Source of the DNA: Clostridia bacterium
Lineage (GTDB): Bacteria > Bacillota > Clostridia > Oscillospirales > CAG-382
Assembly: GCA_017537345.1 (NCBI GenBank)
Contig: JAFYKY010000005.1
Span: 1 to 64,000 of the forward strand
Reading direction: 5' to 3'
Length of the DNA stretch: 64,000 bases
Below the pieces are notes generated by a model, which saw only the letters and a program-made list of their open reading frames with translations, was not told where the DNA came from and ran no database searches. Position numbers and translations under genes: made by a program. This document shows, in pieces, positions 1 to 64,000 of this stretch; the stretch's first letter is position 1, and each line of letters begins with the position of its first letter.

Positions 1-42
1 TCCCGTATTTCCGGAAGCAAGGAGGTGGTCCCTTGGATTCGG

Positions 43-134
43 CAGCGGGATGCGGCAACCGAACCGCGGAAACCCTTCGTCCACCCAACAACTCCCCGTT
101 TGGATGGCACTTGACGCTCGGTAGCCTACTCTGC
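43..134 (-). ncRNA. THF (tetrahydrofolate) riboswitch, leftward
   Basis: Read on the minus strand, the segment follows the THF aptamer order: GAGTAG near the 5' end, GCGTCAAGTG, a central hairpin with GGGGAGTTG, ACGAAG, CGCGG and finally GCATCCCGC. The ends GCAG and CTGC can close P1. The same motif order occurs in the leader at 6528-6641, which precedes a folate transporter gene. It lies 3' of a consensus promoter (147-175). The controlled gene is off the left edge; a folate or one-carbon gene is inferred. I first considered SRP or 6S RNA and dropped both. Confidence 0.88.
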
Positions 135-146
135 ATAAGCAAATAA

Positions 147-175
147 ATTATACTCCAAAACAAGTTAAATTTCAA
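147..175 (-). promoter_or_regulatory. sigma-A promoter of the leftward THF leader
   Basis: On the minus strand TTGAAA (170-175) and TATAAT (147-152) are separated by 17 bp. Transcription would start near 140, just ahead of the THF aptamer. Confidence 0.8.
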
Positions 176-242
176 GATTTTTTTCATAGTTGTTTTTTAC
201 AAAAAACGCTAGTTAAAAAGTATTTTCCATAATTAAATAGCC

Positions 243-378
243 ATGGGGAGCTTGCATTTTGTCTACAAGCTGAGAGGAAAGTAAAGCCTTCGACCCTTTG
301 ACCTGATTTGGATAATGCCAACGTAGGGAATTTTCTTATTTTACGCGGGGGTTATTATACATAACTCCCATATTTTTA
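243..378 (+). ncRNA. TPP riboswitch with intrinsic terminator, no obvious target gene
   Basis: The aptamer (243-330) has the TPP (THI-box) signatures GGGGAGC, GCTGAGAGG, CCCTTTGACCTGAT, GGATAATGCCA and GTAGGGAA in order. An expression platform follows: a GGGGGTTAT/ATAACTCCC hairpin (347-369) and a T-rich run, giving ligand-dependent termination. TPP switches normally precede thiamine synthesis or uptake genes, but the next reading frame is a broken mobile-element ORF, so the switch looks orphaned. A promoter in the AT-rich stretch 180-240 is not clear. Confidence 0.93.
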
Positions 379-400
379 TCATCAAAGAAGAATAAGGGAT

Positions 401-558
401 ATGGATATGTATCAATGGATAAAGTGTCCGGTATGCGGGGAAAACACGAGAGTTAATCTGATGGATGATACGGAATTGAAGCATTTTCCTCTGTTTTGCA
501 GAAATGCAGAACCGAATGTATCATAAACGTAAAGCAATTCAAGATTGAGGTTCTCTAA
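401..558 (+). pseudogene. Frameshifted Cys-rich KTR domain protein (mobile-element gene remnant)
   Basis: The frame from ATG 401 reads a short zinc-ribbon-like protein, with WIKCPVCGENTR followed by DTELKHFPLFC, which is the pattern of the small cysteine-rich KTR proteins carried by conjugative elements of Firmicutes. After the codon at 497 the expected spacing to the second cysteine pair is short by one base: the frame runs into TAA at 524-526. In the next frame the family's ending (KCRTECIINVKQFKIEVL) continues to TAA at 556-558. A single-base deletion between 499 and 502 explains this. It lies between an orphan TPP switch and a terminator at 664-706. Family naming rests on motif recall; the frameshift is read directly. 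Confidence 0.72.
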
Positions 559-663
559 AAGAGAAAGCTTGAAAAGTGAGTTTTGTGTAGGCTTTTGTCG
601 ATGAGATTTTCTCGACAAAATCAATCGAATATGGTAAAATAATAAAAAGCCCGACGTTTCGAC

Positions 664-706
664 GCAGTGCCAAAGAATGTTCTTTTGGTATTGCGCTTTT
701 TTATTT
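664..706 (+). terminator. Intrinsic terminator after the Cys-rich KTR remnant
   Basis: GCAGTGCCAAAGAA pairs with TTCTTTTGGTATTGC with a few G-T pairs and one bulge, followed by a T-rich run. Confidence 0.7.
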
Positions 707-1012
707 ATAAACACAATTTATTAGCTGTTAGCGTCAGGGCACATCTCTAACCGCCAAAAAAAGTTTTGGCGGTGTATCTTCACGCTCAAATCACCCACAG
801 AATCTTTTTGAAAGGGGTGATTTTTTATGTGTTGGAGCTCCAACGCAACGTTGCTTATTAAAAGCAGCGAATATGATACGGATTATACATAGGACAATCC
901 TTTGAAGTTTATAAAATAAACGACTTGTCTGTTAAGGATTTCTGTAGAGCTGAAATTAAACTGACAATCCATAAAAATAATACATTTATTAAGCTGGGAA
1001 GGAGGTAAGAAC
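707..1012. other. Gene-free stretch, probably mobile-element debris
   Basis: No intact gene is visible. Positions 877-1009 read as an open frame without a start codon (ending LGRR-stop just before the next Shine-Dalgarno), which may be the tail of a lost gene. A hairpin-like GCCAAAAAAAGTTTTGGC lies near 752. I cannot assign a function. Confidence 0.4.
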
Positions 1013-1159
1013 ATGAGATGTACAACCGAACGCAGACAACTTGTTTTAGAGTATCTTTTGGATCAAAGACATACAACTCTTGATGCATTGTGCAAGGAGT
1101 TTGAAGTGTCAATGAGTACAATGCGGAGAGATATGATTCATATGCTTTTTCTGAATTAA
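1013..1159 (+). pseudogene. Truncated DeoR-type helix-turn-helix protein
   Basis: A perfect ribosome site (GGAAGGAGG) precedes ATG 1013. The 48-residue product begins with the DeoR-family N-terminal HTH: ERRQLVLEYLLDQRHTTLD, then EFEVSMSTMRRDM, matching the pattern in which the recognition helix ends in S-TMRRD. It then stops in MIHMLFLN. DeoR regulators are about 250 residues and even the short mobile-element versions are longer, so the protein is truncated after its HTH. It could survive as a mini-protein because its start signals are intact. With the broken KTR gene upstream this suggests the edge of a decayed conjugative element. Confidence 0.6.
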
Positions 1160-1210
1160 TAGATAAATATTCTAAAAATTAATTAGCATCTTTTCTGTCA
1201 ACACGTGCCA

Positions 1211-1244
1211 AAAAATCCTGAAAGCAATGCTTTCAGGATTTTTT
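1211..1244 (+). terminator. Strong intrinsic terminator
   Basis: AAAAATCCTGAAAGC and GCTTTCAGGATTTTT form a long stem with a short loop and flanking A and T runs, so it can act in both directions. Confidence 0.8.
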
Positions 1245-1320
1245 CATTAGTGCCGCAAGGCACAACATCAAATGAAGTTGCGCTTCGCGCAAGCGGATCT
1301 CGCCGCTGCCGTTTGACTTT
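1245..1320. repeat. Cluster of three small GC-rich hairpins
   Basis: Three consecutive short inverted repeats stand out against AT-rich surroundings: GTGCCGCAAGGCAC, TTGCGCTTCGCGCAA and GCGGATCTCGCCGC. No gene overlaps them. They look like a REP/MITE-type unit or a structured RNA segment just upstream of the promoter at 1344. Confidence 0.45.
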
Positions 1321-1343
1321 CATACGATAGATCTCATTTTCTC

Positions 1344-1372
1344 TTGACAAAGTATTTTTGATATGTTATAAC
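1344..1372 (+). promoter_or_regulatory. sigma-A promoter
   Basis: TTGACA (1344-1349), 17 bp, TATAAC (1367-1372), driving the gene at 1453/1465 with a leader of about 75 nt. Confidence 0.78.
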
Positions 1373-1464
1373 GAATTTGTGGATCGGGGACGATACCCAT
1401 AACAAAAAACGATATTCACAAAAAGCAAATCAATACAAAGGGGGCGGCACCCATCGAAAAAAAC

Positions 1465-1905
1465 GTGATTGTTGTTGATGAGCAAGGAAACGAATATGAA
1501 GCGACCTACCCAAAACGGGCAAAAGGTCTTGTAAAAAACGGCAGGGCACGCTTCGTAGGTGAAAACAAAATATGCCTTGCGTGTCCTCCGGATAAAATTT
1601 TGGAGGAAGAAAATATGTCTAATAATATCAGTAAAACTCAAGTGTTTAATCAGATCGCAGAGCTTCAGAAAAATCTCGAATCTCTTGATAAGATCTTGTT
1701 CAAGATCCAGTGTGTAACCGATTCTCAGTCATGTGTTGAACCGGAGGAGGGCGAGCCGATACCTCTCGATTATCTTCCCGATGTGGCGATGGAAAAAATA
1801 AAAGCAATTCGGGAAATCGTAACGGAACGTGAGAAGACGATTAATAAAATGCTTGATTTTTACCTGAAGCTTTATCAGGATATAGAAAACGAAGAAAAAG
1901 AATAA
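1465..1905 (+). CDS. Small clostridial protein with PLMP/RRXRR-like N-terminus
   Basis: The 146-residue product has two parts. Residues 1-45 (IVVDEQGNEYEA, YPKRAKGLVKNGRARFV, ICLACPP) resemble the PLMP/RRXRR fold found at the N-terminus of IscB-type proteins: a D-x-x-G turn, then P-x-R-A-x-x-L-x-x-G-x-A. Residues 50-146 are charged and helical, with no nuclease motif. GTG 1465 has no ribosome site at proper distance. The purine-rich GGGGGCGG at 1439-1446 instead sits about 6 bp before ATC 1453, which would add MEKN; translation may really start there at a non-ATG codon. Own promoter and terminator make it a single-gene unit. The domain link is my inference; function unknown. Confidence 0.7.
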   Translation: MIVVDEQGNEYEATYPKRAKGLVKNGRARFVGENKICLACPPDKILEEENMSNNISKTQVFNQIAELQKNLESLDKILFKIQCVTDSQSCVEPEEGEPIPLDYLPDVAMEKIKAIREIVTEREKTINKMLDFYLKLYQDIENEEKE

Positions 1906-1929
1906 ACCTTTTTTGCAAACAATCAATAA

Positions 1930-1959
1930 AAAAATCCAACTCCCGCAGTTGGATTTTTT
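1930..1959 (+). terminator. Intrinsic terminator
   Basis: AAATCCAACT / AGTTGGATTT stem followed by a T run, directly after the stop at 1905. Confidence 0.88.
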
Positions 1960-1983
1960 CATTTTACGATTACCATAAATTGA

Positions 1984-2011
1984 TTGACAATCTGCTGCTT
2001 TATGATATAAT
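1984..2011 (+). promoter_or_regulatory. sigma-A promoter of the MFS gene
   Basis: TTGACA (1984-1989), 16 bp, TATAAT (2006-2011). Confidence 0.8.
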
Positions 2012-2032
2012 AATACAAAAGGCGGTGAAGTA

Positions 2033-3250
2033 ATGAAAAAGTTGTGGAATAAGGATTTCGTTTTGCTTTTGCAGGGCAACGCTGTGAGTACTCTCGGGGA
2101 CGTGATATACAGCGTGGCTATCGGCTTCTGGGTATATCAGACCACCGGCTCCAGCGCATTGATGGGAATTATGTCCTCGATCTCGATGTTTATAACTATG
2201 TTCTTTTCGCCGTTCTGCGGCAGTATCGTTGATAAAAGCAACAGAAAATGGCTGATCGTTACCATAGATGTGGTTCAGGGCGTCGTTATGCTTACGGTGG
2301 GCGTTCTGGCATATATGAACGCGCTTAACATTCCCGTAGTTCTGATCGCCGCTTTATTGGCTGCTTTCGGAAGCGTATTTTATTCTCCCGCAATAAGCAC
2401 CATAATGCTGGATATAATCCCCCGCGACGATATGGTCAGGGGGCAATCCATACATTCAGGTATCGGATCGTTTATAAATCTTATCGGCTCTGCCTTCGGC
2501 GGAGCGATGGTTGCCTTTCTCGGAGCGCCTCTCGTCGTGATAATCAACGGCTTCAGCAACCTTTATTCCGCTTTTACCGAGCTTTTTGTGCGTATACCAA
2601 AGACGGTAAAGCAGGGGGAAGCTGTTACCGTAAAAGGCTTGCTCGGCGACCTGCAGAGCGCAATAAAGATAATTTTTTCGGATAAATGCCTTAAGATATT
2701 CGTTCCTTCCGCGCTTATTCTCAATCTTCTCGCGGCGGGACCGCTTACGCTTACTCTTCCGTTTTGTATGGAAAAAGGCTTTTCCGTAGACGCATACGGA
2801 TATCTGGTTTCCATATTTTCGGCGGCGTACGTTGTGGGCGCCTTGGCTTTGGGCGCGGTAAAGCTTAAGCCCAAAACACGCTTTTGGGTTATGAGCCTCG
2901 GCTTTTCCTTGTCCGTTCCTTGCTTTATCGGTATTTATTTTTCAAATTCCTTTCTTCCTATGAGCATATTCGCCTTTGCGGCAGGGCTTTTGAATATTGC
3001 AGGCAACTCTGTGTTCAACGCCGCGATGATGCTTGCGTTGCCCGAAGAAAACCGAAGCGCAATTCTGGGATTTATCAGCTCCGCTTCCGTGGGAGGCACC
3101 GCCCTTTCCGCCTTGATCTACGGCTTTTTGGGCGAATTTTTCCCCTTGTATATCATCTTTGCCATCGGCAACGCTATTTCTCTCGTTCCGATGCTGTATT
3201 TGTGCTTTCACCCCGAGACCAAGCGTTTCGTGCTGGAGCATTGCGAGTAA
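2033..3250 (+). CDS. MFS transporter, macrolide-efflux (MFS_3) type
   Basis: 405 residues of mostly hydrophobic sequence consistent with 12 membrane spans. The start LWNKDFVLLLQGNAVSTLGD is the typical opening of the MefA-like MFS_3 group (it often reads NR-F-LLL-GQ-iS-lGd), and GSIVDKSNRKWLI at about residues 62-74 is the loop 2-3 signature with D and R. Such proteins export hydrophobic compounds, sometimes macrolides, by proton antiport; the substrate here is unknown. ATG 2033 is preceded by GGCGGTGA and a consensus promoter. The phosphatase gene starts 27 bp downstream, so the two are likely co-transcribed. Confidence 0.85.
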   Translation: MKKLWNKDFVLLLQGNAVSTLGDVIYSVAIGFWVYQTTGSSALMGIMSSISMFITMFFSPFCGSIVDKSNRKWLIVTIDVVQGVVMLTVGVLAYMNALNIPVVLIAALLAAFGSVFYSPAISTIMLDIIPRDDMVRGQSIHSGIGSFINLIGSAFGGAMVAFLGAPLVVIINGFSNLYSAFTELFVRIPKTVKQGEAVTVKGLLGDLQSAIKIIFSDKCLKIFVPSALILNLLAAGPLTLTLPFCMEKGFSVDAYGYLVSIFSAAYVVGALALGAVKLKPKTRFWVMSLGFSLSVPCFIGIYFSNSFLPMSIFAFAAGLLNIAGNSVFNAAMMLALPEENRSAILGFISSASVGGTALSALIYGFLGEFFPLYIIFAIGNAISLVPMLYLCFHPETKRFVLEHCE

Positions 3251-3277
3251 AAACTACCTTTTAATGGCGGTGTGAAT

Positions 3278-3967
3278 ATGAAGATATATTTTGTCCGTCA
3301 CGGACATCCCGATTATAAAACCGATTCCCTTACCGAGCTTGGCAAAAAACAAGCGGAGGCTGCGGCGGAACGGCTTAAAAACTGTAATATAGAACGTGTT
3401 TTCGCATCCTCAAAGGGCAGAGCCGTTCAAACAGCGGAATACACCGCTAAGCTGTTCGGGCTTGAGGTGATACAATGCGATTTTATACGGGAGATCGGCT
3501 GGGGTAGCGCAGACGGAGAGCCTATGTTCGGCAACGGTCAGCCCTGGGTCATATCCGAAAAGTACATATCCGAAGGAAAAAGCATTTCGGAAAAAGACTG
3601 GCAGAATGACGAGCTTTTCAAAAATAACGTTGTTGTCGATAGTTATAAAACCGTAGCGGAGGGCTTGGACGAATGGCTGAAGCAGCTCGGATATAAAAGG
3701 GAAGGGGATTACTACCGCGTAACGGTCGAAAACGTCTGCCGAAACGTTGCGATGTTCAGCCACGCGGGCTCCTCTTCGGCGGCGCTTTCCCATATGTTTA
3801 ATATTCCTTTTCCCCGGATGTGCGGAATAATAGATATCGAATGTACCTCCGTAACCGTGGTCGAGCTTTCCGGTAAAACCGGCGACCTCGTTTCTCCTAA
3901 AATACGTATTCTTAACGATGCAAAGCATATAGAAGGCATTTGCGTCGAAAACTTCTATGGAAACTGA
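3278..3967 (+). CDS. Histidine phosphatase family protein
   Basis: The product opens with KIYFVRHGHPDY, the RHG catalytic motif of the phosphoglycerate-mutase/acid-phosphatase superfamily, and carries LTELGKKQAEAAAERL, the usual second block, then SSKGRAVQTAEYTA with the active-site arginine. FSHAGSSSAAL at about residue 164 supplies the second catalytic histidine. The length of 229 residues suits the family. ATG 3278 is preferred to GTG 3272 because GGCGG at 3266-3270 lies 7 bp from it. Substrate cannot be read from sequence. It follows the MFS gene closely and precedes a hypothetical gene. Confidence 0.88.
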   Translation: MKIYFVRHGHPDYKTDSLTELGKKQAEAAAERLKNCNIERVFASSKGRAVQTAEYTAKLFGLEVIQCDFIREIGWGSADGEPMFGNGQPWVISEKYISEGKSISEKDWQNDELFKNNVVVDSYKTVAEGLDEWLKQLGYKREGDYYRVTVENVCRNVAMFSHAGSSSAALSHMFNIPFPRMCGIIDIECTSVTVVELSGKTGDLVSPKIRILNDAKHIEGICVENFYGN

Positions 3968-4011
3968 TGCCTGACGTTTAGATTTGTTACTCAAACTAAG
4001 GAGGTTCTTTT

Positions 4012-4323
4012 ATGAAATTTAACGCATCTGAATTCTTCGGAAAGTCCGTGTTTGTTCATTCCTTTTGCGTTGAACACTCCGACAATTCGCTGGTTGTAAA
4101 AATGTGCTTAACGGGCGAAAACAACAAGTCCTATTACGGTATCTTTCAAAAGGTTTATGCTTTAAAATTATCGAATGTTTCATATCCTTTCCAAATTTGC
4201 GGATTTGAAATACAAGATAATATTTCACGGGGTTTTGATAACGCTTCCCGCTATTTTGTTAACGATTACGAAGACGGCGAGCTGTCCTTTTATTGTGAAG
4301 CATTCGATATTATCGAGGAATAG
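4012..4323 (+). CDS. Hypothetical protein, 103 aa
   Basis: A perfect AAGGAGG lies 8 bp before ATG 4012. The protein is soluble and acidic with alternating beta-type hydrophobic pattern and no motif I recognise. It is 44 bp downstream of the phosphatase and probably ends that operon. Its last 34 bp overlap the 3' end of the convergent lipase-like gene, an unusually long tail-to-tail overlap. Confidence 0.7.
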   Translation: MKFNASEFFGKSVFVHSFCVEHSDNSLVVKMCLTGENNKSYYGIFQKVYALKLSNVSYPFQICGFEIQDNISRGFDNASRYFVNDYEDGELSFYCEAFDIIEE

Positions 4324-4937
4324 TCTTTACCTCCTTCGTATATTTCCAATTCCTTTAATATGTTTTGCTGACGGTGTGCGTCTATGGGCGTATACCGTCC
4401 TTTTTTGCCTATCTCCAGCATCTTTCCGATATGCTTGTATCCCAGAACTGTCGGCGGCAGGTGAGTGACCGCATCGTCAATATTGCGTATCACGGTGAAA
4501 TTCTGCCAGCGGTCATCGGGTATTTCTCCCCAGATAACACGGGGACAGCCAAACCCGTATCCGTAAATATCATCACGCAGATCGGGTCTGTTAAACCGGG
4601 CGTATTCATAACACAGCACCGCAATCGCCGCTCCGTGAGAATATCCCACGCAGATAATTCCTTTAATTTTTTTATTAAAGATATCATCCTTTACCTTTTC
4701 TTCGATCTCCTTCCACACTCCCAGAAAGCCTCTGTGGGCAAACCATACCGTTTTTCCCATTCTGCGGTAGGGAACTGCGGGAAAATCAAAATTTATTCTC
4801 CAATCGTTCTCGCCGTCGGATTTTTCAAAATATAAATATAATACGTCATCTTTGATTTCGGTCGCATAATTCGCGCTTTTTCCTGTCTGAAAATAGGGAA
4901 TATATAAACATCTTTTAAAAAGCTCATAAAGTTTCAT
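4290..4937 (-). CDS. Lipase class 3-like alpha/beta hydrolase
   Basis: The 215-residue product has the nucleophile elbow G-Y-S-H-G with Ser100, preceded by a strand (IKGIICV). This is the lipase class 3 arrangement: an early AHRGF segment (residues 67-71, family 'FRGT' region), Ser elbow, RNIDDAVTHLPP (Asp154/155) and a late His188 in IDAHRQ. The predicted triad Ser100-Asp-His188 suggests an esterase or lipase acting in the cytoplasm, since there is no signal peptide. A weak promoter (CTGACA, 18 bp, TAAAAT) lies upstream near 4947-4976. Substrate unknown. Confidence 0.75.
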   Translation of the reverse strand: MKLYELFKRCLYIPYFQTGKSANYATEIKDDVLYLYFEKSDGENDWRINFDFPAVPYRRMGKTVWFAHRGFLGVWKEIEEKVKDDIFNKKIKGIICVGYSHGAAIAVLCYEYARFNRPDLRDDIYGYGFGCPRVIWGEIPDDRWQNFTVIRNIDDAVTHLPPTVLGYKHIGKMLEIGKKGRYTPIDAHRQQNILKELEIYEGGKDYSSIISNASQ

Positions 4938-5021
4938 ATCAATATTTTATGTACAGAGTTTTCGTTTTGTCAGCGATAATACTGCTGAAATTTATATTTT
5001 GCAATTAAAAGAATATTTTTG

Positions 5022-5050
5022 TTGAAATACCGTTTAATTTCTGTTATAAT
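5022..5050 (+). promoter_or_regulatory. sigma-A promoter
   Basis: TTGAAA (5022-5027), 17 bp, TATAAT (5045-5050), ahead of the membrane protein at 5084. Confidence 0.8.
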
Positions 5051-5083
5051 AACCGCAATGTTTTTTAGGTGGCTAATACTATA

Positions 5084-5881
5084 ATGAATATAAAACAAAA
5101 AAAGAAAATTTCGCCGGTTTCGGTGCTTCACTGCATAAAGCTTATCGGCAGAAGCTCGCTGCTCGTTTCCGCAGTATGTCTTTACGTTTACAGCCGTATA
5201 AATTATCCTAACGAAATGTTTGCGGGTATTGAAAATAACCGTACATTTCTCGTTGCTTTGTGGCTGATCTTCTTTGTGGAGATGCTGTTCCGTTTTGCTC
5301 CGTCCCGTCTTGAGAGTCCGGGTTGCCAGAAAGTGTTCAAAAGAAAATTCATTCCAACAAAGGTAGAGAAGGTAAAACTTAAAACCTGGCGTTCCACACT
5401 CGCCGTTTTTCTTGCCTGGGTAGGATTAAACGGACTTATCGGCGTATTATATTACACCCAAGTTATCGATACCGGTATTCTTATACTTATAAGCCTTGCG
5501 TATTCCGTATGCGATATGATATGCATTCTGTTCTTCTGTCCGTTCCAGACATTTTTTATGAAAAACCGTTGCTGCGTAACCTGCCGTATATATAATTGGG
5601 ATTACGCTATGATGTTTACGCCCCTTATATTTATAAAGCATCCTCTTGCATTAAGCCTTTTCGCAATATCCATGGTGCTCGTGATCGTATGGGAAATAAC
5701 GGTGCGTCTGCATCCCGAACGTTTTTCCGAAACGACAAACGCTTGTCTTTCTTGCGCAAACTGCACCGAAAAGCTGTGCCACCACAAAAAGCAGCTACGC
5801 GGCTTTATTAAGAAAAATAAGGACATTTTAATTTTAAAGGGTAACGAGCTGTTGTCTTCCGACAGAAAAAAAGATAAATAA
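5084..5881 (+). CDS. Cys-rich integral membrane protein, unknown function
   Basis: 265 residues with about six hydrophobic segments (near residues 22-40, 55-72, 112-132, 136-160, 178-190, 193-212). Two cysteine-rich stretches are notable: one around residues 152-170 (CPFQTFF, RCCVTC) before a WD motif and one near the C-terminus (CLSCANCTEKLC followed by HH). Both look able to bind a metal or an Fe-S cluster. The C-terminal tail is basic and soluble. ATG 5084 fits the AGGTGG at 5067-5072; GTG 5069 overlaps that site. I do not recognise the family by name. Confidence 0.7.
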   Translation: MNIKQKKKISPVSVLHCIKLIGRSSLLVSAVCLYVYSRINYPNEMFAGIENNRTFLVALWLIFFVEMLFRFAPSRLESPGCQKVFKRKFIPTKVEKVKLKTWRSTLAVFLAWVGLNGLIGVLYYTQVIDTGILILISLAYSVCDMICILFFCPFQTFFMKNRCCVTCRIYNWDYAMMFTPLIFIKHPLALSLFAISMVLVIVWEITVRLHPERFSETTNACLSCANCTEKLCHHKKQLRGFIKKNKDILILKGNELLSSDRKKDK

Positions 5882-5888
5882 TCCGCTT

Positions 5889-5925
5889 ATGCACCGCCGA
5901 TTTTTATTTGGCGGTGCATATTTTA
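5889..5925 (+). terminator. Intrinsic terminator
   Basis: TGCACCGCC / GGCGGTGCA stem with a loop of Ts, followed by a T-rich tail. Confidence 0.75.
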
Positions 5926-5977
5926 TGTGTTTTTGGGAAAAACTTACTGCGTACTAACAGAAGGAGAGGTAAATAAT

Positions 5978-6151
5978 ATGTCGCCCAAAGAACTGCTTTA
6001 TATCGAAGATGCACTCGGCCACGAAAAACAGATCAAAGCCACTTGCGCCCAGAGCGCGGAGATCATTCAGGACAAACAGCTTAAAGATCTTGTTACCGAA
6101 ATCGGAAACAAGCACGCAAACACCTTTGCAGATCTTTATAAACTGCTTTAA
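5978..6151 (+). CDS. CotF-like spore coat protein, small subunit
   Basis: A 57-residue helical protein (SPKELLYIEDALGHEKQ, then QLKDLVTEIGNKH). It resembles the N-terminal half of ferritin-like CotF/DUF2383-type coat proteins, with conserved E/H residues spaced as in helical-bundle proteins. ATG 5978 has AAGGAGAGG 8 bp upstream; an upstream in-frame ATG at 5927 lacks a site. Only 15 bp separate it from the next gene of the same family, so the pair likely forms a split coat-protein unit. Assignment by pattern. Confidence 0.65.
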   Translation: MSPKELLYIEDALGHEKQIKATCAQSAEIIQDKQLKDLVTEIGNKHANTFADLYKLL

Positions 6152-6166
6152 CAAGGAGGAGAAAAT

Positions 6167-6418
6167 ATGCTTGATGACAGACAGTTAATGGAAAATCTTT
6201 TGCTGAATTTAAAAGGCGAATGCGATCTTTTGATGCACGGCGCTGTGGAATCATCCACTCCTCAGGTCCACACAGCTTTTTCTAAGGCGTTTAACGATAC
6301 GTTAAAGATGCAAAGCGATGTTTATGCCGCTATGGCAGGCAAGGGATGGTATCCTTCAACAAAAGCGGAACAGCAGCAGATAGATACCTTAAAGCAAAAA
6401 TACAGCTCCGGATGCTGA
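6167..6418 (+). CDS. Spore coat protein, CotF family
   Basis: 83 residues: LDDRQLMENLLLNLKGECDL at the N-terminus and a C-terminal MAGKGWYP segment are hallmarks of CotF-type coat proteins (the 'kGWY' motif). The protein would be incorporated into the spore coat. AAGGAGG precedes ATG 6167. It pairs with the preceding 57-residue gene and is closed by the terminator at 6434. Its presence argues that the organism sporulates, or descends from a spore-former. Confidence 0.8.
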   Translation: MLDDRQLMENLLLNLKGECDLLMHGAVESSTPQVHTAFSKAFNDTLKMQSDVYAAMAGKGWYPSTKAEQQQIDTLKQKYSSGC

Positions 6419-6433
6419 CAACCGTAAAAAGAT

Positions 6434-6461
6434 GAAGCCGTTTTTCCGGCTTCTTTTTTTT
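6434..6461 (+). terminator. Intrinsic terminator
   Basis: GAAGCCG / CGGCTTC stem with a five-T loop and a run of eight Ts. Confidence 0.85.
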
Positions 6462-6527
6462 ATAAAACTTTGCATAAGTACTTGAATTTTATGAAAAAAT
6501 GTTTATTATATACTTGTAAATAAATAC

Positions 6528-6641
6528 GGAAAGTACGAGTAGAGCACAGTGCGTTAAGTATCGGCAGGATGGGAGTGAGGCCGCCGGGCGAAGGAGTTTA
6601 CTCCGCGGTACTGTGTTCGCATCCGCGTTCGGCTTTTCCGT
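6528..6641 (+). ncRNA. THF riboswitch upstream of folT
   Basis: Same motif order as the THF aptamer: GAGTAG, GCGTTAAGT, GATGGGAGTGAGG, GGGCGAAGG, CTCCGCGG and GCATCCGCG. CGGAAAG (6528-6534) and CTTTTCCG (6633-6640) can close P1. The downstream gene is a folate-transporter subunit, which fits the known role of this class in repressing folate uptake when THF is plentiful. Just after it, CCTCC (6644-6648) can pair with the GGAGG ribosome site at 6667-6671, and a run of six Ts follows that site, so the platform could work by termination, by hiding the ribosome site, or both. Confidence 0.93.
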
Positions 6642-6643
6642 TT

Positions 6644-6678
6644 CCTCCCTCCTCTCATTTTGAAAAGGAGGCTTTTTT
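6644..6678 (+). promoter_or_regulatory. Expression platform that encloses the folT ribosome site
   Basis: CCTCC pairs with GGAGG (6667-6671), the folT Shine-Dalgarno, and the stem is followed directly by CTTTTTT and ATG 6679. One hairpin thus has the features of an intrinsic terminator and of a ribosome-site sequester. Confidence 0.65.
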
Positions 6679-7242
6679 ATGCCTGAATTAAAAAAGAAAA
6701 GCTTGTTTTCCTTGCGCACCATGGTCTGTTGCGCAATGATGATCGCTATCGCCGTTGTAATGGCACGTCTTATGTCCATCGTGCCGGAGGAATCCAGCCG
6801 TTTTTCTCTTGAAGCGGTGCCGATTTTCGTTTCCGGCATGCTGTTCGGTCCTGTTGCGGGAGCGGCTGTGGGATTTCTTTCCGATCTTATCGGCTGTCTG
6901 TTTTCGCCTTTCGGTTACAATCCGCTGTTTTGTCTGCCCCCGGTTATCTGTGGTTTGACAGCGGGATTGTTCAGAAGATATCTTGTTAAAAAGATAAGCA
7001 TTTCCCGAATCGCCGTTGCATATTTGCCTTATATTCTTTTGGCTTGTATACTGTGGCAAAGCTTTGCTCTTGCCTTGGTTTACGGCGGAGATGCGAAATC
7101 AGCGTTTTTTATTACAAAACTCGCTACACGTTCCGTTCAGTACGGGATCACCTACGTGATCGACGTTGTGCTTGTTTGGATCTTGTACAGATCTAAAGTG
7201 TTTACCGCCGCCAAGCTTTGGCCAGCAGAAAAGGATATTTAA
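6679..7242 (+). CDS. folT: Folate ECF transporter S component
   Basis: 187 residues, six predicted membrane helices, beginning with SLRTMVCCAMMIAIAVVMARL and carrying GPVAGAAVGFLSDLIG, the ECF S-component pattern (small-residue helix 1, G-rich helix packing on EcfT). The THF riboswitch in its leader and the folC gene 1 bp downstream identify the substrate as folate. It would bind extracellular folate and use a shared EcfA/A'/T energising module encoded elsewhere. Start ATG 6679 follows AAAAGGAGG. Confidence 0.92.
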   Translation: MPELKKKSLFSLRTMVCCAMMIAIAVVMARLMSIVPEESSRFSLEAVPIFVSGMLFGPVAGAAVGFLSDLIGCLFSPFGYNPLFCLPPVICGLTAGLFRRYLVKKISISRIAVAYLPYILLACILWQSFALALVYGGDAKSAFFITKLATRSVQYGITYVIDVVLVWILYRSKVFTAAKLWPAEKDI

Positions 7243-7243
7243 A

Positions 7244-8515
7244 ATGAATTATAACGAAGCTCTTGAATATATACATTCAGTATGCTGGAAGGGAAGCGTA
7301 CCCGGACTTTCCAGAATAAGCAAACTGCTTTCTCTTATGGGCAATCCGGAAAAAAAGCTTAAATACGTACATATAGTCGGTACCAACGGGAAAGGCTCTA
7401 CCGCATCCATTATTACTTCCGTGCTTAATTCGGCAGGATATAAAGCGGGTATGTACACTTCTCCCTTTATCATTTCCTTTAACGAGCGTATACAGATAAA
7501 CGGGGAAATGATATCGGATGAAAGCCTTGCGGAGATCACCGAATATATAAAGCCTTTTGCTGATTCTATGGAGGACCGTCCCACAGAGTTTGAATTGGTA
7601 ACCGCAGTTGCATTCGAGTACTATTACAGAAGCAAATGCGATATCGTCGTGCTGGAGGCGGGTATGGGCGGTGAATTTGATGCGACAAACGTAATTCCTT
7701 CGCCCGAAGTCGCTGTTTTTACAAATATTGGGCTTGACCATACCGATTATTTGGGCGATACTGTTGAGAAGATCGCTTTAACAAAATCTGGAATTCTCAA
7801 AAAGGGAAGCGAGTGCGTAATATATCCCTCCTACCCGAGCGCTGTAGAGGTTATAAAGCAAAAATGCGAATCTCTTGATATTCCGTATACCGTAGTTGAT
7901 TTTGATTCAATCAATCCCGTTTCCGCATCCATTGACGGTCAGATATTTGATTGGGCAGAATATAAATCACTTTCCACCGGACTTTTAGGCGCACATCAGC
8001 GCTGTAACGCCGCTACGGCTCTTACTGCGGTTAAAAAACTTGCAAAAAGAGGATTTTCCATTTCCGAAGAAAACGTCCGTAACGGGCTTTTAAACGCCGT
8101 GTGGCAGGGCAGATTTGAGGTACTGCGTAAAAAACCGTTGTTTATCGTCGACGGCGGTCACAACCCCCAGTGTATGGAAGCATTGGCAGAGAACATACGC
8201 GCTTATTTTCCCGATACACGCTTGACCGTTCTGACCGGAGTTCTGGCAGATAAGGATTACGCCGCTATGTATGACCTTATCGCTCCTTACGTAAAGGAGT
8301 TTATACTTGTAACTCCGCCGTCTCCCCGTGCACTTCCTGCCAAAGAGCTTGGCGAAAAGCTTTTGGTGTACGGAAAGCCTATAACTGTATGCAAGACTGT
8401 TTGTGAAGGTGTTGAAAAAGCCGTTTCTGCAGTTGAATCTGAAGGTGCAGTTCTTGCTTTCGGCTCCCTTTATATGATCGGCGATATAAAACAAGCTGTA
8501 GATAATATTATATAA
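7244..8515 (+). CDS. folC: Folylpolyglutamate synthase / dihydrofolate synthase
   Basis: Adds glutamates to folates, trapping them in the cell; some homologues also make dihydrofolate. The product (423 aa, usual length) has the P-loop GTNGKGS at residues 46-52, MYTSPFI and the FolC block LEAGMGGEFDATNV, then NIGLDHTDYLG, and the C-terminal Mur-ligase domain with VDGGHNP. ATG 7244 starts one base after the folT stop codon, indicating tight translational coupling; uptake and retention of folate are controlled together by the THF switch. Transcription ends at 8526-8546. Confidence 0.95.
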   Translation: MNYNEALEYIHSVCWKGSVPGLSRISKLLSLMGNPEKKLKYVHIVGTNGKGSTASIITSVLNSAGYKAGMYTSPFIISFNERIQINGEMISDESLAEITEYIKPFADSMEDRPTEFELVTAVAFEYYYRSKCDIVVLEAGMGGEFDATNVIPSPEVAVFTNIGLDHTDYLGDTVEKIALTKSGILKKGSECVIYPSYPSAVEVIKQKCESLDIPYTVVDFDSINPVSASIDGQIFDWAEYKSLSTGLLGAHQRCNAATALTAVKKLAKRGFSISEENVRNGLLNAVWQGRFEVLRKKPLFIVDGGHNPQCMEALAENIRAYFPDTRLTVLTGVLADKDYAAMYDLIAPYVKEFILVTPPSPRALPAKELGEKLLVYGKPITVCKTVCEGVEKAVSAVESEGAVLAFGSLYMIGDIKQAVDNII

Positions 8516-8525
8516 AATGAAATTC

Positions 8526-8548
8526 GGGCAAATTTTTTGCCCTTTTTT
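8526..8548 (+). terminator. Intrinsic terminator of folT-folC
   Basis: GGGCAAA / TTTGCCC stem followed by six Ts. Confidence 0.85.
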
Positions 8549-8556
8549 ATTTTTTT

Positions 8557-8581
8557 GAACCTTTTCCTTATTTCAAGCGAC
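8557..8581 (+). promoter_or_regulatory. Candidate ECF-type promoter (autoregulatory)
   Basis: GAACC (8557-8561, extended as GAACCTTTT), 16 bp, CGAC (8578-8581). This is the -35 GAAC / -10 CG-rich form used by ECF sigma factors and lies ahead of an ECF sigma gene. No good sigma-A promoter is present. A related GAACCTTTT occurs before the second ECF gene (21437). Confidence 0.5.
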
Positions 8582-8627
8582 TATATTAATGAAAACCGGT
8601 TTTTAATTTTTGAAAAGGAGGGATGAT

Positions 8628-9914
8628 GTGGATACAGTTTTTGAAAAGCTTTATTCGGAGCACTACCGTGCCGTTGAACGGTATGTTCGTTTTAAGGTAT
8701 CGGATAAGTTCGACAGCGACGATATTCTCCAAGAGATCCATATTGCCGCTTATCGAAACTTTGGCGGGCTTAAAAGCAATGACGCATTTAAAAGTTGGCT
8801 GTTAAGTATTGCACGGAATAAACTAAACGATTATTTCCGTAAAAAAGCAAGCAGGCTTGATATTCCCGTAGATAATCTTACGGATATCCGCCCGTTGGGT
8901 TCAATGCTGTGCAGAAGCAGTATTCCTGCAGTAACCGATACTCTCGAAAAATTGGGAGATAAGGATAAACAAATACTTTATCTTTACTTTTGGAAACAGT
9001 ATTCGCAGGCAGAGATAGCTTCAAAGCTCGGTGTACCGTTAGGCACGGTAAAAAGCAGATTATCTTCGGCAAAAGCACATTTTAAAGAAAAATTCCCTTA
9101 TCATCCGAAACAAAAAGGAGAAACTGATATGAAAACATTACCTGAAATTTTACCCGAATTTAAAATAAAAAAGATAGATAAACCGCCCTTTGAAGTTAAA
9201 TGGGAAGAGCTTATGGGATGGTTTTTGGTGCCCAAAGAAGGAGAAAAGCTCTCCTGGGCGATGTACGATATGCCCCATAAATCTATCGGCGAAATATGCG
9301 AAATGAAGGTTATCGGAAAGGCGGAGGTACACGGAATAGAAGGCGTGGAGATACATGCGGTGGAAACAAATCCTATGGGATGCAACAGCGCCGGAGGACA
9401 AAATAAGGTAGAGCGCAGCTTTGTCGCCCAGCTTACCGATACGCATTGCAGACTTCTTGCCGAAAGCCACACGGAGAACGGAGTAAAAAGGTATTATACC
9501 TTCCTTGACGGCGATCCTTTTTTAGCAAATTGGGGATTCGGAGAGGACAACTGCGGTAACGAGATAAATATCGCTCCAAAAGGAGATATTGTTTTTAAAA
9601 ACGGCGAATATTTCGCAAAAGAAAAGGATTTTCTTTTGGACGTTGTGGGACGGTATGATGTCACGGTAAACGGCAAGACATACGATACCGTTTGCGTAAT
9701 GGATTGCTATACTTATATTGACGGCGCCGCTTCGCTTCAATTTATTGATAAGAACGGAAAAACAGTTCTGTGGCGCCGTTTCAACAGAAACGACTGGGCT
9801 TTCAACCGTTACGGTAAGCTGTGGACGGAGATGCTTCCCGAAAGCGAAAAGATAGTAGTTAACGGTGAAACCTATGTTAATTGGTACGATTGCATTACAG
9901 ACTATATAATTTAA
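8628..9914 (+). CDS. ECF sigma factor with large C-terminal extension
   Basis: Residues 1-75 are sigma region 2 (ERYVRFKVSDKFDSDDILQEIHI, then WLLSIARNKLNDYFRKK) and residues 100-155 region 4 (LGDKDKQILYLYFWKQYSQ, EIASKLGVPLGTVKSRLSSA). About 260 further residues follow, an unrecognised soluble domain rich in aromatic residues and glycine (LMGWFLVPKEGEKLSWAMYD near its start). GTG 8628 fits AAGGAGG at 8614-8620. Inside the frame AAAAAGGAG (9112-9120) precedes ATG 9129 by 8 bp, ideal for separate translation of the C-terminal part. The extension may sense a signal or act as an anti-sigma. It is preceded by an ECF-like promoter. Confidence 0.85.
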   Translation: MDTVFEKLYSEHYRAVERYVRFKVSDKFDSDDILQEIHIAAYRNFGGLKSNDAFKSWLLSIARNKLNDYFRKKASRLDIPVDNLTDIRPLGSMLCRSSIPAVTDTLEKLGDKDKQILYLYFWKQYSQAEIASKLGVPLGTVKSRLSSAKAHFKEKFPYHPKQKGETDMKTLPEILPEFKIKKIDKPPFEVKWEELMGWFLVPKEGEKLSWAMYDMPHKSIGEICEMKVIGKAEVHGIEGVEIHAVETNPMGCNSAGGQNKVERSFVAQLTDTHCRLLAESHTENGVKRYYTFLDGDPFLANWGFGEDNCGNEINIAPKGDIVFKNGEYFAKEKDFLLDVVGRYDVTVNGKTYDTVCVMDCYTYIDGAASLQFIDKNGKTVLWRRFNRNDWAFNRYGKLWTEMLPESEKIVVNGETYVNWYDCITDYII

Positions 9915-9921
9915 CTTTTTT

Positions 9922-9955
9922 ACATCGGCTGTATTTTCAGCCGATGTTTTTTATT
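9922..9955 (+). terminator. Intrinsic terminator
   Basis: ACATCGGCTG / CAGCCGATGT stem with a T run. Confidence 0.87.
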
Positions 9956-10029
9956 TCTCTTATTATGTTTTCTTAAAATTTGGGAATAACTTAAATATGA
10001 GCGAAAAAATGTTCAAAAAGGGGTAAAAA

Positions 10030-11301
10030 ATGAAAAAGTATAATAAGCTTATCTCAATAATATTACTTTGCGCTTCAATGATCGTCGTCTTTACGGCTTG
10101 TATCGGCAGAGGAGGAGATGAATCCGAAGCCTCCCGTACCGACAAAAAAACAGAGGTGCGTGTATGGGTACCCGAGGAAGTGGTAAAGCTGACCCGCGAT
10201 GCGGTTGACGGATGGCTGGAAAAGGGCGGAAAACAATACGCCGCCAAATATACCGTAACGGTTACTGCTATGAGCGAAGATAACTCTGCTACTCAAATGC
10301 TTACAGACGTGGACGCAGGCGCGGATATCTTTGGTTTTGCGCAGGACCAGTTGGCTCGTCTTGTTGCGGCAGGGGCGCTTTCGCCTTTGGGCGGTGATTT
10401 TTTGACTGCGGTTCGGAACAATAATGATGAAGGTTCGGTTAAAGCCGCTACCCTGCAGGATAAGGTATACGCATATCCCCAGACTTCCGACAACGGTTAT
10501 TTTATGTACTATGATAAATCAGTGGTAAAAGACCCGTCCAAGCTTGAAAATATTCTTGCCGATTGTAAAGAGGCAGGTAAAAAGTTTTATATGAATATGC
10601 AAAGCGGCTGGTATAACGTAACGTTTTTCTTCGGCGCGGGAGCGAAAATCAGCTACGACGTTGATAAAAACGGTAATATCAGTAATTGTAACAGCACTTT
10701 AGCGACCGATAAAGGCGTTACGGCTTTAAAAGGAATGGTTGCTCTTACTTCGCATCCTGCTTATGCGCAAAGTGAAAACGCATCCTCTAAATTCAATCCC
10801 AAGGGCGGAGATGCGGCGGTTCTTATTTCCGGCGTATGGGATTCCGCGGTGATTTCAGACTTTTTGGGCGAAAACTACGGCGCCGCAAAACTGCCCACTT
10901 ATACCGTTGACGGCAAGGAATATCAGATGGGAAGCTTCGGCGGTTATAAAATGATCGGCGTAAAGCCCCAGAAGGATTCTGAAAAGCTTGTGTTCTGCCA
11001 CGCATTGGCGGCATTCCTTTCCGGAGAAGAAATGCAAACTCTTCGTTTTAAAGAAAAGGGCTGGGGTCCTTCAAATAAAAATGCCCAGTCATTGCAAGCC
11101 GTAAAAGAAAATATTGCTCTTTCCGCACTTGCATCACAGCTTGAGCATTCTGTTGCCCAAGGTCAGTATCCGAACGAATTCTGGAATATTATGGAGGCTT
11201 TCGGAACCGATCTTAACAGCGGAAAATTTGCTTCTAATACAAACGAACAGCTGTTGAATGCGCTTAAATCTCTGGAAAACGACCTGAAGGGCGCAAAATA
11301 A
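10030..11301 (+). CDS. Maltose/maltodextrin-type ABC transporter substrate-binding lipoprotein
   Basis: The 423-residue precursor has a lipoprotein signal with lipobox FTAC (Cys24). EVRVWVPEEVVKL is the family-1 binding-protein opening (as in MalE), followed by a hinge-type LTDVDAGADIFGFAQDQLARLV and AAVLISGVWDSAVI. It would sit on the outer face of the membrane and deliver an oligosaccharide, probably maltodextrin-like, to the permeases encoded next. ATG 10030 follows AAAAAGGGG. A stable hairpin separates it from the permease gene, typical of operons in which the binding protein must be made in excess. Confidence 0.88.
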   Translation: MKKYNKLISIILLCASMIVVFTACIGRGGDESEASRTDKKTEVRVWVPEEVVKLTRDAVDGWLEKGGKQYAAKYTVTVTAMSEDNSATQMLTDVDAGADIFGFAQDQLARLVAAGALSPLGGDFLTAVRNNNDEGSVKAATLQDKVYAYPQTSDNGYFMYYDKSVVKDPSKLENILADCKEAGKKFYMNMQSGWYNVTFFFGAGAKISYDVDKNGNISNCNSTLATDKGVTALKGMVALTSHPAYAQSENASSKFNPKGGDAAVLISGVWDSAVISDFLGENYGAAKLPTYTVDGKEYQMGSFGGYKMIGVKPQKDSEKLVFCHALAAFLSGEEMQTLRFKEKGWGPSNKNAQSLQAVKENIALSALASQLEHSVAQGQYPNEFWNIMEAFGTDLNSGKFASNTNEQLLNALKSLENDLKGAK

Positions 11302-11311
11302 CAAAGTTTTT

Positions 11312-11339
11312 GCAGACAGCCGTAAAAACGGCTGTCTGT
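11312..11339 (+). promoter_or_regulatory. Intercistronic hairpin between binding protein and permease genes
   Basis: GCAGACAGCCG and CGGCTGTCTGT form an 11-bp stem with a 6-nt loop and no following T run. It is likely an mRNA-stabilising or polarity element rather than a terminator. Confidence 0.65.
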
Positions 11340-11357
11340 ATCGGAAGGATACATTAT

Positions 11358-12869
11358 ATGTTGAACCGTGATTCATTGGATTTTTACAAACTTAACGGTC
11401 TGCAAAAAGTTTTTTACAAGTTTTTATGGTTTATTACCGCCGTCCCGAAAACCGCGTTGAATATATTAAAAAAAGCGTTTTATTCCGTAAGAGATTTTGT
11501 CTTTAAAACCTTTTCTGTGATCAGGAATATCGTACGTATTTTCAGGGACGGGGATATATACACAAGAATATCTTATTTTATTATGGGGTTTGGGCAATTT
11601 TTTCGTAAACAACCCTTAAGAGGTATTCTTTTTCTGGCTTTTCAGCTTGTTTTTATCCTTTATATGCTTTTATTCGGAATAAGCTATTTAGGTAAGCTGG
11701 ATGATCTGGGCGAAGTTGCGGCGGTAACCGTTATAAATGAATACGGTCTTGAAGTTATAGAATACAAGGATAACAGCCTGCAGATACTTTTGTACGGCGT
11801 CCTTACTTTATTTTTTTGCCTTGGCTTTATATATACGTGGTATGTTAACGTTAAGCAAAACGGGGTTGCTCAAACGCTTATAAACAAAGGTAAACTGCCA
11901 AAAAATGCAGCGGAGGACGTTCGTTCTCTTGCCGATGAGCAGTATCATAAAACACTGCTGGCACTGCCTCTTGCGGGAATACTGATCTTTACCGTAATTC
12001 CGTTGGTTTTTATGGTGTTGGTAGCGTTTACCAACTACGATTACACCCATCTTCCGCCCTCAAAGCTGTTTACTTGGGTGGGACTTGATAATTTCAAAAG
12101 CCTGTTGGGCGTGCAGGTGGCGGACGGAAAATTTGCTTTTACCTTCGGAGAAATATTGATCTGGACTCTGATCTGGGCTTTTTTCGCCACCTTTACAAAC
12201 TATTTTCTGGGTATTCTCGTTGCAATGCTCATAAATAAAAAAGGCATAAAATTCAAAAAGGTTTTCCGTACCCTGCTTATATTCACTATTGCGGTGCCCC
12301 AGTTCGTTTCGCTTTTGCTTATTTCCAAAATGCTGGCAAACGATGGCGCCGTAAACGGTATTCTTTTACAGATCGGAGTTATAAAAGAAAATATAAAATG
12401 GCTTACAGATCCCATATTGGCTCGGATAACAGTTATATTGGTCAATATATGGCTGGGAATACCGTATACGATGCTTATCGCCACGGGTATACTCATCAAT
12501 ATTCCCGCAGATCTTTACGAATCTGCGCGTATTGACGGAGCCAGCGGTATAAAAAGGTTCACCAAAATAACTATGCCCTATATGCTTTTTGTAACCGGAC
12601 CGTATCTGCTTACCACATTTGTTGGAAATATTAACAACTTTAACGTTATATATCTTCTTACGGGCGGCGCGCCGAAGACTACCGATTTTACCGGCGGGGC
12701 AGGGTATACCGATCTGCTTATTACTTGGCTGTACAAGCTTACTCTTACCGATAACGATTATAAAATGGCGGCGGTAATAGGTATAATGACCTTTGTTGTG
12801 GTAGCCGGAATTTCACTTGTGGTCTACAACCTTTCGTCTTCTGTCAAAAACGAGGAAAGTTTCCAATGA
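11358..12869 (+). CDS. ABC sugar permease, MalF type
   Basis: 503 residues. The first 75 are amphipathic and basic with many aromatic residues (FYKLNGLQKVFYKFLWF), a long N-terminal extension. Membrane spans follow near 90-112, 150-170 and 210-235, then the permease core. The coupling EAA-type loop SARIDGASGIKRFTKITMPYM is at about residues 391-411. It forms the channel with the next gene product. ATG 11358 has GGAAGGAT upstream. The stop overlaps the next start (ATGA). Confidence 0.9.
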   Translation: MLNRDSLDFYKLNGLQKVFYKFLWFITAVPKTALNILKKAFYSVRDFVFKTFSVIRNIVRIFRDGDIYTRISYFIMGFGQFFRKQPLRGILFLAFQLVFILYMLLFGISYLGKLDDLGEVAAVTVINEYGLEVIEYKDNSLQILLYGVLTLFFCLGFIYTWYVNVKQNGVAQTLINKGKLPKNAAEDVRSLADEQYHKTLLALPLAGILIFTVIPLVFMVLVAFTNYDYTHLPPSKLFTWVGLDNFKSLLGVQVADGKFAFTFGEILIWTLIWAFFATFTNYFLGILVAMLINKKGIKFKKVFRTLLIFTIAVPQFVSLLLISKMLANDGAVNGILLQIGVIKENIKWLTDPILARITVILVNIWLGIPYTMLIATGILINIPADLYESARIDGASGIKRFTKITMPYMLFVTGPYLLTTFVGNINNFNVIYLLTGGAPKTTDFTGGAGYTDLLITWLYKLTLTDNDYKMAAVIGIMTFVVVAGISLVVYNLSSSVKNEESFQ

Positions 12870-13726
12870 AAACAATGGCATCAAGCGTTTTTAAAAAGAA
12901 AAAAGCGTGGAACTTTTTTGTTTACGCTTTGCTTATATCAATATGTTCGATATGGCTGTTACCCTTTGTATATCTTATTTTTCAGGCATTCAGAGGCGAA
13001 TCCAGCGGAATGGTCAGCTATATACTGCCAAAAGAGTGGTCTTTGGTAAATTTTAAGATTCTGTTTACGCAGACAAGCTTTTTGAATTGGTATATCAATA
13101 CCGTAATAATTGCATTATTTACCGCTTTTTTTCAGACAGTTATCGTTCTTTCGGTAAGCTACGCCCTTTCAAGACTGCGTTTCAGAGGCAGACGTCTGCT
13201 TATGAATATGATTTTGGTTCTGGGAATGTTTCCGGGGTTTCTTTCAATGATAGCAGTATACTTTATATTAAAGCTTATTGGCTTTACTGGGCCGGGATCC
13301 GTGCCCGGACTCATACTTGTATATATCGGCAGTTCGGGAATGGGATATTACGTAGCAAAGGGTTTTTTCGATACGATTCCCCGTTCCCTTGATGAAGCCG
13401 CGCGGATAGACGGCGCCAGCAGGGCAAAGGTGTTTTATAAGATAATACTGCCTATGGCGAAGCCTATTATTATTTATACCGTTATGATGGCTTTTATCGC
13501 TCCCTGGGGGGATTATATGTTCGCATCGCTCATAACCTTCGGTTACGAGGAAGCGTATAATGTGGCGGTAGGACTGTTTACGTTTCTTGACAGAGAGCAT
13601 ATAAATAACTATTTTACCGTGTTCTGCGCAGGCGGTCTGCTGGTGGCGCTTCCCATAACGGTTTTGTTTATGATGCTTCAGAAATATTATGTTGAAGGCG
13701 TAACGGGCGGTGCGGTAAAGGGATAA
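12866..13726 (+). CDS. ABC sugar permease, MalG type
   Basis: 286 residues with six membrane spans. The coupling loop DEAARIDGASRAKVFYKIIL at about residues 176-195 is the EAA motif of family-1 sugar permeases. The start overlaps the preceding gene by 4 bp, so translation is coupled. Together with the MalF-type protein it forms the membrane channel of the importer. Confidence 0.92.
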   Translation: MKTMASSVFKKKKAWNFFVYALLISICSIWLLPFVYLIFQAFRGESSGMVSYILPKEWSLVNFKILFTQTSFLNWYINTVIIALFTAFFQTVIVLSVSYALSRLRFRGRRLLMNMILVLGMFPGFLSMIAVYFILKLIGFTGPGSVPGLILVYIGSSGMGYYVAKGFFDTIPRSLDEAARIDGASRAKVFYKIILPMAKPIIIYTVMMAFIAPWGDYMFASLITFGYEEAYNVAVGLFTFLDREHINNYFTVFCAGGLLVALPITVLFMMLQKYYVEGVTGGAVKG

Positions 13727-13746
13727 ACAGCAAGGGGGAACGTTTT

Positions 13747-14895
13747 TTGGCAAGCGTAGTATTAAACCAAGTTAAAAAGATATATAAAGGCGGCTTTACC
13801 GCAGTAAAAAATTTTGATTTGGAAATAAAAGATAAAGAATTCGTGGTGTTTGTAGGGCCTTCGGGGTGCGGAAAAAGTACCACTCTGCGTATGATAGCAG
13901 GACTTGAAGAAATATCCGAGGGCAAGATATATATAGACGGAATATGCGTAAATGATACTGAACCGAAGGACAGAGATATAGCAATGGTGTTTCAGAATTA
14001 CGCGCTGTATCCGCACATGTCCGTATATGAAAATATGGCGTTCGGTCTTGTTTTACGCCGCGTAAACAAAGAGGAGATACACCGCCGTGTTCTTGAAGCG
14101 GCGGAGATCCTGGGCATATCGGATCTTTTGGGCAGAACGCCCCGCGCGCTTTCCGGCGGTCAAAGGCAGAGAGTGGCTATAGGAAGGGCTATAGTCCGCG
14201 TTCCGCGAGTTTTTTTAATGGACGAGCCTCTTTCCAATCTGGACGCAAAGCTTCGTAATCAGATGCGTACGGAGATAATGCTGCTGCGTGAAAAAATAGA
14301 CACCACCTTCATTTACGTAACCCACGACCAGACGGAAGCTATGACGCTGGGCGACCGAATAGTTATAATGAAGGACGGTTACATCCAGCAGGTGGGCACA
14401 CCGAGCGAGGTGTTCGATTCTCCCGCAAATATCTTTGTTGCAGGGTTTATCGGGTCTCCTACAATGAATTTCTTTAAAGCAAAAATTACCGGAAATATAG
14501 ATAAGCCGTATCTGTACGTTTGCGGAGAAGAAATGGCAATACCCAAAAAAATATTAAATGAAATTCAAATACCCGAAGACAAAAACGTACTCCTCGGCAT
14601 ACGTCCGGAGCACATATTTATTTCCCGCAGAGAGGGAATTGCAGGTAAAATAAAGGTTTCGGAAATGATGGGAAGCGAGCTTCATATCCACCTGTCCACA
14701 GAAGACGGTGTACCCGTGGTTATCCGCGTACCCACGCTTGATCTTGACGAAGAACAAAAAAGCAGTCTTTCGCCCCACAATACGGTGTACTTCGGATTTC
14801 ATCAACACGCAATGCATTTTTTCGATATCAAAACAGGAGAAAACCTAAGGAAAACGAGCAGCTTTGAGAAAAAACGGAATTCGAACTTGACATAG
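13747..14895 (+). CDS. ABC sugar importer ATPase, MsmK/UgpC/MalK type
   Basis: 382 residues. Walker A GPSGCGKST (36-44), Q-loop at MVFQNYALYPHM, signature ALSGGQRQR, Walker B VFLMDEPLSNLD and the switch His in VTHDQTEAM are all present. A C-terminal TOBE regulatory region (LLGIRPEHI) follows. It energises the importer made of the three preceding gene products. The start is TTG 13747, preceded by AAGGGGGAA. Its last codons contain the -35 box of the small RNA element at 14887. Confidence 0.95.
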   Translation: MASVVLNQVKKIYKGGFTAVKNFDLEIKDKEFVVFVGPSGCGKSTTLRMIAGLEEISEGKIYIDGICVNDTEPKDRDIAMVFQNYALYPHMSVYENMAFGLVLRRVNKEEIHRRVLEAAEILGISDLLGRTPRALSGGQRQRVAIGRAIVRVPRVFLMDEPLSNLDAKLRNQMRTEIMLLREKIDTTFIYVTHDQTEAMTLGDRIVIMKDGYIQQVGTPSEVFDSPANIFVAGFIGSPTMNFFKAKITGNIDKPYLYVCGEEMAIPKKILNEIQIPEDKNVLLGIRPEHIFISRREGIAGKIKVSEMMGSELHIHLSTEDGVPVVIRVPTLDLDEEQKSSLSPHNTVYFGFHQHAMHFFDIKTGENLRKTSSFEKKRNSNLT

Positions 14896-14915
14896 TGCTG
14901 TTTAAATGTTAAAAT
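14887..14915 (+). promoter_or_regulatory. Promoter of small RNA element, copy 1
   Basis: TTGACA (14887-14892), 17 bp, TAAAAT (14910-14915). The -35 overlaps the end of the ATPase gene. Copy 2 at 38185 has identical boxes and spacing. Confidence 0.78.
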
Positions 14916-14921
14916 GCATAT

Positions 14922-14997
14922 ACAAAGTATAGCATCGCTCTAAGCAGGTGTTTTGTATATCCTTTTTACCACCTTGCTTTTTGCAGGGTGGTTTTTG
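14922..14997 (+). ncRNA. Duplicated small RNA / attenuator element, copy 1
   Basis: A short predicted transcript between a consensus promoter and the terminator CCACCTTGC / GCAGGGTGG plus TTTTTG. It carries AAGCAGGTGTTTTG (14942-14955) then TATATCC. The same block, promoter and terminator occur at 38185-38303. AAGCAGGTG can also pair with CACCTTGCTT, which would break the terminator, so a switch between two folds is possible. The next gene starts at 15052. No known RNA family is recognised. Confidence 0.6.
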
Positions 14998-15051
14998 CTT
15001 ACAAACCCTTTATTTTTATTGAATCAAATAGAAACTAAAAGGAAATATGAA

Positions 15052-15873
15052 ATGAGCACAGAAAAATTATCTTTAAGCAAAATATATACATCAATTTTTG
15101 ATGAACCGTTATTTGCGCTCGGTTTTAAAAGAAAGGGAGTTTTGTATTACCGTTTAAACGGTAATGTTTTGCAGGGCGTAACTTTGGTAAAAACCTCACC
15201 GTATAGGGTGCGGTTTAATATGTTCCCGTATTGGGCTTATGATGTCAGAACTCTGGGCGAACCAAGCGTTAAAAGTTTATGCTTAGGCGGTTGGGCAGAA
15301 GGAGCTCTTAAAGATTTTGAGGGGATATATTTCAAACGTGAAGATCCTGCGCCTGCAATACAAAACCTTACTGATATTTTAAATAGTTTTCTTAACATAG
15401 AAATGGAAACTATGGAATACGTAAAAGATGAAATTTCTTATTTTTCTGCTTTCTTTGGGGCAAAAAAATGGTATTCGATTCCCCAAAAGGTAGTATTACG
15501 GATTGCATATCTGCAAAACGATTTTTCAATAGCTGAAACCTACTTGAATTTCAGAAAACAAGAAACATTAAGTGAGTGTTATTTTAAAGAACTTAATAAT
15601 TACGCATACTTATATAACATGAATCATCATCCTTCTTTCAAAAAATACGCGGATACACCACAGTTTTTATCCTTCGATGAAATGAAATTTACCCGCGATA
15701 AAGAAAAGTTTGAGAGTCATTACGAATACTCAAAAAAATGTTCCTTTGGATTGCTGGAAGAAAAAGTCCTTGGTAAGGATTTGGCTTGGATAGATTCCGA
15801 ATATAAAAAGGATTGCGAAAAAATGTCCAAACTACTTAAAGAGGCTTTTGATATTGATTGTAATTCTTGTTGA
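15052..15873 (+). CDS. DUF4304-like hypothetical protein
   Basis: 273 residues. The N-terminus (IYTSIFDEPLFALGFKRKG, then YYRLNGNVLQGVTLVKTS, FNMFPYWAYD) resembles DUF4304, an uncharacterised family often found among toxin-immunity and accessory genes. The C-terminal half is helical and charged. ATG 15052 has AAAGGAAAT upstream; an in-frame extension to 14953 would run through the small RNA's terminator and is not credible. It leads three AT-rich genes unlike their neighbours in composition, suggesting acquisition. Confidence 0.65.
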   Translation: MSTEKLSLSKIYTSIFDEPLFALGFKRKGVLYYRLNGNVLQGVTLVKTSPYRVRFNMFPYWAYDVRTLGEPSVKSLCLGGWAEGALKDFEGIYFKREDPAPAIQNLTDILNSFLNIEMETMEYVKDEISYFSAFFGAKKWYSIPQKVVLRIAYLQNDFSIAETYLNFRKQETLSECYFKELNNYAYLYNMNHHPSFKKYADTPQFLSFDEMKFTRDKEKFESHYEYSKKCSFGLLEEKVLGKDLAWIDSEYKKDCEKMSKLLKEAFDIDCNSC

Positions 15874-15896
15874 ATGTGACAGGAAAGGGAAAGATT

Positions 15897-16217
15897 ATGA
15901 AAAAAGCGCTTAAAATTACAGAAAACATACTATATACATTTATGGTTTCCTGCTCGGTTGTTTTGCTGATTTATTATTCAATAAATATTGCACATTGGAA
16001 CGGCACTCATAACGGATTAGGCGAATCTTTAGAAATAATATTTGGTTTTCTGACTATGTATTTTCCTACCCGTGCGATATTCGACAAATTTGTTCGAAAA
16101 AACAATCTTTTTGTTATAGCTGCAATTATTTGCTCGTTGATACTTGTGTTGATGATTACATTATCATTCTTATTACGTTGTCCGTATTGCAATTCTTGGT
16201 CATTAGCACCGATGTAA
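15897..16217 (+). CDS. Small membrane protein, unknown function
   Basis: 106 residues with three hydrophobic segments (near 12-32, 45-58, 73-95) and a C-terminal CPYC pair, which might bind metal or undergo redox change. ATG 15897 is preceded by AGGAAAGGGAAAG. It lies 23 bp after the DUF4304-like gene and 43 bp before another membrane protein. No family recognised. Confidence 0.6.
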   Translation: MKKALKITENILYTFMVSCSVVLLIYYSINIAHWNGTHNGLGESLEIIFGFLTMYFPTRAIFDKFVRKNNLFVIAAIICSLILVLMITLSFLLRCPYCNSWSLAPM

Positions 16218-16260
16218 TTAAGTACTTGCATTACATTACCAAGTTTCTTTAGGAGATTTT

Positions 16261-16860
16261 ATGAAATATAAAAGATACGGAAAATTTCGAATATCGGACT
16301 ATTGGGGTGCATTGTTTCCAATTATCGTATTGTGTACATTAGGAATAGTGGGGCTTATTTTTGATATTTCGATTATTTTTTGCTTTTTTTATTTTTTCTT
16401 TTCTTCATTATTATTGCTTTCGATTGTTATCGCTAACATCGAATCTTTTGTTATAGCCGATAACCGAATTATTGCAAAAAAGTTGTTTAGTACGAAAGAA
16501 ATAATAATCCCTGAGGATGCGGTAGTCATCATTTCGTATGCAGATCTTGCTCCTTTTTATTCCATAAGCCCCTACAAAAAGTATTTTTTTAATGGGCGGA
16601 TTTCTGTTTCATTCTTGCAAAATATATCTTTTGAAAATGCATTGAATAAATTACACAAAGGCTTTGGGAAAATGTATTCCAATACTTTGATCGAACATAT
16701 TTTTGAATACGAATTTATATATAGTTTTATATGTGAAGATGATTTTCTCTGTAATATACTAAATAACCATAACTATGTAGTAATTTTACCCGAATCGTTG
16801 TCTTCGCATCTGGCAAAAACTAAAATGCTTAACAATGTTTTTATCGACGCGGAATATTAA
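16261..16860 (+). CDS. Membrane protein with PH-like cytoplasmic domain, hypothetical
   Basis: 199 residues. Two hydrophobic segments (about 17-35 and 38-60) rich in Phe precede a soluble part that starts IESFVIADNRIIAKKLFSTKEIIIPEDAVVI, a pattern seen in bacterial PH-type membrane proteins. The remainder is unrecognised. AGGAGA precedes ATG 16261. Third gene of an AT-rich set; ends at a bidirectional terminator. Confidence 0.6.
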   Translation: MKYKRYGKFRISDYWGALFPIIVLCTLGIVGLIFDISIIFCFFYFFFSSLLLLSIVIANIESFVIADNRIIAKKLFSTKEIIIPEDAVVIISYADLAPFYSISPYKKYFFNGRISVSFLQNISFENALNKLHKGFGKMYSNTLIEHIFEYEFIYSFICEDDFLCNILNNHNYVVILPESLSSHLAKTKMLNNVFIDAEY

Positions 16861-16895
16861 CGTGACTATATGTCCGTAAATCACATCGACAAAAA

Positions 16896-16925
16896 GAGCA
16901 GTTTCTGATACAGAAACTGCTCGTA
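16896..16925. terminator. Bidirectional terminator
   Basis: GAGCAGTTTCTG / CAGAAACTGCTC, perfect 12-bp stem between convergent genes, with A and T tracts on the two sides. Confidence 0.85.
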
Positions 16926-16928
16926 TTT

Positions 16929-17492
16929 TTATTTGTTTTCTTCGATCTTTTTGATAGTATCTTTGTTAATTTCCGCTTTAAGTTCCTTAGTCCATTCCGA
17001 CCAGGCGACGTTTTCTTCGCCGTACGTCAGGTTAAGTGAATATTCAAGGGGAAGCCAGGTTGAAATATCCGATTCATTGTGGGCGATGACCGCTTCCATA
17101 TTATCCAGAGATTTCCAAAGCTTTGCTTCGGGTGTTTCTAGTTTTTCCATTTCGTCAAAGAGCAAAGAAAGCTCTTTTTCCATATTTGAAGGAAGACGCT
17201 TTAAAAGCTTATCGATCGCCTTTTCTTCCGTATCTTCGTGTTCTTCCGTTTTATAAAAGGCGGGTATATCACCCGTGACCGCCTCTCCGAAATCGTGGAT
17301 AAGACACATTTTTATAACCTTGTTAATATCGATATCGGGAAATTCGTCTTTGCACAGCATCGCCATAAGCGCAATTCTCCAGGAATGGTCCGCAACGCTT
17401 TCACGGCGGTCAGTTTCGGTGTAGCAATGTCTGTACGTAGTCTTAAGCTTTCCGATATAGGTTGTAAAATCAATAAGCTCTCTGGGTGTCAT
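16929..17492 (-). CDS. HD domain hydrolase (YfbR-like nucleotidase)
   Basis: 187 residues. The metal site is complete: RRESVADHSW (His36) with an earlier RH at residue 21-22, LIHDFGEAVTGDIP (His66-Asp67) and the late SLDNMEAVIAH with Asp. This matches HD_3/YfbR-like 5'-deoxynucleotidases, which remove phosphate from dNMPs; that activity is inferred from family. The gene stands alone, with a promoter of the form GTGACA, 17 bp, TATAAT upstream and the shared terminator at 16896. Confidence 0.85.
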   Translation of the reverse strand: MTPRELIDFTTYIGKLKTTYRHCYTETDRRESVADHSWRIALMAMLCKDEFPDIDINKVIKMCLIHDFGEAVTGDIPAFYKTEEHEDTEEKAIDKLLKRLPSNMEKELSLLFDEMEKLETPEAKLWKSLDNMEAVIAHNESDISTWLPLEYSLNLTYGEENVAWSEWTKELKAEINKDTIKKIEENK

Positions 17493-17596
17493 AATAGCTC
17501 CTCAAAAGGCAGACTTTAATATTATATTTTTATTATATCATATTTTTTCTTTTTTGTCACGGCAAATGTTTATTTGTTGAAGTATTTTTGATTGTG

Positions 17597-17625
17597 TTGA
17601 CAATCAGACACGGATATGATATAAT
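17597..17625 (+). promoter_or_regulatory. sigma-A promoter
   Basis: TTGACA (17597-17602), 17 bp, TATAAT (17620-17625). Confidence 0.85.
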
Positions 17626-17651
17626 AATAAAAAATAAGTGAGGTAACAGCT

Positions 17652-19100
17652 ATGAAAAAAATTCTTTCCGTTTTTTTGACCGTATGTCTGGTTTTTGCAT
17701 GTTGCGTGCTTTTTGCATCCTGCAGCTCGGTAACAGAAAAAGACGTTTTAGCCGATCCTTATTCGGTTATTAACGAAGCTGCGGATAATACGTTATCTGC
17801 GTTTTTCACCGATGAAGCCGGAATAAGCAAGGCTATTATCGGTATGTTACCCAAAGGCGCGCTTTCCGTTTCTTTTGAGAGTGATAATGTGGAGGGACTG
17901 CCGTTAAGTATCAACGAGAAGATATATTACGATATTACCCAAAAATCTTACGTTTTCGATACTGCTTTTTCCTATGACGAAACAGATCTTTCCTTCCGTG
18001 TTTTTACGGATGAAGATAATTTCGCCTTCAACGGTAAAGATATTCTCGGAAGCGACAAAACGATACTTTTTAATTTCGATACGTTTATTGAAAGATTCGC
18101 AGACTGCGATTTTGTAGATTTGTTCGGACTCGATAAAACGGATGTGGATGAAATTCTTGACAGTGTAAAGACCGCCAAAGAAAGCGTTGACATTGAAGAA
18201 GACGATGCTTTGGAGCTTAACAAAGCGATATACGCCACTCTGCTTGACAGCGTTACATCCGAAAAGACTGTAAACGGCAACGAAAAGACGGTTAATTGTA
18301 TCGTTGCGGAGTTCAAGATCGATAATGAAAAGATCGATAAGATTTTCGAAGAGATCGAGGAATACTCCGAAAACGATGAAAGCGGCGATGAAGCCGAGGA
18401 AAACGGCATTGCCGACATTTGGGCTGACGCAAATAACGATATCGTTGATGCTTGGAACGATATAAAAGAAGATGCCGATATTCAGTTTTCCGTAAAGGTA
18501 TACTTAAATAAGCGAACCAATGAATTTGTTAAGATAGTTCTGGATGGAACCGTAACCGAAGAGGACGTAGAGGAAACCCCTGCGGTTATGAGCGGTGAAG
18601 CGCTGTTCGGAGAAACCGAGATCACCTTTGATTTCACGTTGCAGACCGATGAAGAACCCTTATACGTTTATTCAAAGCTGGCGAAGGAAGTTACGTCCGA
18701 AGTATGTAAATACTCCTTTGATGTGGACGCGAACTTTGAGGGACAGGATCTTGACGCAGTCTATGTTCTTTGTGATTACAATAAAACCAGCGGTGATATA
18801 ACCTTGTCCGCAGAAGTGTATGAAGACGAAGAAACCACCAACACCGCCGTGCTGGAAGGCAATCTTTCGGTTTCTGGTGAAAAGATATCCTTGATTTTCG
18901 ATACTTTGAAGATCAACGATGATGAAAATAAATTCAAGTTTGAGCTGTCCGTATCGGCGCTGGATTCAATTCCCGCAATTCCCGAAGACGCCGTGGATTT
19001 TGTTGATATAACCGCTTCCGGATGGACGGATATATTAAACGAACTTCAAAACAGCAAGTTCGGTAAGCTGCTGTTCGGAGATCCGGAATCAGAGTTTTAA
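17652..19100 (+). CDS. Secreted lipoprotein, unknown function
   Basis: 482 residues with a lipoprotein signal and lipobox FASC (Cys24). The mature protein is strongly acidic with long beta-type stretches and an acidic linker near residues 235-255 (EEIEEYSENDESGDEAEENG). It is reminiscent of LolA/LppX-like clostridial lipoproteins and of the two lipoproteins at 31150 and 32640, but I see no diagnostic motif. Single-gene unit with its own promoter and terminator. Confidence 0.75.
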   Translation: MKKILSVFLTVCLVFACCVLFASCSSVTEKDVLADPYSVINEAADNTLSAFFTDEAGISKAIIGMLPKGALSVSFESDNVEGLPLSINEKIYYDITQKSYVFDTAFSYDETDLSFRVFTDEDNFAFNGKDILGSDKTILFNFDTFIERFADCDFVDLFGLDKTDVDEILDSVKTAKESVDIEEDDALELNKAIYATLLDSVTSEKTVNGNEKTVNCIVAEFKIDNEKIDKIFEEIEEYSENDESGDEAEENGIADIWADANNDIVDAWNDIKEDADIQFSVKVYLNKRTNEFVKIVLDGTVTEEDVEETPAVMSGEALFGETEITFDFTLQTDEEPLYVYSKLAKEVTSEVCKYSFDVDANFEGQDLDAVYVLCDYNKTSGDITLSAEVYEDEETTNTAVLEGNLSVSGEKISLIFDTLKINDDENKFKFELSVSALDSIPAIPEDAVDFVDITASGWTDILNELQNSKFGKLLFGDPESEF

Positions 19101-19115
19101 ACCAATATAGTTCAA

Positions 19116-19141
19116 AAGCCCGTTTCGCAACGGGCTTTTTC
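19116..19141 (+). terminator. Intrinsic terminator
   Basis: AAGCCCGTT / AACGGGCTT stem with a TTCGC-type loop and a T run. Confidence 0.88.
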
Positions 19142-19211
19142 TTTTGCTTTTTACTTGACTTTTTCTTTTATTTATATTATACTATGTGCCGTTCCATTAA
19201 AATATATACTA

Positions 19212-19288
19212 CGGGGTGTGGCTCAGTTTGGTAGAGCGCTTGGTTCGGGACCAAGAGGCCGGAGGTTCAAATCCTCTCACTCCGACCA
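19212..19288 (+). tRNA. tRNA-Pro (CGG anticodon), CCA encoded
   Basis: 77 nt. Acceptor CGGGGTG / CACTCCG, D-arm with GGCTCAGTTTGGTAGAGC, anticodon stem CTTGG / CCAAG around the loop TTCGGGA (anticodon CGG), T-arm GGAGG-TTCAAAT-CCTCT, discriminator A and encoded CCA (19286-19288). Decodes CCG proline codons. A terminator follows directly. Confidence 0.96.
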
Positions 19289-19289
19289 C

Positions 19290-19336
19290 ATCGGGTGTTC
19301 ATAACGAACTTTAGTTGTGAGCACTCGATTTTTTTG
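19290..19336 (+). terminator. Terminator after tRNA-Pro
   Basis: ATCGGGTGTTCA ... TGAGCACTCGAT stem followed by seven Ts. Confidence 0.8.
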
Positions 19337-19388
19337 TTTCTCTTACTTAACACCGTTACACAATTGATATCCTGCTTCGGCGTTGTTT

Positions 19389-20240
19389 TTATTTTGAAAA
19401 TATCAATTCGATTTTTTCCTTAACTATTCTTTCGTTGCAGTACACAAAATTAAACTCGCCGCTGATCTGCATATCGGCAACCGTAAACGTTGCAAGATCG
19501 TCACGGCATCTGGATATGGGTTCATAAGCAAAGGTAATGGCGCCGTTGTTAGCCACGAGGTCGCAAATTACCGAAAAGTTGCTTACAGATGTGCAACGCC
19601 TGAAGTTATCAAGAGAAAAACCGCGGTCGGTAATAGCGTTATGCAGTAACGTTCTGGTTCCCGAGAACGGCTCTCTTACCACGATATCCTCTGCAAAAAC
19701 TTCTTCGAGTGTGACTGTTTTGTTCGCAAAAGGGTGCTTTTTTGCACAGACACCCACAAACGCTTCTTTTTTAAAAAGGTGATATCCGTATTTGGATTTG
19801 TCAAACACACCCTCAATCACCGCAAAATCGATTTCTGCCTTTTCAAGCATACGCAACAGATTTTCCGTGTTGTCAATTATCAAGTCAAGATTGTGCTTCG
19901 GATCTTGCAGAAAAGAACGGATCTGCGGTACGATAACGAATTCGCCGATCGTTTTTGTCGCGCCAACGGTCATACAAACGGTATCCGAGGGAACGAACTT
20001 TTCACGGATATCCGCTTCCTCTGCATTGATACTGTCAAAATAACGCTTCAATCTTTCGGCGTTCTTTGTTCGTGAAAGCGTGCGCCCGTCGTACTCAAAG
20101 AGCTTTACACCGTAGTAATTTTCCAGAGAGTGAATATGCTGTGTGACACCCGGCTGTGTCATATTAAGCTTTTCGGCGGTTCTGCGGTAATTCATCTCAT
20201 CGTATAAAGCAAGAAAGGTAAGTACTCTGTAATCCAGCAT
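19389..20240 (-). CDS. LysR family transcriptional regulator
   Basis: 283 residues. The N-terminal winged HTH is typical: FLALYDEMNYRRTAEKLNMTQ then GVTQHIHSLENYYGVKLFE (residues 8-50), followed by a type-2 periplasmic-binding-like effector domain. It is divergent from the YeiH-type exporter gene and very likely controls it and itself; the perfect 34-bp inverted repeat at 20258-20291 between them is a good operator. LysR-YeiH pairs are common (YeiE/CysL-like) and respond to sulfur or nitrogen compounds in studied cases; the ligand here is unknown. Confidence 0.92.
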   Translation of the reverse strand: MLDYRVLTFLALYDEMNYRRTAEKLNMTQPGVTQHIHSLENYYGVKLFEYDGRTLSRTKNAERLKRYFDSINAEEADIREKFVPSDTVCMTVGATKTIGEFVIVPQIRSFLQDPKHNLDLIIDNTENLLRMLEKAEIDFAVIEGVFDKSKYGYHLFKKEAFVGVCAKKHPFANKTVTLEEVFAEDIVVREPFSGTRTLLHNAITDRGFSLDNFRRCTSVSNFSVICDLVANNGAITFAYEPISRCRDDLATFTVADMQISGEFNFVYCNERIVKEKIELIFSK

Positions 20241-20257
20241 AACAAGCTCCCATTAAT

Positions 20258-20291
20258 TCAAATTATCGGTTGATAATAAACGATAATTTGA
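20258..20291. promoter_or_regulatory. Perfect inverted repeat, probable LysR operator
   Basis: TCAAATTATCG (20258-20268) and CGATAATTTGA (20281-20291) are exact reverse complements separated by 12 bp. The site lies 18 bp from the LysR start codon and 56 bp from the exporter start, in the divergent promoter region. The arms contain the T-N11-A style symmetry expected for LysR proteins. Confidence 0.75.
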
Positions 20292-20346
20292 TTTTATCAC
20301 AAAAGAGTAGTATTATCAAGAGGATAAAGAAAATAGGAGATTATTT

Positions 20347-21375
20347 ATGAAAGTGTTGAAAGTATTTCCCGGATTAATATTATCCGTATGTGTGGCGCTT
20401 CTTGCGTGCTGGCTTGAAAGCTTGCTGCCCATACATCTTATCGGCGCCGCCGTTATCGCTATGTTTATCGGTATGGTCCTTAATTACTTTCTGAAGGGAA
20501 CCAAGGTCTTCGCGTCGGGATTAAAATTCACATCCAAGAAGATTTTAAAATTTGCCATTATTCTTCTCGGCTTATCTCTCAACATCACCACCATATTGAA
20601 CGTTGGTAAAATGTCCCTTACCGTAATGATTTTTACACTGCTTACTTGCTTCGGAGGCGGTTATTTTATCGGCAAGGCGTTGGGACTCAACTGGAAGCTC
20701 TCCAACCTTATCTCTGCCGGTACCGGTATCTGCGGCGGTTCTGCGATTGCCGCCATCGCTCCTACCATTGATGCGGACGATAACGACGTGGCTTACGCTA
20801 TGTCTGCCACATTCCTCTTCGATATGGCGATGATAGTTTTGTTTCCCATTATGGGGCGGGCATTGGGAATGACCGACGAAGCCTTTGGTATTTGGGCCGG
20901 AACGGCGGTGAACGATACCTCATCCGTTGTTGCCACCGGATATGCCTTCTCGGAAGGCGCAGGGGATTTTGCCACAATGGTAAAGCTCACAAGAACTCTT
21001 GCTATCATTCCTACCGTTATCACTTTTGCTTTTGTACAGCTCCGTATTAAGCGTAAAGAGGCAATTGCAAACAGTCAAAGCGGAAGCGAACTAAAAGCCA
21101 ATTTCAGCATTACAAAGATATTCCCTTGGTTTATTCTCGGCTTTCTTGCTATGTCAATTGTGGCAAGTATTTTCCCGATTCCCGCTGCCGTTGTATCCGG
21201 CACAAAGAGTGTAAGTAAATTCCTTATGGTCTGCGCTTTGGCAGCCATCGGTATCAATACGTCATTCTCAAGCATGAAAAAGGCGGGTATCCGACCGATG
21301 ATACACGGATTTATCATTTCGGCGCTCGTTGTTATCGTAGCTCTGGTAGTAGAAATTGCAATGGGAATTGTATAA
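20347..21375 (+). CDS. YeiH-type putative sulfate exporter family membrane protein
   Basis: 342 residues, about ten membrane spans. Family blocks (UPF0324, Cons_hypoth698) include HLIGAAVIAMFIGM near the N-terminus, LKFAIILLGLSL, the glycine-rich SAGTGICGGSAIAAIAPTI and GTAVNDTSSVVATGY. Members have been linked to export of sulfur compounds or to nucleoside sensitivity; transport substrate is unproven. AGGAGA precedes ATG 20347. Its divergent LysR neighbour is the likely regulator. Confidence 0.9.
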   Translation: MKVLKVFPGLILSVCVALLACWLESLLPIHLIGAAVIAMFIGMVLNYFLKGTKVFASGLKFTSKKILKFAIILLGLSLNITTILNVGKMSLTVMIFTLLTCFGGGYFIGKALGLNWKLSNLISAGTGICGGSAIAAIAPTIDADDNDVAYAMSATFLFDMAMIVLFPIMGRALGMTDEAFGIWAGTAVNDTSSVVATGYAFSEGAGDFATMVKLTRTLAIIPTVITFAFVQLRIKRKEAIANSQSGSELKANFSITKIFPWFILGFLAMSIVASIFPIPAAVVSGTKSVSKFLMVCALAAIGINTSFSSMKKAGIRPMIHGFIISALVVIVALVVEIAMGIV

Positions 21376-21436
21376 TAACAGATAACCCGCCATATAAAAC
21401 CCGTTTCATAGCTTTAAAATTTTTTCATAAAACACC

Positions 21437-21459
21437 GAACCTTTTTCGGAAATTGCGAC
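21437..21459 (+). promoter_or_regulatory. Possible ECF-type promoter of second sigma gene
   Basis: GAACCTTTT (21437-21445) then CGAC (21456-21459); spacer 14 bp, two less than at 8557, so weaker as a candidate. Confidence 0.35.
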
Positions 21460-21494
21460 CTTGTAAACGAAAGCTTTCAAAAGAGGAACCGAAA

Positions 21495-23177
21495 ATGACA
21501 AAAGAACGTCTTGAAGAGCAAATTGAATTTTTGCTGTCGGCTGCTTTAAAAAAGTGCGGCAATATGCAGGACGCGGAGGATCTTACCCAGGAAACCTTGC
21601 TGTGCGCTTTGTCTTATGAGGCAAAGGGCGGAGTTATTAACGATCTCCGCGGCTGGCTCCTTACCGTTTTAAGCAACAAATGGAACAATATGCTTCGTAA
21701 AAAATACCGTCAGCCCCTTGTGGCGATAGGCGAAGGGTTTGATATTGTTGACGAAAGCGTTTGTTTTTCCGAAGAAGAGGAATACGATAAAGCCGAAAAC
21801 GTGCGAAAAACCGTGGCGTATATGGCAAAAACTTACCGCGAGGTGATTGTGCGCCATTATATGAACGGAGAAAGCGTGGCTGAAATTTCCAAATCTATGG
21901 GAATCCCCGAAGGGACCGTTAAAAGCAGACTGCACAGCGGAAGAAACCGTATGAAAGAGGAAATGAAATTTATGGAAAATTATTCTAACCAAAGCTATAG
22001 TCCAGTTTCGCTGCAGATAAACAACAGCGGCAACAACGGCATAAACAATGAACCTGGCTCCCTTGTCAGAAACGATCTGCTGGCGCAGAATGTACTTTGG
22101 GCGGCATACGAAAAGCCGGTTACCGCTCAGGACATTGCAAAAAGTATAGGCGTGCCCACCGCATATGTTGAGCCTGTAATCGAAAGGCTCACGGAAGGGG
22201 AGTTGATGGTCAGAATCGGCAATAAATACTATACAGATTTTATTATTTGTACTGTCGAAGACAAAGAAAAGCATATTCCCGCGCAAAAAGAATTTATAAA
22301 AGATAATTTTTCGCTTATTTGGAAGTATATAGGAAACGGGCTTGACAAGCTGAAACAGCAGGATCTTTACAAAAAGCTTAATTCCGACCAAAAGAATTCA
22401 CTTGAAATGTATTTTACTTTCAACTGTCTTGATTACGGCATATACCGTATCGTAAGCAACATTCTGGGCGCGGAGCAGAAGTTTCCTTACAGAAAAGACG
22501 GCGGACGTTGGATAGCCTTTGCCACTGTAAATTTTGCGGAATTCAACCCTATGGAGCATCTTGACCTTATGATGCACTCCTACAGCGGCGAACGGCACAC
22601 ATATTTTGAAAAGTTTACAAACCGTATGGTATGTCAGCACGTATACTCCGCCGACGGATTTCCCAATTACTCTTATTATGCTTCACCCGATTATAATTTT
22701 ATCAAAGCGGGCGAAGACGTTGACGAGATTATTACAAAGCTGTTGTTTATTCTTCATATGGGTATTCCTGCGGAACACGTAGGCTTTAACGAAGAATACT
22801 TAAAGATGATCCCTCATCTTACGAAATGCAAAATATTGCGGGAAGAAAACGGGCAGATATTCGTTAATATACCCGTTATCAATGAAAAGGAATTCGGTAT
22901 TCTTTTAGAACTTCTTGAGGAAGCAAAACGCGGTATGGAAGCGGACGAAGAGCTTAAAAACCTTTTTGCCGAGTTTTTAAGCGGAAAAGAAACGCTTTGT
23001 CCTTCCCATATAGAAAGCATACCCGTTTTCAAGCGGTATCAGTGTCCCGTAAACGCTATGTTGTTTTCCTGCGTGAGAGAGGCAATAAATAGAAACGAAC
23101 TGTACGACGGCAATTATGATGATGACAACGAAAAAGTAAACCAGCATCCTTGTCCGATGATACTGGTAATCGAATAA
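21495..23177 (+). CDS. ECF-like sigma factor with long C-terminal extension
   Basis: 560 residues. Region 2 (ALKKCGNMQDAEDLTQETLL, WLLTVLSNKWNNMLRKK) and region 4 (KTYREVIVRHYMNGESV, EISKSMGIPEGTVKSRLHSG) occupy residues 1-155. A short Asn/Ser linker follows. Then LLAQNVLWAAYEKPVTAQDIAK with YVEPVIERLTEGELMVRI (about 195-245) looks like a second, winged helix-turn-helix domain, and some 300 further residues are unrecognised. ATG 21495 follows AAGAGGAACC. This is far longer than classical ECF sigmas (about 180 aa) and no separate anti-sigma gene is adjacent, so regulation is probably built in. Confidence 0.82.
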   Translation: MTKERLEEQIEFLLSAALKKCGNMQDAEDLTQETLLCALSYEAKGGVINDLRGWLLTVLSNKWNNMLRKKYRQPLVAIGEGFDIVDESVCFSEEEEYDKAENVRKTVAYMAKTYREVIVRHYMNGESVAEISKSMGIPEGTVKSRLHSGRNRMKEEMKFMENYSNQSYSPVSLQINNSGNNGINNEPGSLVRNDLLAQNVLWAAYEKPVTAQDIAKSIGVPTAYVEPVIERLTEGELMVRIGNKYYTDFIICTVEDKEKHIPAQKEFIKDNFSLIWKYIGNGLDKLKQQDLYKKLNSDQKNSLEMYFTFNCLDYGIYRIVSNILGAEQKFPYRKDGGRWIAFATVNFAEFNPMEHLDLMMHSYSGERHTYFEKFTNRMVCQHVYSADGFPNYSYYASPDYNFIKAGEDVDEIITKLLFILHMGIPAEHVGFNEEYLKMIPHLTKCKILREENGQIFVNIPVINEKEFGILLELLEEAKRGMEADEELKNLFAEFLSGKETLCPSHIESIPVFKRYQCPVNAMLFSCVREAINRNELYDGNYDDDNEKVNQHPCPMILVIE

Positions 23178-23183
23178 TTAGAC

Positions 23184-23215
23184 AAAAATCCTCCGATATT
23201 TTCGGAGGATTTTTT
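23184..23215. terminator. Bidirectional terminator
   Basis: AAAAATCCTCCGA / TCGGAGGATTTTT between the convergent sigma and ruvX genes. Confidence 0.9.
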
Positions 23216-23220
23216 AAAAG

Positions 23221-23634
23221 CTATTTCTTTTTGCTGTCCAGCCAGCTTTGCAGAATTATCTGTGCGGAAAGGGTATCGATCACGTTTCTGCGCTTTTTGC
23301 CGTTGAATTCTGTGGCGTTAAGATATCTGTATGCTTCCATTGTGGAAAGACGTTCATCCATAAACTCGTATTCAAGTCCCGTCGCTTCCTTAAGCATATC
23401 CGCAAAACGCTGTGTTCTTTCGGCGCGGTAGGAAAGGGAACCGTCCATATTTTTGGGAAGTCCGATAACAAGCTTTTCCGCCCCCAATTCAACGGACTTT
23501 TCGCTTACTTTTATAACCGCGTCGTTAATACCGCTTACTTTTATAGTTCCTTGCGCGGTGGCGAGATTTTCACCGTAATCTGAGGTTGCGATACCTACGC
23601 GGGCATCACCGAAATCAATTCCAAGTACTTTCAT
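23221..23634 (-). CDS. ruvX: Holliday junction resolvase / pre-16S rRNA nuclease
   Basis: 137 residues, the family length. RNase H-like fold with KVLGIDFGDARVGIA at the start (catalytic Asp7), LVIGLPKNMDGS and FMDERLSTMEA in the middle, and IDTLSAQIILQSWLD (Asp) at the end. YqgF/RuvX acts in 16S rRNA 5'-end maturation and/or Holliday junction resolution. Usually next to alaS in Firmicutes; here it stands alone. Confidence 0.93.
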   Translation of the reverse strand: MKVLGIDFGDARVGIATSDYGENLATAQGTIKVSGINDAVIKVSEKSVELGAEKLVIGLPKNMDGSLSYRAERTQRFADMLKEATGLEYEFMDERLSTMEAYRYLNATEFNGKKRRNVIDTLSAQIILQSWLDSKKK

Positions 23635-23732
23635 TTTTTAAAACCTTTTTCCAAATTTTTCTCTTTGCAATTCAGTCATAATTTCTTCATATTCGGCAAT
23701 AATACTATTGCCCCCGAAAAGGAGCGAAAATA

Positions 23733-23972
23733 ATGAATGATAAAAAGCAATCAAAACAAAACGGCAGAGAGCGATATCTTTACGGTGAAAACCGCTTCAG
23801 ATACCCTTTAATGCCGGAGATAGAAGTCCCCAACGTATTATATCCCATCGGTCATCCGGACCCGCTGATAGGAATGGATATGCTTTCAAGCGATACCGAC
23901 CCTAACGGAAGCTACACCGGTACACCGATAGAAAAAAGTGAACGACCGGTTCAGGACGCAGACGATCTTTAG
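23733..23972 (+). CDS. Hypothetical protein, 79 aa
   Basis: Hydrophilic, proline- and aspartate-rich protein without a predicted fold (YGENRFRYPLMPEIEVPNVLYPIGHPDPLIGMD). AAAGGAGCG precedes ATG 23733. No homologue recognised; the sequence pattern is reminiscent of small spore or coat-associated proteins but that is only an impression. Confidence 0.55.
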   Translation: MNDKKQSKQNGRERYLYGENRFRYPLMPEIEVPNVLYPIGHPDPLIGMDMLSSDTDPNGSYTGTPIEKSERPVQDADDL

Positions 23973-24018
23973 GCTTCGTCCTCACCGTTTCAAACGGCTG
24001 TCTTATGGCAGCCGCTAC

Positions 24019-25038
24019 TTATTTTGCAAGGATCTTTTCGATATTTTCGATCATTTTCTTTGCCATAAAATACATTCCAAGATCATTGGGATGCAAATAG
24101 TCAACAAAGCAAAGATCGCTCATTTCCTTGGGGAAGTATTCTCTTCCGTCCAGAAAATACACGTTTCTATCGCCTTCCGCCAGAGCGCGCTCATAGGTGG
24201 TCTTTACGATCTCTATGCGCTTAAGATCGTTTTCGGAGGTAGGCCAGCAATAGGGGTGAGTGCACATAAGCACGGGAACATGGGGATGCGCGTTTCTGAA
24301 GGTTTTGTAAAAGGGATAATGAGTGGTCTCCAGTTCTTCCAAAGAGCGGGCGTTAAACACGTAATCCATTACGAACAAGCCGATATCGTATCTTGTTGCC
24401 ATATATTCGGCTACGGATTGCTCACCGAAGGCAGAGCCGGAAAAACCAAGGTTAATACAGTCCGCATCAAAATGACGGCATACTATGTTTGCAAAAGCGC
24501 ATCCTGCGCGGGATGCACAGCCGCCCTGCGTAATGGATGAGCCGTAAAAAGCTATGGGAGCGGTAGTTCTTTCCGCAGGGGCCTTGAGTGTGGCACCCTC
24601 GGGAATACCCACTTCAATGTCCTCGATGCCTGCGTACAAAGGCATATAGATAAGTACTTCGTTTTCGCCTTCGGGAAGATTTACTTCGTTTTCGTTTTGC
24701 TCGGTGCTGTCGGCAAAGGTCTGCATAATTTTACCGCAGTATTCTCGGTTTTTGCCGCTGCCTACCAAAAGATCAAGCCCCCACACGCCTCTGTGAGTAA
24801 AATGGTTCATACCAACGGTTACCACACGTAGCTTATTACGGATGCATATAGTATTTGCATCCGTTACAAATCGTACAGTACCGCCGGAGGTCTGGTGTGC
24901 AAGCCCGCTGTTGGCGCCGGAATAAATATCCTTTTTGCTTGCATCAAGTCTGTAATATTCGCCGTAGTTTTTATCGGGGTGAAGGATACCGCCGATAACA
25001 AAGGGCTCGTTTTTAACGTTTGTAAAAATGTAATCCAT
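24019..25038 (-). CDS. SGNH/GDSL-type carbohydrate esterase
   Basis: 339 residues in two parts: an N-terminal beta domain (1-150) as in two-domain CE-type acetyl esterases, and an SGNH hydrolase domain with FYGSSITQGG (nucleophile Ser168), NLGFSGSA (block II Gly) and DYLHPNDLG (Asp313, His316). It probably removes acetyl groups from glycans. No signal peptide, so it acts in the cytoplasm on imported sugars. It lies 11 bp downstream of a small Cys-rich gene, probably in one operon. Confidence 0.85.
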   Translation of the reverse strand: MDYIFTNVKNEPFVIGGILHPDKNYGEYYRLDASKKDIYSGANSGLAHQTSGGTVRFVTDANTICIRNKLRVVTVGMNHFTHRGVWGLDLLVGSGKNREYCGKIMQTFADSTEQNENEVNLPEGENEVLIYMPLYAGIEDIEVGIPEGATLKAPAERTTAPIAFYGSSITQGGCASRAGCAFANIVCRHFDADCINLGFSGSAFGEQSVAEYMATRYDIGLFVMDYVFNARSLEELETTHYPFYKTFRNAHPHVPVLMCTHPYCWPTSENDLKRIEIVKTTYERALAEGDRNVYFLDGREYFPKEMSDLCFVDYLHPNDLGMYFMAKKMIENIEKILAK

Positions 25039-25049
25039 AAGTATATACC

Positions 25050-25226
25050 TCAGTTCTGTTTTCTCACAGTTTTATATTCGTCATAAGGGTTGTAATAGGG
25101 GCATCCGTTTTTTGCGCTGAGGAGAGCGACCATTTCGTCTTCGTCAAAGTCAGCGTCGCAAACGTAGGTGTCCGTATATTCGTCGTATGCGTAATACATA
25201 CAATTTTCGCAAAGACTATCGGGCAT
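25050..25226 (-). CDS. Small Cys-rich protein, DUF6472-like
   Basis: 58 residues with C-x2-C, YY-YDEYTDTYVC, DFDEDEM, a late CPYYNPYDEY: four cysteines arranged as a likely zinc site. This matches a small clostridial family I recall as DUF6472. ATG at 25226-25224 is chosen because AAAGGAGAT lies upstream; a longer frame to 25289 lacks a site. Function unknown. Confidence 0.7.
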   Translation of the reverse strand: MPDSLCENCMYYAYDEYTDTYVCDADFDEDEMVALLSAKNGCPYYNPYDEYKTVRKQN

Positions 25227-25251
25227 TTTAAATATCTCCTTTAAAATTACT

Positions 25252-25280
25252 TGCAATTCACGTAAAAAGAGGTTATAATC
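25252..25280 (+). promoter_or_regulatory. sigma-A promoter of the cyclophilin gene
   Basis: TTGCAA, 17 bp, TATAAT; the start codon follows at 25314. Confidence 0.7.
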
Positions 25281-25313
25281 TAAAAACAAAGTTTAAAAAG
25301 AGGAGTTATTTTA

Positions 25314-25805
25314 ATGAAAGCATTAATAAAAGTAAAAGATCTCGGCGTAATGACAGCCGAATTATACCCTGAAAAAGCACCCAAGACCGTAGAAAACTTC
25401 GTTTCTCTTGCAAAAAGCGGCTTTTACAAAGGACTTATCTTCCACCGCGTTATCGAAGGATTTATGATCCAGGGCGGCGGATTTTATCCCGATTTCGAGC
25501 ACAAGGATGCAAAGGCAATAAAGGGTGAGTTCGCAGGAAACGGCTTTGCCGGTAACGATATCGCTCATACCCGCGGTGTTTTGTCCATGGCTCGTACAAT
25601 GGACCCCAACTCCGCCTCTTCCCAGTTCTTTGTAATGCATCAGAACGCACCTCACCTTAACGGTCAGTACGCTGCATTCGGCTGCCTTACCGATGGGTTC
25701 GACGTGCTTGACACCATTGCAGGTACAGATACCGGCAGATACGGTTATTATTCCGATGTTCCCAGAACCGCAATAGTTATTGAAGATATTGAAATAGTTG
25801 ATTAA
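25314..25805 (+). CDS. Peptidyl-prolyl cis-trans isomerase, cyclophilin type
   Basis: 163 residues. Typical blocks: ELYPEKAPKTVENFV, GLIFHRVIEGFMIQGG (catalytic Arg and the FMIQGG loop), then SMARTMDPNSASSQFFV and AFGCLTDGFDVLD. A cytoplasmic folding helper that isomerises peptide bonds before proline. AGAGGAG precedes ATG 25314. Single-gene unit with promoter and terminator. Confidence 0.96.
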   Translation: MKALIKVKDLGVMTAELYPEKAPKTVENFVSLAKSGFYKGLIFHRVIEGFMIQGGGFYPDFEHKDAKAIKGEFAGNGFAGNDIAHTRGVLSMARTMDPNSASSQFFVMHQNAPHLNGQYAAFGCLTDGFDVLDTIAGTDTGRYGYYSDVPRTAIVIEDIEIVD

Positions 25806-25812
25806 TCTTTTT

Positions 25813-25841
25813 GCCCGGCTTTAAGTCGGGCTTTCTTTTTT
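25813..25841 (+). terminator. Intrinsic terminator
   Basis: GCCCGGCTT / AAGTCGGGC stem and T-rich tail; the minus-strand MBL gene ends at the same place, so it may serve both. Confidence 0.82.
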
Positions 25842-26439
25842 AAATTAATCCTCTTTTTTCTTTCTTTAGTGTGGTCTTCGGACCGTGTCCGGGATAAACT
25901 GTGTAATCGTGATCCAAAGCAAAAAGTTTGCGTATGGAATTATATTCCTCCATTGTATCACCGCCGTAAAGGTCTGTTCTGCCGATACCGCTTCTGAATA
26001 GTGTATCGCCGGAAATCAGAATATCTCCGCAGATAAAGCAGCTGCTTCCTTTGGTGTGCCCGGGCGTATGAAGAACGCTGAGGTGTATATCACCAAAGTA
26101 CATTTCGTTATCGCCGTCAAAAAATTTCGGCGGGGTAGTGCATATTATATTACTTTCGGGAAGCAGAAACGAAGCGTTCTTGTGGGGATCTTCAAGCATT
26201 TCTGCATCCAACACGTTTATATACAGATCTGTGCCTGTTTCGCGGCAGATATCATCTACCGCACCTATATGGTCAAAATGCCCGTGAGTAAGTATTACGG
26301 CGCGGAGATCATATCCTTCAAGCAGGGAATATATTTTATCTTTTTCCCCGTCGGGATCAAATACTACCGCATCTGTACCCTCGGTAAGTATATAGCAGTT
26401 TGTTCCGAGCAAACCGCAATTAATCGTTTTTATTTCCAT
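25840..26439 (-). CDS. MBL-fold metallo-hydrolase (glyoxalase II-like)
   Basis: 199 residues from ATG at 26439. All metal ligands are present: THGHFDH (His52, His54, Asp56, His57), HTPGHT (His128), SGDTLF (Asp145) and YPGHGP (His185). This is the YcbL/GloB-like group, which hydrolyses thioesters such as hydroxyacylglutathione analogues; the substrate is inferred only. The start overlaps the end of the upstream acyltransferase by 20 bp, so the two are translationally coupled. Confidence 0.9.
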   Translation of the reverse strand: MEIKTINCGLLGTNCYILTEGTDAVVFDPDGEKDKIYSLLEGYDLRAVILTHGHFDHIGAVDDICRETGTDLYINVLDAEMLEDPHKNASFLLPESNIICTTPPKFFDGDNEMYFGDIHLSVLHTPGHTKGSSCFICGDILISGDTLFRSGIGRTDLYGGDTMEEYNSIRKLFALDHDYTVYPGHGPKTTLKKEKRGLI

Positions 26440-27589
26440 TTTCGTGAATCCTGTCAAGTAAAGTTACCCATTTTACCGCCGTTCTCATATCCGGCAGGGG
26501 ATGGATATAAACAAGCTTATTTTTATAATATACGTCAAAAGCAGAGCCTACGGTGATAGGGAAGCCGCCTAGCTTATCTGTGGGATAAAAGGCTTCGATC
26601 TCTTCGCCGAAAATTTCGCCCTTCATATAAAAACCGGTTTTATCAAGCCTTACAAAACCTTTGCCCGCTTGATGGTCGATATTTCCTTTTTCGTTTTTGG
26701 TGCCGAATACGGCTTCGCTTTCAAGAACGTCGTTTTCGGGGTCAAGGCATTGCTTTTGCCAATCCATCCACTCGTTTATTCTTGAAAAACGCGAACCGCT
26801 GAAACGGTATTTATTATCCAGAACCGCGTCTGCGCCGCATACGGAGCAGGTAATGTGATTGTTTTTGGCAGTCATTTTGAATTCGCTCATGCATTCGGGA
26901 CATTTATATATAATTCCGTCAAGCCCTTCTGTCATATCCTTGCAGCGGTAGAACGTACCTGCCATAGCCAATTCGTCATCGTGAAGAATTGCGCTGTCAA
27001 TACGTGCGCTTATTTCTTCAAGAGAGAGCTTTTTGATCTCTTCTGCATCAAACAGCTTTGCGGTTGTAATGTTTATCTTGCCCTTACGGTCTTTTTTTCT
27101 CCATTTGGGGAAGGTGAGATACGCGCCGTTGCTCGTAACGGAATATACGTCAACACAACAGCTTTTAACAAGTTCTGCCGTTCCCGCGGTTACCGCAAGG
27201 GAATGACCGTACCATGTAAGTCTTCCTTCGGGAAACAAAACTATGGTGTTTCCGCATTTCAAGGCACGGCGGATGTTCATAATAGTGCCCACGTCTGCGC
27301 AGAACATCTTTTTGGTAATAACACGCATCATCTTCATTACGGGTCGCAGAATGGGGAAGCCCGCAAAATGCTCACTCATTACAAATGTAGGACGGTGGGG
27401 AAACAGACCAAAGGCTGTTAAAAAATGGTCGCTGTTGGATAAATGTGGGCAAAGCACTATGGAAGCGCCCTTCATATCCTTAATTCGGCTTCTGTCAACG
27501 GTAACACCGTATGCCAGACGGTAATATATACGCATTATAAAGTATGCCGGATAATATATAAGTGCCGGGGGCTTTTTGAATTTTTTCAT
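26420..27589 (-). CDS. PlsC-like acyltransferase with zinc-ribbon C-terminal domain
   Basis: 389 residues. The acyltransferase core has the H-x4-D motif in CPHLSNSDH (His49, Asp54) and FPEGR (residues 119-123), as in 1-acyl-glycerol-3-phosphate acyltransferases. After about residue 225 a C-x2-C / C-x2-C zinc ribbon (YKCPECMSEF, ITCSVCGAD) is inserted, and the C-terminal 120 residues form an unrecognised beta-rich domain. The ribbon fusion occurs in clostridial homologues. Likely role: phospholipid or lipid-anchor acylation at the inner membrane face. The promoter (TTGACA, 16 bp, TATAAT) is at 27610-27637. Confidence 0.85.
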   Translation of the reverse strand: MKKFKKPPALIYYPAYFIMRIYYRLAYGVTVDRSRIKDMKGASIVLCPHLSNSDHFLTAFGLFPHRPTFVMSEHFAGFPILRPVMKMMRVITKKMFCADVGTIMNIRRALKCGNTIVLFPEGRLTWYGHSLAVTAGTAELVKSCCVDVYSVTSNGAYLTFPKWRKKDRKGKINITTAKLFDAEEIKKLSLEEISARIDSAILHDDELAMAGTFYRCKDMTEGLDGIIYKCPECMSEFKMTAKNNHITCSVCGADAVLDNKYRFSGSRFSRINEWMDWQKQCLDPENDVLESEAVFGTKNEKGNIDHQAGKGFVRLDKTGFYMKGEIFGEEIEAFYPTDKLGGFPITVGSAFDVYYKNKLVYIHPLPDMRTAVKWVTLLDRIHENGNKND

Positions 27590-27609
27590 CTTTCATCAAC
27601 TCCTAACAA

Positions 27610-27637
27610 ATTATACCATATATTTGTTTTTTGTCAA
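27610..27637 (-). promoter_or_regulatory. sigma-A promoter of the acyltransferase-MBL operon
   Basis: Minus strand: TTGACA (27632-27637), 16 bp, TATAAT (27610-27615). Confidence 0.82.
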
Positions 27638-27658
27638 TGAGATAAAACCTCTTTATAC

Positions 27659-27687
27659 TTGACAAAAAGTTTATGTGAATATATAAT
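27659..27687 (+). promoter_or_regulatory. sigma-A promoter of the GH20 gene
   Basis: TTGACA (27659-27664), 17 bp, TATAAT (27682-27687). Confidence 0.85.
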
Positions 27688-27722
27688 TACTTTAGAAAAT
27701 AATGTTGTTTTGGAGGAACAAT

Positions 27723-29498
27723 ATGAACGTAATACCTTGTCCGAAAACCATGCAATCCGATGAATCTACCGTTTATATCGGCGGTTGGAACATTGTTATG
27801 AACCCTCTGTGCGACAGCCGTATATTCAAGGCTTGTCAGAAACTCAAAGCAGAGCTTGAAAAAGAAACTTCCGTTGCATCCAAGATAAACAAAGCCTTCG
27901 GCGCGGAAAATATGACAAAATGCATCAGCGTATGCGCCGGTAACGAAGAAAACAGCGAAAAATACACCCTCGTTTGTACCGAAGAAGCCGTAAGAATTTC
28001 CGCACCCTCTCTCGCCGGCGCATTCTACGGCATTCAGACGCTCCGCCAGCTTCTCCGTTCTTCTGACGGACGTATTGCTCTGTGCAATATCGATGACGAA
28101 CCCGATATGGCTCACAGAGGCTTTTATCACGACGTTTCCCGCGGCAGAGTTCCTACCGTAGACGGTGTTAAAAAGCTTATAGATTTTATCGCTTACTACA
28201 AAATGAACTCTCTCCAGCTCTATATCGAGCACGCTTTCGATTTTAACGAATACCGTTGCTTCCTTGAACCCCACGGCTATCTCACCGCAGAAGAAATTCT
28301 GGAGCTTGATGATTACTGCTACGAAAACTTTATTGATTTCATTCCTTCTCTTTCCACCTTTGGTCATCTTTACAGACTTTTGGAAACCAAGGAATACAAG
28401 CATCTTTGCGAGCTTGATGAGTTTACTCCCGACCCCAACCTCTGGCTCAACCGTATGCTTCACCATACCATTGACGCTTCCAATCCCGAATCCTTTGAAC
28501 TTATAAAGTCGCTTATTGACCAGTACATACCTTTGTTCAGAAGCAAATACTTCAACATCTGCTGTGATGAAACTTTCGACCTTTGCAATGGTAGAAACAA
28601 GGGCAAGGATAAGGGCGCACTTTATCTTGAATTTACCACAAAGCTTATAAACCACGTATCCTCCCGCGGAAAGACAGTTATGATGTGGGGCGATATAGCA
28701 CTGCATCACCCCGAAATTCTGGATTCCTTCCCCAAGGATATGATAATGCTTTGCTGGGATTACTGTGATAACCCCAATATCGGCAATATTGAAAAGTTTG
28801 CACAAAGCGGTCTTCCTCAGATAGTATGTCCCGGCACCTCCTGCTGGAACCACTTCTGCGAAGTTATCAACTACGCAAAGCCAAATATTATCGGTATGAT
28901 CGACGGCGGTGTAAAGCACGGAGCACTCGGTCTGCTTAACACCTCATGGGGCGATTACGGCCACGTTTGCTCACTTAACTGCACATTGTACGGTATTGTT
29001 CTCGGTGCCGCAAAGGCCTGGAATAACGCTACCGATGCATATTCCAAGGATTTCGATTGCGACGTAAGCAACCTTCTTTACGATGATCACACCGGAATAA
29101 CCCTTTCTATGGTTAAATCCCTTGGTGATTGCGAGCTGAAGATGAGCTGGGGCTTGTTCGTTCAGTGGTATCACGGCATGCGCCAGTATTGGGGTAAGAT
29201 GCCCGAAACCGAGGACGCGCCCGAATTCGTTGAAAACGCAGAGCGTTGTTTTGCTATTGCGGATTCCTTCCGCAAGCTGGGAACCGGTGAAATACTGCTC
29301 GATCTTTCTCTTGCCGCAGAAGCTACCGCATACATCAACCTTGCATTTGCACGACTTCTTGACGGCAGAGAATTAGGTGAATACAGAAGCAATTTCCTGC
29401 GCTGGAGCGAAGAATACGAAACCGCTTGGAGACGTGAAAACAAAACAAGCGAGCTTGCTCTCATAGTTGACCTTATGAAGAGAGCAATGTTTGAATAA
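27723..29498 (+). CDS. GH20 beta-N-acetylhexosaminidase
   Basis: 591 residues. A GH20b-like N-terminal domain (1-120; LAGAFYGIQTLRQLL) is followed by the catalytic barrel, opening with MAHRGFYHDVSRGRVP. The Asp-Glu catalytic pair is in CCDETFDL (about residues 280-282), with HLYRLLETKEYKHL and a Trp-rich tail (SWGDYGH). It releases terminal GlcNAc or GalNAc from glycans. There is no signal peptide, so it acts on imported fragments; NagB (51274-51996) could process the product further. GGAGG precedes ATG 27723. Confidence 0.9.
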   Translation: MNVIPCPKTMQSDESTVYIGGWNIVMNPLCDSRIFKACQKLKAELEKETSVASKINKAFGAENMTKCISVCAGNEENSEKYTLVCTEEAVRISAPSLAGAFYGIQTLRQLLRSSDGRIALCNIDDEPDMAHRGFYHDVSRGRVPTVDGVKKLIDFIAYYKMNSLQLYIEHAFDFNEYRCFLEPHGYLTAEEILELDDYCYENFIDFIPSLSTFGHLYRLLETKEYKHLCELDEFTPDPNLWLNRMLHHTIDASNPESFELIKSLIDQYIPLFRSKYFNICCDETFDLCNGRNKGKDKGALYLEFTTKLINHVSSRGKTVMMWGDIALHHPEILDSFPKDMIMLCWDYCDNPNIGNIEKFAQSGLPQIVCPGTSCWNHFCEVINYAKPNIIGMIDGGVKHGALGLLNTSWGDYGHVCSLNCTLYGIVLGAAKAWNNATDAYSKDFDCDVSNLLYDDHTGITLSMVKSLGDCELKMSWGLFVQWYHGMRQYWGKMPETEDAPEFVENAERCFAIADSFRKLGTGEILLDLSLAAEATAYINLAFARLLDGRELGEYRSNFLRWSEEYETAWRRENKTSELALIVDLMKRAMFE

Positions 29499-29518
29499 TT
29501 CAACCGATATATAGAAAA

Positions 29519-29548
29519 ACGGACGGCGTAAAAGCCGTCCGTAATTTA
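29519..29548. terminator. Terminator between convergent GH20 and MATE genes
   Basis: ACGGACGGC / GCCGTCCGT stem, T-rich on the + side. Confidence 0.78.
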
Positions 29549-29561
29549 TTTCGGGAGTTTT

Positions 29562-30998
29562 TTAAATCTTTATCTTTGCCCATTTTTCGCCTTTAAAGCG
29601 TATCCAGCATATAAACAGTCTGAAATAATGATCTACCAGCAAAGCGCCGTATGCTCCCACAACACCGAATCCCAAAGGATATGCAAACAGATATGTGAAC
29701 AACGGACGGATGATAGTGATGGATAGCAGGGAACTGATAGCAACAAAGAAAGTATCTCCTGCGCCTCGTAAGCAACCGCTGTAAACCACCATAGAGATCT
29801 GTGCGGGCATAGTGAGGGCGAGAAGAATCATTATATATTCCGCCGCCTTCATAATAAATTCGCCGTTAATGTCACCTGCGGGCACAAACCAGCTAACCAT
29901 ATTAGTACCGTATGCAAAGAACAGCACCATAAACATTGCCGAACATATCGCACCAACGCGCTGTCCGATGCTACCGTACAGCAAAGAAAGGTCTTTTCTT
30001 TTTTTGCCCAGATTCATTCCCACCAGAGCTGAAGTACCCACGCCCAATCCATCTCCCAGACAGAAAGAGAGGGTAAGAATATTCATACAAATAGTGTTGG
30101 TTGCAGTTGATTCTTCACCCAGCTCATTTACCATCACCGCTGTAAGGAAAAAGCCAATTCTTAAAAATATCTGCTCAATGGCAGCGTTTCTGCTGACGCT
30201 TGCGTGTAGCTTAAGGATATCCTTTCGTATGACGAAGCATTCCTTGAGTTTGATATGTATAACCGATTTTTTATCAAAAAATACTGTCCATATAGACATA
30301 AGACAGGATACCGCATTACCGATAAGAGTTGCAATAGCGGCACCTTTTATTCCTATAGGGGAAATGTTCAAAGCGCCGTTCAAAAAGTTTTCGCTTATAA
30401 GAATATAATTAAACAGGCAGTTGATAAGGTTTGCTGTTATATTCGTAACCATAGAGATACGTGTTCTTCCCGTACCTCTGTGTGCGGCGTTTATGGTCAT
30501 ACCGATGCTGGTGAACAGCATACCTGCCATAGTAATTCTGAAATACATTGCAGAATCGTCAATATATGATTCTGCTGCTCCCGCAAGGTCAACAAGCGGT
30601 TTCGCAAAGCCTATAGCTATGGAACACAGAACGATTCCGAGAATTGCCGTTAACGATATAGACTGGGCAAGACAGTTTCTGGCGCCCTCCATATCCTCCT
30701 GGCCCGTTCTGCGGCTTACAATAGCGGTTACACCGATATTGATAGCAAAAAAGACGGCATAAAAGATCATTCTCGGCTGGCCGGTCACACCTACCGCAGC
30801 AACCGCTTCCGTACCGATAACGGAAACCATCTGGGTGTCTATAAAAGCAACGAGACTTATGAGAACGCTTTCCAGCATCGAAGGCCACGCAACTTTAAAA
30901 AATTGAGCAAGTGCGCTTTTAGTGTTTGGAAGCTCGCCCAAAACTTCTTTTTTTCTTAATATGTATTTGGGATTGAAATATCCCGTCAGTAAATTCAT
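29562..30998 (-). CDS. MATE family efflux transporter
   Basis: 478 residues, 12 predicted spans. WPSMLESVLISLVAFIDTQMV near residue 40 is the MatE opening (P-x-x-x-x-x-l-...-D-x-x-mv), and AHRGTGRTRISM in the middle and GCLRGAGDTFF in the second half are the two repeats' loop motifs. It exports cationic drugs or metabolites using a sodium or proton gradient; substrate unknown. The promoter is TTGATT, 17 bp, TAAAAT at 31030-31058. Confidence 0.93.
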   Translation of the reverse strand: MNLLTGYFNPKYILRKKEVLGELPNTKSALAQFFKVAWPSMLESVLISLVAFIDTQMVSVIGTEAVAAVGVTGQPRMIFYAVFFAINIGVTAIVSRRTGQEDMEGARNCLAQSISLTAILGIVLCSIAIGFAKPLVDLAGAAESYIDDSAMYFRITMAGMLFTSIGMTINAAHRGTGRTRISMVTNITANLINCLFNYILISENFLNGALNISPIGIKGAAIATLIGNAVSCLMSIWTVFFDKKSVIHIKLKECFVIRKDILKLHASVSRNAAIEQIFLRIGFFLTAVMVNELGEESTATNTICMNILTLSFCLGDGLGVGTSALVGMNLGKKRKDLSLLYGSIGQRVGAICSAMFMVLFFAYGTNMVSWFVPAGDINGEFIMKAAEYIMILLALTMPAQISMVVYSGCLRGAGDTFFVAISSLLSITIIRPLFTYLFAYPLGFGVVGAYGALLVDHYFRLFICWIRFKGEKWAKIKI

Positions 30999-31029
30999 TG
31001 TTTACCACCGCTTTTCCGAAATCTTTTTT

Positions 31030-31058
31030 ATTTTACCACTTTTTTTCAATTAAATCAA
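31030..31058 (-). promoter_or_regulatory. sigma-A promoter of the MATE gene
   Basis: Minus strand: TTGATT (31053-31058), 17 bp, TAAAAT (31030-31035). Confidence 0.7.
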
Positions 31059-31081
31059 TAAGTTATATTTAACTTTTTTTA

Positions 31082-31110
31082 TTGACAATATTAGTGTCTT
31101 TTGTTATACT
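31082..31110 (+). promoter_or_regulatory. sigma-A promoter of the tandem lipoprotein genes
   Basis: TTGACA (31082-31087), 17 bp, TATACT (31105-31110). Confidence 0.82.
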
Positions 31111-31149
31111 TATGTGAGAGAAGGCTTTAGGTTGAAGGAGCTGAGGAGC

Positions 31150-32619
31150 ATGAGAAATCTTAAAAAATTTGTGTGTGTATTTATTGTTTTGCTGTTAGTT
31201 TTATTTTGTGCCTCTTCTTGTAAAGGTGAAGACGAAACCTCCAAGGATCAGATAGACATAGAAATGATATACGGAAGAGCTATTGCCAGAATTAATAATG
31301 CTTCATCTTACGTACGTGAGGATAGGTACCGCACGGAAACCACACAAGACGGTGTTACGACGGTTAACGAGCAAAGCTTTATAGATAAATTTTCATTCGA
31401 CGGTATCGGCAAAGATTCGGTTTCATTTACCTTTCCGGATGCGGAGTATGGCGAATTCACGCTTTCCTATTGCGAAGATGTCGCTTATGTACAAACAGCT
31501 TCAAATGCTTTTTCTTTTGATTGCACTTTTGAAGAATTCAATTATTTTGTACAGCGTCACATGTACGTGATGGGATTTGTAACGAATATAAACGTATTTT
31601 CAATGTTCAGTTATAATGCTGTTTGCGAAAAGGACGAGCAGGGGTATTATTTTATCTCTATCTCAAGAATTATTTTCGATGAAAACACAAAAGAAATCCT
31701 TTTGGGAAGCGGTTACGAATTTTATTCGGAAATAAGTGAAATTAATCTTGAAGCTACAATCATTATTAATCCCAATATGTATTTTGAAGAAATTATGACA
31801 GATCTAACATTTTCTGCAAATACGGAAACCGGCAGGGCGGATTTCAGTGTACATAATAAGGTTGCTTTCAGCGAAATTGGCAGTAAAACGGTTTACGTGG
31901 ATATTCCAACTTATAACTGTGAGCATATAGGCGACGCAAATATACTGGCAGGCTTAGATGCATTTAATAATCTAAATCGTTTGCCCGGATATTCCGCAAG
32001 CCTTATGGAGGAATATTCGCTTTCCGGTAACGACATCTCGCATAACGACGTTGTAAAAACGGATTTTGTTATTGAAAACGGTGAAAAACAAAAATTTGCC
32101 AAAAAGAGTGTTTACGATTGTGATGACACAAAAACCACCCTTTATCTGTATTTAGAAGACGGCGTTCTGTATTCAAAACGCAACGAAGAGCTTGAATATA
32201 CCGATTACGGCGATAAAATTGGTCGTTACAGATCTGTAGATGTCTGGACAGTACCGTGGTTTGATATAAATACGGGGAAATCATTTTCTCTTACCGCAGG
32301 CGATGGGGATACGGCTACACTGGCCTATGAATACGACCACAGACTTGTTGAGCAACTGGTATCTGATTACTTATACATTTTTAACGGTGGGGAATATATG
32401 CCAGAATCGTTGGAGGTTGTGGCGGTAGAAAAGGCGGCCGCATTCGTTATTTATGATACAGCAAAGTGTATCGTGATAGAACAGAACTATGAAATTGAAG
32501 CAACCGTTGAAATTGATGGAAATACGTTTACTTTTAGAGTAAACCGCACTCTTACTGTGGATACGGATAATTTCACCGTTCCTGACAGAAGCGTATTTTT
32601 AGGTACGTCCGATTTTTGA
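31150..32619 (+). CDS. Lipoprotein, first of a tandem paralogous pair
   Basis: 489 residues with a lipoprotein signal (lipobox ASSC, Cys24). The mature part is beta-rich and acidic. The next gene encodes a paralogue: both have YYxxDGxLYxK-type segments and end in the same way (VPDRSVFLGTSDF here, IPDRASFMGSSSL there). They probably sit on the outer membrane face as substrate carriers or sensors; no motif gives a function. ATG 31150 follows GAGGAGC. A shared promoter lies at 31082 and 20 bp separates the two genes. Confidence 0.75.
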   Translation: MRNLKKFVCVFIVLLLVLFCASSCKGEDETSKDQIDIEMIYGRAIARINNASSYVREDRYRTETTQDGVTTVNEQSFIDKFSFDGIGKDSVSFTFPDAEYGEFTLSYCEDVAYVQTASNAFSFDCTFEEFNYFVQRHMYVMGFVTNINVFSMFSYNAVCEKDEQGYYFISISRIIFDENTKEILLGSGYEFYSEISEINLEATIIINPNMYFEEIMTDLTFSANTETGRADFSVHNKVAFSEIGSKTVYVDIPTYNCEHIGDANILAGLDAFNNLNRLPGYSASLMEEYSLSGNDISHNDVVKTDFVIENGEKQKFAKKSVYDCDDTKTTLYLYLEDGVLYSKRNEELEYTDYGDKIGRYRSVDVWTVPWFDINTGKSFSLTAGDGDTATLAYEYDHRLVEQLVSDYLYIFNGGEYMPESLEVVAVEKAAAFVIYDTAKCIVIEQNYEIEATVEIDGNTFTFRVNRTLTVDTDNFTVPDRSVFLGTSDF

Positions 32620-32639
32620 TCTACCGAAAGGAGTATAAA

Positions 32640-34202
32640 ATGAAGAAATTTAAACTTTTGGCACTTGTACTTTTAGTTGCTGTCTTGGCAACAGCGTGCA
32701 TTACAAAAATTCCAGATGTAAACCAATCCGGCGAAGACGAAAGCAGTATAGCTCCCGAAGTATCTGTTGATGATACTTCTGACGAGGTGTCCGCCGAGGA
32801 ATCCGAGCCTGTTGTCGAAAATCCTATGGCTTCTATGACCGCCAAGGAAATTATTGAATATTCGACGGAGATATCCAAAGGCGTTTCATCCTTCGTTCAA
32901 GATGCCGAACAGACCGTTGTGATGGATCTCGGTAACGGAGATACTTCCACTCAATCAATTTCTTACCGCGGTAAAGGTAAGGATCTGGGAACCGAAAATG
33001 CGATGATGAGTTATTCTTTTACCGCACCGGACCGTACCGGAAACTTTTACTTTAAAAACGGTATCGGTTACTCAAATTCCAACAACGTACGTCTGTCCTT
33101 CGAATGTACCGAAGCAGAGTTTGAAGAATACGTACAGTTGGTGATCTTTCAAACATATACCGACAACGGTAACGAATTGTTCGAAAATTACATATATGAA
33201 AACTGTACCGTTACTCCTAAGGAAGACGGCAGCTATGAGCTGACCTTGTCCGGCACGGTGCCTTACGATATGTTTGCCGAGTATATGGAGAGCAACGCTG
33301 AGTACATTAAGCAGGATGAAGAAATTACCTGCGATTATAAGGTTATCGTCAGCGCCGAAGGATATCTCTTTTCCGAGGAAGTTGCTTTTGGATTCGTAAT
33401 GGAGACTATGGGCCAGACCATCAACGTTACCATGCATTCCGTTTCCGCCGTTTCCAATATCAATGAAAACGTAAGCGTAGTTATTCTTGATACGGGTTAT
33501 ACTCACGTCGGCAGTATTGACGCAATGTACGCATCTTTATCTCACGAATACGTAAAAGCTCAGGATTATTATAAAGGCGAGGTAAAGAGAAAATACACCG
33601 TAAACGGATACGGCTTCAACGATAACGTTACTATCGACATCCAGATGAACTACGACGGTATCGAACAGAATAAATACGCCCTTACTTATAATTACGTTAT
33701 TGACGGCACCTCGTTTAAATACCGCTATTACTATGAAGACGGTAAGCTGTACTACAAGCTGCTTAACGAGGCTGTGGATAGCTTCGAATACAATCTCGTT
33801 TCCGACGTGGTTTTCGAAGAATGGGCGGCGTACAATCTCGACCTTTCATACGGCAAGGATTTCGGTTATACCGATAACGGCGACGGAACCGCAACCTTTA
33901 CGTTTACCTATAAGGATGAAATTGCTACCGAATTTGCGGACGTTTACGTATACACCATCTACGGCGAAGAGTATTACGGCTTGTTCGCGTACGCCGACAG
34001 TAAACAGATAAATGAAGCGAAGGTAACCGTTGTGGTCGATACCGAAACTCATTGCTTCATCTCTCACTCCGTCAAGATAGATGCAAAATTCGTCATAGAG
34101 GGTGAAACTGTAACCTTTAAAGAAGAATCCACCATGACTTTCAGTCCCGAAGGTGTTGTGATTCCCGACCGCGCATCCTTTATGGGAAGCTCTTCGCTCT
34201 GA
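32640..34202 (+). CDS. Lipoprotein, second of a tandem paralogous pair
   Basis: 520 residues with lipobox ATAC (Cys20), then an acidic Ser/Glu/Val-rich linker (residues 28-62) that probably spans the peptidoglycan, then repeated beta-rich domains. The C-terminal segment is similar to that of the preceding protein. AAAGGAG precedes ATG 32640. The pair shares general composition with the lipoprotein at 17652. Function unknown. Confidence 0.75.
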   Translation: MKKFKLLALVLLVAVLATACITKIPDVNQSGEDESSIAPEVSVDDTSDEVSAEESEPVVENPMASMTAKEIIEYSTEISKGVSSFVQDAEQTVVMDLGNGDTSTQSISYRGKGKDLGTENAMMSYSFTAPDRTGNFYFKNGIGYSNSNNVRLSFECTEAEFEEYVQLVIFQTYTDNGNELFENYIYENCTVTPKEDGSYELTLSGTVPYDMFAEYMESNAEYIKQDEEITCDYKVIVSAEGYLFSEEVAFGFVMETMGQTINVTMHSVSAVSNINENVSVVILDTGYTHVGSIDAMYASLSHEYVKAQDYYKGEVKRKYTVNGYGFNDNVTIDIQMNYDGIEQNKYALTYNYVIDGTSFKYRYYYEDGKLYYKLLNEAVDSFEYNLVSDVVFEEWAAYNLDLSYGKDFGYTDNGDGTATFTFTYKDEIATEFADVYVYTIYGEEYYGLFAYADSKQINEAKVTVVVDTETHCFISHSVKIDAKFVIEGETVTFKEESTMTFSPEGVVIPDRASFMGSSSL

Positions 34203-34211
34203 TAGATTTAA

Positions 34212-34242
34212 AAAATGCCTTGCTCGCGCAAGGCATTTTATT
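34212..34242. terminator. Terminator between convergent lipoprotein and GH35 genes
   Basis: AAATGCCTTGC / GCAAGGCATTT stem with T runs on both sides. Confidence 0.85.
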
Positions 34243-34243
34243 T

Positions 34244-35983
34244 TTATCCCAGATCGTAAGTATCGGTGAACTCTATCACACCGTCGCTTACGGAATCGGT
34301 TTCGAAAACGATGATCTCGTTTTTACCTTCTTTAAGAAACGGAGCGGGGACGTACAAGGTCTTCTGCGGTCCTCTTTCGTTGTAATATCTGCCGATATTT
34401 ATTCCGTTTACGGTGATAAAGCCGTGGGAAAATCCACTTGGCTTAACAAAGGTATCGCAAGGCGTACCATCTATCTCCAGCGTTCCTTTGAAGAAAGCGG
34501 GAAGGCTTTCGCCCTTGTTTGTTATTTTGCTGATATCTCGCATATCGAGAGGGTATATTTCCCAATCGAACAAATGCTGAAGATCCAGCATTACCTTATT
34601 AAGACCCTTTTTGTCGCCTACGTTCATTCCGTAGTTGACTCTGCCCATATTCTCGGTAAGGATCTCAAGGGTATGCAGATCCTTGGAATCATCATTAAGC
34701 CGGATATCATCGGAAACGTAGCCATTTTCAACCATTCCTATCCGCTTACCGTTAACGTAAACTATTGCTCTGTCACGCATTCCGGGCATTGATAAGGGTT
34801 GGTTATAAAAAGGTCCTTTAACTTTTGTACGGTAAAGGGTGTATCCGTAATCCTGCCCTATATCTTCCATATATTTCGGTGCGGGGAAACATAACTTTTT
34901 TGAAATGTTTTCAAGATTATTCCACAGATCACCGCAATGACTGAGTTTTAAGGTGCCGTACGCCTTTTTAACCGAATTTTTTACGGTGAGTGGAGGCAGA
35001 GTACCAAAGTGCTTTTCGTTCACTTCACGGAGCTTATAATAGCATTCTGTCAAATCACCCGCCTCGGAAAGCGGAGCGTAATAATCGTAGCTTGTTACTG
35101 TAGGATCGTATTTTTCATGGTGATTTGCACCGTTCATAAAGCCGAAGTTTGTTCCGCCGTGGAACATATAAAAATTAATACTTCCGCCAAGTTTTAACAA
35201 TCTGTCGTAATTATCGGCAACGTCATCTGCGCTTCGGGCGTGTCTCTGTTCGCCCCAATGCTCAAACCAACCGCACCAGAACTCGCTGCACATAGGAGGC
35301 TGATCATCGCGGAATTGTTGGAGTACCTCAAAAGCACCTTCGGGATTAGAGCCGAAATTTACGGTAGCAAGCACATTGTCAACCGCACCGCCCTTGAGCA
35401 TCCAATAAGAAGGACCGTCGGAAGTGCACAGCAGACAGGTGGCACCGTATTCAATATATTTGCTTTTTACCCATTCAAGATATTTTTTGTCATTACCGTA
35501 AGATCCGTATTCGTTCTCGATCTGCATCATCACGATATTGCCGCCGTTTTCTGCCATTCTGGGACGGGCTATCTCTAATATTTTTTCAAGATATACGTCT
35601 ACCTTTCCGAGATAAGCTTCGTCATAACAGCGCAATGCCATATCGGGATATTTGTGAAGCCAGTAGGGAAGTCCGCCGAATTCCCATTCAGCGCAGATAT
35701 AAGGACCGGGACGGAGATACACATCCAGCCCTACAGATTTTGCTTCGTCTATGTATGCTCCCAGATCGAGATTTCCGGTAAAATCGAAAACACCTTCTTC
35801 GGGCTCGTGAAGGTTCCAGCACACGTAGGTCTCTACCGTGTTAAAACCGCATTGACGCAGTTTTTCAAGACGGTCGCGCCAGTATTCTCTGGGAATACGG
35901 AAATAATGCATAGCACCGGATAAAATGCGGTGTTCTTTGCCGTTTTTTAAAAACATATCGTTTTTGAAGCTCAAAACGCTCAT
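34244..35983 (-). CDS. GH35 beta-galactosidase
   Basis: 579 residues. Hallmarks: SGAMHYFRIPREYWRDRL, NTVETYVCWNLHEPEEG, RPGPYICAEWEFGGLP, the acid/base in IENEYGS (Glu158) and the nucleophile in MCSEFWCGWF (Glu234), then MFHGGTNFGFMNGA. The C-terminal third is beta sandwich (jelly-roll) as in the family. It removes terminal beta-galactose from glycans, plant or host. No signal peptide. ATG 35983 is preferred over an upstream GTG because AAAGG lies at suitable distance. Confidence 0.96.
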   Translation of the reverse strand: MSVLSFKNDMFLKNGKEHRILSGAMHYFRIPREYWRDRLEKLRQCGFNTVETYVCWNLHEPEEGVFDFTGNLDLGAYIDEAKSVGLDVYLRPGPYICAEWEFGGLPYWLHKYPDMALRCYDEAYLGKVDVYLEKILEIARPRMAENGGNIVMMQIENEYGSYGNDKKYLEWVKSKYIEYGATCLLCTSDGPSYWMLKGGAVDNVLATVNFGSNPEGAFEVLQQFRDDQPPMCSEFWCGWFEHWGEQRHARSADDVADNYDRLLKLGGSINFYMFHGGTNFGFMNGANHHEKYDPTVTSYDYYAPLSEAGDLTECYYKLREVNEKHFGTLPPLTVKNSVKKAYGTLKLSHCGDLWNNLENISKKLCFPAPKYMEDIGQDYGYTLYRTKVKGPFYNQPLSMPGMRDRAIVYVNGKRIGMVENGYVSDDIRLNDDSKDLHTLEILTENMGRVNYGMNVGDKKGLNKVMLDLQHLFDWEIYPLDMRDISKITNKGESLPAFFKGTLEIDGTPCDTFVKPSGFSHGFITVNGINIGRYYNERGPQKTLYVPAPFLKEGKNEIIVFETDSVSDGVIEFTDTYDLG

Positions 35984-36016
35984 TATATTCACAACCTTTA
36001 TGTAACTTTTTTTGAG

Positions 36017-36045
36017 AGTCTAACATTTATAAACCTTTTTGTCAA
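36017..36045 (-). promoter_or_regulatory. Promoter of the GH35 gene
   Basis: Minus strand: TTGACA (36040-36045), 17 bp, TAGACT (36017-36022). Confidence 0.7.
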
Positions 36046-36048
36046 GGT

Positions 36049-36077
36049 ATTGAAAAAATATATAAAATATTGTATAA
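36049..36077 (+). promoter_or_regulatory. sigma-A promoter of the carboxypeptidase gene
   Basis: TTGAAA, 17 bp, TATAAT (36072-36077). Confidence 0.78.
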
Positions 36078-36106
36078 TGATATATCAAAATATTAAGGAT
36101 ATGTTC

Positions 36107-37189
36107 ATGAACCGTAATTCTAAAAATGCTTTTTTAAGAAAAAAGCTCAGGCGTATATGGAGCATACCTATAGTACGTATAATTTCCGTACTGCTTGGTA
36201 TTGCCATTGTAGCCGTATCGCTTATTTCTGTTTTTAATAAAAACGCCGAACCTGCAGAGGAATCCTTGTTAACCGACATTTCCGAAGCTGAATCTGCGAA
36301 CATTCCCGAAAGCGTGCCCGAAGAGGTTTCCGAAGAACCCGTTATCGCGCTTCCCACGCCTTGGCGTTTTACAGGTGCGGATAATTTAAATTCTGTAATT
36401 GCATCGGATTACGGTATTATCATCAACGCTACCACACGTCAGGTGTTGGGCGGTAAGAATTACACTCAGCGCATTTATCCCGCTTCTATGACGAAAATAA
36501 TGACACTTATCGTGGCGGTTCAAAGCGGCATTGATATAAATACCGAATATTTGATGGATTACCGTCTTATAAACAAATATTACCTCGCCGGAGCCAGTAT
36601 GTCGGGTATTTTGGCAGGGGATACGGTTACTTTTAAAGATCTGCTATACGGTGCGGTATTGCTTTCTGCTGCGGATGCAACTGCCGCAATAGCGGAAATG
36701 GTTGCGGGCAGTGAGGAAGAATACGTTAAGCTGATGAACTCCACGGCTGCTGAATTAGGGTGCCACGACTCGCATTTTACGAATACCAGCGGTTTATACG
36801 ATACTGCTAATTATTCCACGCTCGGCGATATAGCACTTATGCTGGATTACGCTATGTCTATTCCTCTTGCAAAAGAAATATTGTCTACCGTGGATTATAC
36901 CACACCGCCGACAGCGAAAAATCCGGAAGGATACTACTTCTTCAGCACCATGTTTACGAGGATAGACCACGATTCCATTCCGGGGATGACAGTTCTCGGC
37001 GGGAAGACGGGATATCTCGCAGAAACAAAACATTGTCTTGCCAGTATGGCTGTGGGCGATAACGGAGAAAAATTCATCGTCGTTACCGCCGGCGGTGCAA
37101 AATATGATCCTATTGACGATTGCATTGATCTATATACCCGATATTATGGAGAAAGTAGTGAAACAAGACAAAGCGAGACGGTCCGGTGA
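36107..37189 (+). CDS. D-alanyl-D-alanine carboxypeptidase, S11 family
   Basis: 360 residues: cytoplasmic basic N-terminus, one membrane anchor (about 25-43), an acidic linker, then the penicillin-binding domain. Catalytic SxxK is in PASMTK, and GGKTGY gives the KTG motif. The second motif reads SAAD where the classical SxN would have Asn (as in SGND), so the Asn is replaced by Ala. It trims the terminal D-Ala from peptidoglycan stem peptides outside the cell. ATG 36107 fits AAGGAT at 36095. It is next to a convergent sortase gene. Confidence 0.9.
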   Translation: MNRNSKNAFLRKKLRRIWSIPIVRIISVLLGIAIVAVSLISVFNKNAEPAEESLLTDISEAESANIPESVPEEVSEEPVIALPTPWRFTGADNLNSVIASDYGIIINATTRQVLGGKNYTQRIYPASMTKIMTLIVAVQSGIDINTEYLMDYRLINKYYLAGASMSGILAGDTVTFKDLLYGAVLLSAADATAAIAEMVAGSEEEYVKLMNSTAAELGCHDSHFTNTSGLYDTANYSTLGDIALMLDYAMSIPLAKEILSTVDYTTPPTAKNPEGYYFFSTMFTRIDHDSIPGMTVLGGKTGYLAETKHCLASMAVGDNGEKFIVVTAGGAKYDPIDDCIDLYTRYYGESSETRQSETVR

Positions 37190-37210
37190 TCTTAAAAAAG
37201 TTCGATATTT

Positions 37211-37927
37211 CTATTCTGAAACTACTTCTGTTAAAACCGCATGAATAACTATTCTTTTATCACCCAAGCCGAAACTGCTTTCGCAGGTGACAAGGGTGAG
37301 CAGAGAGGGATTTTCTCCCGGTGCGGTGCCAAAATCAATAATAGATTTGTCTTTTCCGTCTTTGGCATATTTTTTCAGTTCCTCTTCGTTATCAAAAGCG
37401 GTTTTTATATATCCGTTACCGCTTTCGATATATGCGGCGTAGGGTTTGTATATTGCCAGCTTTCCGTTTGAATATATCTCTATATCCGCATTTATAAATT
37501 TTTCGGGATTTCTTAGGTATGCAAACATATTTCCCGAAGCCATGTTATGACCGTAAAGTATAATGTTTCTGTTTTCGGTTAAAGATGATTTTAACCTGTA
37601 ATCCACGATTATAGAACCGTTTTTATCGTAGGAACCGTCATAGGCTTTACGGACATAATATTCGTTATCTGTGGTAAGCAGCAGAGGATAGCTTATTTTC
37701 GTGCCCTCCACGTTTATCCAGCCGCAGATATCGGGATATTTATTTGCAAGATTTTCCATCATACCGCCGTAGATCTCATAGCTTTTACCGGATGTGTTGT
37801 TGATATTCACCGTGTATTGATATTCTTCTTCGTTTGTGCCGCCCTGCCTGTTAAGAACGGCAGAGGTAGTAAAGCAGACAGCCGCCGCGGTAAATCCTAT
37901 TAAACTAATTAAAGTGTATTTTTTCAA
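37211..37927 (-). CDS. Class B sortase
   Basis: 238 residues with an N-terminal membrane anchor (5-27). Catalytic residues are complete: His127 in LYGHNM, Cys215 in TLVTCE and Arg225 in DKRIVIHA. DICGWINVEGTKISYPLL is the SrtB block. It would anchor a protein with a specific sorting signal to peptidoglycan; no candidate substrate with an NPxTx-type signal is evident in this window. AT-rich spacing from the neighbouring genes suggests a single-gene unit. Confidence 0.92.
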   Translation of the reverse strand: MKKYTLISLIGFTAAAVCFTTSAVLNRQGGTNEEEYQYTVNINNTSGKSYEIYGGMMENLANKYPDICGWINVEGTKISYPLLLTTDNEYYVRKAYDGSYDKNGSIIVDYRLKSSLTENRNIILYGHNMASGNMFAYLRNPEKFINADIEIYSNGKLAIYKPYAAYIESGNGYIKTAFDNEEELKKYAKDGKDKSIIDFGTAPGENPSLLTLVTCESSFGLGDKRIVIHAVLTEVVSE

Positions 37928-37978
37928 TTATAATCACCCGGATATATTATCTCCGGAAATAGGGAAGTGATACTTAAA

Positions 37979-38173
37979 ATGAGCAGACTTGTAGGACCGC
38001 TTGTGCTTGAGGGGGGCGAAACGGTTATTATCCGTTGGTCAGACGGCACGGAAACCGAAGCTAAATATGTCGAAACCTACGGATATACCAATCTTTTCGA
38101 TGCAAACGGAAAAGAAATACGTTTATCCAACCACTTTATGCGTCTGAAAGGGATAAAACTTTCTTTGAAATAG
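37979..38173 (+). CDS. Hypothetical protein, 64 aa
   Basis: A small beta-rich protein (VGPLVLEGGETVIIRWSDGTETEAKYVETYGYTN), with the look of a small barrel. GGAAGTGA lies upstream of ATG 37979. It is followed at once by copy 2 of the small RNA element. No family recognised. Confidence 0.6.
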   Translation: MSRLVGPLVLEGGETVIIRWSDGTETEAKYVETYGYTNLFDANGKEIRLSNHFMRLKGIKLSLK

Positions 38174-38184
38174 TATATTCTTTC

Positions 38185-38213
38185 TTGACAAATTATAGCT
38201 TTTATGTTAAAAT
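38185..38213 (+). promoter_or_regulatory. Promoter of small RNA element, copy 2
   Basis: TTGACA (38185-38190), 17 bp, TAAAAT (38208-38213): same boxes and spacing as copy 1 (14887-14915). Confidence 0.8.
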
Positions 38214-38219
38214 ATAAGC

Positions 38220-38303
38220 ACAGTAAATAACATCTACTTAAAAAGCAGGTGTTTTGCATATTCCGAGTGTTTTTCCACCCTGCTTTTCCGCAGGGTGGTT
38301 TTT
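38220..38303 (+). ncRNA. Duplicated small RNA / attenuator element, copy 2
   Basis: Contains AAGCAGGTGTTTTGCATATTCC-like block at 38243-38264, differing from copy 1 by two changes, and the terminator CCACCCTGC / GCAGGGTGG plus TTTTTG. The spacer between block and terminator is 6 nt longer than in copy 1. AAGCAGGTG can pair with CACCCTGCTT with one bulge, excluding the terminator. Sequence outside promoter, block and terminator is not conserved, which suggests selection on these parts. Confidence 0.62.
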
Positions 38304-38307
38304 GTTT

Positions 38308-38420
38308 ATTATACGTATAATTCCGACGGTATACGTACAAGAAAGTACGAATACATCGGATTCAAATATTTAGCAACAAGCGCTGTAGTCGGTCCGCTTG
38401 TTTGGTTGTCAATCGAGTGA
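38308..38420 (+). pseudogene. Possible RHS-repeat protein fragment
   Basis: An open frame without a start reads YYTYNSDGIRTRK then YEYIGFKYLATSAVVGPLVWLSIE and stops at 38418. The first part is the YxYNxDGxRxxK pattern of RHS/YD repeats; the second looks like a C-terminal tip. It begins directly after the small RNA's terminator. Very short, so chance is not excluded. Confidence 0.35.
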
Positions 38421-38433
38421 GGAAACAGTTGAT

Positions 38434-38871
38434 ATGAAAAAATTCTTTATAATAATTTCTATTCTAATAATTTCTATTTTGGTGCTTTCCCTAAGTCTCA
38501 TAACGTTCTCGTCTTGCGAAGCAAAAGAAATGCGAGAATATTATTCCGATAAAGATAATTATGTTATTGCAACCGGTACTGTCACGCACATAAAATATTC
38601 TAATGGTGAGCTATATATAGGACTTTCGCGTGTAGAAGGTCCTGCATATAACAACACTTATAAATTTGTAGGTGAGAATTTAACCATAGTTCGCGATAAC
38701 GGCATTGGCAATAAACTTAAACTGGGTGACCGTATAGAATTTGTTACTGCTCCAGTAAGTTTTGGAGACGGTTATACACCTTATCTTGTAGGAATAACAA
38801 TAAACGGTGAAAAACTTTTGGAATTTGATGAGGGCTTCGTCAATTTGAATAAATGGCTTGAAGAAGAGTAA
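38434..38871 (+). CDS. Small lipoprotein, unknown function
   Basis: 145 residues; hydrophobic signal with lipobox FSSC (Cys28), then a short OB-like beta domain (NYVIATGTVTHIKYSNGELYIGL, KLKLGDRIEFVTAPVSFG) suggestive of a ligand-binding barrel. GAGGAAAC precedes ATG 38434. It follows the duplicated small RNA element and debris, in an AT-rich stretch that looks acquired. Confidence 0.65.
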   Translation: MKKFFIIISILIISILVLSLSLITFSSCEAKEMREYYSDKDNYVIATGTVTHIKYSNGELYIGLSRVEGPAYNNTYKFVGENLTIVRDNGIGNKLKLGDRIEFVTAPVSFGDGYTPYLVGITINGEKLLEFDEGFVNLNKWLEEE

Positions 38872-39035
38872 AAACAACCACCCAAGCTGTTGCCTTTTTG
38901 ACAACTGCTTGTTCTTTTGCTCCACACAATGCTGATCTTGATCAAAAAACAACTGCCCTCACCATGCGCAGTTGTTTTCTGCTATAAGTATATCATACGT
39001 GCCAATTTGTCAAATTTTTACACATCAAAATCAAA
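38872..39035 (-). ncRNA. Candidate minus-strand small RNA, possibly from a type I toxin locus
   Basis: On the minus strand TTGACA (near 39008-39013) precedes TATACT after about 15 bp, then a hairpin AACAACTGC / GCAGTTGTTTTTTG (about 38948-38980) ends a short RNA. The arrangement resembles the antisense RNA of holin-like type I toxin loci in Firmicutes, but no toxin ORF is visible on the + strand, so it may be a remnant. Low certainty. Confidence 0.35.
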
Positions 39036-39049
39036 ACATTGCTTGGTGA

Positions 39050-39090
39050 AAAACAAGAGTGGACTTTTTAATAAGCCCACTCTTGTTTGT
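39050..39090. terminator. Hairpin terminator after the GHL10-type gene
   Basis: AACAAGAGTGG / CCACTCTTGTT, perfect 11-bp stem with T-rich sequence on the minus-strand 3' side. Confidence 0.75.
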
Positions 39091-39130
39091 CGCGGTCACC
39101 GAGAAGCGGTTAGGCTTCTTGGGATGATTA

Positions 39131-41533
39131 TTACTTATTTACTTTTTTCTTTCTGTCCAGGATTACGATAATCGCACCGACGATTGCAAGCACGATCACT
39201 CCGCCGACAGCATATCCCCATGCGGGGAATACAAATTTGGAGGTACTGCCGCTGTCTTCGCTTAAATTATTTTCGGGAGTTTCAACAAAAGTGCGGTGGT
39301 CGTCTTTATTGTTTGCAATTATTTTCTTAAGTAGTTTAAAATCCCGTAAGAGGGCAGCGGAAGCGTTTTTATCTGTTAGGGAAGGAATTTCATTCGCAAG
39401 CTTTAAGATATCTTGTGCACTGTCTGAAAGCTTTCCGCTTTCCAGAACGATAATAAGGGAATTAACCTTTTCCTTGAATTCGTTAAGCTTTTCCGCTTCC
39501 GGCAAATCCTTCATAAGCTCAATTCTTGAAGCTATCGCATCAAGCTGCGCAAGAGCCGCCGCCTTGCAATTATAAGTAGGGGAAAGGGAAGGCGTTTTCA
39601 ATATGGTAGACGCAATTTTATCTCCGTAATTTCCCGCAACATATTGGGCATATGAGAAGAAGGCAAAACCGTCCGCTCCCGTGTATCTGCTTTCCAGAAT
39701 CTGGTTTTTGAAGGTTTCGATACCGTAATCACCCAATCCAATATACGCAAATACGCCATCGCCGCAGGCTTCAACTGTATATCCGCCGTACATCTGTACT
39801 ACGTTGGTGCCGTATGCCATGGGGAACGCCATGTTTATCAAGCCTTCCTCCATCCACAGCTTTGCGTTCTGCAGGTGGGACCCCTTGCTGTCAGCCAGAT
39901 TTGGAGCAACGTCGCAGGAAACGGTGGTCATCGGCGAAAGCTCGTTTGCAAGGGAAACTATCTTTTTAACAAAAGAAGTTACAAATCCGCTGCGGTAATC
40001 GCACCATTCTTCCCAAAGGCTTCCGCCTTCGGTTATTTCCAGAGGATCTTTTCCGTACTGTTCTTTAAATTCATTGCGCGCCGTATCGGTGTATCCGAAC
40101 TCCTCACCGGTTGCAACGGGGTAGCGTATGTAATCGAGCTGAAGTCCGTCAAGCTTATAATTCTTAAGCAGATATTCATATACGGAAAGCAGATATTCAC
40201 TTGCTTCGGTGTTGGCGGGGTCTATAAAATATCCGTTACCGTATTCGTTTGAAACGTAATCCACGCCTTTTTTACTTACGCAAAGCCACTCCGGCTTTTT
40301 GTATGCAAGACTGTCTTTGTAGTATGCGCTTGTGGAATAGCTTACTCTGTATACGGGAAGCCAGCCTTGCAATTCCATACCCTGCAAAGCGCATTCTTCA
40401 ACGAATGCCTGCAACAGATCAAATCCCTTAAGCGCGGGATTCTGAATAAAATATCCGTCCTCGGGCAGGGGACATATAAAGGTGCTGTCATAGAAAAGTT
40501 CAAGACAGATAATATTAAAGCCCATTTCCTTTATCTGTGAAACACGCTCCGCTACAGCGCCTTTGCTTGTAAGTCCCGAAGGACGAAGCCACATTGCTCT
40601 GCCTTCAACAACGGGTGTTTCTTCAAGAAGGAGGTAAAGTGAATCGTAATAACGGTTAAAATTGCTTTCAAAAACAACTGCTTTGGCTATGTTGCCGTCC
40701 TCAAGTCCTTCGCAAACGGTGTTATAATAGCCGTTCAATTCCTTGATACGCGCTTCGGCTGCGTTGTAATCTATTAACAAATACTGTTTTTTGGCTTCCT
40801 CAAAGCGTTTTTCTGCATCTTCCAGCTTAATTCTTACGGATGCCTTAAGGCTTTCTTCGTTGTACGCAAAGGTGACCGTCTTTTTACCGTTATCTACAGT
40901 AACCTGCAAGCCCACAGCGGCAGCACCGTTAAGCTCTGCTATTCTGTCAGCGCCCACTGCGCTTATTACAAAACCGCCTTCGGGTATCTTGTTATTGTTA
41001 CCGCCCAACGAGATAACAAAACCGTCTTTATCAACACATACTTCATTACCCCATATATTTGTACCGGTGGTTTCACCGGTATTATATATAACGATGGTGT
41101 TTGCGGTTCGTGTGCCGTTGTACTTATCAAAATTAATGTTTTTTTCAAAAAAGGGATCAAAGCTTTCACCTGCGATCAGGATAATTGAATTTTCAAGATC
41201 AATAATGCAGTAATCGTCTTTTTTAATTTCCTTAAGTTTGTTTTTGTACCGTTCTCCCTTTGCGGCAATTACGTATCCGTTTTCGGGAATTCCGTTATTA
41301 TATCCGCCTGCGGAAGCAACGCTGCCGCTGTCCACAACCACTTCGTAATAATTTTCGTCAGTACCCGTGGTTTTCCCGAATTCTGCATCGAATACCGCAA
41401 TTCCGGTGGATGAAAGCAGGGCGTTGTACTGATTGAACTTGATCTCATTATCTCCGCTTTCCGCAAAAGAAACGGTGTTGAAGCAGGAAACAATGAAAAT
41501 TAATATAAGCAAGGATACAATTGTCTTTTTCAT
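39131..41533 (-). CDS. Secreted, membrane-anchored GHL10-type glycoside hydrolase
   Basis: 800 residues: signal peptide (1-24), two related N-terminal domains of about 100 residues with repeated GIPENGYVIAAKG / KIPEGGFVISAVG segments, a coiled region (about 235-270), then a GHL10 (DUF187) barrel starting EGRAMWLRPSGLTSKG. LDGLQLDYIRYP and MAFPMAYG are typical blocks; a helical region and a C-terminal transmembrane anchor with KKKVNK end it. It probably cleaves a cell-wall or extracellular glycan; the exact bond is unknown. ATG 41533 follows GGAGGTG. The promoter is at 41554-41581. Confidence 0.85.
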   Translation of the reverse strand: MKKTIVSLLILIFIVSCFNTVSFAESGDNEIKFNQYNALLSSTGIAVFDAEFGKTTGTDENYYEVVVDSGSVASAGGYNNGIPENGYVIAAKGERYKNKLKEIKKDDYCIIDLENSIILIAGESFDPFFEKNINFDKYNGTRTANTIVIYNTGETTGTNIWGNEVCVDKDGFVISLGGNNNKIPEGGFVISAVGADRIAELNGAAAVGLQVTVDNGKKTVTFAYNEESLKASVRIKLEDAEKRFEEAKKQYLLIDYNAAEARIKELNGYYNTVCEGLEDGNIAKAVVFESNFNRYYDSLYLLLEETPVVEGRAMWLRPSGLTSKGAVAERVSQIKEMGFNIICLELFYDSTFICPLPEDGYFIQNPALKGFDLLQAFVEECALQGMELQGWLPVYRVSYSTSAYYKDSLAYKKPEWLCVSKKGVDYVSNEYGNGYFIDPANTEASEYLLSVYEYLLKNYKLDGLQLDYIRYPVATGEEFGYTDTARNEFKEQYGKDPLEITEGGSLWEEWCDYRSGFVTSFVKKIVSLANELSPMTTVSCDVAPNLADSKGSHLQNAKLWMEEGLINMAFPMAYGTNVVQMYGGYTVEACGDGVFAYIGLGDYGIETFKNQILESRYTGADGFAFFSYAQYVAGNYGDKIASTILKTPSLSPTYNCKAAALAQLDAIASRIELMKDLPEAEKLNEFKEKVNSLIIVLESGKLSDSAQDILKLANEIPSLTDKNASAALLRDFKLLKKIIANNKDDHRTFVETPENNLSEDSGSTSKFVFPAWGYAVGGVIVLAIVGAIIVILDRKKKVNK

Positions 41534-41553
41534 AAGGCACCTCCGTGTAATCA

Positions 41554-41581
41554 ATTATATCACATGTTATAATGTTGTCAA
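41554..41581 (-). promoter_or_regulatory. sigma-A promoter of the GHL10-type gene
   Basis: Minus strand: TTGACA (41576-41581), 16 bp, TATAAT (41554-41559). Confidence 0.83.
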
Positions 41582-41585
41582 GATA

Positions 41586-44002
<2,417 letters not shown>

Positions 44003-44027
44003 TTCCCACTTTTTAACGGAGGCTAAA

Positions 44028-45269
44028 ATGTACAGCAAAACTGATCTTAATTACCTTTCAAGCGTAACCGAAACCGTTGCCGCTTCTTCTCCCGAAGTTG
44101 CAGCAATTATCAATAAAGAGCTTGAGCGCCAGCGTGATAACGTTTGTCTTATTGCCAGCGAAAACTTTACCAGCGCCGCAGTTATGGCGGCTACCGGAAG
44201 CTGTCTTACCAACAAGTATTCCGAAGGTATGGTTGGTAAACGTTATTACAGCGGCTGTTCTGTTGTTGATGAAATGGAGCTTTTCTGCCGTGAAAAGTGG
44301 CTTGAGGTTTTCGGCGTAACCGAAACTTATCACGTTAACGTGCAACCCCACAGCGGTTCTCAGGCTAATTTTACAGCATATACCGCATTTCTTACCAAAG
44401 GCGACACCGTTCTCAGTATGTCTCTTGCTAACGGCGGACATCTTACCCACGGTTCTCCCGTAAACAACAGCGGTAAGCTTTACAACTTCGTTCATTACGA
44501 GGTTGATGAAGAAGGCTTTATTCAGTATGATGATATTGCCGCAAAGCTTCGTGAGCACAATCCCAAGCTGGTTGTTGCAGGCGCAAGCTCCTATTCCCGT
44601 ATTATTGATTTTGCCCGTATCAGAAGCATTATAGATGAATATACCGCAGAAACCGGCAACACCGTGTTCTTTATGGCAGATATCGCTCATATCGCAGGTC
44701 TTGTTGTTGCAGGAGTTCATCCCACACCTTTTGGTGTTTGTGACGTTGTAACTCTTACAACCCATAAGACTCTCCGCGGAGCACGCGGCGGTCTTACCTT
44801 TGCCAAGAAGGAATATGCCAAGAAGATTGACAGTGCCGCATTCCCCGGTACTCAGGGCGGTCCCTTGCAGCACGTTATCGCAGGTAAGGCAGTTAGCGCT
44901 GTTGAATGTCTTAAGCCCGAGTATAAGACCTATATCGAAAACGTAGTTGCAAACTGCAAAGCTATGTGCGATGAATTCATCAAGATGGGTTACAAGGTAG
45001 TTACCGGCGGAACGGACAACCACTTGTTCCTCGTTGACCTTACTCCCAACAACGTATCCGGTCTTGCCGTTCAGAATGAGCTTGAAAGACGCGGTATAAT
45101 CCTTAACCGTAACTGCGTTCCCGGTGAAAAGCGTTCCGCTTATGAAACCAGCGGTATACGTATCGGTACTGCTCCCGAAACCACCCGCGGATTTACCGCA
45201 GAAGATTTTGTTAAGGTCGCTCACAGAATAGACGAAGCTATAAAAAACCTTATGGCGCAGAACAACTAA
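44028..45269 (+). CDS. glyA: Serine hydroxymethyltransferase
   Basis: Converts serine and THF to glycine and 5,10-methylene-THF, feeding purine and thymidylate synthesis. 413 residues. The PLP lysine is in TLTTHKTLRGARGG (about residue 247); LIASENFTSAAVM, YYSGCSVVDEME and NVQPHSGSQAN are diagnostic blocks. GGAGG precedes ATG 44028. Co-location with guaB links one-carbon supply to purine synthesis. Confidence 0.98.
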   Translation: MYSKTDLNYLSSVTETVAASSPEVAAIINKELERQRDNVCLIASENFTSAAVMAATGSCLTNKYSEGMVGKRYYSGCSVVDEMELFCREKWLEVFGVTETYHVNVQPHSGSQANFTAYTAFLTKGDTVLSMSLANGGHLTHGSPVNNSGKLYNFVHYEVDEEGFIQYDDIAAKLREHNPKLVVAGASSYSRIIDFARIRSIIDEYTAETGNTVFFMADIAHIAGLVVAGVHPTPFGVCDVVTLTTHKTLRGARGGLTFAKKEYAKKIDSAAFPGTQGGPLQHVIAGKAVSAVECLKPEYKTYIENVVANCKAMCDEFIKMGYKVVTGGTDNHLFLVDLTPNNVSGLAVQNELERRGIILNRNCVPGEKRSAYETSGIRIGTAPETTRGFTAEDFVKVAHRIDEAIKNLMAQNN

Positions 45270-45282
45270 ATAATAAAAAATC

Positions 45283-45316
45283 ACACCGCAGTATATTTAC
45301 TGCGGTGTATCTTTTT
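45283..45316. terminator. Terminator of guaB-glyA
   Basis: ACACCGCAGTA / TACTGCGGTGT stem followed by a T-rich tail; convergent with the GH2 gene. Confidence 0.85.
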
Positions 45317-45328
45317 GTACGGGGAATA

Positions 45329-47017
45329 TTAATCTTCTATTGCCGCTTTCTTTTCAAGCGCCTTTTTAAACAATTCGGGGTCCGCTTTGGGCTGTCTGTC
45401 ATAGGTATAAAGCCCGTTGCGCTCCTGCTCGATATCATAAAGCTGTGTATAGCAAAGTCCGCAAATACGTTTATTGCGCAAAAGCACGTCAGCAAGGGAA
45501 GCGAACCGTTCTACAAGCTCTTCGGCGCTGCCTGCGCAATTACCGTAACCCCAAGCGCCTTCTTCGGGATTAACAGCGGTGCCGCCGTATTCGCTCATAA
45601 ATACGGGTAAAATACCGTCGTAATTCTGTCTGCCGCTGTAAGCATCGTAAAGCGGGGCGCCGTTTGCAAAAGCATCGTACCTTTCGGAATATACTTCGGG
45701 ACTTTGCTCGTAATCGTGAAGATCGTAGCAATCCGTATCGTAATGCATACCGCCGCTTGCGTCAATGCAGGGGCGGGTAGGGTCATATTCCTTTGTAAAA
45801 CGGTATACTTCCTTTGTGTTTTCCGCCTGCTTTTCTCCGGCGTTTTTATCGTTCATAGGATCGTACATCGTTTCGTTGAGAGGACACCAGCCAATGATGG
45901 ACGGATGGTTGAAATCTCTGTCAATTATCTGTTTCCATTCGTGAAGCATGATTTCCTTTGCTTTATCGTCCGCAACGCTTATTCCCCAACTGGGATATTC
46001 GCCCCAAACTATATAACCCTGCATATCGCAGATATAGAGGAAAAGGGGCTCAAACACCTTCTGGTGCAGTCTTGCTCCGTTAAATCCGCACTTTTTGGAT
46101 ATAAGAATATCATTTTCAAGGGCTTCCTTTGTGGGAGCAGTGTATATTCCGTCGGGATAAAAGCCTTGGTCAAGTACAAGACGCTGGAACACGCTTTCGC
46201 CGTTGAACAGATACTTTCCGTCCTTGAATTCGGTACTGCGAAGCCCGAAATAAGAAAGCACCTTGTCTTTACCGCATCTTATGGTGGCGTAGTAAACGCC
46301 GCCTTTGCCGATCTCCCACAGATGAACCTCGGTCAAGGTAATTTCAAAAACGTCTTTACCTTTGCCGTAACCGCAAAGTCTGCCGTGCCAGTAAAGCTGA
46401 ACCTCCACCTCGTCATCCGCAACTACCTCAACGCGTACCTTACCGTTTGCCGCATCGGGATAGAATTTAAAGGAATGAAGGTATTTTTCGGGAACGAATT
46501 CCATCCATACCGTCTGCCATATACCGGTGGTGCGCGTGTAATAACAGCCGTGGGATTCGGGCTTCATAGATTGCTTTCCGGTGGGCTGATAGGGTGAAAG
46601 CGTATCGTCGTCCGTGCAGACGGTAATTACGTTTTGTCCGTCCTTCAAATAGTCGGTTATATCGTATGTAAACGTAACCTGACCGCCGATGTGCTTTTCG
46701 AGCTGTGTGTCGTTTATCCAGACGGTTGTTTCGTAATCGCAGGCGCCGAAATGCAAAAGGGCGCGCATATTGTGTACAGTGCTTACGTTAAGCGTTCTGC
46801 GGTACCATATTCTCTTTATAAAATCCGTAATTCCGATACCGGAAAGCGGGCTCTCCGGCGCAAAGGGCACGTTTATCTTAAGAGGGAAAACGCTGTTTTT
46901 ATCAAGCGTTTTTTCATTATCTATCGCACATTCCCAAACACCGTTAAGATTGTGCCAGCTATCGCGTACGCACATAGGGTTTGGATGCTCCGCTCTGGGT
47001 ATTTTATTAATAATCAT
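45329..47017 (-). CDS. GH2 family glycoside hydrolase
   Basis: 562 residues. Sugar-binding domain with RRTLNVSTV, GACDYETTVWIND and the HxGGxxxFxxD-type turn (HIGGQVTFTYDIT), an Ig-like middle domain, then the barrel. The acid/base is in CPLNETM (about residue 384) and the nucleophile in FMSEYGG (about 474). GH2 covers beta-galactosidases, beta-glucuronidases and beta-mannosidases; the specificity cannot be read with confidence. No signal peptide. Shorter than LacZ because C-terminal domains are missing. Confidence 0.92.
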   Translation of the reverse strand: MIINKIPRAEHPNPMCVRDSWHNLNGVWECAIDNEKTLDKNSVFPLKINVPFAPESPLSGIGITDFIKRIWYRRTLNVSTVHNMRALLHFGACDYETTVWINDTQLEKHIGGQVTFTYDITDYLKDGQNVITVCTDDDTLSPYQPTGKQSMKPESHGCYYTRTTGIWQTVWMEFVPEKYLHSFKFYPDAANGKVRVEVVADDEVEVQLYWHGRLCGYGKGKDVFEITLTEVHLWEIGKGGVYYATIRCGKDKVLSYFGLRSTEFKDGKYLFNGESVFQRLVLDQGFYPDGIYTAPTKEALENDILISKKCGFNGARLHQKVFEPLFLYICDMQGYIVWGEYPSWGISVADDKAKEIMLHEWKQIIDRDFNHPSIIGWCPLNETMYDPMNDKNAGEKQAENTKEVYRFTKEYDPTRPCIDASGGMHYDTDCYDLHDYEQSPEVYSERYDAFANGAPLYDAYSGRQNYDGILPVFMSEYGGTAVNPEEGAWGYGNCAGSAEELVERFASLADVLLRNKRICGLCYTQLYDIEQERNGLYTYDRQPKADPELFKKALEKKAAIED

Positions 47018-47046
47018 AAAATATTACTCCTTAATTTGGTGTTTTT

Positions 47047-47075
47047 ATTTTATATCCTTTTTAAGAGGTTGTCAA
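47047..47075 (-). promoter_or_regulatory. Promoter of the GH2 gene, sharing its -35 with the divergent promoter
   Basis: Minus strand: TTGACA (47070-47075), 17 bp, TAAAAT (47047-47052). Five bases of the -35 box are shared with the + strand promoter at 47069. Confidence 0.78.
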
Positions 47076-47097
47076 TAACTAATTTAAGTGTTATAAT
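47069..47097 (+). promoter_or_regulatory. Promoter of the GNAT gene
   Basis: TTGTCA (47069-47074), 17 bp, TATAAT (47092-47097). Confidence 0.78.
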
Positions 47098-47121
47098 AAG
47101 CGGGAAAAGAGGTTAGACGGT

Positions 47122-47589
47122 ATGTTATACAGAAAAGCGCAGAAATCGGACAGCGTGTTTATCGCCGAATGTTTAAAGGATATTCTTTCTTTGCACGCAA
47201 AGGGAAGAAAAGATATATTCAAAAACTGCGGCGGAAAATATACAGCCCTTGATATTGAAAAAATGCTGGATGAAAGGGATATACATATCTTTGTTGCCGA
47301 AGAATCCGGTGAAAATCTGGGCTACGCAATATGTTATTATAAAGAGATCAAAAACGATCCCGTTTTAAAAGACCGCGCCATCTTTTACCTTGACGATCTG
47401 TACGTTCTTCCCGCCACCCGCGGAATGGGCGCGGGAAACGGGTTTATGGAATATCTGTTTGCTTATGCAAAAAATCTCGGATGTACCTCCTTCGAGCTTA
47501 ACGTCTGGGAATTCGACGGAAGCGCCACCGGATTTTATAAAAAATGCGGTATGACCACCCAAAAGCAGATAATGGAAAAGAAATTGTAA
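47122..47589 (+). CDS. GNAT family N-acetyltransferase
   Basis: 155 residues. YLDDLYVLPATRGMGAGNGFMEYLF (motif A; the R/G-x-x-G-x-G/A acetyl-CoA loop lies around residues 96-101) and ELNVWEFDGSATGFYKKCGM (motif B) are typical of RimI-like and amine acetyltransferases. Target unknown. AAAAGAGG precedes ATG 47122. A terminator hairpin follows at 47609. Confidence 0.92.
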   Translation: MLYRKAQKSDSVFIAECLKDILSLHAKGRKDIFKNCGGKYTALDIEKMLDERDIHIFVAEESGENLGYAICYYKEIKNDPVLKDRAIFYLDDLYVLPATRGMGAGNGFMEYLFAYAKNLGCTSFELNVWEFDGSATGFYKKCGMTTQKQIMEKKL

Positions 47590-47608
47590 TTTAATACTCA
47601 CAAAAATA

Positions 47609-47633
47609 AAACCCGACCGTTGTCGGGATTTAT
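47609..47633. terminator. Terminator between convergent GNAT and toroid-protein genes
   Basis: AAACCCGAC / GTCGGGATTT stem with A and T tracts on each side. Confidence 0.72.
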
Positions 47634-48749
47634 TTATGAGTTATTAAATGTTTCGATTAAATAAAGGAATTCCACTGCCCAAAATGTGAGCTCACACCAA
47701 ATTGCAGCATCTTTTCTATGGTCGGGTTCAAGTCCGATTTCCGCATAAGGATGTCCGCTGCGGAAATTATCCTTGAAACGGCTCTTTTCATAAGACGAGG
47801 TGAACGTGGTACGAAGTACGCCATCCTCAGACAGCATTTCAAGCAGGATTTCCACCGACTCTTTTACTACCTGCGTTCTATCTCCCGTGACCTTTGCAAG
47901 TGCGGTCAATGTCTTTCTGTGGTTGGGCGCTTTCTGCGGAAAGGACAAAGGGAAAAAGGGATTCATATATGCCCATCCGGGTCCTACCTGCTTGCCGTTG
48001 ATCTTTACTGCAAAGCCACCGAAATCCTTTGTGATTCTGTCGTGGTGGTCGATTGCTTCGGCAAGACGGGCAATGCTTTCCTCTGTTCGCCAACTCTGTG
48101 TGTTTGCCAAGGTTTCAAGATGATATTGACACGGGAAATAGGTGTCGGGCGTGATAGTGGGATAGTTATATTTTTTCTTGAGACTCGGATTAAAGGTCGT
48201 GATCTCGTCTGCCGACTCGTAATCAAGTAGGCTTACGAATGCCTTATAAGAAGCATCAACGAAATGCCGCATTTCGGGATCGTCACCGTATCCGAGCAAC
48301 GCTTGACAAGCATACAGTGTGACGTCAAGAGACGAGCCGCTGTTGATGCCGATACTACGTGTCTCAAAGCGCACCTTTTCAGGATTGTAATACGAAAACT
48401 CATGCTCCAATACCGCGTCATCGCGCATAGCTTTTACAAAGTTTTGCACGATAGGAATATCCTTCGGTATTCCGTAATTATGTAAGAGTCTTGCGGCATT
48501 TTCTCCGTCATCAAGATGTGATGCTTTGAACTTCTCCCAAGAGTGCATACCGATTCCGATATATCCATTGGGCTTAACGTGAGTTAAAAGCAACTGAAAT
48601 TCTGGCGTTTGCATTACCTTTTCCAAAAGTTTTGTTTCCTCCGCTTCTGTAAGATCGTGGAGTATATCTTTATGCAAACGATACTGAATCACATCTCTGC
48701 CGTTTTCAAGAAGATAATCTATTGATTTTGCATGCTTTTTTTTAAACAT
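47634..48749 (-). CDS. Toroid-like (prenyltransferase/squalene-cyclase-type) protein, paralogue 2
   Basis: 371 residues, soluble. It shares its layout with the adjacent gene product: an opening IDYLLENGRDVIQYRLHKDIL, a glycine-aromatic motif (KPNGYIGIGMHSW), and ANTQSWRTEESI near residue 222. These are spaced like alpha/alpha-toroid repeats of prenyltransferase and squalene-cyclase-like proteins. I see no terpene-cyclase DxDD or protein-prenyltransferase zinc site, so an enzyme of another kind or a binding protein is likely. ATG 48749 is preceded by AAGGAAG. Last gene of an AraC-headed cluster. Confidence 0.6.
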   Translation of the reverse strand: MFKKKHAKSIDYLLENGRDVIQYRLHKDILHDLTEAEETKLLEKVMQTPEFQLLLTHVKPNGYIGIGMHSWEKFKASHLDDGENAARLLHNYGIPKDIPIVQNFVKAMRDDAVLEHEFSYYNPEKVRFETRSIGINSGSSLDVTLYACQALLGYGDDPEMRHFVDASYKAFVSLLDYESADEITTFNPSLKKKYNYPTITPDTYFPCQYHLETLANTQSWRTEESIARLAEAIDHHDRITKDFGGFAVKINGKQVGPGWAYMNPFFPLSFPQKAPNHRKTLTALAKVTGDRTQVVKESVEILLEMLSEDGVLRTTFTSSYEKSRFKDNFRSGHPYAEIGLEPDHRKDAAIWCELTFWAVEFLYLIETFNNS

Positions 48750-48759
48750 AATTTCTTCC

Positions 48760-49806
48760 TTATTCAACCACATTCCAAATTGCTCTTAATAAAGCATAAG
48801 TCAAATCGCATTTTGCGGCAGAGCGTTTTCTATAGTTAGGTTCTTTGCCAGACACTCTGCGGAATGCGCTGAATACTCTGTCGGGGATAACATCAACGTT
48901 ATCCTCTTTTTCAAGAAAATCAGCTAAAACAAAATACGTTTCGTCCGATTGACGCACCCAATCGGGAACACCCGATATCGAGCCAAGCCAAAACGCAAAT
49001 TGGAAGTTGTACGGATCATTTATGATTTGGTATAACTGTTCTTCGTTTATCGGCTTCAAAGCCTGCCAATTATAATTAAACGGCCCGACGAAGCTTCCGC
49101 CTAACTCCTTCGGCTTTTTGAAAGTAATGAACTCGTCAAAATCCTTCATCAGCTCATAGGCGTGTTTCATAGAAGTTTTTGCGATCTCCATTCTCTCTTC
49201 ACTTCGCCAGCTTTGTGTGGCGTTCAGCAAACCGATATGATTAGAACCGGGGAACCGCGCAAAAGGTTTATAATATCTTTCGTTCTTGCCTTTCTTGGTG
49301 AAATCATCAACGGAACTGTAATTACATACCGCTTCAACGTGTTCCCAAGAAAGAGCAATTTGTTCGGCTAAAATAGGATAGGTTTCGTCATAACCGACCC
49401 AAGACAATATCGATGCAACGATGGCATTGTTTCCGCCTCTGCCCTCGGCATCCAAGCCGTCACCACCGTGAAACCAGTTCTTGTGCTGTGATGCGATCTC
49501 GGGTGTAATAAGCGCTTGGATACCTTTTTGAATAGCAGGATGCTCTTTTTCAATCCCCGCGTTCAGAAGCGTACCGATAGAACGCTCCATTCCGTATTCA
49601 CCGCCGTGAAGCTCGTCACCAAACCATCCGTCGGGATGTTGGCAAGCAAGATGCTTTTTAATGTTTTCTTGCTCCAATATCTCACCGCGCATCTTCTGCA
49701 TAAACGGTTCGTCCAAAGGTGTGTGTAAAAAATCACGGTGAACGAGAAACTTAATGCTCGTACAAGCGTTATCAAGAAGATAATCTATATGTTTTTGAAA
49801 TTTCAT
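48760..49806 (-). CDS. Toroid-like (prenyltransferase/squalene-cyclase-type) protein, paralogue 1
   Basis: 348 residues. KHIDYLLDNACTSIKFLVHRDFLH opens it as in the next gene; HPDGWFGDELHGGEYGMERSIGTL and NATQSWRSEERM are the repeat-like motifs. Residues of the QW type (G-W/Y with acidic followers) suggest an alpha/alpha toroid. ATG 49806 is used, just downstream of the GyrI-like gene's stop at 49808. Homology to its neighbour (IDYLL, HxD/HxxI, TQSWR) shows a tandem duplication, now strongly diverged. Function not known. Confidence 0.6.
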   Translation of the reverse strand: MKFQKHIDYLLDNACTSIKFLVHRDFLHTPLDEPFMQKMRGEILEQENIKKHLACQHPDGWFGDELHGGEYGMERSIGTLLNAGIEKEHPAIQKGIQALITPEIASQHKNWFHGGDGLDAEGRGGNNAIVASILSWVGYDETYPILAEQIALSWEHVEAVCNYSSVDDFTKKGKNERYYKPFARFPGSNHIGLLNATQSWRSEERMEIAKTSMKHAYELMKDFDEFITFKKPKELGGSFVGPFNYNWQALKPINEEQLYQIINDPYNFQFAFWLGSISGVPDWVRQSDETYFVLADFLEKEDNVDVIPDRVFSAFRRVSGKEPNYRKRSAAKCDLTYALLRAIWNVVE

Positions 49807-49807
49807 T

Positions 49808-50311
49808 TTATTTCTCCACAAAAAAACAATAATCGAGAATGATTTTCCCGTTTTCGTCAGGTGTTGTATATCTTGGGCACAAACAGTTTTCAAACGACCA
49901 AGTACCACCGTTAGCATCTTTCCAAATAGTCATACCGATTTTTATCAATGTAGGTTGGCAAGCAGAAGTATTGTGAACCTCGTCTTCAAGCCCGTGTATC
50001 CAACAGGTTCCAAGTGAAAGGTCGGAAAAATCCACATATTCAAACCCTTCAGGAACGGGAGTATCTATCGGTGTAAACATACCGAGCCAATATTCAAAAG
50101 GTGCATTGGGAGTCCAGTGTTCAAGTCCTACATAACCGCCGCCGTTTTCCCAAATATTTAGGATGGCATCTGTACCGTCCATTGTTTTCTCAAGCAAACC
50201 GAACCAATCGTTTGCCCAAAATTCGTCCCAATGACCAAACTCACCGTATTTCTTTCCTATAAAACGCATATTGGGAATATATTCTTTAAACGCTTTTATT
50301 ATCTCTGCCAT
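49808..50311 (-). CDS. GyrI-like small-molecule-binding domain protein
   Basis: 167 residues. The pattern (NMRFIGKKYGE near residue 14, WENGGGYVGLEHW, YWLGMFTP, a final ILDYCFFVEK) fits the GyrI-like/AraC effector-binding (SOUL-type) fold, which binds cationic or amphipathic ligands and sometimes hydrolyses esters. It is a stand-alone version of the domain fused to the AraC regulator just upstream (2 bp gap), suggesting both bind the same or related ligand. Confidence 0.72.
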   Translation of the reverse strand: MAEIIKAFKEYIPNMRFIGKKYGEFGHWDEFWANDWFGLLEKTMDGTDAILNIWENGGGYVGLEHWTPNAPFEYWLGMFTPIDTPVPEGFEYVDFSDLSLGTCWIHGLEDEVHNTSACQPTLIKIGMTIWKDANGGTWSFENCLCPRYTTPDENGKIILDYCFFVEK

Positions 50312-50313
50312 AA

Positions 50314-51141
50314 TTACTCCTTTTCAATTGGAATATATATCAATTCCGAATATATTTTGCTAGTCTCTGTGTAGGATTCTAACTCAAAACCTGATTTTCT
50401 CTTATATCCGCTTGTTGGAATCCATACGTTATTTATATAGTCCCACGTTTTACGTATAGTATCTACAAAATCATGCTGTGAAGCGGGAACAGTTTGAAAA
50501 ACTGCGTATAATCCGCCCTCGATTTGTAATTTTATCGTTTCTTTTGTGTTACCTTTTGCGATTTCTGTCGGAATTCCAATAAAATATTCAAGACAACTAA
50601 ACTGATTATTCCAACGCATAATTCCGAAATCTTCCGTAATAACCCCGTTTGATAGTAAAAGCGACCTTTTCTCGGTATTATACTTATTCCAACATTTGGG
50701 AGGAAAAGCATTCCCATAGCTATAAGCAGTTAAACTAAAACTTTCCATAAATTTCATAGAAACTTTCGGAACCGGATTGTTGATATCAAAAGAAAACGGT
50801 TCAAACAGATGTAAACTGCAATTTGCACTTTTAAATTCAGTTGGCAAAACATTGTGTTCGGACTTAAATGCGCGTGTGAAGTTTTCCTTGGAATTAAACC
50901 CGTATTCAAAAGCTATATCTGAAATCGGTCTATTATCACCTATGCGCTTAACTATTTCGGAAATTCGCCTTTTTCGTATATAACCAGCGGGAGTTAACCC
51001 AACAATTTCTTTGAAAACACGAACAAAATGAAATTCAGAATATCCAGCAATTTTTGATAAGGAAGTAACATTAAGTTTTGTATCGTCTCTTAAATGATTT
51101 TCAATATATTCTATAACTTTTGTAATATTACTTTTCTTCAT
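50314..51141 (-). CDS. AraC family regulator with GyrI-like effector domain
   Basis: 275 residues. Two HTH motifs at the N-terminus (LNVTSLSKIAGYSEFHFVRVFKE and ISDIAFEYGFNSKENFTRAFKSE, residues 23-90) followed by a GyrI-like domain (about 130-275; ending in IYSELIYIPIE). This is the Rob/SoxS-like order seen in multidrug-sensing regulators. It heads a four-gene cluster of GyrI-like and toroid-like proteins and very likely controls it. A TATAAT at 51174-51179 (minus strand) is a candidate -10; the -35 is poor, as expected for an activator-dependent promoter. Confidence 0.9.
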   Translation of the reverse strand: MKKSNITKVIEYIENHLRDDTKLNVTSLSKIAGYSEFHFVRVFKEIVGLTPAGYIRKRRISEIVKRIGDNRPISDIAFEYGFNSKENFTRAFKSEHNVLPTEFKSANCSLHLFEPFSFDINNPVPKVSMKFMESFSLTAYSYGNAFPPKCWNKYNTEKRSLLLSNGVITEDFGIMRWNNQFSCLEYFIGIPTEIAKGNTKETIKLQIEGGLYAVFQTVPASQHDFVDTIRKTWDYINNVWIPTSGYKRKSGFELESYTETSKIYSELIYIPIEKE

Positions 51142-51224
51142 TGCTTCACCATAATAACAAATTTATGAAAATCATTATAACACAAGCAAAGGGAATAGTA
51201 TTGATAAAAATTGCTTTTATAAGC

Positions 51225-51260
51225 AAATAGCCTATGAATTTCTCAATCCATAGGCTATTT
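51225..51260 (-). terminator. Terminator of nagB (long perfect stem)
   Basis: AAATAGCCTATG (51225-51236) and CATAGGCTATTT (51249-51260) are exact complements. It can serve nagB, which ends at 51274. Confidence 0.78.
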
Positions 51261-51273
51261 TATGTTTAATTAA

Positions 51274-51996
51274 TTAACCGTTGTAAGCGTCTTTATCGCA
51301 GATAAGAACAACGTCGGGGTGAACCTTGAGCAGGGTAGCGGGGCACTGGGTAGTGATACGGTCATCATGCATCTTAACGATAACGTCGTGCTTGCCCTTG
51401 CCGCTTGCAAGAACGATGATCTTCTTTGCCTGCATAATGGAGCCGATACCCATAGTAACTGCCTGGGTGGGAACGTCTGCCTTGGAAGCAAAGAAACGGG
51501 AGTTAGCTTCGATAGTGCTGTCGGTAAGACCGGTGAGGTGGGTACCAACGTAAAGCTCGTCTTCGGGTTCGTTGAAAGCGATATGTCCGTTGGGACCAAG
51601 ACCTAGAACCTGAAGGTCAATACCGCCGGCAGCCTTGATAGCTTCGTCATAAGCCTTACCCATAGCGGCGGGATCTTCTGCAAGACCGTCGGGCACGTTG
51701 GTGTTAGCCTTGTCGATATCGATATTATCGAACAGATTGTGGTTCATAAAGTAACGGTAGCTCTGATCGTGATCGGGAGCCAGGGGATAATATTCATCAA
51801 GATTATAAGAAGTAACGTCCTTAAAGGTAATTTCGCCTGCTTTGTTCATATCGGTAAGGCACTTGTACATACCAACGGGAGTAGAACCGGTAGCAAGACC
51901 GAGCACGCAGGAAGGGTTAGCCTTAACAACTTCAGCGATTATCTCTGCGCCAGCTTTGGACATTTCTTCATAATTTTCGCAAACAATAATTTTCAT
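51274..51996 (-). CDS. nagB: Glucosamine-6-phosphate deaminase
   Basis: Converts glucosamine-6-P to fructose-6-P and ammonia, the entry of amino sugars into glycolysis. 240 residues, the short Gram-positive length. Diagnostic blocks: GLATGSTPVGMY, TSYNLDEYYPL, GLGPNGHIAFNEP (catalytic Asp/His region), and TQAVTMGIGSIMQAK. GGAGGAAAC precedes ATG 51996; promoter TTGAAA, 17 bp, TAAAAT lies at 52038-52066. It can use sugar released by the GH20 enzyme. Confidence 0.97.
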   Translation of the reverse strand: MKIIVCENYEEMSKAGAEIIAEVVKANPSCVLGLATGSTPVGMYKCLTDMNKAGEITFKDVTSYNLDEYYPLAPDHDQSYRYFMNHNLFDNIDIDKANTNVPDGLAEDPAAMGKAYDEAIKAAGGIDLQVLGLGPNGHIAFNEPEDELYVGTHLTGLTDSTIEANSRFFASKADVPTQAVTMGIGSIMQAKKIIVLASGKGKHDVIVKMHDDRITTQCPATLLKVHPDVVLICDKDAYNG

Positions 51997-52037
51997 AACA
52001 AAAGTTTCCTCCGTTTATGTTTGAATTTACAAATTGG

Positions 52038-52066
52038 ATTTTAACACATTCTTTTTTGTTTTTCAA
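52038..52066 (-). promoter_or_regulatory. sigma-A promoter of nagB
   Basis: Minus strand: TTGAAA (52061-52066), 17 bp, TAAAAT (52038-52043). Confidence 0.8.
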
Positions 52067-52095
52067 GATATATGGGCAAATTTTGTAAAAATAAT

Positions 52096-52123
52096 GCCGG
52101 TACTTTACGTACCGGCTTTGCGG
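52096..52123 (-). terminator. Terminator of oadB-oadG
   Basis: GCCGGTAC / GTACCGGC stem; on the minus strand it is followed by CATTATTTTT. Confidence 0.75.
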
Positions 52124-52435
52124 TTATTGATTCTTTTTGTCTTTAAGGAGCGTAAGGAGATACATCACGCAAACGATAATACCGGTTACGAGAAAGATGC
52201 CGAACATACCGAATCCCATAATTTCAAGAGATCTTACGGTATTTGCGTACTTACCGTCTTCGTTTTCTTCGGAAACTTCTTCGCTTACCGTTTCGGACAC
52301 TTCATCAACAACTTCGGAAGATTCGCTGACAGAAACTTCGGTTTCGCTTCCTTCGGCAAATGCGGGAAGTGCAAAAGAGGAAAGAAGGGAAAGGGTAAAA
52401 ATTGCTATGAGTAATGCGGAAATAATTTTTTTCAT
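52124..52435 (-). CDS. OadG-like small membrane subunit
   Basis: 103 residues: signal peptide (1-27), a Ser/Glu/Val-rich extracytoplasmic stretch (30-62), one membrane span (about 73-95) and a short basic tail. In sodium-pumping decarboxylases the gamma subunit OadG is a small single-span protein that holds the complex together. Adjacent to oadB (15 bp gap) this is the best reading, although sequence of such proteins is poorly conserved and the long acidic outer segment is unusual. Confidence 0.6.
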   Translation of the reverse strand: MKKIISALLIAIFTLSLLSSFALPAFAEGSETEVSVSESSEVVDEVSETVSEEVSEENEDGKYANTVRSLEIMGFGMFGIFLVTGIIVCVMYLLTLLKDKKNQ

Positions 52436-52450
52436 ATCACTTTTTCTCCT

Positions 52451-53575
52451 TTAACCTAGAATACTTAATATAATTCCGCCTGCGATAACGGATGCAACCT
52501 GACCGGAAACGTTAACGCCGATAGAATGCATAAGCAGGAAGTTGTGGGGATCTTCTTTAAGTCCCATTTTATGAACGACACGGGCAGACATAGGGAATGC
52601 GGAAATACCGGAAGCGCCGATCATAGGGTTAACCTTATTTTTGGTAAAGAGGTTAAGGAACTTTGCAAACAGTACGCCGCCTGCGGTATCGAAAATGAAA
52701 GCTATAAGACCGAGACCGATAACGATAAGAGTGTCCCAACGGAGGAAATCGTCTGCCTTCATAGTAAATGCAACTACGATGCCGAGCAGAAGTGTTACAA
52801 GATTTGCGAGAACCTTTTGCGCGGTGTCGGAGAGAGAATCAAGTCTTCCGCATTCACGTATAAGGTTACCGAACATAAGGAATCCGATAAGGGATACGCA
52901 CTCGGGAGCAATAAGACCTACGACGATAGTAACGATAATGGGGAAGAATATACGTGTTTTTCTGGAAACGCCCTTGGGAGAGTATTCCATACGTATAAGT
53001 CTTTCCTTCTTGGTAGTAAGAAGCTTGATAACGGGAGGCTGAACAATGGGAACGAGAGCCATATAGGAATATGCGGCAACAATGATTGCGCCGATATACT
53101 TTGTTCCGAACTGTCCTGCAACGAAAATACTTGTAGGACCGTCAGCAGCGCCGATAATTGCTATAGATGCAGCGTCTGTGATAAGGAATCCTTCGCCAAA
53201 CAGACCAAGGTCACCAAGCAAAGCGGCGAGGAAAAGGGTCATAAATATACCGAACTGTGCTGATGCACCGAACAGCATAAGCTTGGGGTTGGAAAGCAGA
53301 GGGCCGAAATCGATCATTGCGCCGATACCGATAAACAGCAAAAGGGGTAAAAGCTCGTTTTCGATAGTAGCGCTGTAAAGTGTTTCGATAACCTCGGGTG
53401 CACCGGCTACGGGAAGGTTTACAAGTATTGCGCCGAAGCCCATGGGCAAGAGCAGGGTAGGCTCCATATCAAATTTGATAGCAAGGAAAATAAGAAATGC
53501 GCCTATAATCCACATTGCTATCATTCCGGGCTGATCCATTACAATTTTAACGGCGTTTTCATAAATGAATTCCAA
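52451..53575 (-). CDS. oadB: Sodium-pumping decarboxylase beta subunit
   Basis: 374 residues, about nine spans; the membrane subunit of oxaloacetate/glutaconyl-/methylmalonyl-CoA decarboxylases that couples decarboxylation to Na+ export. Blocks include GIGAMIDFGPLLSNPKLMLFGASAQFGIF, GAADGPTSIFVA (Asp in the Na+ channel) and MIGASGISAFPMSARV. Start is TTG 53575 with AAGGAG 9 bp upstream. Neither the carboxyltransferase alpha subunit nor a biotin carrier protein is encoded in the window. The leader carries a yybP-ykoY-type riboswitch. Confidence 0.93.
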   Translation of the reverse strand: MEFIYENAVKIVMDQPGMIAMWIIGAFLIFLAIKFDMEPTLLLPMGFGAILVNLPVAGAPEVIETLYSATIENELLPLLLFIGIGAMIDFGPLLSNPKLMLFGASAQFGIFMTLFLAALLGDLGLFGEGFLITDAASIAIIGAADGPTSIFVAGQFGTKYIGAIIVAAYSYMALVPIVQPPVIKLLTTKKERLIRMEYSPKGVSRKTRIFFPIIVTIVVGLIAPECVSLIGFLMFGNLIRECGRLDSLSDTAQKVLANLVTLLLGIVVAFTMKADDFLRWDTLIVIGLGLIAFIFDTAGGVLFAKFLNLFTKNKVNPMIGASGISAFPMSARVVHKMGLKEDPHNFLLMHSIGVNVSGQVASVIAGGIILSILG

Positions 53576-53593
53576 AAAAACATCTCCTTAAAC

Positions 53594-53635
53594 AAAAATA
53601 GACTTTTACCGTCGACAAAGGACGGTAAAAGTCTT
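53594..53635 (-). terminator. Riboswitch-controlled terminator before oadB
   Basis: AGACTTTTACCGTC and GACGGTAAAAGTCT are exact complements, followed on the minus strand by ATTTTT. Its 5' arm includes the 3' strand of the aptamer's P1, so aptamer and terminator exclude each other (an ON switch). Confidence 0.9.
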
Positions 53636-53716
53636 GCAATTGAATGTCTGTGCGGACCGTTTCGGTCGTATTGACGCAGTAGACAACGGTATATACCGCC
53701 TGCTACTCCCTTTTAC
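53625..53716 (-). ncRNA. yybP-ykoY-type (Mn2+) riboswitch upstream of oadB
   Basis: Minus strand: P1 is GTAAAAG / CTTTTAC, with the class signatures GGGAGTAGC at the 5' side and GCAAGA at the 3' side. Between them come a GCGGTATATACCG hairpin, then TGTCT/AGACA enclosing CTGCGTCAATACG and an ACCGAAACGGT hairpin. This is the yybP-ykoY arrangement. Promoter TTTACA, 17 bp, TATACT is at 53726-53754 and the terminator at 53594-53635 overlaps P1. Known members sense Mn2+ and control exporters; oadB is an unexpected target. Because the target is a Na+ pump, a Na+-responsive class should also be considered. Confidence 0.85.
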
Positions 53717-53725
53717 TTGCCTTGG

Positions 53726-53754
53726 AGTATAGCATATAAAAACCGATTTGTAAA
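53726..53754 (-). promoter_or_regulatory. sigma-A promoter of the oadB leader
   Basis: Minus strand: TTTACA (53749-53754), 17 bp, TATACT (53726-53731). Confidence 0.82.
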
Positions 53755-53828
53755 TACTTTATCCAAAAAATGTTTACTTAATATATAATTTGTGTTATAA
53801 TATTTTAAATAAGTTTCAGGAGATAAAA

Positions 53829-54878
53829 ATGAACAGTTCGCAGGGGAAAAAGCCATCGTCAAAACTTACGCTGATATACGTAGCGGTGATCGCTCTTGTA
53901 ATTACCGGCGTTGCCGTGTATATTGCCGTTCAATACGATGCCATCGAAGTTCTGTCTACAATAAAAAATATCGATCCTATTTTCGTTTTGCTGGGAATAT
54001 CAATGATCTTTCTTCAGCTGTATTCCGAAGCCGGTTGTCTTAAGATACTGTTTTCGCTTTTGGGCAGAAAAATATCGTTCTTTTCCGCCGCCGGCTATGC
54101 GGGAACCGATCTGTTATATTCCAATATTTCCCCCGCACAGCTTGCAGGACTTCCCGCCGCAGGATATTCTATGTTCAAGGACGGGATCGACGCGCCATCC
54201 TCCTGCAACGTACTCGCCATCTATTCAATGTGCAACCGTATCGCCGTAGTTATAGTGGCATCCGTTTCCGTTTGCATTTTCCCACTTTTATTAAACACCG
54301 GTTCCGCTCTGTTTATCAGCTTATTTATCTACGGCGCAATTGTAAATCTTTGTATCGTTTCAATTTTTGCTGTCGCTTTGTTTGCGCCCGCCTTTGCAAG
54401 ACGTATTATCCCCGGTACTGTGCGCTTTTTTTCCCGTTTTAAAATTTTTCATATAACCGAAGCTGCCGTTGAAAGATCCGTTCAAAGCGCGGAAGATTAT
54501 ATTTCGGCATCCAGAATAATACGTTCTTCTCCTTTAACCGTGTTTGCCGTTTTGCTCATCTGCATAGTAAAGCGTGTTATCAATTTTTCGATCGTATATT
54601 TCGCGTATCTTGCTTTCGGTTTGCGGAATGAAACCTTCGTTTATATTATTTCCGTACAATCGGTTCTGGCTGTTTCTTCGGAATCGGTTCCAATTCCCGG
54701 TTCTGCGGGCGTAGCGGAAAACGTTTTTACCATACTTTACAGCGGTGTTTTCGGACCCAGACTTTATATTCCCGCAATGATCGTTACCCGCGCGCTCAAT
54801 TTCTTGGCTTTGCTTGTCGTAAGCGGCGCGCACTCGCTTATTTACAAATTTTTCGGCAGAAGGGAAACAGAAAAATGA
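53829..54878 (+). CDS. Lysylphosphatidylglycerol synthase TM-region/flippase-like protein
   Basis: 349 residues with eight or more spans. IDPIFVLLGISMIFLQLYSEAGCLKILFSLLG, NISPAQLAGLPAAGYSMFKDG and VPIPGSAGVAENVFTILY (the P-[ILV]-PGG/S-xG-xxE loop) are blocks of the LPG_synthase_TM (UPF0104) family, which includes the MprF flippase domain and polyprenol-linked glycan flippases. The MprF catalytic synthase domain is absent. GGAGAT precedes ATG 53829. The stop overlaps the start of the next gene (ATGA), pointing to a joint envelope function. Confidence 0.88.
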   Translation: MNSSQGKKPSSKLTLIYVAVIALVITGVAVYIAVQYDAIEVLSTIKNIDPIFVLLGISMIFLQLYSEAGCLKILFSLLGRKISFFSAAGYAGTDLLYSNISPAQLAGLPAAGYSMFKDGIDAPSSCNVLAIYSMCNRIAVVIVASVSVCIFPLLLNTGSALFISLFIYGAIVNLCIVSIFAVALFAPAFARRIIPGTVRFFSRFKIFHITEAAVERSVQSAEDYISASRIIRSSPLTVFAVLLICIVKRVINFSIVYFAYLAFGLRNETFVYIISVQSVLAVSSESVPIPGSAGVAENVFTILYSGVFGPRLYIPAMIVTRALNFLALLVVSGAHSLIYKFFGRRETEK

Positions 54879-57277
54879 AAAAATCACTTTTAACGGTACT
54901 TTCTTTTATACTCGTATTGACTTGCTTGAATATTAACGGTTTTGCCGTAAACGAAATCGTTGTAAATATAAACGATGGGGATACCGTGGCGGGTGAATTT
55001 GAATTTATGGCTCACGGTATGGAAAATCTGCAGTTGAATATAGACGGTGTTTCTATCGGCGCCGGTATCGGAAGCCCTTACTTTTCCTTTAAGGCAGAAG
55101 GACTTGATTACGGCGGAGGAAACGTATATTACCGCGACGTTACTTTAACCGCGCTTCCTTCCGTTTCCGGTTCTTTTCAAATGGTGTTTGATGAAAATAT
55201 ACTTGAAAGCGGCGATGCGGCGCTGACCTATATTCCCGCTTCCGACGGATTTACGTATCCGGAGCTTCCCGTTTACGGTACTTATAATCTTGACGATCAG
55301 TCTATCGCAAAGGTTTCCGTAATTTTGCCCAACGGAAAGCCGGTTTCACCGTCTTCCGTTGTACTCTACTATCCTGTCGAAGGAACGGAACGGGTTACAG
55401 AGGTTAAAGAGGAATACGATCCCGCAAAAGCATATAATATAGGTGACGGTTGGAACGCTTCCACTAATCTCGGCGGAAGCACCCCAAATACTCCCATTTA
55501 TATTTCTTTCGTGTTCGAAGATCTGCTTGAAGCCATAAAGACCCAGAGCGGATCCGTTGCTGTGTTTGACACGGCTTCTTTGGAAGACGGAGAACACACC
55601 CTAACCGTTCTTTCTGATGGTAAAACGGTTAAAGAGGTTAAGTTTTTTACTGATAACACCGGACCTGCCATCAATTTTGATTTGGAGTTCGGTACCGTTA
55701 TCTACAAAGATTCCGTGTTGGAATTCACCGCAGAAGACATATCGGGCGAAGCAAAAATAAAGGCTGATATTGACGGTGAATTTTGCCATTCCGGCCGTAC
55801 ACTTCAATGGGTTTCCGAAGGCAGACATCTGCTCACTCTTACCGCTACCGACGCATACGGAAATACATCTACCGTTTGCACTGAATTCGTTATGTGCGAG
55901 CGTAAGGACAGCGTTATAACTGAGGATATGGAAACCAAGGACGGAATTGTCAGCATAAACGGAAACAGTGAAGAATACCGCTTTTATATCGGCACTTCCA
56001 AAGACTTTGTGTTTGAATATCAAGGCGGCACCACGGAAAAAGGCAGGGTAGTTGTTTCCGCTTACGATTGGCAAAATGATCGCTACGAACAACTTGGCAT
56101 TGCGCAAAACGGTGTCAAAACCGAATTTTCTCTTGAAGGCGACCGCTTTATCGGTGCAGAAGGTAAGGTAATAATAACCGTTAAGCCCGATATCTATATC
56201 TCGGAATCCGATACGGTCGTCTGGATAACCGATACCCAGTATTATTCGAATTTTGACGATCTCAACAACGTATACGAAACGATTCTTAATTACAGCGTAG
56301 ATCTTTATAAAAACGGCAAGGCAGGTTATCTTATTCATACGGGAGATATCGTTGATACCCACACTCCCGCAGACAAGGCACAATCCGAATGGAAATTTGC
56401 GGACAAGGTCCACGAAATTCTGGATAATGCAAATATGCCCAACGGTGTTCTCGCGGGAAATCACGATACAGGCAACACTCCCGCAAACGTTACTTATTTT
56501 AACCGATATTTCGGCAAGGGCAGATTTTCGGGCAACAACTGGTACGGTGGAAGTCTGGATCACAACTCCTGCCACTACGATCTTATCACGATTTCCGGCA
56601 GAGATTATCTGTTTTTGTATCTCAGCAACGGTATCGAGGCAAACGAACGCACCGTCGCCTGGGCAAACGCCGTTTGCAGCGCTTATCCCGAAAGAGCCGT
56701 AATTCTTTGTACCCACGCTTATCTCGATACGGACGGAACATACGTAAGCAACCCGCAGGACGTTAACGCTTACAACCACTCCCGTGCCGCTGAGATAATG
56801 GAAAACATAATAATCCCCAACGAAAACATAGTTGCCGTTTTGTGCGGTCACGTTCACGGCGCCTGCCGCGTTCAGCGCGACCTGGGTAACGGACGCTTCG
56901 TCTGGGAGATACTTTCCGATTATCAGTATGCCGAAACGGGCAGAGAGCCCACTCACAAGGTGAATGGCTGTACCACGGACGGAGAAGGTTATCTGCGCCT
57001 TATAACCTTCGGCACAGGCGGGACTATGAGCCAGACAACATATTCTCCCTTGCTTGACGATTATAATTTTTTTGATGATAATCAAGATGCCTTTGAGATC
57101 AACCTTCAGACAGTAAACGGAATGGTAAAGGTAAAGACAGATCTCGCAGTCATACGTTTTATTCCGGAGGATGATGGGGTAATCAACGTTCCGCTTATCG
57201 CGGTGATATTATCCCTTGTTTTGATAACATCGGTCATTACCGTTTGTTTAGTCCGCAAGAAAAAAAGGAGTAATTAA
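54875..57277 (+). CDS. Surface metallophosphoesterase with Ig-like domains
   Basis: 800 residues: signal peptide (1-24), beta domains (about 27-440, including an Ig-like FFTDNTGPAINFDLEFG segment), a calcineurin-like phosphoesterase domain and a C-terminal membrane anchor (about 770-793) followed by RKKKRSN. Metal and catalytic motifs are complete: ITDTQYY (about 452), HTGDIVD (489), AGNHDT (527), CTHAY (612), GHVHG (657). It faces outward and probably cleaves phosphodiesters or monoesters in the envelope. Translational coupling to the flippase-like gene suggests a shared lipid or teichoic-type substrate; that is inference. Confidence 0.9.
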   Translation: MKKSLLTVLSFILVLTCLNINGFAVNEIVVNINDGDTVAGEFEFMAHGMENLQLNIDGVSIGAGIGSPYFSFKAEGLDYGGGNVYYRDVTLTALPSVSGSFQMVFDENILESGDAALTYIPASDGFTYPELPVYGTYNLDDQSIAKVSVILPNGKPVSPSSVVLYYPVEGTERVTEVKEEYDPAKAYNIGDGWNASTNLGGSTPNTPIYISFVFEDLLEAIKTQSGSVAVFDTASLEDGEHTLTVLSDGKTVKEVKFFTDNTGPAINFDLEFGTVIYKDSVLEFTAEDISGEAKIKADIDGEFCHSGRTLQWVSEGRHLLTLTATDAYGNTSTVCTEFVMCERKDSVITEDMETKDGIVSINGNSEEYRFYIGTSKDFVFEYQGGTTEKGRVVVSAYDWQNDRYEQLGIAQNGVKTEFSLEGDRFIGAEGKVIITVKPDIYISESDTVVWITDTQYYSNFDDLNNVYETILNYSVDLYKNGKAGYLIHTGDIVDTHTPADKAQSEWKFADKVHEILDNANMPNGVLAGNHDTGNTPANVTYFNRYFGKGRFSGNNWYGGSLDHNSCHYDLITISGRDYLFLYLSNGIEANERTVAWANAVCSAYPERAVILCTHAYLDTDGTYVSNPQDVNAYNHSRAAEIMENIIIPNENIVAVLCGHVHGACRVQRDLGNGRFVWEILSDYQYAETGREPTHKVNGCTTDGEGYLRLITFGTGGTMSQTTYSPLLDDYNFFDDNQDAFEINLQTVNGMVKVKTDLAVIRFIPEDDGVINVPLIAVILSLVLITSVITVCLVRKKKRSN

Positions 57278-58602
57278 TGCACACCCACAACGAAATAAAC
57301 AATATTCTTAACAACTATACAGACCTTTGCGTTTCGAACACGACCACAGAGCCTTCCCTTTACGAAAAATATGACGTGAAGCGGGGATTGAGAGATGTGA
57401 ACGGTGTCGGTGTTCTTACGGGACTTACCGGAATTTCCGACGTGCGCAACGAAGGACAGCTTTTATACCGCGGAATAGATATAAAAGATATGGTAGCGGG
57501 CTTCGCCAAGGAAAAGCGTTACGGATTTGAAGAAGTAATTTATCTTTTGCTTATGGGAAAACAGCCTACTGCCGACCAGCTTAAGGAGTTTAAATCCATT
57601 TTAAGCGAATACCGAATTCTGCCCCGCAACTTCGTACGTGACGTTGTTCTCAAGGCGCCTACCGCCGACATAATGAATGCTCTCGCAAGAGAGGTGCTCA
57701 CTCTTTATTCCTACGATAAAGCGCAGGAAGACATTTCATTGCCCAACGTAATGCGTCAATGCCTACAGCTTATCTCCGTCTTTCCCCAGCTTGCCGTATA
57801 TTCCTACCATTCCTATAATTACAAGAAAAAGGGGAAAAGCCTTATAATCCATATAACCGACCCCAACCGCTCCATCGCGGAAGATATACTCGCATTGCTC
57901 CGCAGTGACGAGCAGTATACTCCTCTTGAAGCGCAAGTGCTGGATACTGCGTTGGTACTTCACGCAGAGCACGGCGGCGGAAATAACTCCACCTTTACCA
58001 CGAGAGTTGTTTCTTCTACGGGTACCGATACTTACTCGGCTATGGCGGCTTCCTTATGCTCGCTCAAAGGCCCCAAACACGGCGGAGCATCGCTTAAGGT
58101 TATGGAAATGTTTGAAAATATCCGCAAAAACGTAGATAACTGGAACGACGAAGAAGAGATCCGCGCTTATCTTTCCAAAATGCTGGATAAGCAGGCGTTC
58201 GACCGTACCGGACTCATTTACGGTGTGGGCCACGCCGTATATTCCAAAGCCGATCCCCGTGCGGAAGTTTTCCGCTCCTGCGTGGAATCTCTCGCCCGCG
58301 AAAAGGGAAAGACGAAGGATTACAAGCTGTACCGTAACGTGGAAAAGCACGCTATCGATCTGATTTCGCAAAAACGCCGTATTTATAAAGGCGTCGTTAC
58401 CAACGTGGATTTCTACAGCGGTTTTGCATACAGTATGCTTGGTCTGCCAAAGGAACTGTATATACCCATATTTGCTACCTCCCGTCTTGCAGGATGGTCT
58501 GCCCACAGAATGGAAGAGCTTATCAACGCAAGTAAGATAATCCGTCCTGCATACCACACCACCTGCGAAGAACAAAACTATATCCCCCTTGCGGAAAGAT
58601 AA
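57277..58602 (+). CDS. gltA: Citrate synthase
   Basis: 441 residues. Condenses acetyl-CoA and oxaloacetate (or propionyl-CoA for a methylcitrate synthase). Catalytic blocks: LVLHAEHGGGNNSTF (His), GVGHAVYSKADPRA (His) and NVDFYSGF (Asp). The N-terminal extension of about 50 residues and the CoA-binding SLKGPKHGGA block suit the clostridial type-I group. Its start overlaps the preceding stop by one base (TAATG). A role in glutamate synthesis by a partial TCA branch is likely in an anaerobe. Confidence 0.95.
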   Translation: MHTHNEINNILNNYTDLCVSNTTTEPSLYEKYDVKRGLRDVNGVGVLTGLTGISDVRNEGQLLYRGIDIKDMVAGFAKEKRYGFEEVIYLLLMGKQPTADQLKEFKSILSEYRILPRNFVRDVVLKAPTADIMNALAREVLTLYSYDKAQEDISLPNVMRQCLQLISVFPQLAVYSYHSYNYKKKGKSLIIHITDPNRSIAEDILALLRSDEQYTPLEAQVLDTALVLHAEHGGGNNSTFTTRVVSSTGTDTYSAMAASLCSLKGPKHGGASLKVMEMFENIRKNVDNWNDEEEIRAYLSKMLDKQAFDRTGLIYGVGHAVYSKADPRAEVFRSCVESLAREKGKTKDYKLYRNVEKHAIDLISQKRRIYKGVVTNVDFYSGFAYSMLGLPKELYIPIFATSRLAGWSAHRMEELINASKIIRPAYHTTCEEQNYIPLAER

Positions 58603-58604
58603 TT

Positions 58605-58633
58605 GTTGACAAACAAATTTCTCTGTGATATAA
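58605..58633 (+). promoter_or_regulatory. sigma-A promoter of the small-ORF leader
   Basis: TTGACA, 17 bp, TATAAT, just after the gltA stop codon. Confidence 0.83.
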
Positions 58634-58662
58634 TCAAGCAAATTTTTAAAACGAGGAACGAT

Positions 58663-58782
58663 ATGTTTATTAACGCAAAAGCACTTTTTGTTAATAACCA
58701 CGCACAGCGCGATTTCGCCGCCGACCGTTGGCAGCAGACCGTGCTTATATCGTCGTACCCGTTTTTTGAATTTATTATATAA
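58663..58782 (+). CDS. Small ORF in an attenuator-like leader, 39 aa
   Basis: ATG 58663 is preceded by GAGGAAC. The product (MFINAKALFVNNHAQRDFAA, then DRWQQTVLISSYPFFEFII) shows no family. The last codons run into an AT-rich tandem repeat. It lies in a predicted 200-nt transcript between a consensus promoter and a terminator that stands just before a methyltransferase gene, so it may be a leader peptide or the truncated start of a former gene. Confidence 0.45.
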   Translation: MFINAKALFVNNHAQRDFAADRWQQTVLISSYPFFEFII

Positions 58783-58812
58783 TTTTATATAATTTTATAT
58801 AATTTTATTTTA
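58774..58812 (+). repeat. AT-rich tandem repeat, 11-bp unit
   Basis: TATATAATTTT is repeated three times in a row and then decays to TATTTTATT. Such slipping repeats can change copy number. Confidence 0.75.
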
Positions 58813-58820
58813 TTAAACGA

Positions 58821-58870
58821 AAACAGCGGTGTAAGCTTTTGTAATTGCTTATACCGCTGTATTTTTATTT
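58821..58870 (+). terminator. Terminator directly before the methyltransferase gene
   Basis: ACAGCGGTGTAAGC pairs with GCTTATACCGCTGT (one mismatch), loop of about 9 nt, followed by ATTTTTATTTTT. The methyltransferase Shine-Dalgarno begins a few bases later. Confidence 0.82.
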
Positions 58871-58884
58871 TTAAGGAGGAAAAT

Positions 58885-59673
58885 ATGAATACTTTTGAAT
58901 CGCTGACCAATTATTACAATACAAAAAACGAGCATCTGCGGCTTTCTTCACGGCACGGCAGCGTTGAATTTTTAACGACGGTACGTTACGTGGAAAAATA
59001 CCTTTTCAAAAACGCACGTATTCTGGAGATAGGCGCCGCTACCGGCAGATATTCACATTATTTCGCTCAAAACGGATATACCGTAGATGCAATCGAACTT
59101 ATTGAGCATAATATCGATGTGTTCAATTCACTTACATTGCCCGAAGAAAAGATCACGGCAAGACAGGGAAACGCTCTTGATCTGTCACATATTAAGGATG
59201 AAACTTACGATATTACTCTTCTGCTGGGACCTATGTACCATTTATATACCGTGGAAGAGCAGCTTCAAGCTCTTTCGGAAGCGGTAAGGGTAACGAAGCA
59301 AAAGGGAAAAATATTCGCGGCATATTGCAATAACGATATGACGATGTACCAGTATTGCTTTAAACGAAATACGGTAAAGCACGAAATGGACAGAGGAATG
59401 ATCGACCCCGATACCTTCAAGCTGTATTCTACGCCGGAAGAAGTGTTTCAAATGCACCGCAAATCCGAGATCGATAAGTTGATGGAAAATTTCAATACAA
59501 CAAGACTGCATTTTGTCGGCACGGATATGTTAACGAGAATGATGGACGAAACCATAGATACAATGGATGATGAAACCTTTGATATCTATATGAAATATCA
59601 TTTTTCCGTATGCGAAAGGGAAGATATGGTAGGTGTTACCAACCATATGCTTGACGTAGTTGAAAAGAATTAG
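58885..59673 (+). CDS. Class I SAM-dependent methyltransferase
   Basis: 262 residues. SAM-binding motif I is ARILEIGAATGRYSHYF (residues 44-60), motif II VDAIELIEHN, and ITLLLGPMYHLY is motif IV; AVRVTKQKGKIFAAY completes the fold. The C-terminal helical part is family-specific and the substrate is unknown. AAGGAGG precedes ATG 58885. It lies downstream of a terminator, so expression may depend on read-through. Confidence 0.9.
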   Translation: MNTFESLTNYYNTKNEHLRLSSRHGSVEFLTTVRYVEKYLFKNARILEIGAATGRYSHYFAQNGYTVDAIELIEHNIDVFNSLTLPEEKITARQGNALDLSHIKDETYDITLLLGPMYHLYTVEEQLQALSEAVRVTKQKGKIFAAYCNNDMTMYQYCFKRNTVKHEMDRGMIDPDTFKLYSTPEEVFQMHRKSEIDKLMENFNTTRLHFVGTDMLTRMMDETIDTMDDETFDIYMKYHFSVCEREDMVGVTNHMLDVVEKN

Positions 59674-60125
59674 ATATTGTTTTCGCTTATATATTCGTCA
59701 AGAATTTCCGCGGCAGTTCTTATACATTCGATACAGCAAACACGTTTTTTATAATATTCGGCTGTTCTTTCGCCGGGAAGAGGGTCGTTGGACTTGCCTT
59801 CGGCTCCCAAGATCTCTCTGCAGGTATAACTGCCGTTGATTTCTGCAAATTTTTTAACAAGTCCTTGTATGGTTGCGTAATGATTTATTTTTGCGTTTTT
59901 ATCGCTTATATCGTCATAACCGAAGACAGCGCCGGCGGCAAGACACATTCCAAGACAGGCACCGCATGTCTCACGCAGTCTGCTTATACCGCCTCCGAAA
60001 GATGACGCCAGCCTGAAGGATGTTTTCAGATCAAAACCCGTAATATCACCGAACGATGCGAACACCGCCTGAGAACAATTTGCGCCTTTTAAGAACAGAT
60101 CAACTGCCGTTTCCGAACGTTTCAT
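59670..60125 (-). CDS. C_GCAxxG_C_C family redox protein
   Basis: 151 residues. GANCSQAVFASF near the N-terminus and ETCGACLGMCLAAGAVFG (the C-GCAxxG motif, here C-GACLGMC) followed by a late VCCIECIRTAAEIL match this family of redox-active or metal-binding proteins common in anaerobes. It converges with the methyltransferase gene with a 4-bp overlap. Promoter TTGACT, 16 bp, TATAAT at 60166-60193. Confidence 0.9.
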   Translation of the reverse strand: MKRSETAVDLFLKGANCSQAVFASFGDITGFDLKTSFRLASSFGGGISRLRETCGACLGMCLAAGAVFGYDDISDKNAKINHYATIQGLVKKFAEINGSYTCREILGAEGKSNDPLPGERTAEYYKKRVCCIECIRTAAEILDEYISENNI

Positions 60126-60165
60126 AACACTTTATCCTTTAAAACATATAAATTACTTGAATTTA

Positions 60166-60193
60166 ATTATACATAAAAGTAAAAATAAGTCAA
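60166..60193 (-). promoter_or_regulatory. sigma-A promoter of the C_GCAxxG_C_C gene
   Basis: Minus strand: TTGACT (60188-60193), 16 bp, TATAAT (60166-60171). Confidence 0.78.
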
Positions 60194-60202
60194 ATATATG
60201 TT

Positions 60203-60232
60203 GAAAATAATAATAAATTGTGTTATACTCTA
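60203..60232 (+). promoter_or_regulatory. sigma-A promoter of purA
   Basis: TTGAAA, 17 bp, TATACT, with a leader of about 65 nt to ATG 60301. No purine riboswitch motif is visible in it. Confidence 0.75.
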
Positions 60233-60300
60233 AAGTTGAGGTGTTATGTGCATCTAATTAATTCTGTTAATAAAATTAATCATATTTCAGAGGTGTTATT

Positions 60301-61575
60301 ATGCTTACAGCAATTGCCGGTATCAACTGGGGAGACGAAGGAAAGGGAAGAATGGTTGACCTTCTCAGCGAGGACTATGATATAGTCGTTCGTTATCAGG
60401 GCGGAAACAACGCGGGCCATACCGTTGTTAACGAAAGAGGTAAATTCATACTCAATCTCTTGCCCTCAGGTATCCTTCGCACCACCACCGTTAACGTAAT
60501 GGGTAACGGTATGGTTATAGACCTCAAGCATCTGTGCGAGGAGATCGGCCGTCTTCGTGAAGGCGGTATAGAGATCTCTCCCGAAAATCTTAAAATCAGC
60601 GACCGTGCAGTTATCTGTATGCCTTACCACGTTCGTATGGACTGTCTTGAGGAAGAGCGTCTTGCAGATAAAAAGTTTGGTTCCACCCGCCGCGGTATTG
60701 CTCCCGTGTACGCAGATAAGTACTATAAAAAAGCGTTCCGTATGGGTGATCTCAGGAACATTTCCGCGCTTGCTTCAAAAGCAGAATCCATTGCAGAATG
60801 GAAAAACCTTACCGTAGCTTCCGGTTACGGCGACACTCCCGTGAAGGGCGAAGATATTATTGCTTATCTCGAGCAGTACGGACTGCCTTTGCTTCCTCAC
60901 GTTTGCGATACCGGTCTTTACCTCCACAACGCAAACGAGCAGGGTAAGAAAATAATGTTTGAAGCGCAGCTTGGCGCGCTTCGCGATATCGACTTCGGTA
61001 TATATCCCTATACTTCTTCTTCCAACACTATCGCAGGTTATGCGCCCGTAGGCGCCGGCGTGCCCGGACTCAAGCTGGACTGCGTAATAGGTATTATGAA
61101 AGCATATTCCTCCTGCGTAGGTGAAGGTCCCTTCACCTGCGAAATGTTCGGCGATGAAGCTCACAAGCTGCGTGAAGCGGGCGGAGAATACGGCGCTGCT
61201 ACCGGCCGTCCCAGAAGAGTCGGCGGATTTGATGCGGTTGCTTCCCGTTACGGCGTAAGAATGCAGGGCGCAGACGTTCTGGCGCTCACCAAGATGGACG
61301 TGCTTTCCTGCTTTGATAAAATTCCCGTTTGCGTTGCTTACAAGGTTGACGGTGAGCTGGTTTACGATTTCCCCGTAGGCGAAGCCCTTGATAAAGCAGA
61401 ACCCGTATACGAGTATTACGAAGGCTGGGGCTGCGATATAAGCGGATGCCGCAAGTTTGACGAACTTCCCGAAGCCGCTCAGGCATACGTACGTGAGATC
61501 GAAAAGCTTTCCGGCTGCCGTATCGGTTACGTTTCTGTCGGTGCAGGCAGAGAACAGTATATTGTTTGCGAATAA
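60301..61575 (+). CDS. purA: Adenylosuccinate synthase
   Basis: Joins IMP and aspartate using GTP, the first step to AMP. 424 residues. GINWGDEGKGRMVD (residues 7-20; P-loop and catalytic Asp13), GGNNAGHTV (His) and the GTP/IMP loops STRRGIAPVY and TGRPRRVGGFD are all present. AGAGGTG precedes ATG 60301. Works beside guaB in purine interconversion. The DUF1846 gene starts 17 bp downstream. Confidence 0.98.
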   Translation: MLTAIAGINWGDEGKGRMVDLLSEDYDIVVRYQGGNNAGHTVVNERGKFILNLLPSGILRTTTVNVMGNGMVIDLKHLCEEIGRLREGGIEISPENLKISDRAVICMPYHVRMDCLEEERLADKKFGSTRRGIAPVYADKYYKKAFRMGDLRNISALASKAESIAEWKNLTVASGYGDTPVKGEDIIAYLEQYGLPLLPHVCDTGLYLHNANEQGKKIMFEAQLGALRDIDFGIYPYTSSSNTIAGYAPVGAGVPGLKLDCVIGIMKAYSSCVGEGPFTCEMFGDEAHKLREAGGEYGAATGRPRRVGGFDAVASRYGVRMQGADVLALTKMDVLSCFDKIPVCVAYKVDGELVYDFPVGEALDKAEPVYEYYEGWGCDISGCRKFDELPEAAQAYVREIEKLSGCRIGYVSVGAGREQYIVCE

Positions 61576-61592
61576 TTTTTCGGAGTTTTAAA

Positions 61593-63077
61593 ATGTATAA
61601 AATTGGATTTGATAATAATAAATATATCACTCTCCAATCCCAGCAAATTCGCGACCGGATAAACCATTTTGGCGGAAAACTTTATCTCGAATTCGGCGGC
61701 AAGCTTTTTGACGATTACCACGCCGCCCGCGTCCTTCCCGGATTTGAACCGGACAGTAAGCTTCAAATGCTGCTTTCTCTCAAAGATGAGGCTGAAATAG
61801 TCATCGTTATCTCTGCCGAAGATATTGAGAAAAACAAAGTCCGCGGAGATCTCGGTATCACCTATGACGCAGAGGTGCTTCGTCTTATAGACGCTTTCCG
61901 TTTGTGCGGTCTTTACGTAGGCAGTGTTGTTTTTACTCAGTACTCGCTTCAGCCTTCGGTCGTTGCATTTGAAAAACGTCTTGAACGGCTTGGAATAAAG
62001 ACCTACCGTCATTACCGTATAGAAGGTTATCCTTCCAACACAGCGCTTATAGTAAGCGACGAAGGCTACGGAAGAAACGATTATATCGAAACCACCCGTT
62101 CTCTCGTCGTTGTTACCGCTCCCGGTCCCGGAAGCGGCAAAATGGCTGTGTGTTTATCGCAGCTTTACCATGAGCACCGCCACGGTGTAAAAGCAGGTTA
62201 TGCGAAATTCGAAACGTTCCCCGTATGGAATCTTCCTTTGCGCCATCCCGTTAACATTGCTTATGAAGCGGCGACCACCGATCTTGACGATGTTAATATG
62301 ATCGACCCCTTCCATCTGGATGCATACGGAAAAACCTGCGTCAACTATAACAGAGATATTGAGATTTTCCCTGTTTTACACGCTATCTTCCAAAAGATCT
62401 ACGGCGAATGCCCCTATAAATCACCAACCGATATGGGCGTAAATATGGCAGGTTACTGTATATTTGATGACGAAGCCGTATGCGAAGCATCGCGCCAAGA
62501 AGTTATACGCCGTTATTTTGCTGCTATGTGCCAGCAAAAGAAGGCTATGGGCGATAATGACACGGTTTTCAAAAATGAGCTTTTGATGAACCGTTGCGAT
62601 CTTCGTGTGAGCGACCGAAAGGTCGTTACCGTTGCGCGTGCAAAAGCAGAAGCTACCGGAATGCCCGCGGCGGCTCTGGAACTGCCCGACGGCAAGCTTA
62701 TAACCGGAAAAACATCCGATCTTCTCGGCGCGTCCAGCGCAATGTTGCTTAACGCGCTTAAGTATCTTGCAGGTCTTGATGATGATCTTCTGCTTATTTC
62801 CCGAGAAATAATCGAACCGATCGCTGAGCTCAAAGTCGGTCATCTGCGTAACAGAAACCCCAGACTTCATACAGACGAAGTTTTGATCGCGCTTTCTATC
62901 TGCGCGGTTACCGATGAGAATGCAAAAAAGGCATTGGATATGCTCTCAAAGCTCAAAAATTCCGAAATGCATTCATCGGTAATTCTTTCGCAGGTTGATG
63001 AAGGACTTTTGAAAAAACTCGGAATTAACCTTACCTGCGAACCCATATATCAGACAAAAAAGCTTTACCATAAATAA
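61593..63077 (+). CDS. DUF1846 domain protein (UPF0371)
   Basis: 494 residues. KIGFDNNKYITLQSQQIRDRI and KLYLEFGGKLFDDYHAARVLPGF are the family's conserved N-terminal blocks; VVTAPGPGSGKMAVCLSQLYHE is a glycine-rich, P-loop-like segment with GPGSGK, suggesting nucleotide binding. Proteins of this family are widespread in Firmicutes and lack an assigned role. GGAG lies before ATG 61593. It sits between purA (17 bp upstream) and glnN (11 bp downstream), which hints at a task in nitrogen or nucleotide metabolism. Confidence 0.93.
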   Translation: MYKIGFDNNKYITLQSQQIRDRINHFGGKLYLEFGGKLFDDYHAARVLPGFEPDSKLQMLLSLKDEAEIVIVISAEDIEKNKVRGDLGITYDAEVLRLIDAFRLCGLYVGSVVFTQYSLQPSVVAFEKRLERLGIKTYRHYRIEGYPSNTALIVSDEGYGRNDYIETTRSLVVVTAPGPGSGKMAVCLSQLYHEHRHGVKAGYAKFETFPVWNLPLRHPVNIAYEAATTDLDDVNMIDPFHLDAYGKTCVNYNRDIEIFPVLHAIFQKIYGECPYKSPTDMGVNMAGYCIFDDEAVCEASRQEVIRRYFAAMCQQKKAMGDNDTVFKNELLMNRCDLRVSDRKVVTVARAKAEATGMPAAALELPDGKLITGKTSDLLGASSAMLLNALKYLAGLDDDLLLISREIIEPIAELKVGHLRNRNPRLHTDEVLIALSICAVTDENAKKALDMLSKLKNSEMHSSVILSQVDEGLLKKLGINLTCEPIYQTKKLYHK

Positions 63078-63088
63078 GGAGCTGTCTC

Positions 63089-64000
63089 ATGAATAAGATC
63101 ACCGAATACTTCGGCACAATGGTATTTAACGATAACGTACGTAAAGAAATGCTTCCTCCCGAAGCTTATAAGAGCCTGCAGGAAACTATCGAAAACGGTA
63201 CGAGCCTTGATATTTCTCTGGCAAACGTTGTCGCTTCCGCAATGAAAGAGTGGGCTATTGAAAAAGGCGCTACTCATTATACCCATTGGTTCCAGCCGAT
63301 GACAGGTATTACCGCGGAAAAGCACGATTCCTTCTTCTCTTTGGAAAAGGGAACGGGTAAGATAATTGTCGGTTTTTCCGGTAAGGATCTTATTACAAGC
63401 GAGCCCGATGCATCATCTTTCCCTTCGGGTGGTCTCCGTGCAACCTTTGAAGCACGTGGATGTACCGCTTGGGACCCCACGTCTGATGCGTTCGTTAAAA
63501 ACGATACTCTTTATATTCCCTCCGCTTTTTGTTCTTACGGCGGTGAGTGTCTTGACAGAAAAACTCCATTGCTCCGTTCTATTCAGGCTTTGGATGTTCA
63601 GGCAAAGCGTTTGCTCAAACACTTCGGTATTGATGCACGCCGCGTTGTTCCTATGGTTGGCGGCGAGCAGGAATATTTTCTTATAGACGAAGAGTATTAC
63701 CACAAGCGTGAAGATCTTAAAATCACCGGAAAGACCTTATTTGGAGCCACAGCTCCCAAGGGTCAGGAACTGGATGATCATTACTTCGGTGTTATTCCTT
63801 TCAAGGTTAAAAACTTTATGACAACACTTGATAGGGAATTATGGATGAGAGGCATCCCCGCAAAGACCGAACACAATGAAGCAGCACCTTGTCAGTACGA
63901 ATTGGCACCCATCTTCACTGACTGTAACCGTGCTATCGACCAGAACCAGCTCACTATGGATATAATGAAAAAGGCTGCAAAAGAAAACGGACTTCGTTGT
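63089..64000 (+). CDS. glnN: Glutamine synthetase type III, N-terminal part (cut by window end)
   Basis: 304 codons are visible and the frame is open to the window end; the family is about 700 residues. The start EYFGTMVFNDNVRKEMLP is the GSIII hallmark, followed by MKEWAIEKGATHYTHWFQPMTG, SFPSGGLRATFEARG, PMVGGEQEYFLID (metal-binding Glu) and KTEHNEAAPCQYELAPIF. It makes glutamine from glutamate, ammonia and ATP. AAGGAGC precedes ATG 63089, 11 bp after the DUF1846 stop, so the two genes are likely co-transcribed with purA. Confidence 0.97.
   Translation, partial: MNKITEYFGTMVFNDNVRKEMLPPEAYKSLQETIENGTSLDISLANVVASAMKEWAIEKGATHYTHWFQPMTGITAEKHDSFFSLEKGTGKIIVGFSGKDLITSEPDASSFPSGGLRATFEARGCTAWDPTSDAFVKNDTLYIPSAFCSYGGECLDRKTPLLRSIQALDVQAKRLLKHFGIDARRVVPMVGGEQEYFLIDEEYYHKREDLKITGKTLFGATAPKGQELDDHYFGVIPFKVKNFMTTLDRELWMRGIPAKTEHNEAAPCQYELAPIFTDCNRAIDQNQLTMDIMKKAAKENGLRC

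Follow-up and report, generated by a model that had tools for sequence, protein, structure and literature searches.

A clostridial ECF sigma factor gene with a conserved internal start at the join to its C-terminal extension: a predicted source of two proteins

The existence of ECF sigma factors that have no accompanying anti-sigma gene is a recognized gap in the understanding of these regulators, and control by C-terminal extensions is understood for few ECF groups. At least 26 ECF groups carry N- or C-terminal extensions (PMC8999054). The 64,000-nucleotide stretch of clostridial DNA analyzed here (the window) contains such a gene, from a gut bacterium, in which a Shine-Dalgarno (SD) sequence and an in-frame ATG lie where the sigma factor gives way to its extension. 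This arrangement raises the question of whether the gene makes one protein or two and, if two, what the free extension might do.

Structure and class of the sigma factor gene

The gene occupies positions 8628 to 9914 of the plus strand, from a GTG start at 8628 to a stop codon at 9912 to 9914, and encodes a full-length product of 428 aa. It is preceded on the same strand by the SD sequence AAAAGGAGGG (8613 to 8622) and followed by an intrinsic terminator with a 10-pair stem and a T-rich tail (9922 to 9947, plus strand). Together with a terminator-like site 5' of the promoter (8526 to 8542), this terminator suggests a single-gene transcription unit. Sigma region 2 (8649 to 8849, plus strand; residues 8 to 74; Pfam PF04542, 2.7e-12) and sigma region 4 (8931 to 9080, plus strand; residues 102 to 151; Pfam PF08281, 3.4e-13) both score over the cut-off and are present without region 3, as is typical of group 4 ECF sigma factors, and the TIGR02937 model matches with 83 bits versus a cut-off of 42.9. 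The predicted promoter, TGAACC-N16-CGWC, likewise agrees with the group 4 pattern of GAAC at -35 and CGTC at -10.

Assignment to a finer class is less direct. The score against the SigZ model (TIGR02959) is 88.6 bits, below the curated cut-off of 168.65, and the protein falls outside the ECF41/SnoaL type, as Pfam detected no SnoaL-like C-terminal domain in the extension at E ≤ 1. The extension has singly conserved cysteines (C107, C142, C189, and C255) and no short Cys cluster, compared to the cysteine-rich, metal-sensing C-terminal domain of the CorE-type groups ECF238, ECF287, and ECF288. Groups ECF262 and ECF288 are candidates by host. ECF proteins with C-terminal extensions are already an established kind. 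In the excerpts of the two papers that describe ECF41, the CorE group ECF238, and the TPR-containing ECF42 (PMC3426412, PMC8999054), these proteins similarly join sigma2-sigma4 to a large C-terminal domain in one polypeptide and lack a conserved anti-sigma gene, and the same excerpts contain no mention of a conserved internal translation start. The extension described here differs from those of ECF41, CorE, and ECF42 in being beta-rich and unclassified, with no SnoaL, TPR, or zinc-finger match.

The extension and its partners

Searches with the extension against Pfam (E ≤ 1), NCBIfam, and the PDB returned no credible match, and Pfam searches with 36 aligned relatives identified no convincing family. 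A candidate relationship to the IMP beta-lactamase was discarded (E of 0.09 to 1.4, with about 33 residues covered). Structure prediction, which the initial annotation had proposed as a check, produced an AlphaFold2 model with a pLDDT of 85 and a pTM of 0.85; the exception is a low-confidence segment, residues 128 to 142, which spans most of the near-invariant NWGFGEDNCGNE motif. The best Foldseek matches of this model were the YmcC-like/LolA-like half-barrels 3fzx (E of 2.5e-3, probability of 1.0) and 4fvs, and LolA3 (9tp6), a weak similarity with TM-scores of 0.29 to 0.44 and large rmsd values. The YmcC-like/LolA-like lipoproteins are exported, whereas the extension belongs to a cytoplasmic sigma factor, of which it is the C-terminal part. 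The fold would also be loosely like that of RseB, the sensor of the sigma-E pathway, but the TM-scores are too low to claim a relationship. A fold search of BFVD gave no match. Pairwise conservation is 0.64 in the extension versus 0.57 in the sigma part.

A scan of species genomes detected 257 relatives, of which 80 were retrieved; nearly all of these are labelled Clostridia, and their hosts include Lachnospiraceae, Oscillospiraceae, Christensenellaceae, and further clostridial groups. In whole-genome searches, the extension was found in 40 of the 295 genomes of the order and in 15 of the 391 genomes of the class, and in a phylum sample of 300 genomes it was found solely in the window's own genome, so its distribution is apparently class-restricted and sporadic. 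Copies broken by stop codons or reduced to remnants occur in several genomes (L032, L056, L077, L110, L124, L133, G305:C199, and G612:C16/C33), which suggests frequent gain and loss. Searches of phages, plasmids, and viral contigs revealed no relative of the extension, so that a mobile carrier is not indicated.

All intact copies of the extension are fused in frame with a DNA-binding part on their N-terminal side. A search for homologues in which the two parts are separate genes, another check proposed in the initial annotation, found no free-standing extension gene in the approximately 1,000 genomes sampled. Two apparent cases were rejected: one copy (L105) is truncated where its contig ends, and the other (L110) carries a frameshift inside its sigma part. 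The most distant sigma fusions, with 29% (L122) and 22% (L123) identity over the extension, still retain AAAGGAG or AAAGGAA followed by ATG. In a paralogue encoded in the same genome (L002; 31 to 34% identity), the extension lies behind a domain of the CD3324 family (NF040785, 88.8 bits with a cut-off of 65), and the join reads AAGGAG-AAGAAA-ATG. The CD3324 family resembles the present case in that the same extension is joined at an SD and ATG but differs in that its members are not sigma factors; the fusion was seen at two very close loci only (L002:1252-2277, on G000:C9, and L121), both with SD and ATG at the join. The presence of this signal at both the sigma and the CD3324 joins indicates that the extension is a module attached at its own start codon. 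The suggestion in the initial annotation that two former genes were fused here fits this modularity, but in none of the genomes sampled was the extension found as a gene of its own.

The CD3324 domain is also found alone and with other partners. In four loci (L160, L161, L164, and L165), a CD3324-type domain forms the N-terminal part of other proteins, comprising an ORF that is about 449 aa long and a family that shares a conserved ELNDGNHR motif, and no obvious internal SD is present at these joins.

Conservation of the internal start

The internal SD, AAAAAGGAG, lies at 9112 to 9120 (plus strand), and the ATG at 9129 follows it by 8 nt, in frame and about 17 codons past the end of the Pfam region 4 match. 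Initiation there would yield a predicted free, beta-rich extension protein of 261 aa (9129 to 9914, plus strand). In the 60 predicted genes of the window, a 6-base SD at like spacing precedes 5 of the 447 internal ATGs that are in frame; 3 of these 5, located 26 to 37 codons into the ORF, are probably the true starts of mis-set ORFs. Since internal SD-ATG pairs are therefore uncommon in the window but not unique, the weight of the argument falls on the relatives. No plus-strand sigma-70 promoter was found near and 5' of 9129. Elsewhere in the window, an in-frame internal ATG with an SD-like AAAGGA occurs at 45949, in the TIM-barrel part of a glycoside hydrolase family 2 gene (45332 to 47020, minus strand).

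Of 109 distinct junctions, essentially all have an SD and a start codon, and 102 contain AGGAG, GGAGG, or AAGGA, although these counts are not independent, as the relatives share ancestry and the set includes close pairs. The heptamer AAAGGAG is kept at -15 to -9, wobble positions included, in about 100 of the 109, and ATG, GTG, or TTG stands at the start in every aligned relative. The SD lysine codon is AAA in 93 of 93 relatives (background of 0.61) and the SD glycine codon is GGA in 90 of 93 (background of 0.30), so the wobble bases are conserved as strongly as the other bases of the SD; the third codon may encode E, A, D, V, or G and is nearly always G-first. The distance from GGAG to the start is 8 nt in 92 of 100 cases. 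The ATG is replaced solely by GTG (three cases) or TTG (one case), or else the start shifts by one to a few codons along with the SD (L048, L054, L057, L105, L112, L119, L122, and L123). In L060, L078, L087, and L122 the SD occupies another reading phase and thus encodes different residues. Several distinct groups of relatives show such movements and changes of phase.

The calculated energies follow the same trend. Mean anti-SD pairing at the internal site is -11.7 kcal/mol, compared to -8.3 kcal/mol after synonymous recoding of the linker (standard deviation of replicate means, 0.23) and -3.9 kcal/mol for 689 other in-frame ATGs, and mRNA structure around the internal start is weak (-5.1 versus -11.9 kcal/mol in control windows). 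In an unbiased codon-choice scan of 276 conserved columns, whose alignment had by chance included the upstream SD, the internal SD glycine ranked second, and the GGA/GGT pair just 5' of the full-length start, the glycines of the gene's own SD, ranked first and fourth. The internal site therefore behaves like a real one.

Could this signal be something other than a working start? It might be left over from the fusion of two genes that were once neighbors, with internal initiation incidental, a reading that draws on the modularity of the extension, which is attached at one and the same point to N-terminal domains of two unrelated kinds. However, a relic would be expected to decay, and here the wobble bases are as conserved as the coding ones, the SD recurs in a different phase, and the start codon moves with it in relatives down to 22% identity, all of which makes this origin of the signal very unlikely. 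Alternatively, AAAGGAG could serve as an SD-like pause for cotranslational folding or reflect protein-level conservation of Lys-Gly-Glu; the site does lie at a domain boundary, where K-G-E is common. Selection on the protein leaves unexplained the near-exclusive use of AAA and GGA and the varying residue at the third position, and a pause accounts neither for the fixed 8-nt spacing to ATG, GTG, or TTG nor for the weak structure, so that we regard either version as improbable in the extreme.

The comparison thus supports well the presence of two start sites on one gene, and the gene very likely also yields the extension as a separate, predicted protein. The initial annotation had placed an SD and in-frame ATG 9129 at the join; they are indeed there, are more than a chance occurrence, and are conserved in the relatives. 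Its proposal that the extension is made both fused and alone gains strong support from the retention of SD and start beyond the needs of the protein, to 22 to 31% identity, with the free form a predicted product. It had also held that the proposal would fail if homologues were always fused and the SD and ATG not conserved; the homologues are always fused, yet both elements are conserved.

An in-frame start with an SD conserved at the nucleotide level is what characterizes genes with internal initiation, which is itself an established phenomenon. In RpnL/RpnS and in Cas11d of type I-D Cascade (PMC10327210), an in-frame internal start with its SD similarly yields the C-terminal domain separately. 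The present case differs in that the host gene encodes a transcription initiation factor, the product is predicted, and the proteins are unrelated. Among open-licence papers, none was found that reports an internal start conserved in an ECF sigma factor, and the gene would extend the short list of conserved bacterial genes-within-genes to a transcription factor. More generally, comparative codon analysis at domain joins can reveal internal starts.

Promoter, palindrome, and the proposed circuit

The ECF-type promoter (8556 to 8582, plus strand) consists of the -35 element TGAACC (8556 to 8561), a 16-nt spacer, and the -10 element CGACT (8578 to 8582). It is conserved 5' of the homologues as TGAACC-N16-CGWCTATA: the strict form TGAACC-N16-CGWC is present in 94 of 107 homologues, and the spacer is 16 nt in 102 of 104. 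Within the genome to which the window belongs, a single TGAACCTTT site with exact spacing was found, the one at this gene. In 41 homologue-bearing genomes, the TGAACCTTT sites with a 16-nt spacer, among the sites listed, precede homologues, with one extra (G112:C42) in which the same promoter and palindrome run off the contig end; three further sites, among those listed, have a 17-nt spacer. With no second strict target site, the regulon is apparently the gene itself, as far as a strict pattern that would overlook diverged targets can tell, and a motif found essentially only 5' of its own gene suggests a one-gene self-controlling circuit. ECF41 likewise has a very narrow target set behind one conserved promoter motif, as described in the excerpts cited above (PMC3426412, PMC8999054), but in the present case the sigma gene is its own target.

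Directly 3' of the promoter, near +1, lies a 12-bp palindrome, AAAACCGGTTTT (8592 to 8603), a probable operator. At least five of six symmetric positions are kept in 92 of 104 homologues, compared to about 10% in shuffles; the center is at a fixed distance from the -10 element in 88 of the 104, and palindromes of the GAAANCGN'TTTC type stand 19 bp past the -10 start in about 90 homologues. The halves covary, as in GAAATCGATTTC, GAAAACGTTTTC, and GAAAGCGCTTTC. Given that the pair flanking the center is two bases apart, which makes pairing in an RNA hairpin impossible, the palindrome is likely read by a dimeric DNA-binding protein. The extension has no recognizable DNA-binding motif. The palindrome was also considered as part of a wider LacI regulon, which was rejected, as both further exact matches to the 12-mer in the genome fall within coding sequence.

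Beyond the closest relatives, no neighboring gene is conserved within the flanks examined, and no conserved anti-sigma gene adjoins the sigma gene there, which leaves the sigma without an evident anti-sigma partner. The gene structure, the internal start, the promoter with its private site, and the lack of a conserved neighbor are all supported by these comparisons of sequence.

A probable reading of the locus is that one gene specifies two proteins, a self-activating ECF sigma and a free extension acting in the same circuit. A promoter of the sigma's own type would drive the gene, yielding the full-length sigma with its 261-aa sensor or regulatory extension and, through initiation by ribosomes at ATG 9129 behind the internal SD, a protein consisting of the extension only. 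The sigma would activate its own promoter, and the output would be more sigma and more free extension. The latter most likely works in trans within this circuit; it could oligomerize or compete with the fused copy, limiting the positive feedback and replacing the missing anti-sigma, and the dimeric protein bound to the palindrome at the transcription start would be a further brake. Accumulation of the free extension, autoregulation, action in trans, and the direction of the effect are what we infer from this arrangement. The brake is favored by the Rpn precedent, in which the short C-terminal form inhibits the long one (PMC10327210), by the restraint that C-terminal extensions exert on ECF41 sigma factors in the excerpts of PMC3426412 and PMC8999054, and by the constant company of a DNA-binding partner. 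A more specific version, in which the circuit is self-contained, the gene is its own sole target, and the internal start frees a sensor that serves as intragenic anti-sigma or as the sole output, the same sensor also being grafted onto a CD3324-type protein, is put forward tentatively. If true, a conserved intragenic start would be an unsuspected means of supplying a sigma factor with a regulator of its own, and the comparison predicts the exact bases to change.

The free extension might instead be the effector, a binding protein or an enzyme, with the sigma as a self-contained switch and the internal start providing many copies per sigma. Such a role would suit a strict promoter found essentially at this gene alone, an extension that is the better conserved half and also occurs on a different DNA-binding partner, and a near-invariant NWGFGEDNCGNE loop modeled with low confidence, as might be expected of a ligand loop. 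The domain never appears without a DNA-binding partner in the genomes sampled, however, which fits a regulatory domain better, and no enzyme family matches it; we consider an effector role rather doubtful. The palindrome permits another account, in which a trans-acting LacI-like repressor controls the gene and the ECF promoter is used by another sigma. Its symmetry, CG center, and variable flanking pair are LacI-family-like, a likeness to LacI operators that we assume. Against this, the promoter motif tracks the gene across genomes that share no conserved neighborhood, and the genome has no second intergenic exact copy of the palindrome, so control of this kind is unlikely. The circuit of sigma and free extension remains the preferred reading.

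Matches to Rfam over 8450 to 10060 were at chance level, and PADLOC returned no match. Just downstream of the gene (10030 to 14895) lies a sugar ABC transporter operon encoding a solute-binding protein, two permeases, and an ATPase, an adjacency that is lost beyond close relatives. The window also encodes, at 21453 to 23177, another ECF sigma with an unclassified C-terminal part of about 400 aa and a weak TrmB-like winged helix.
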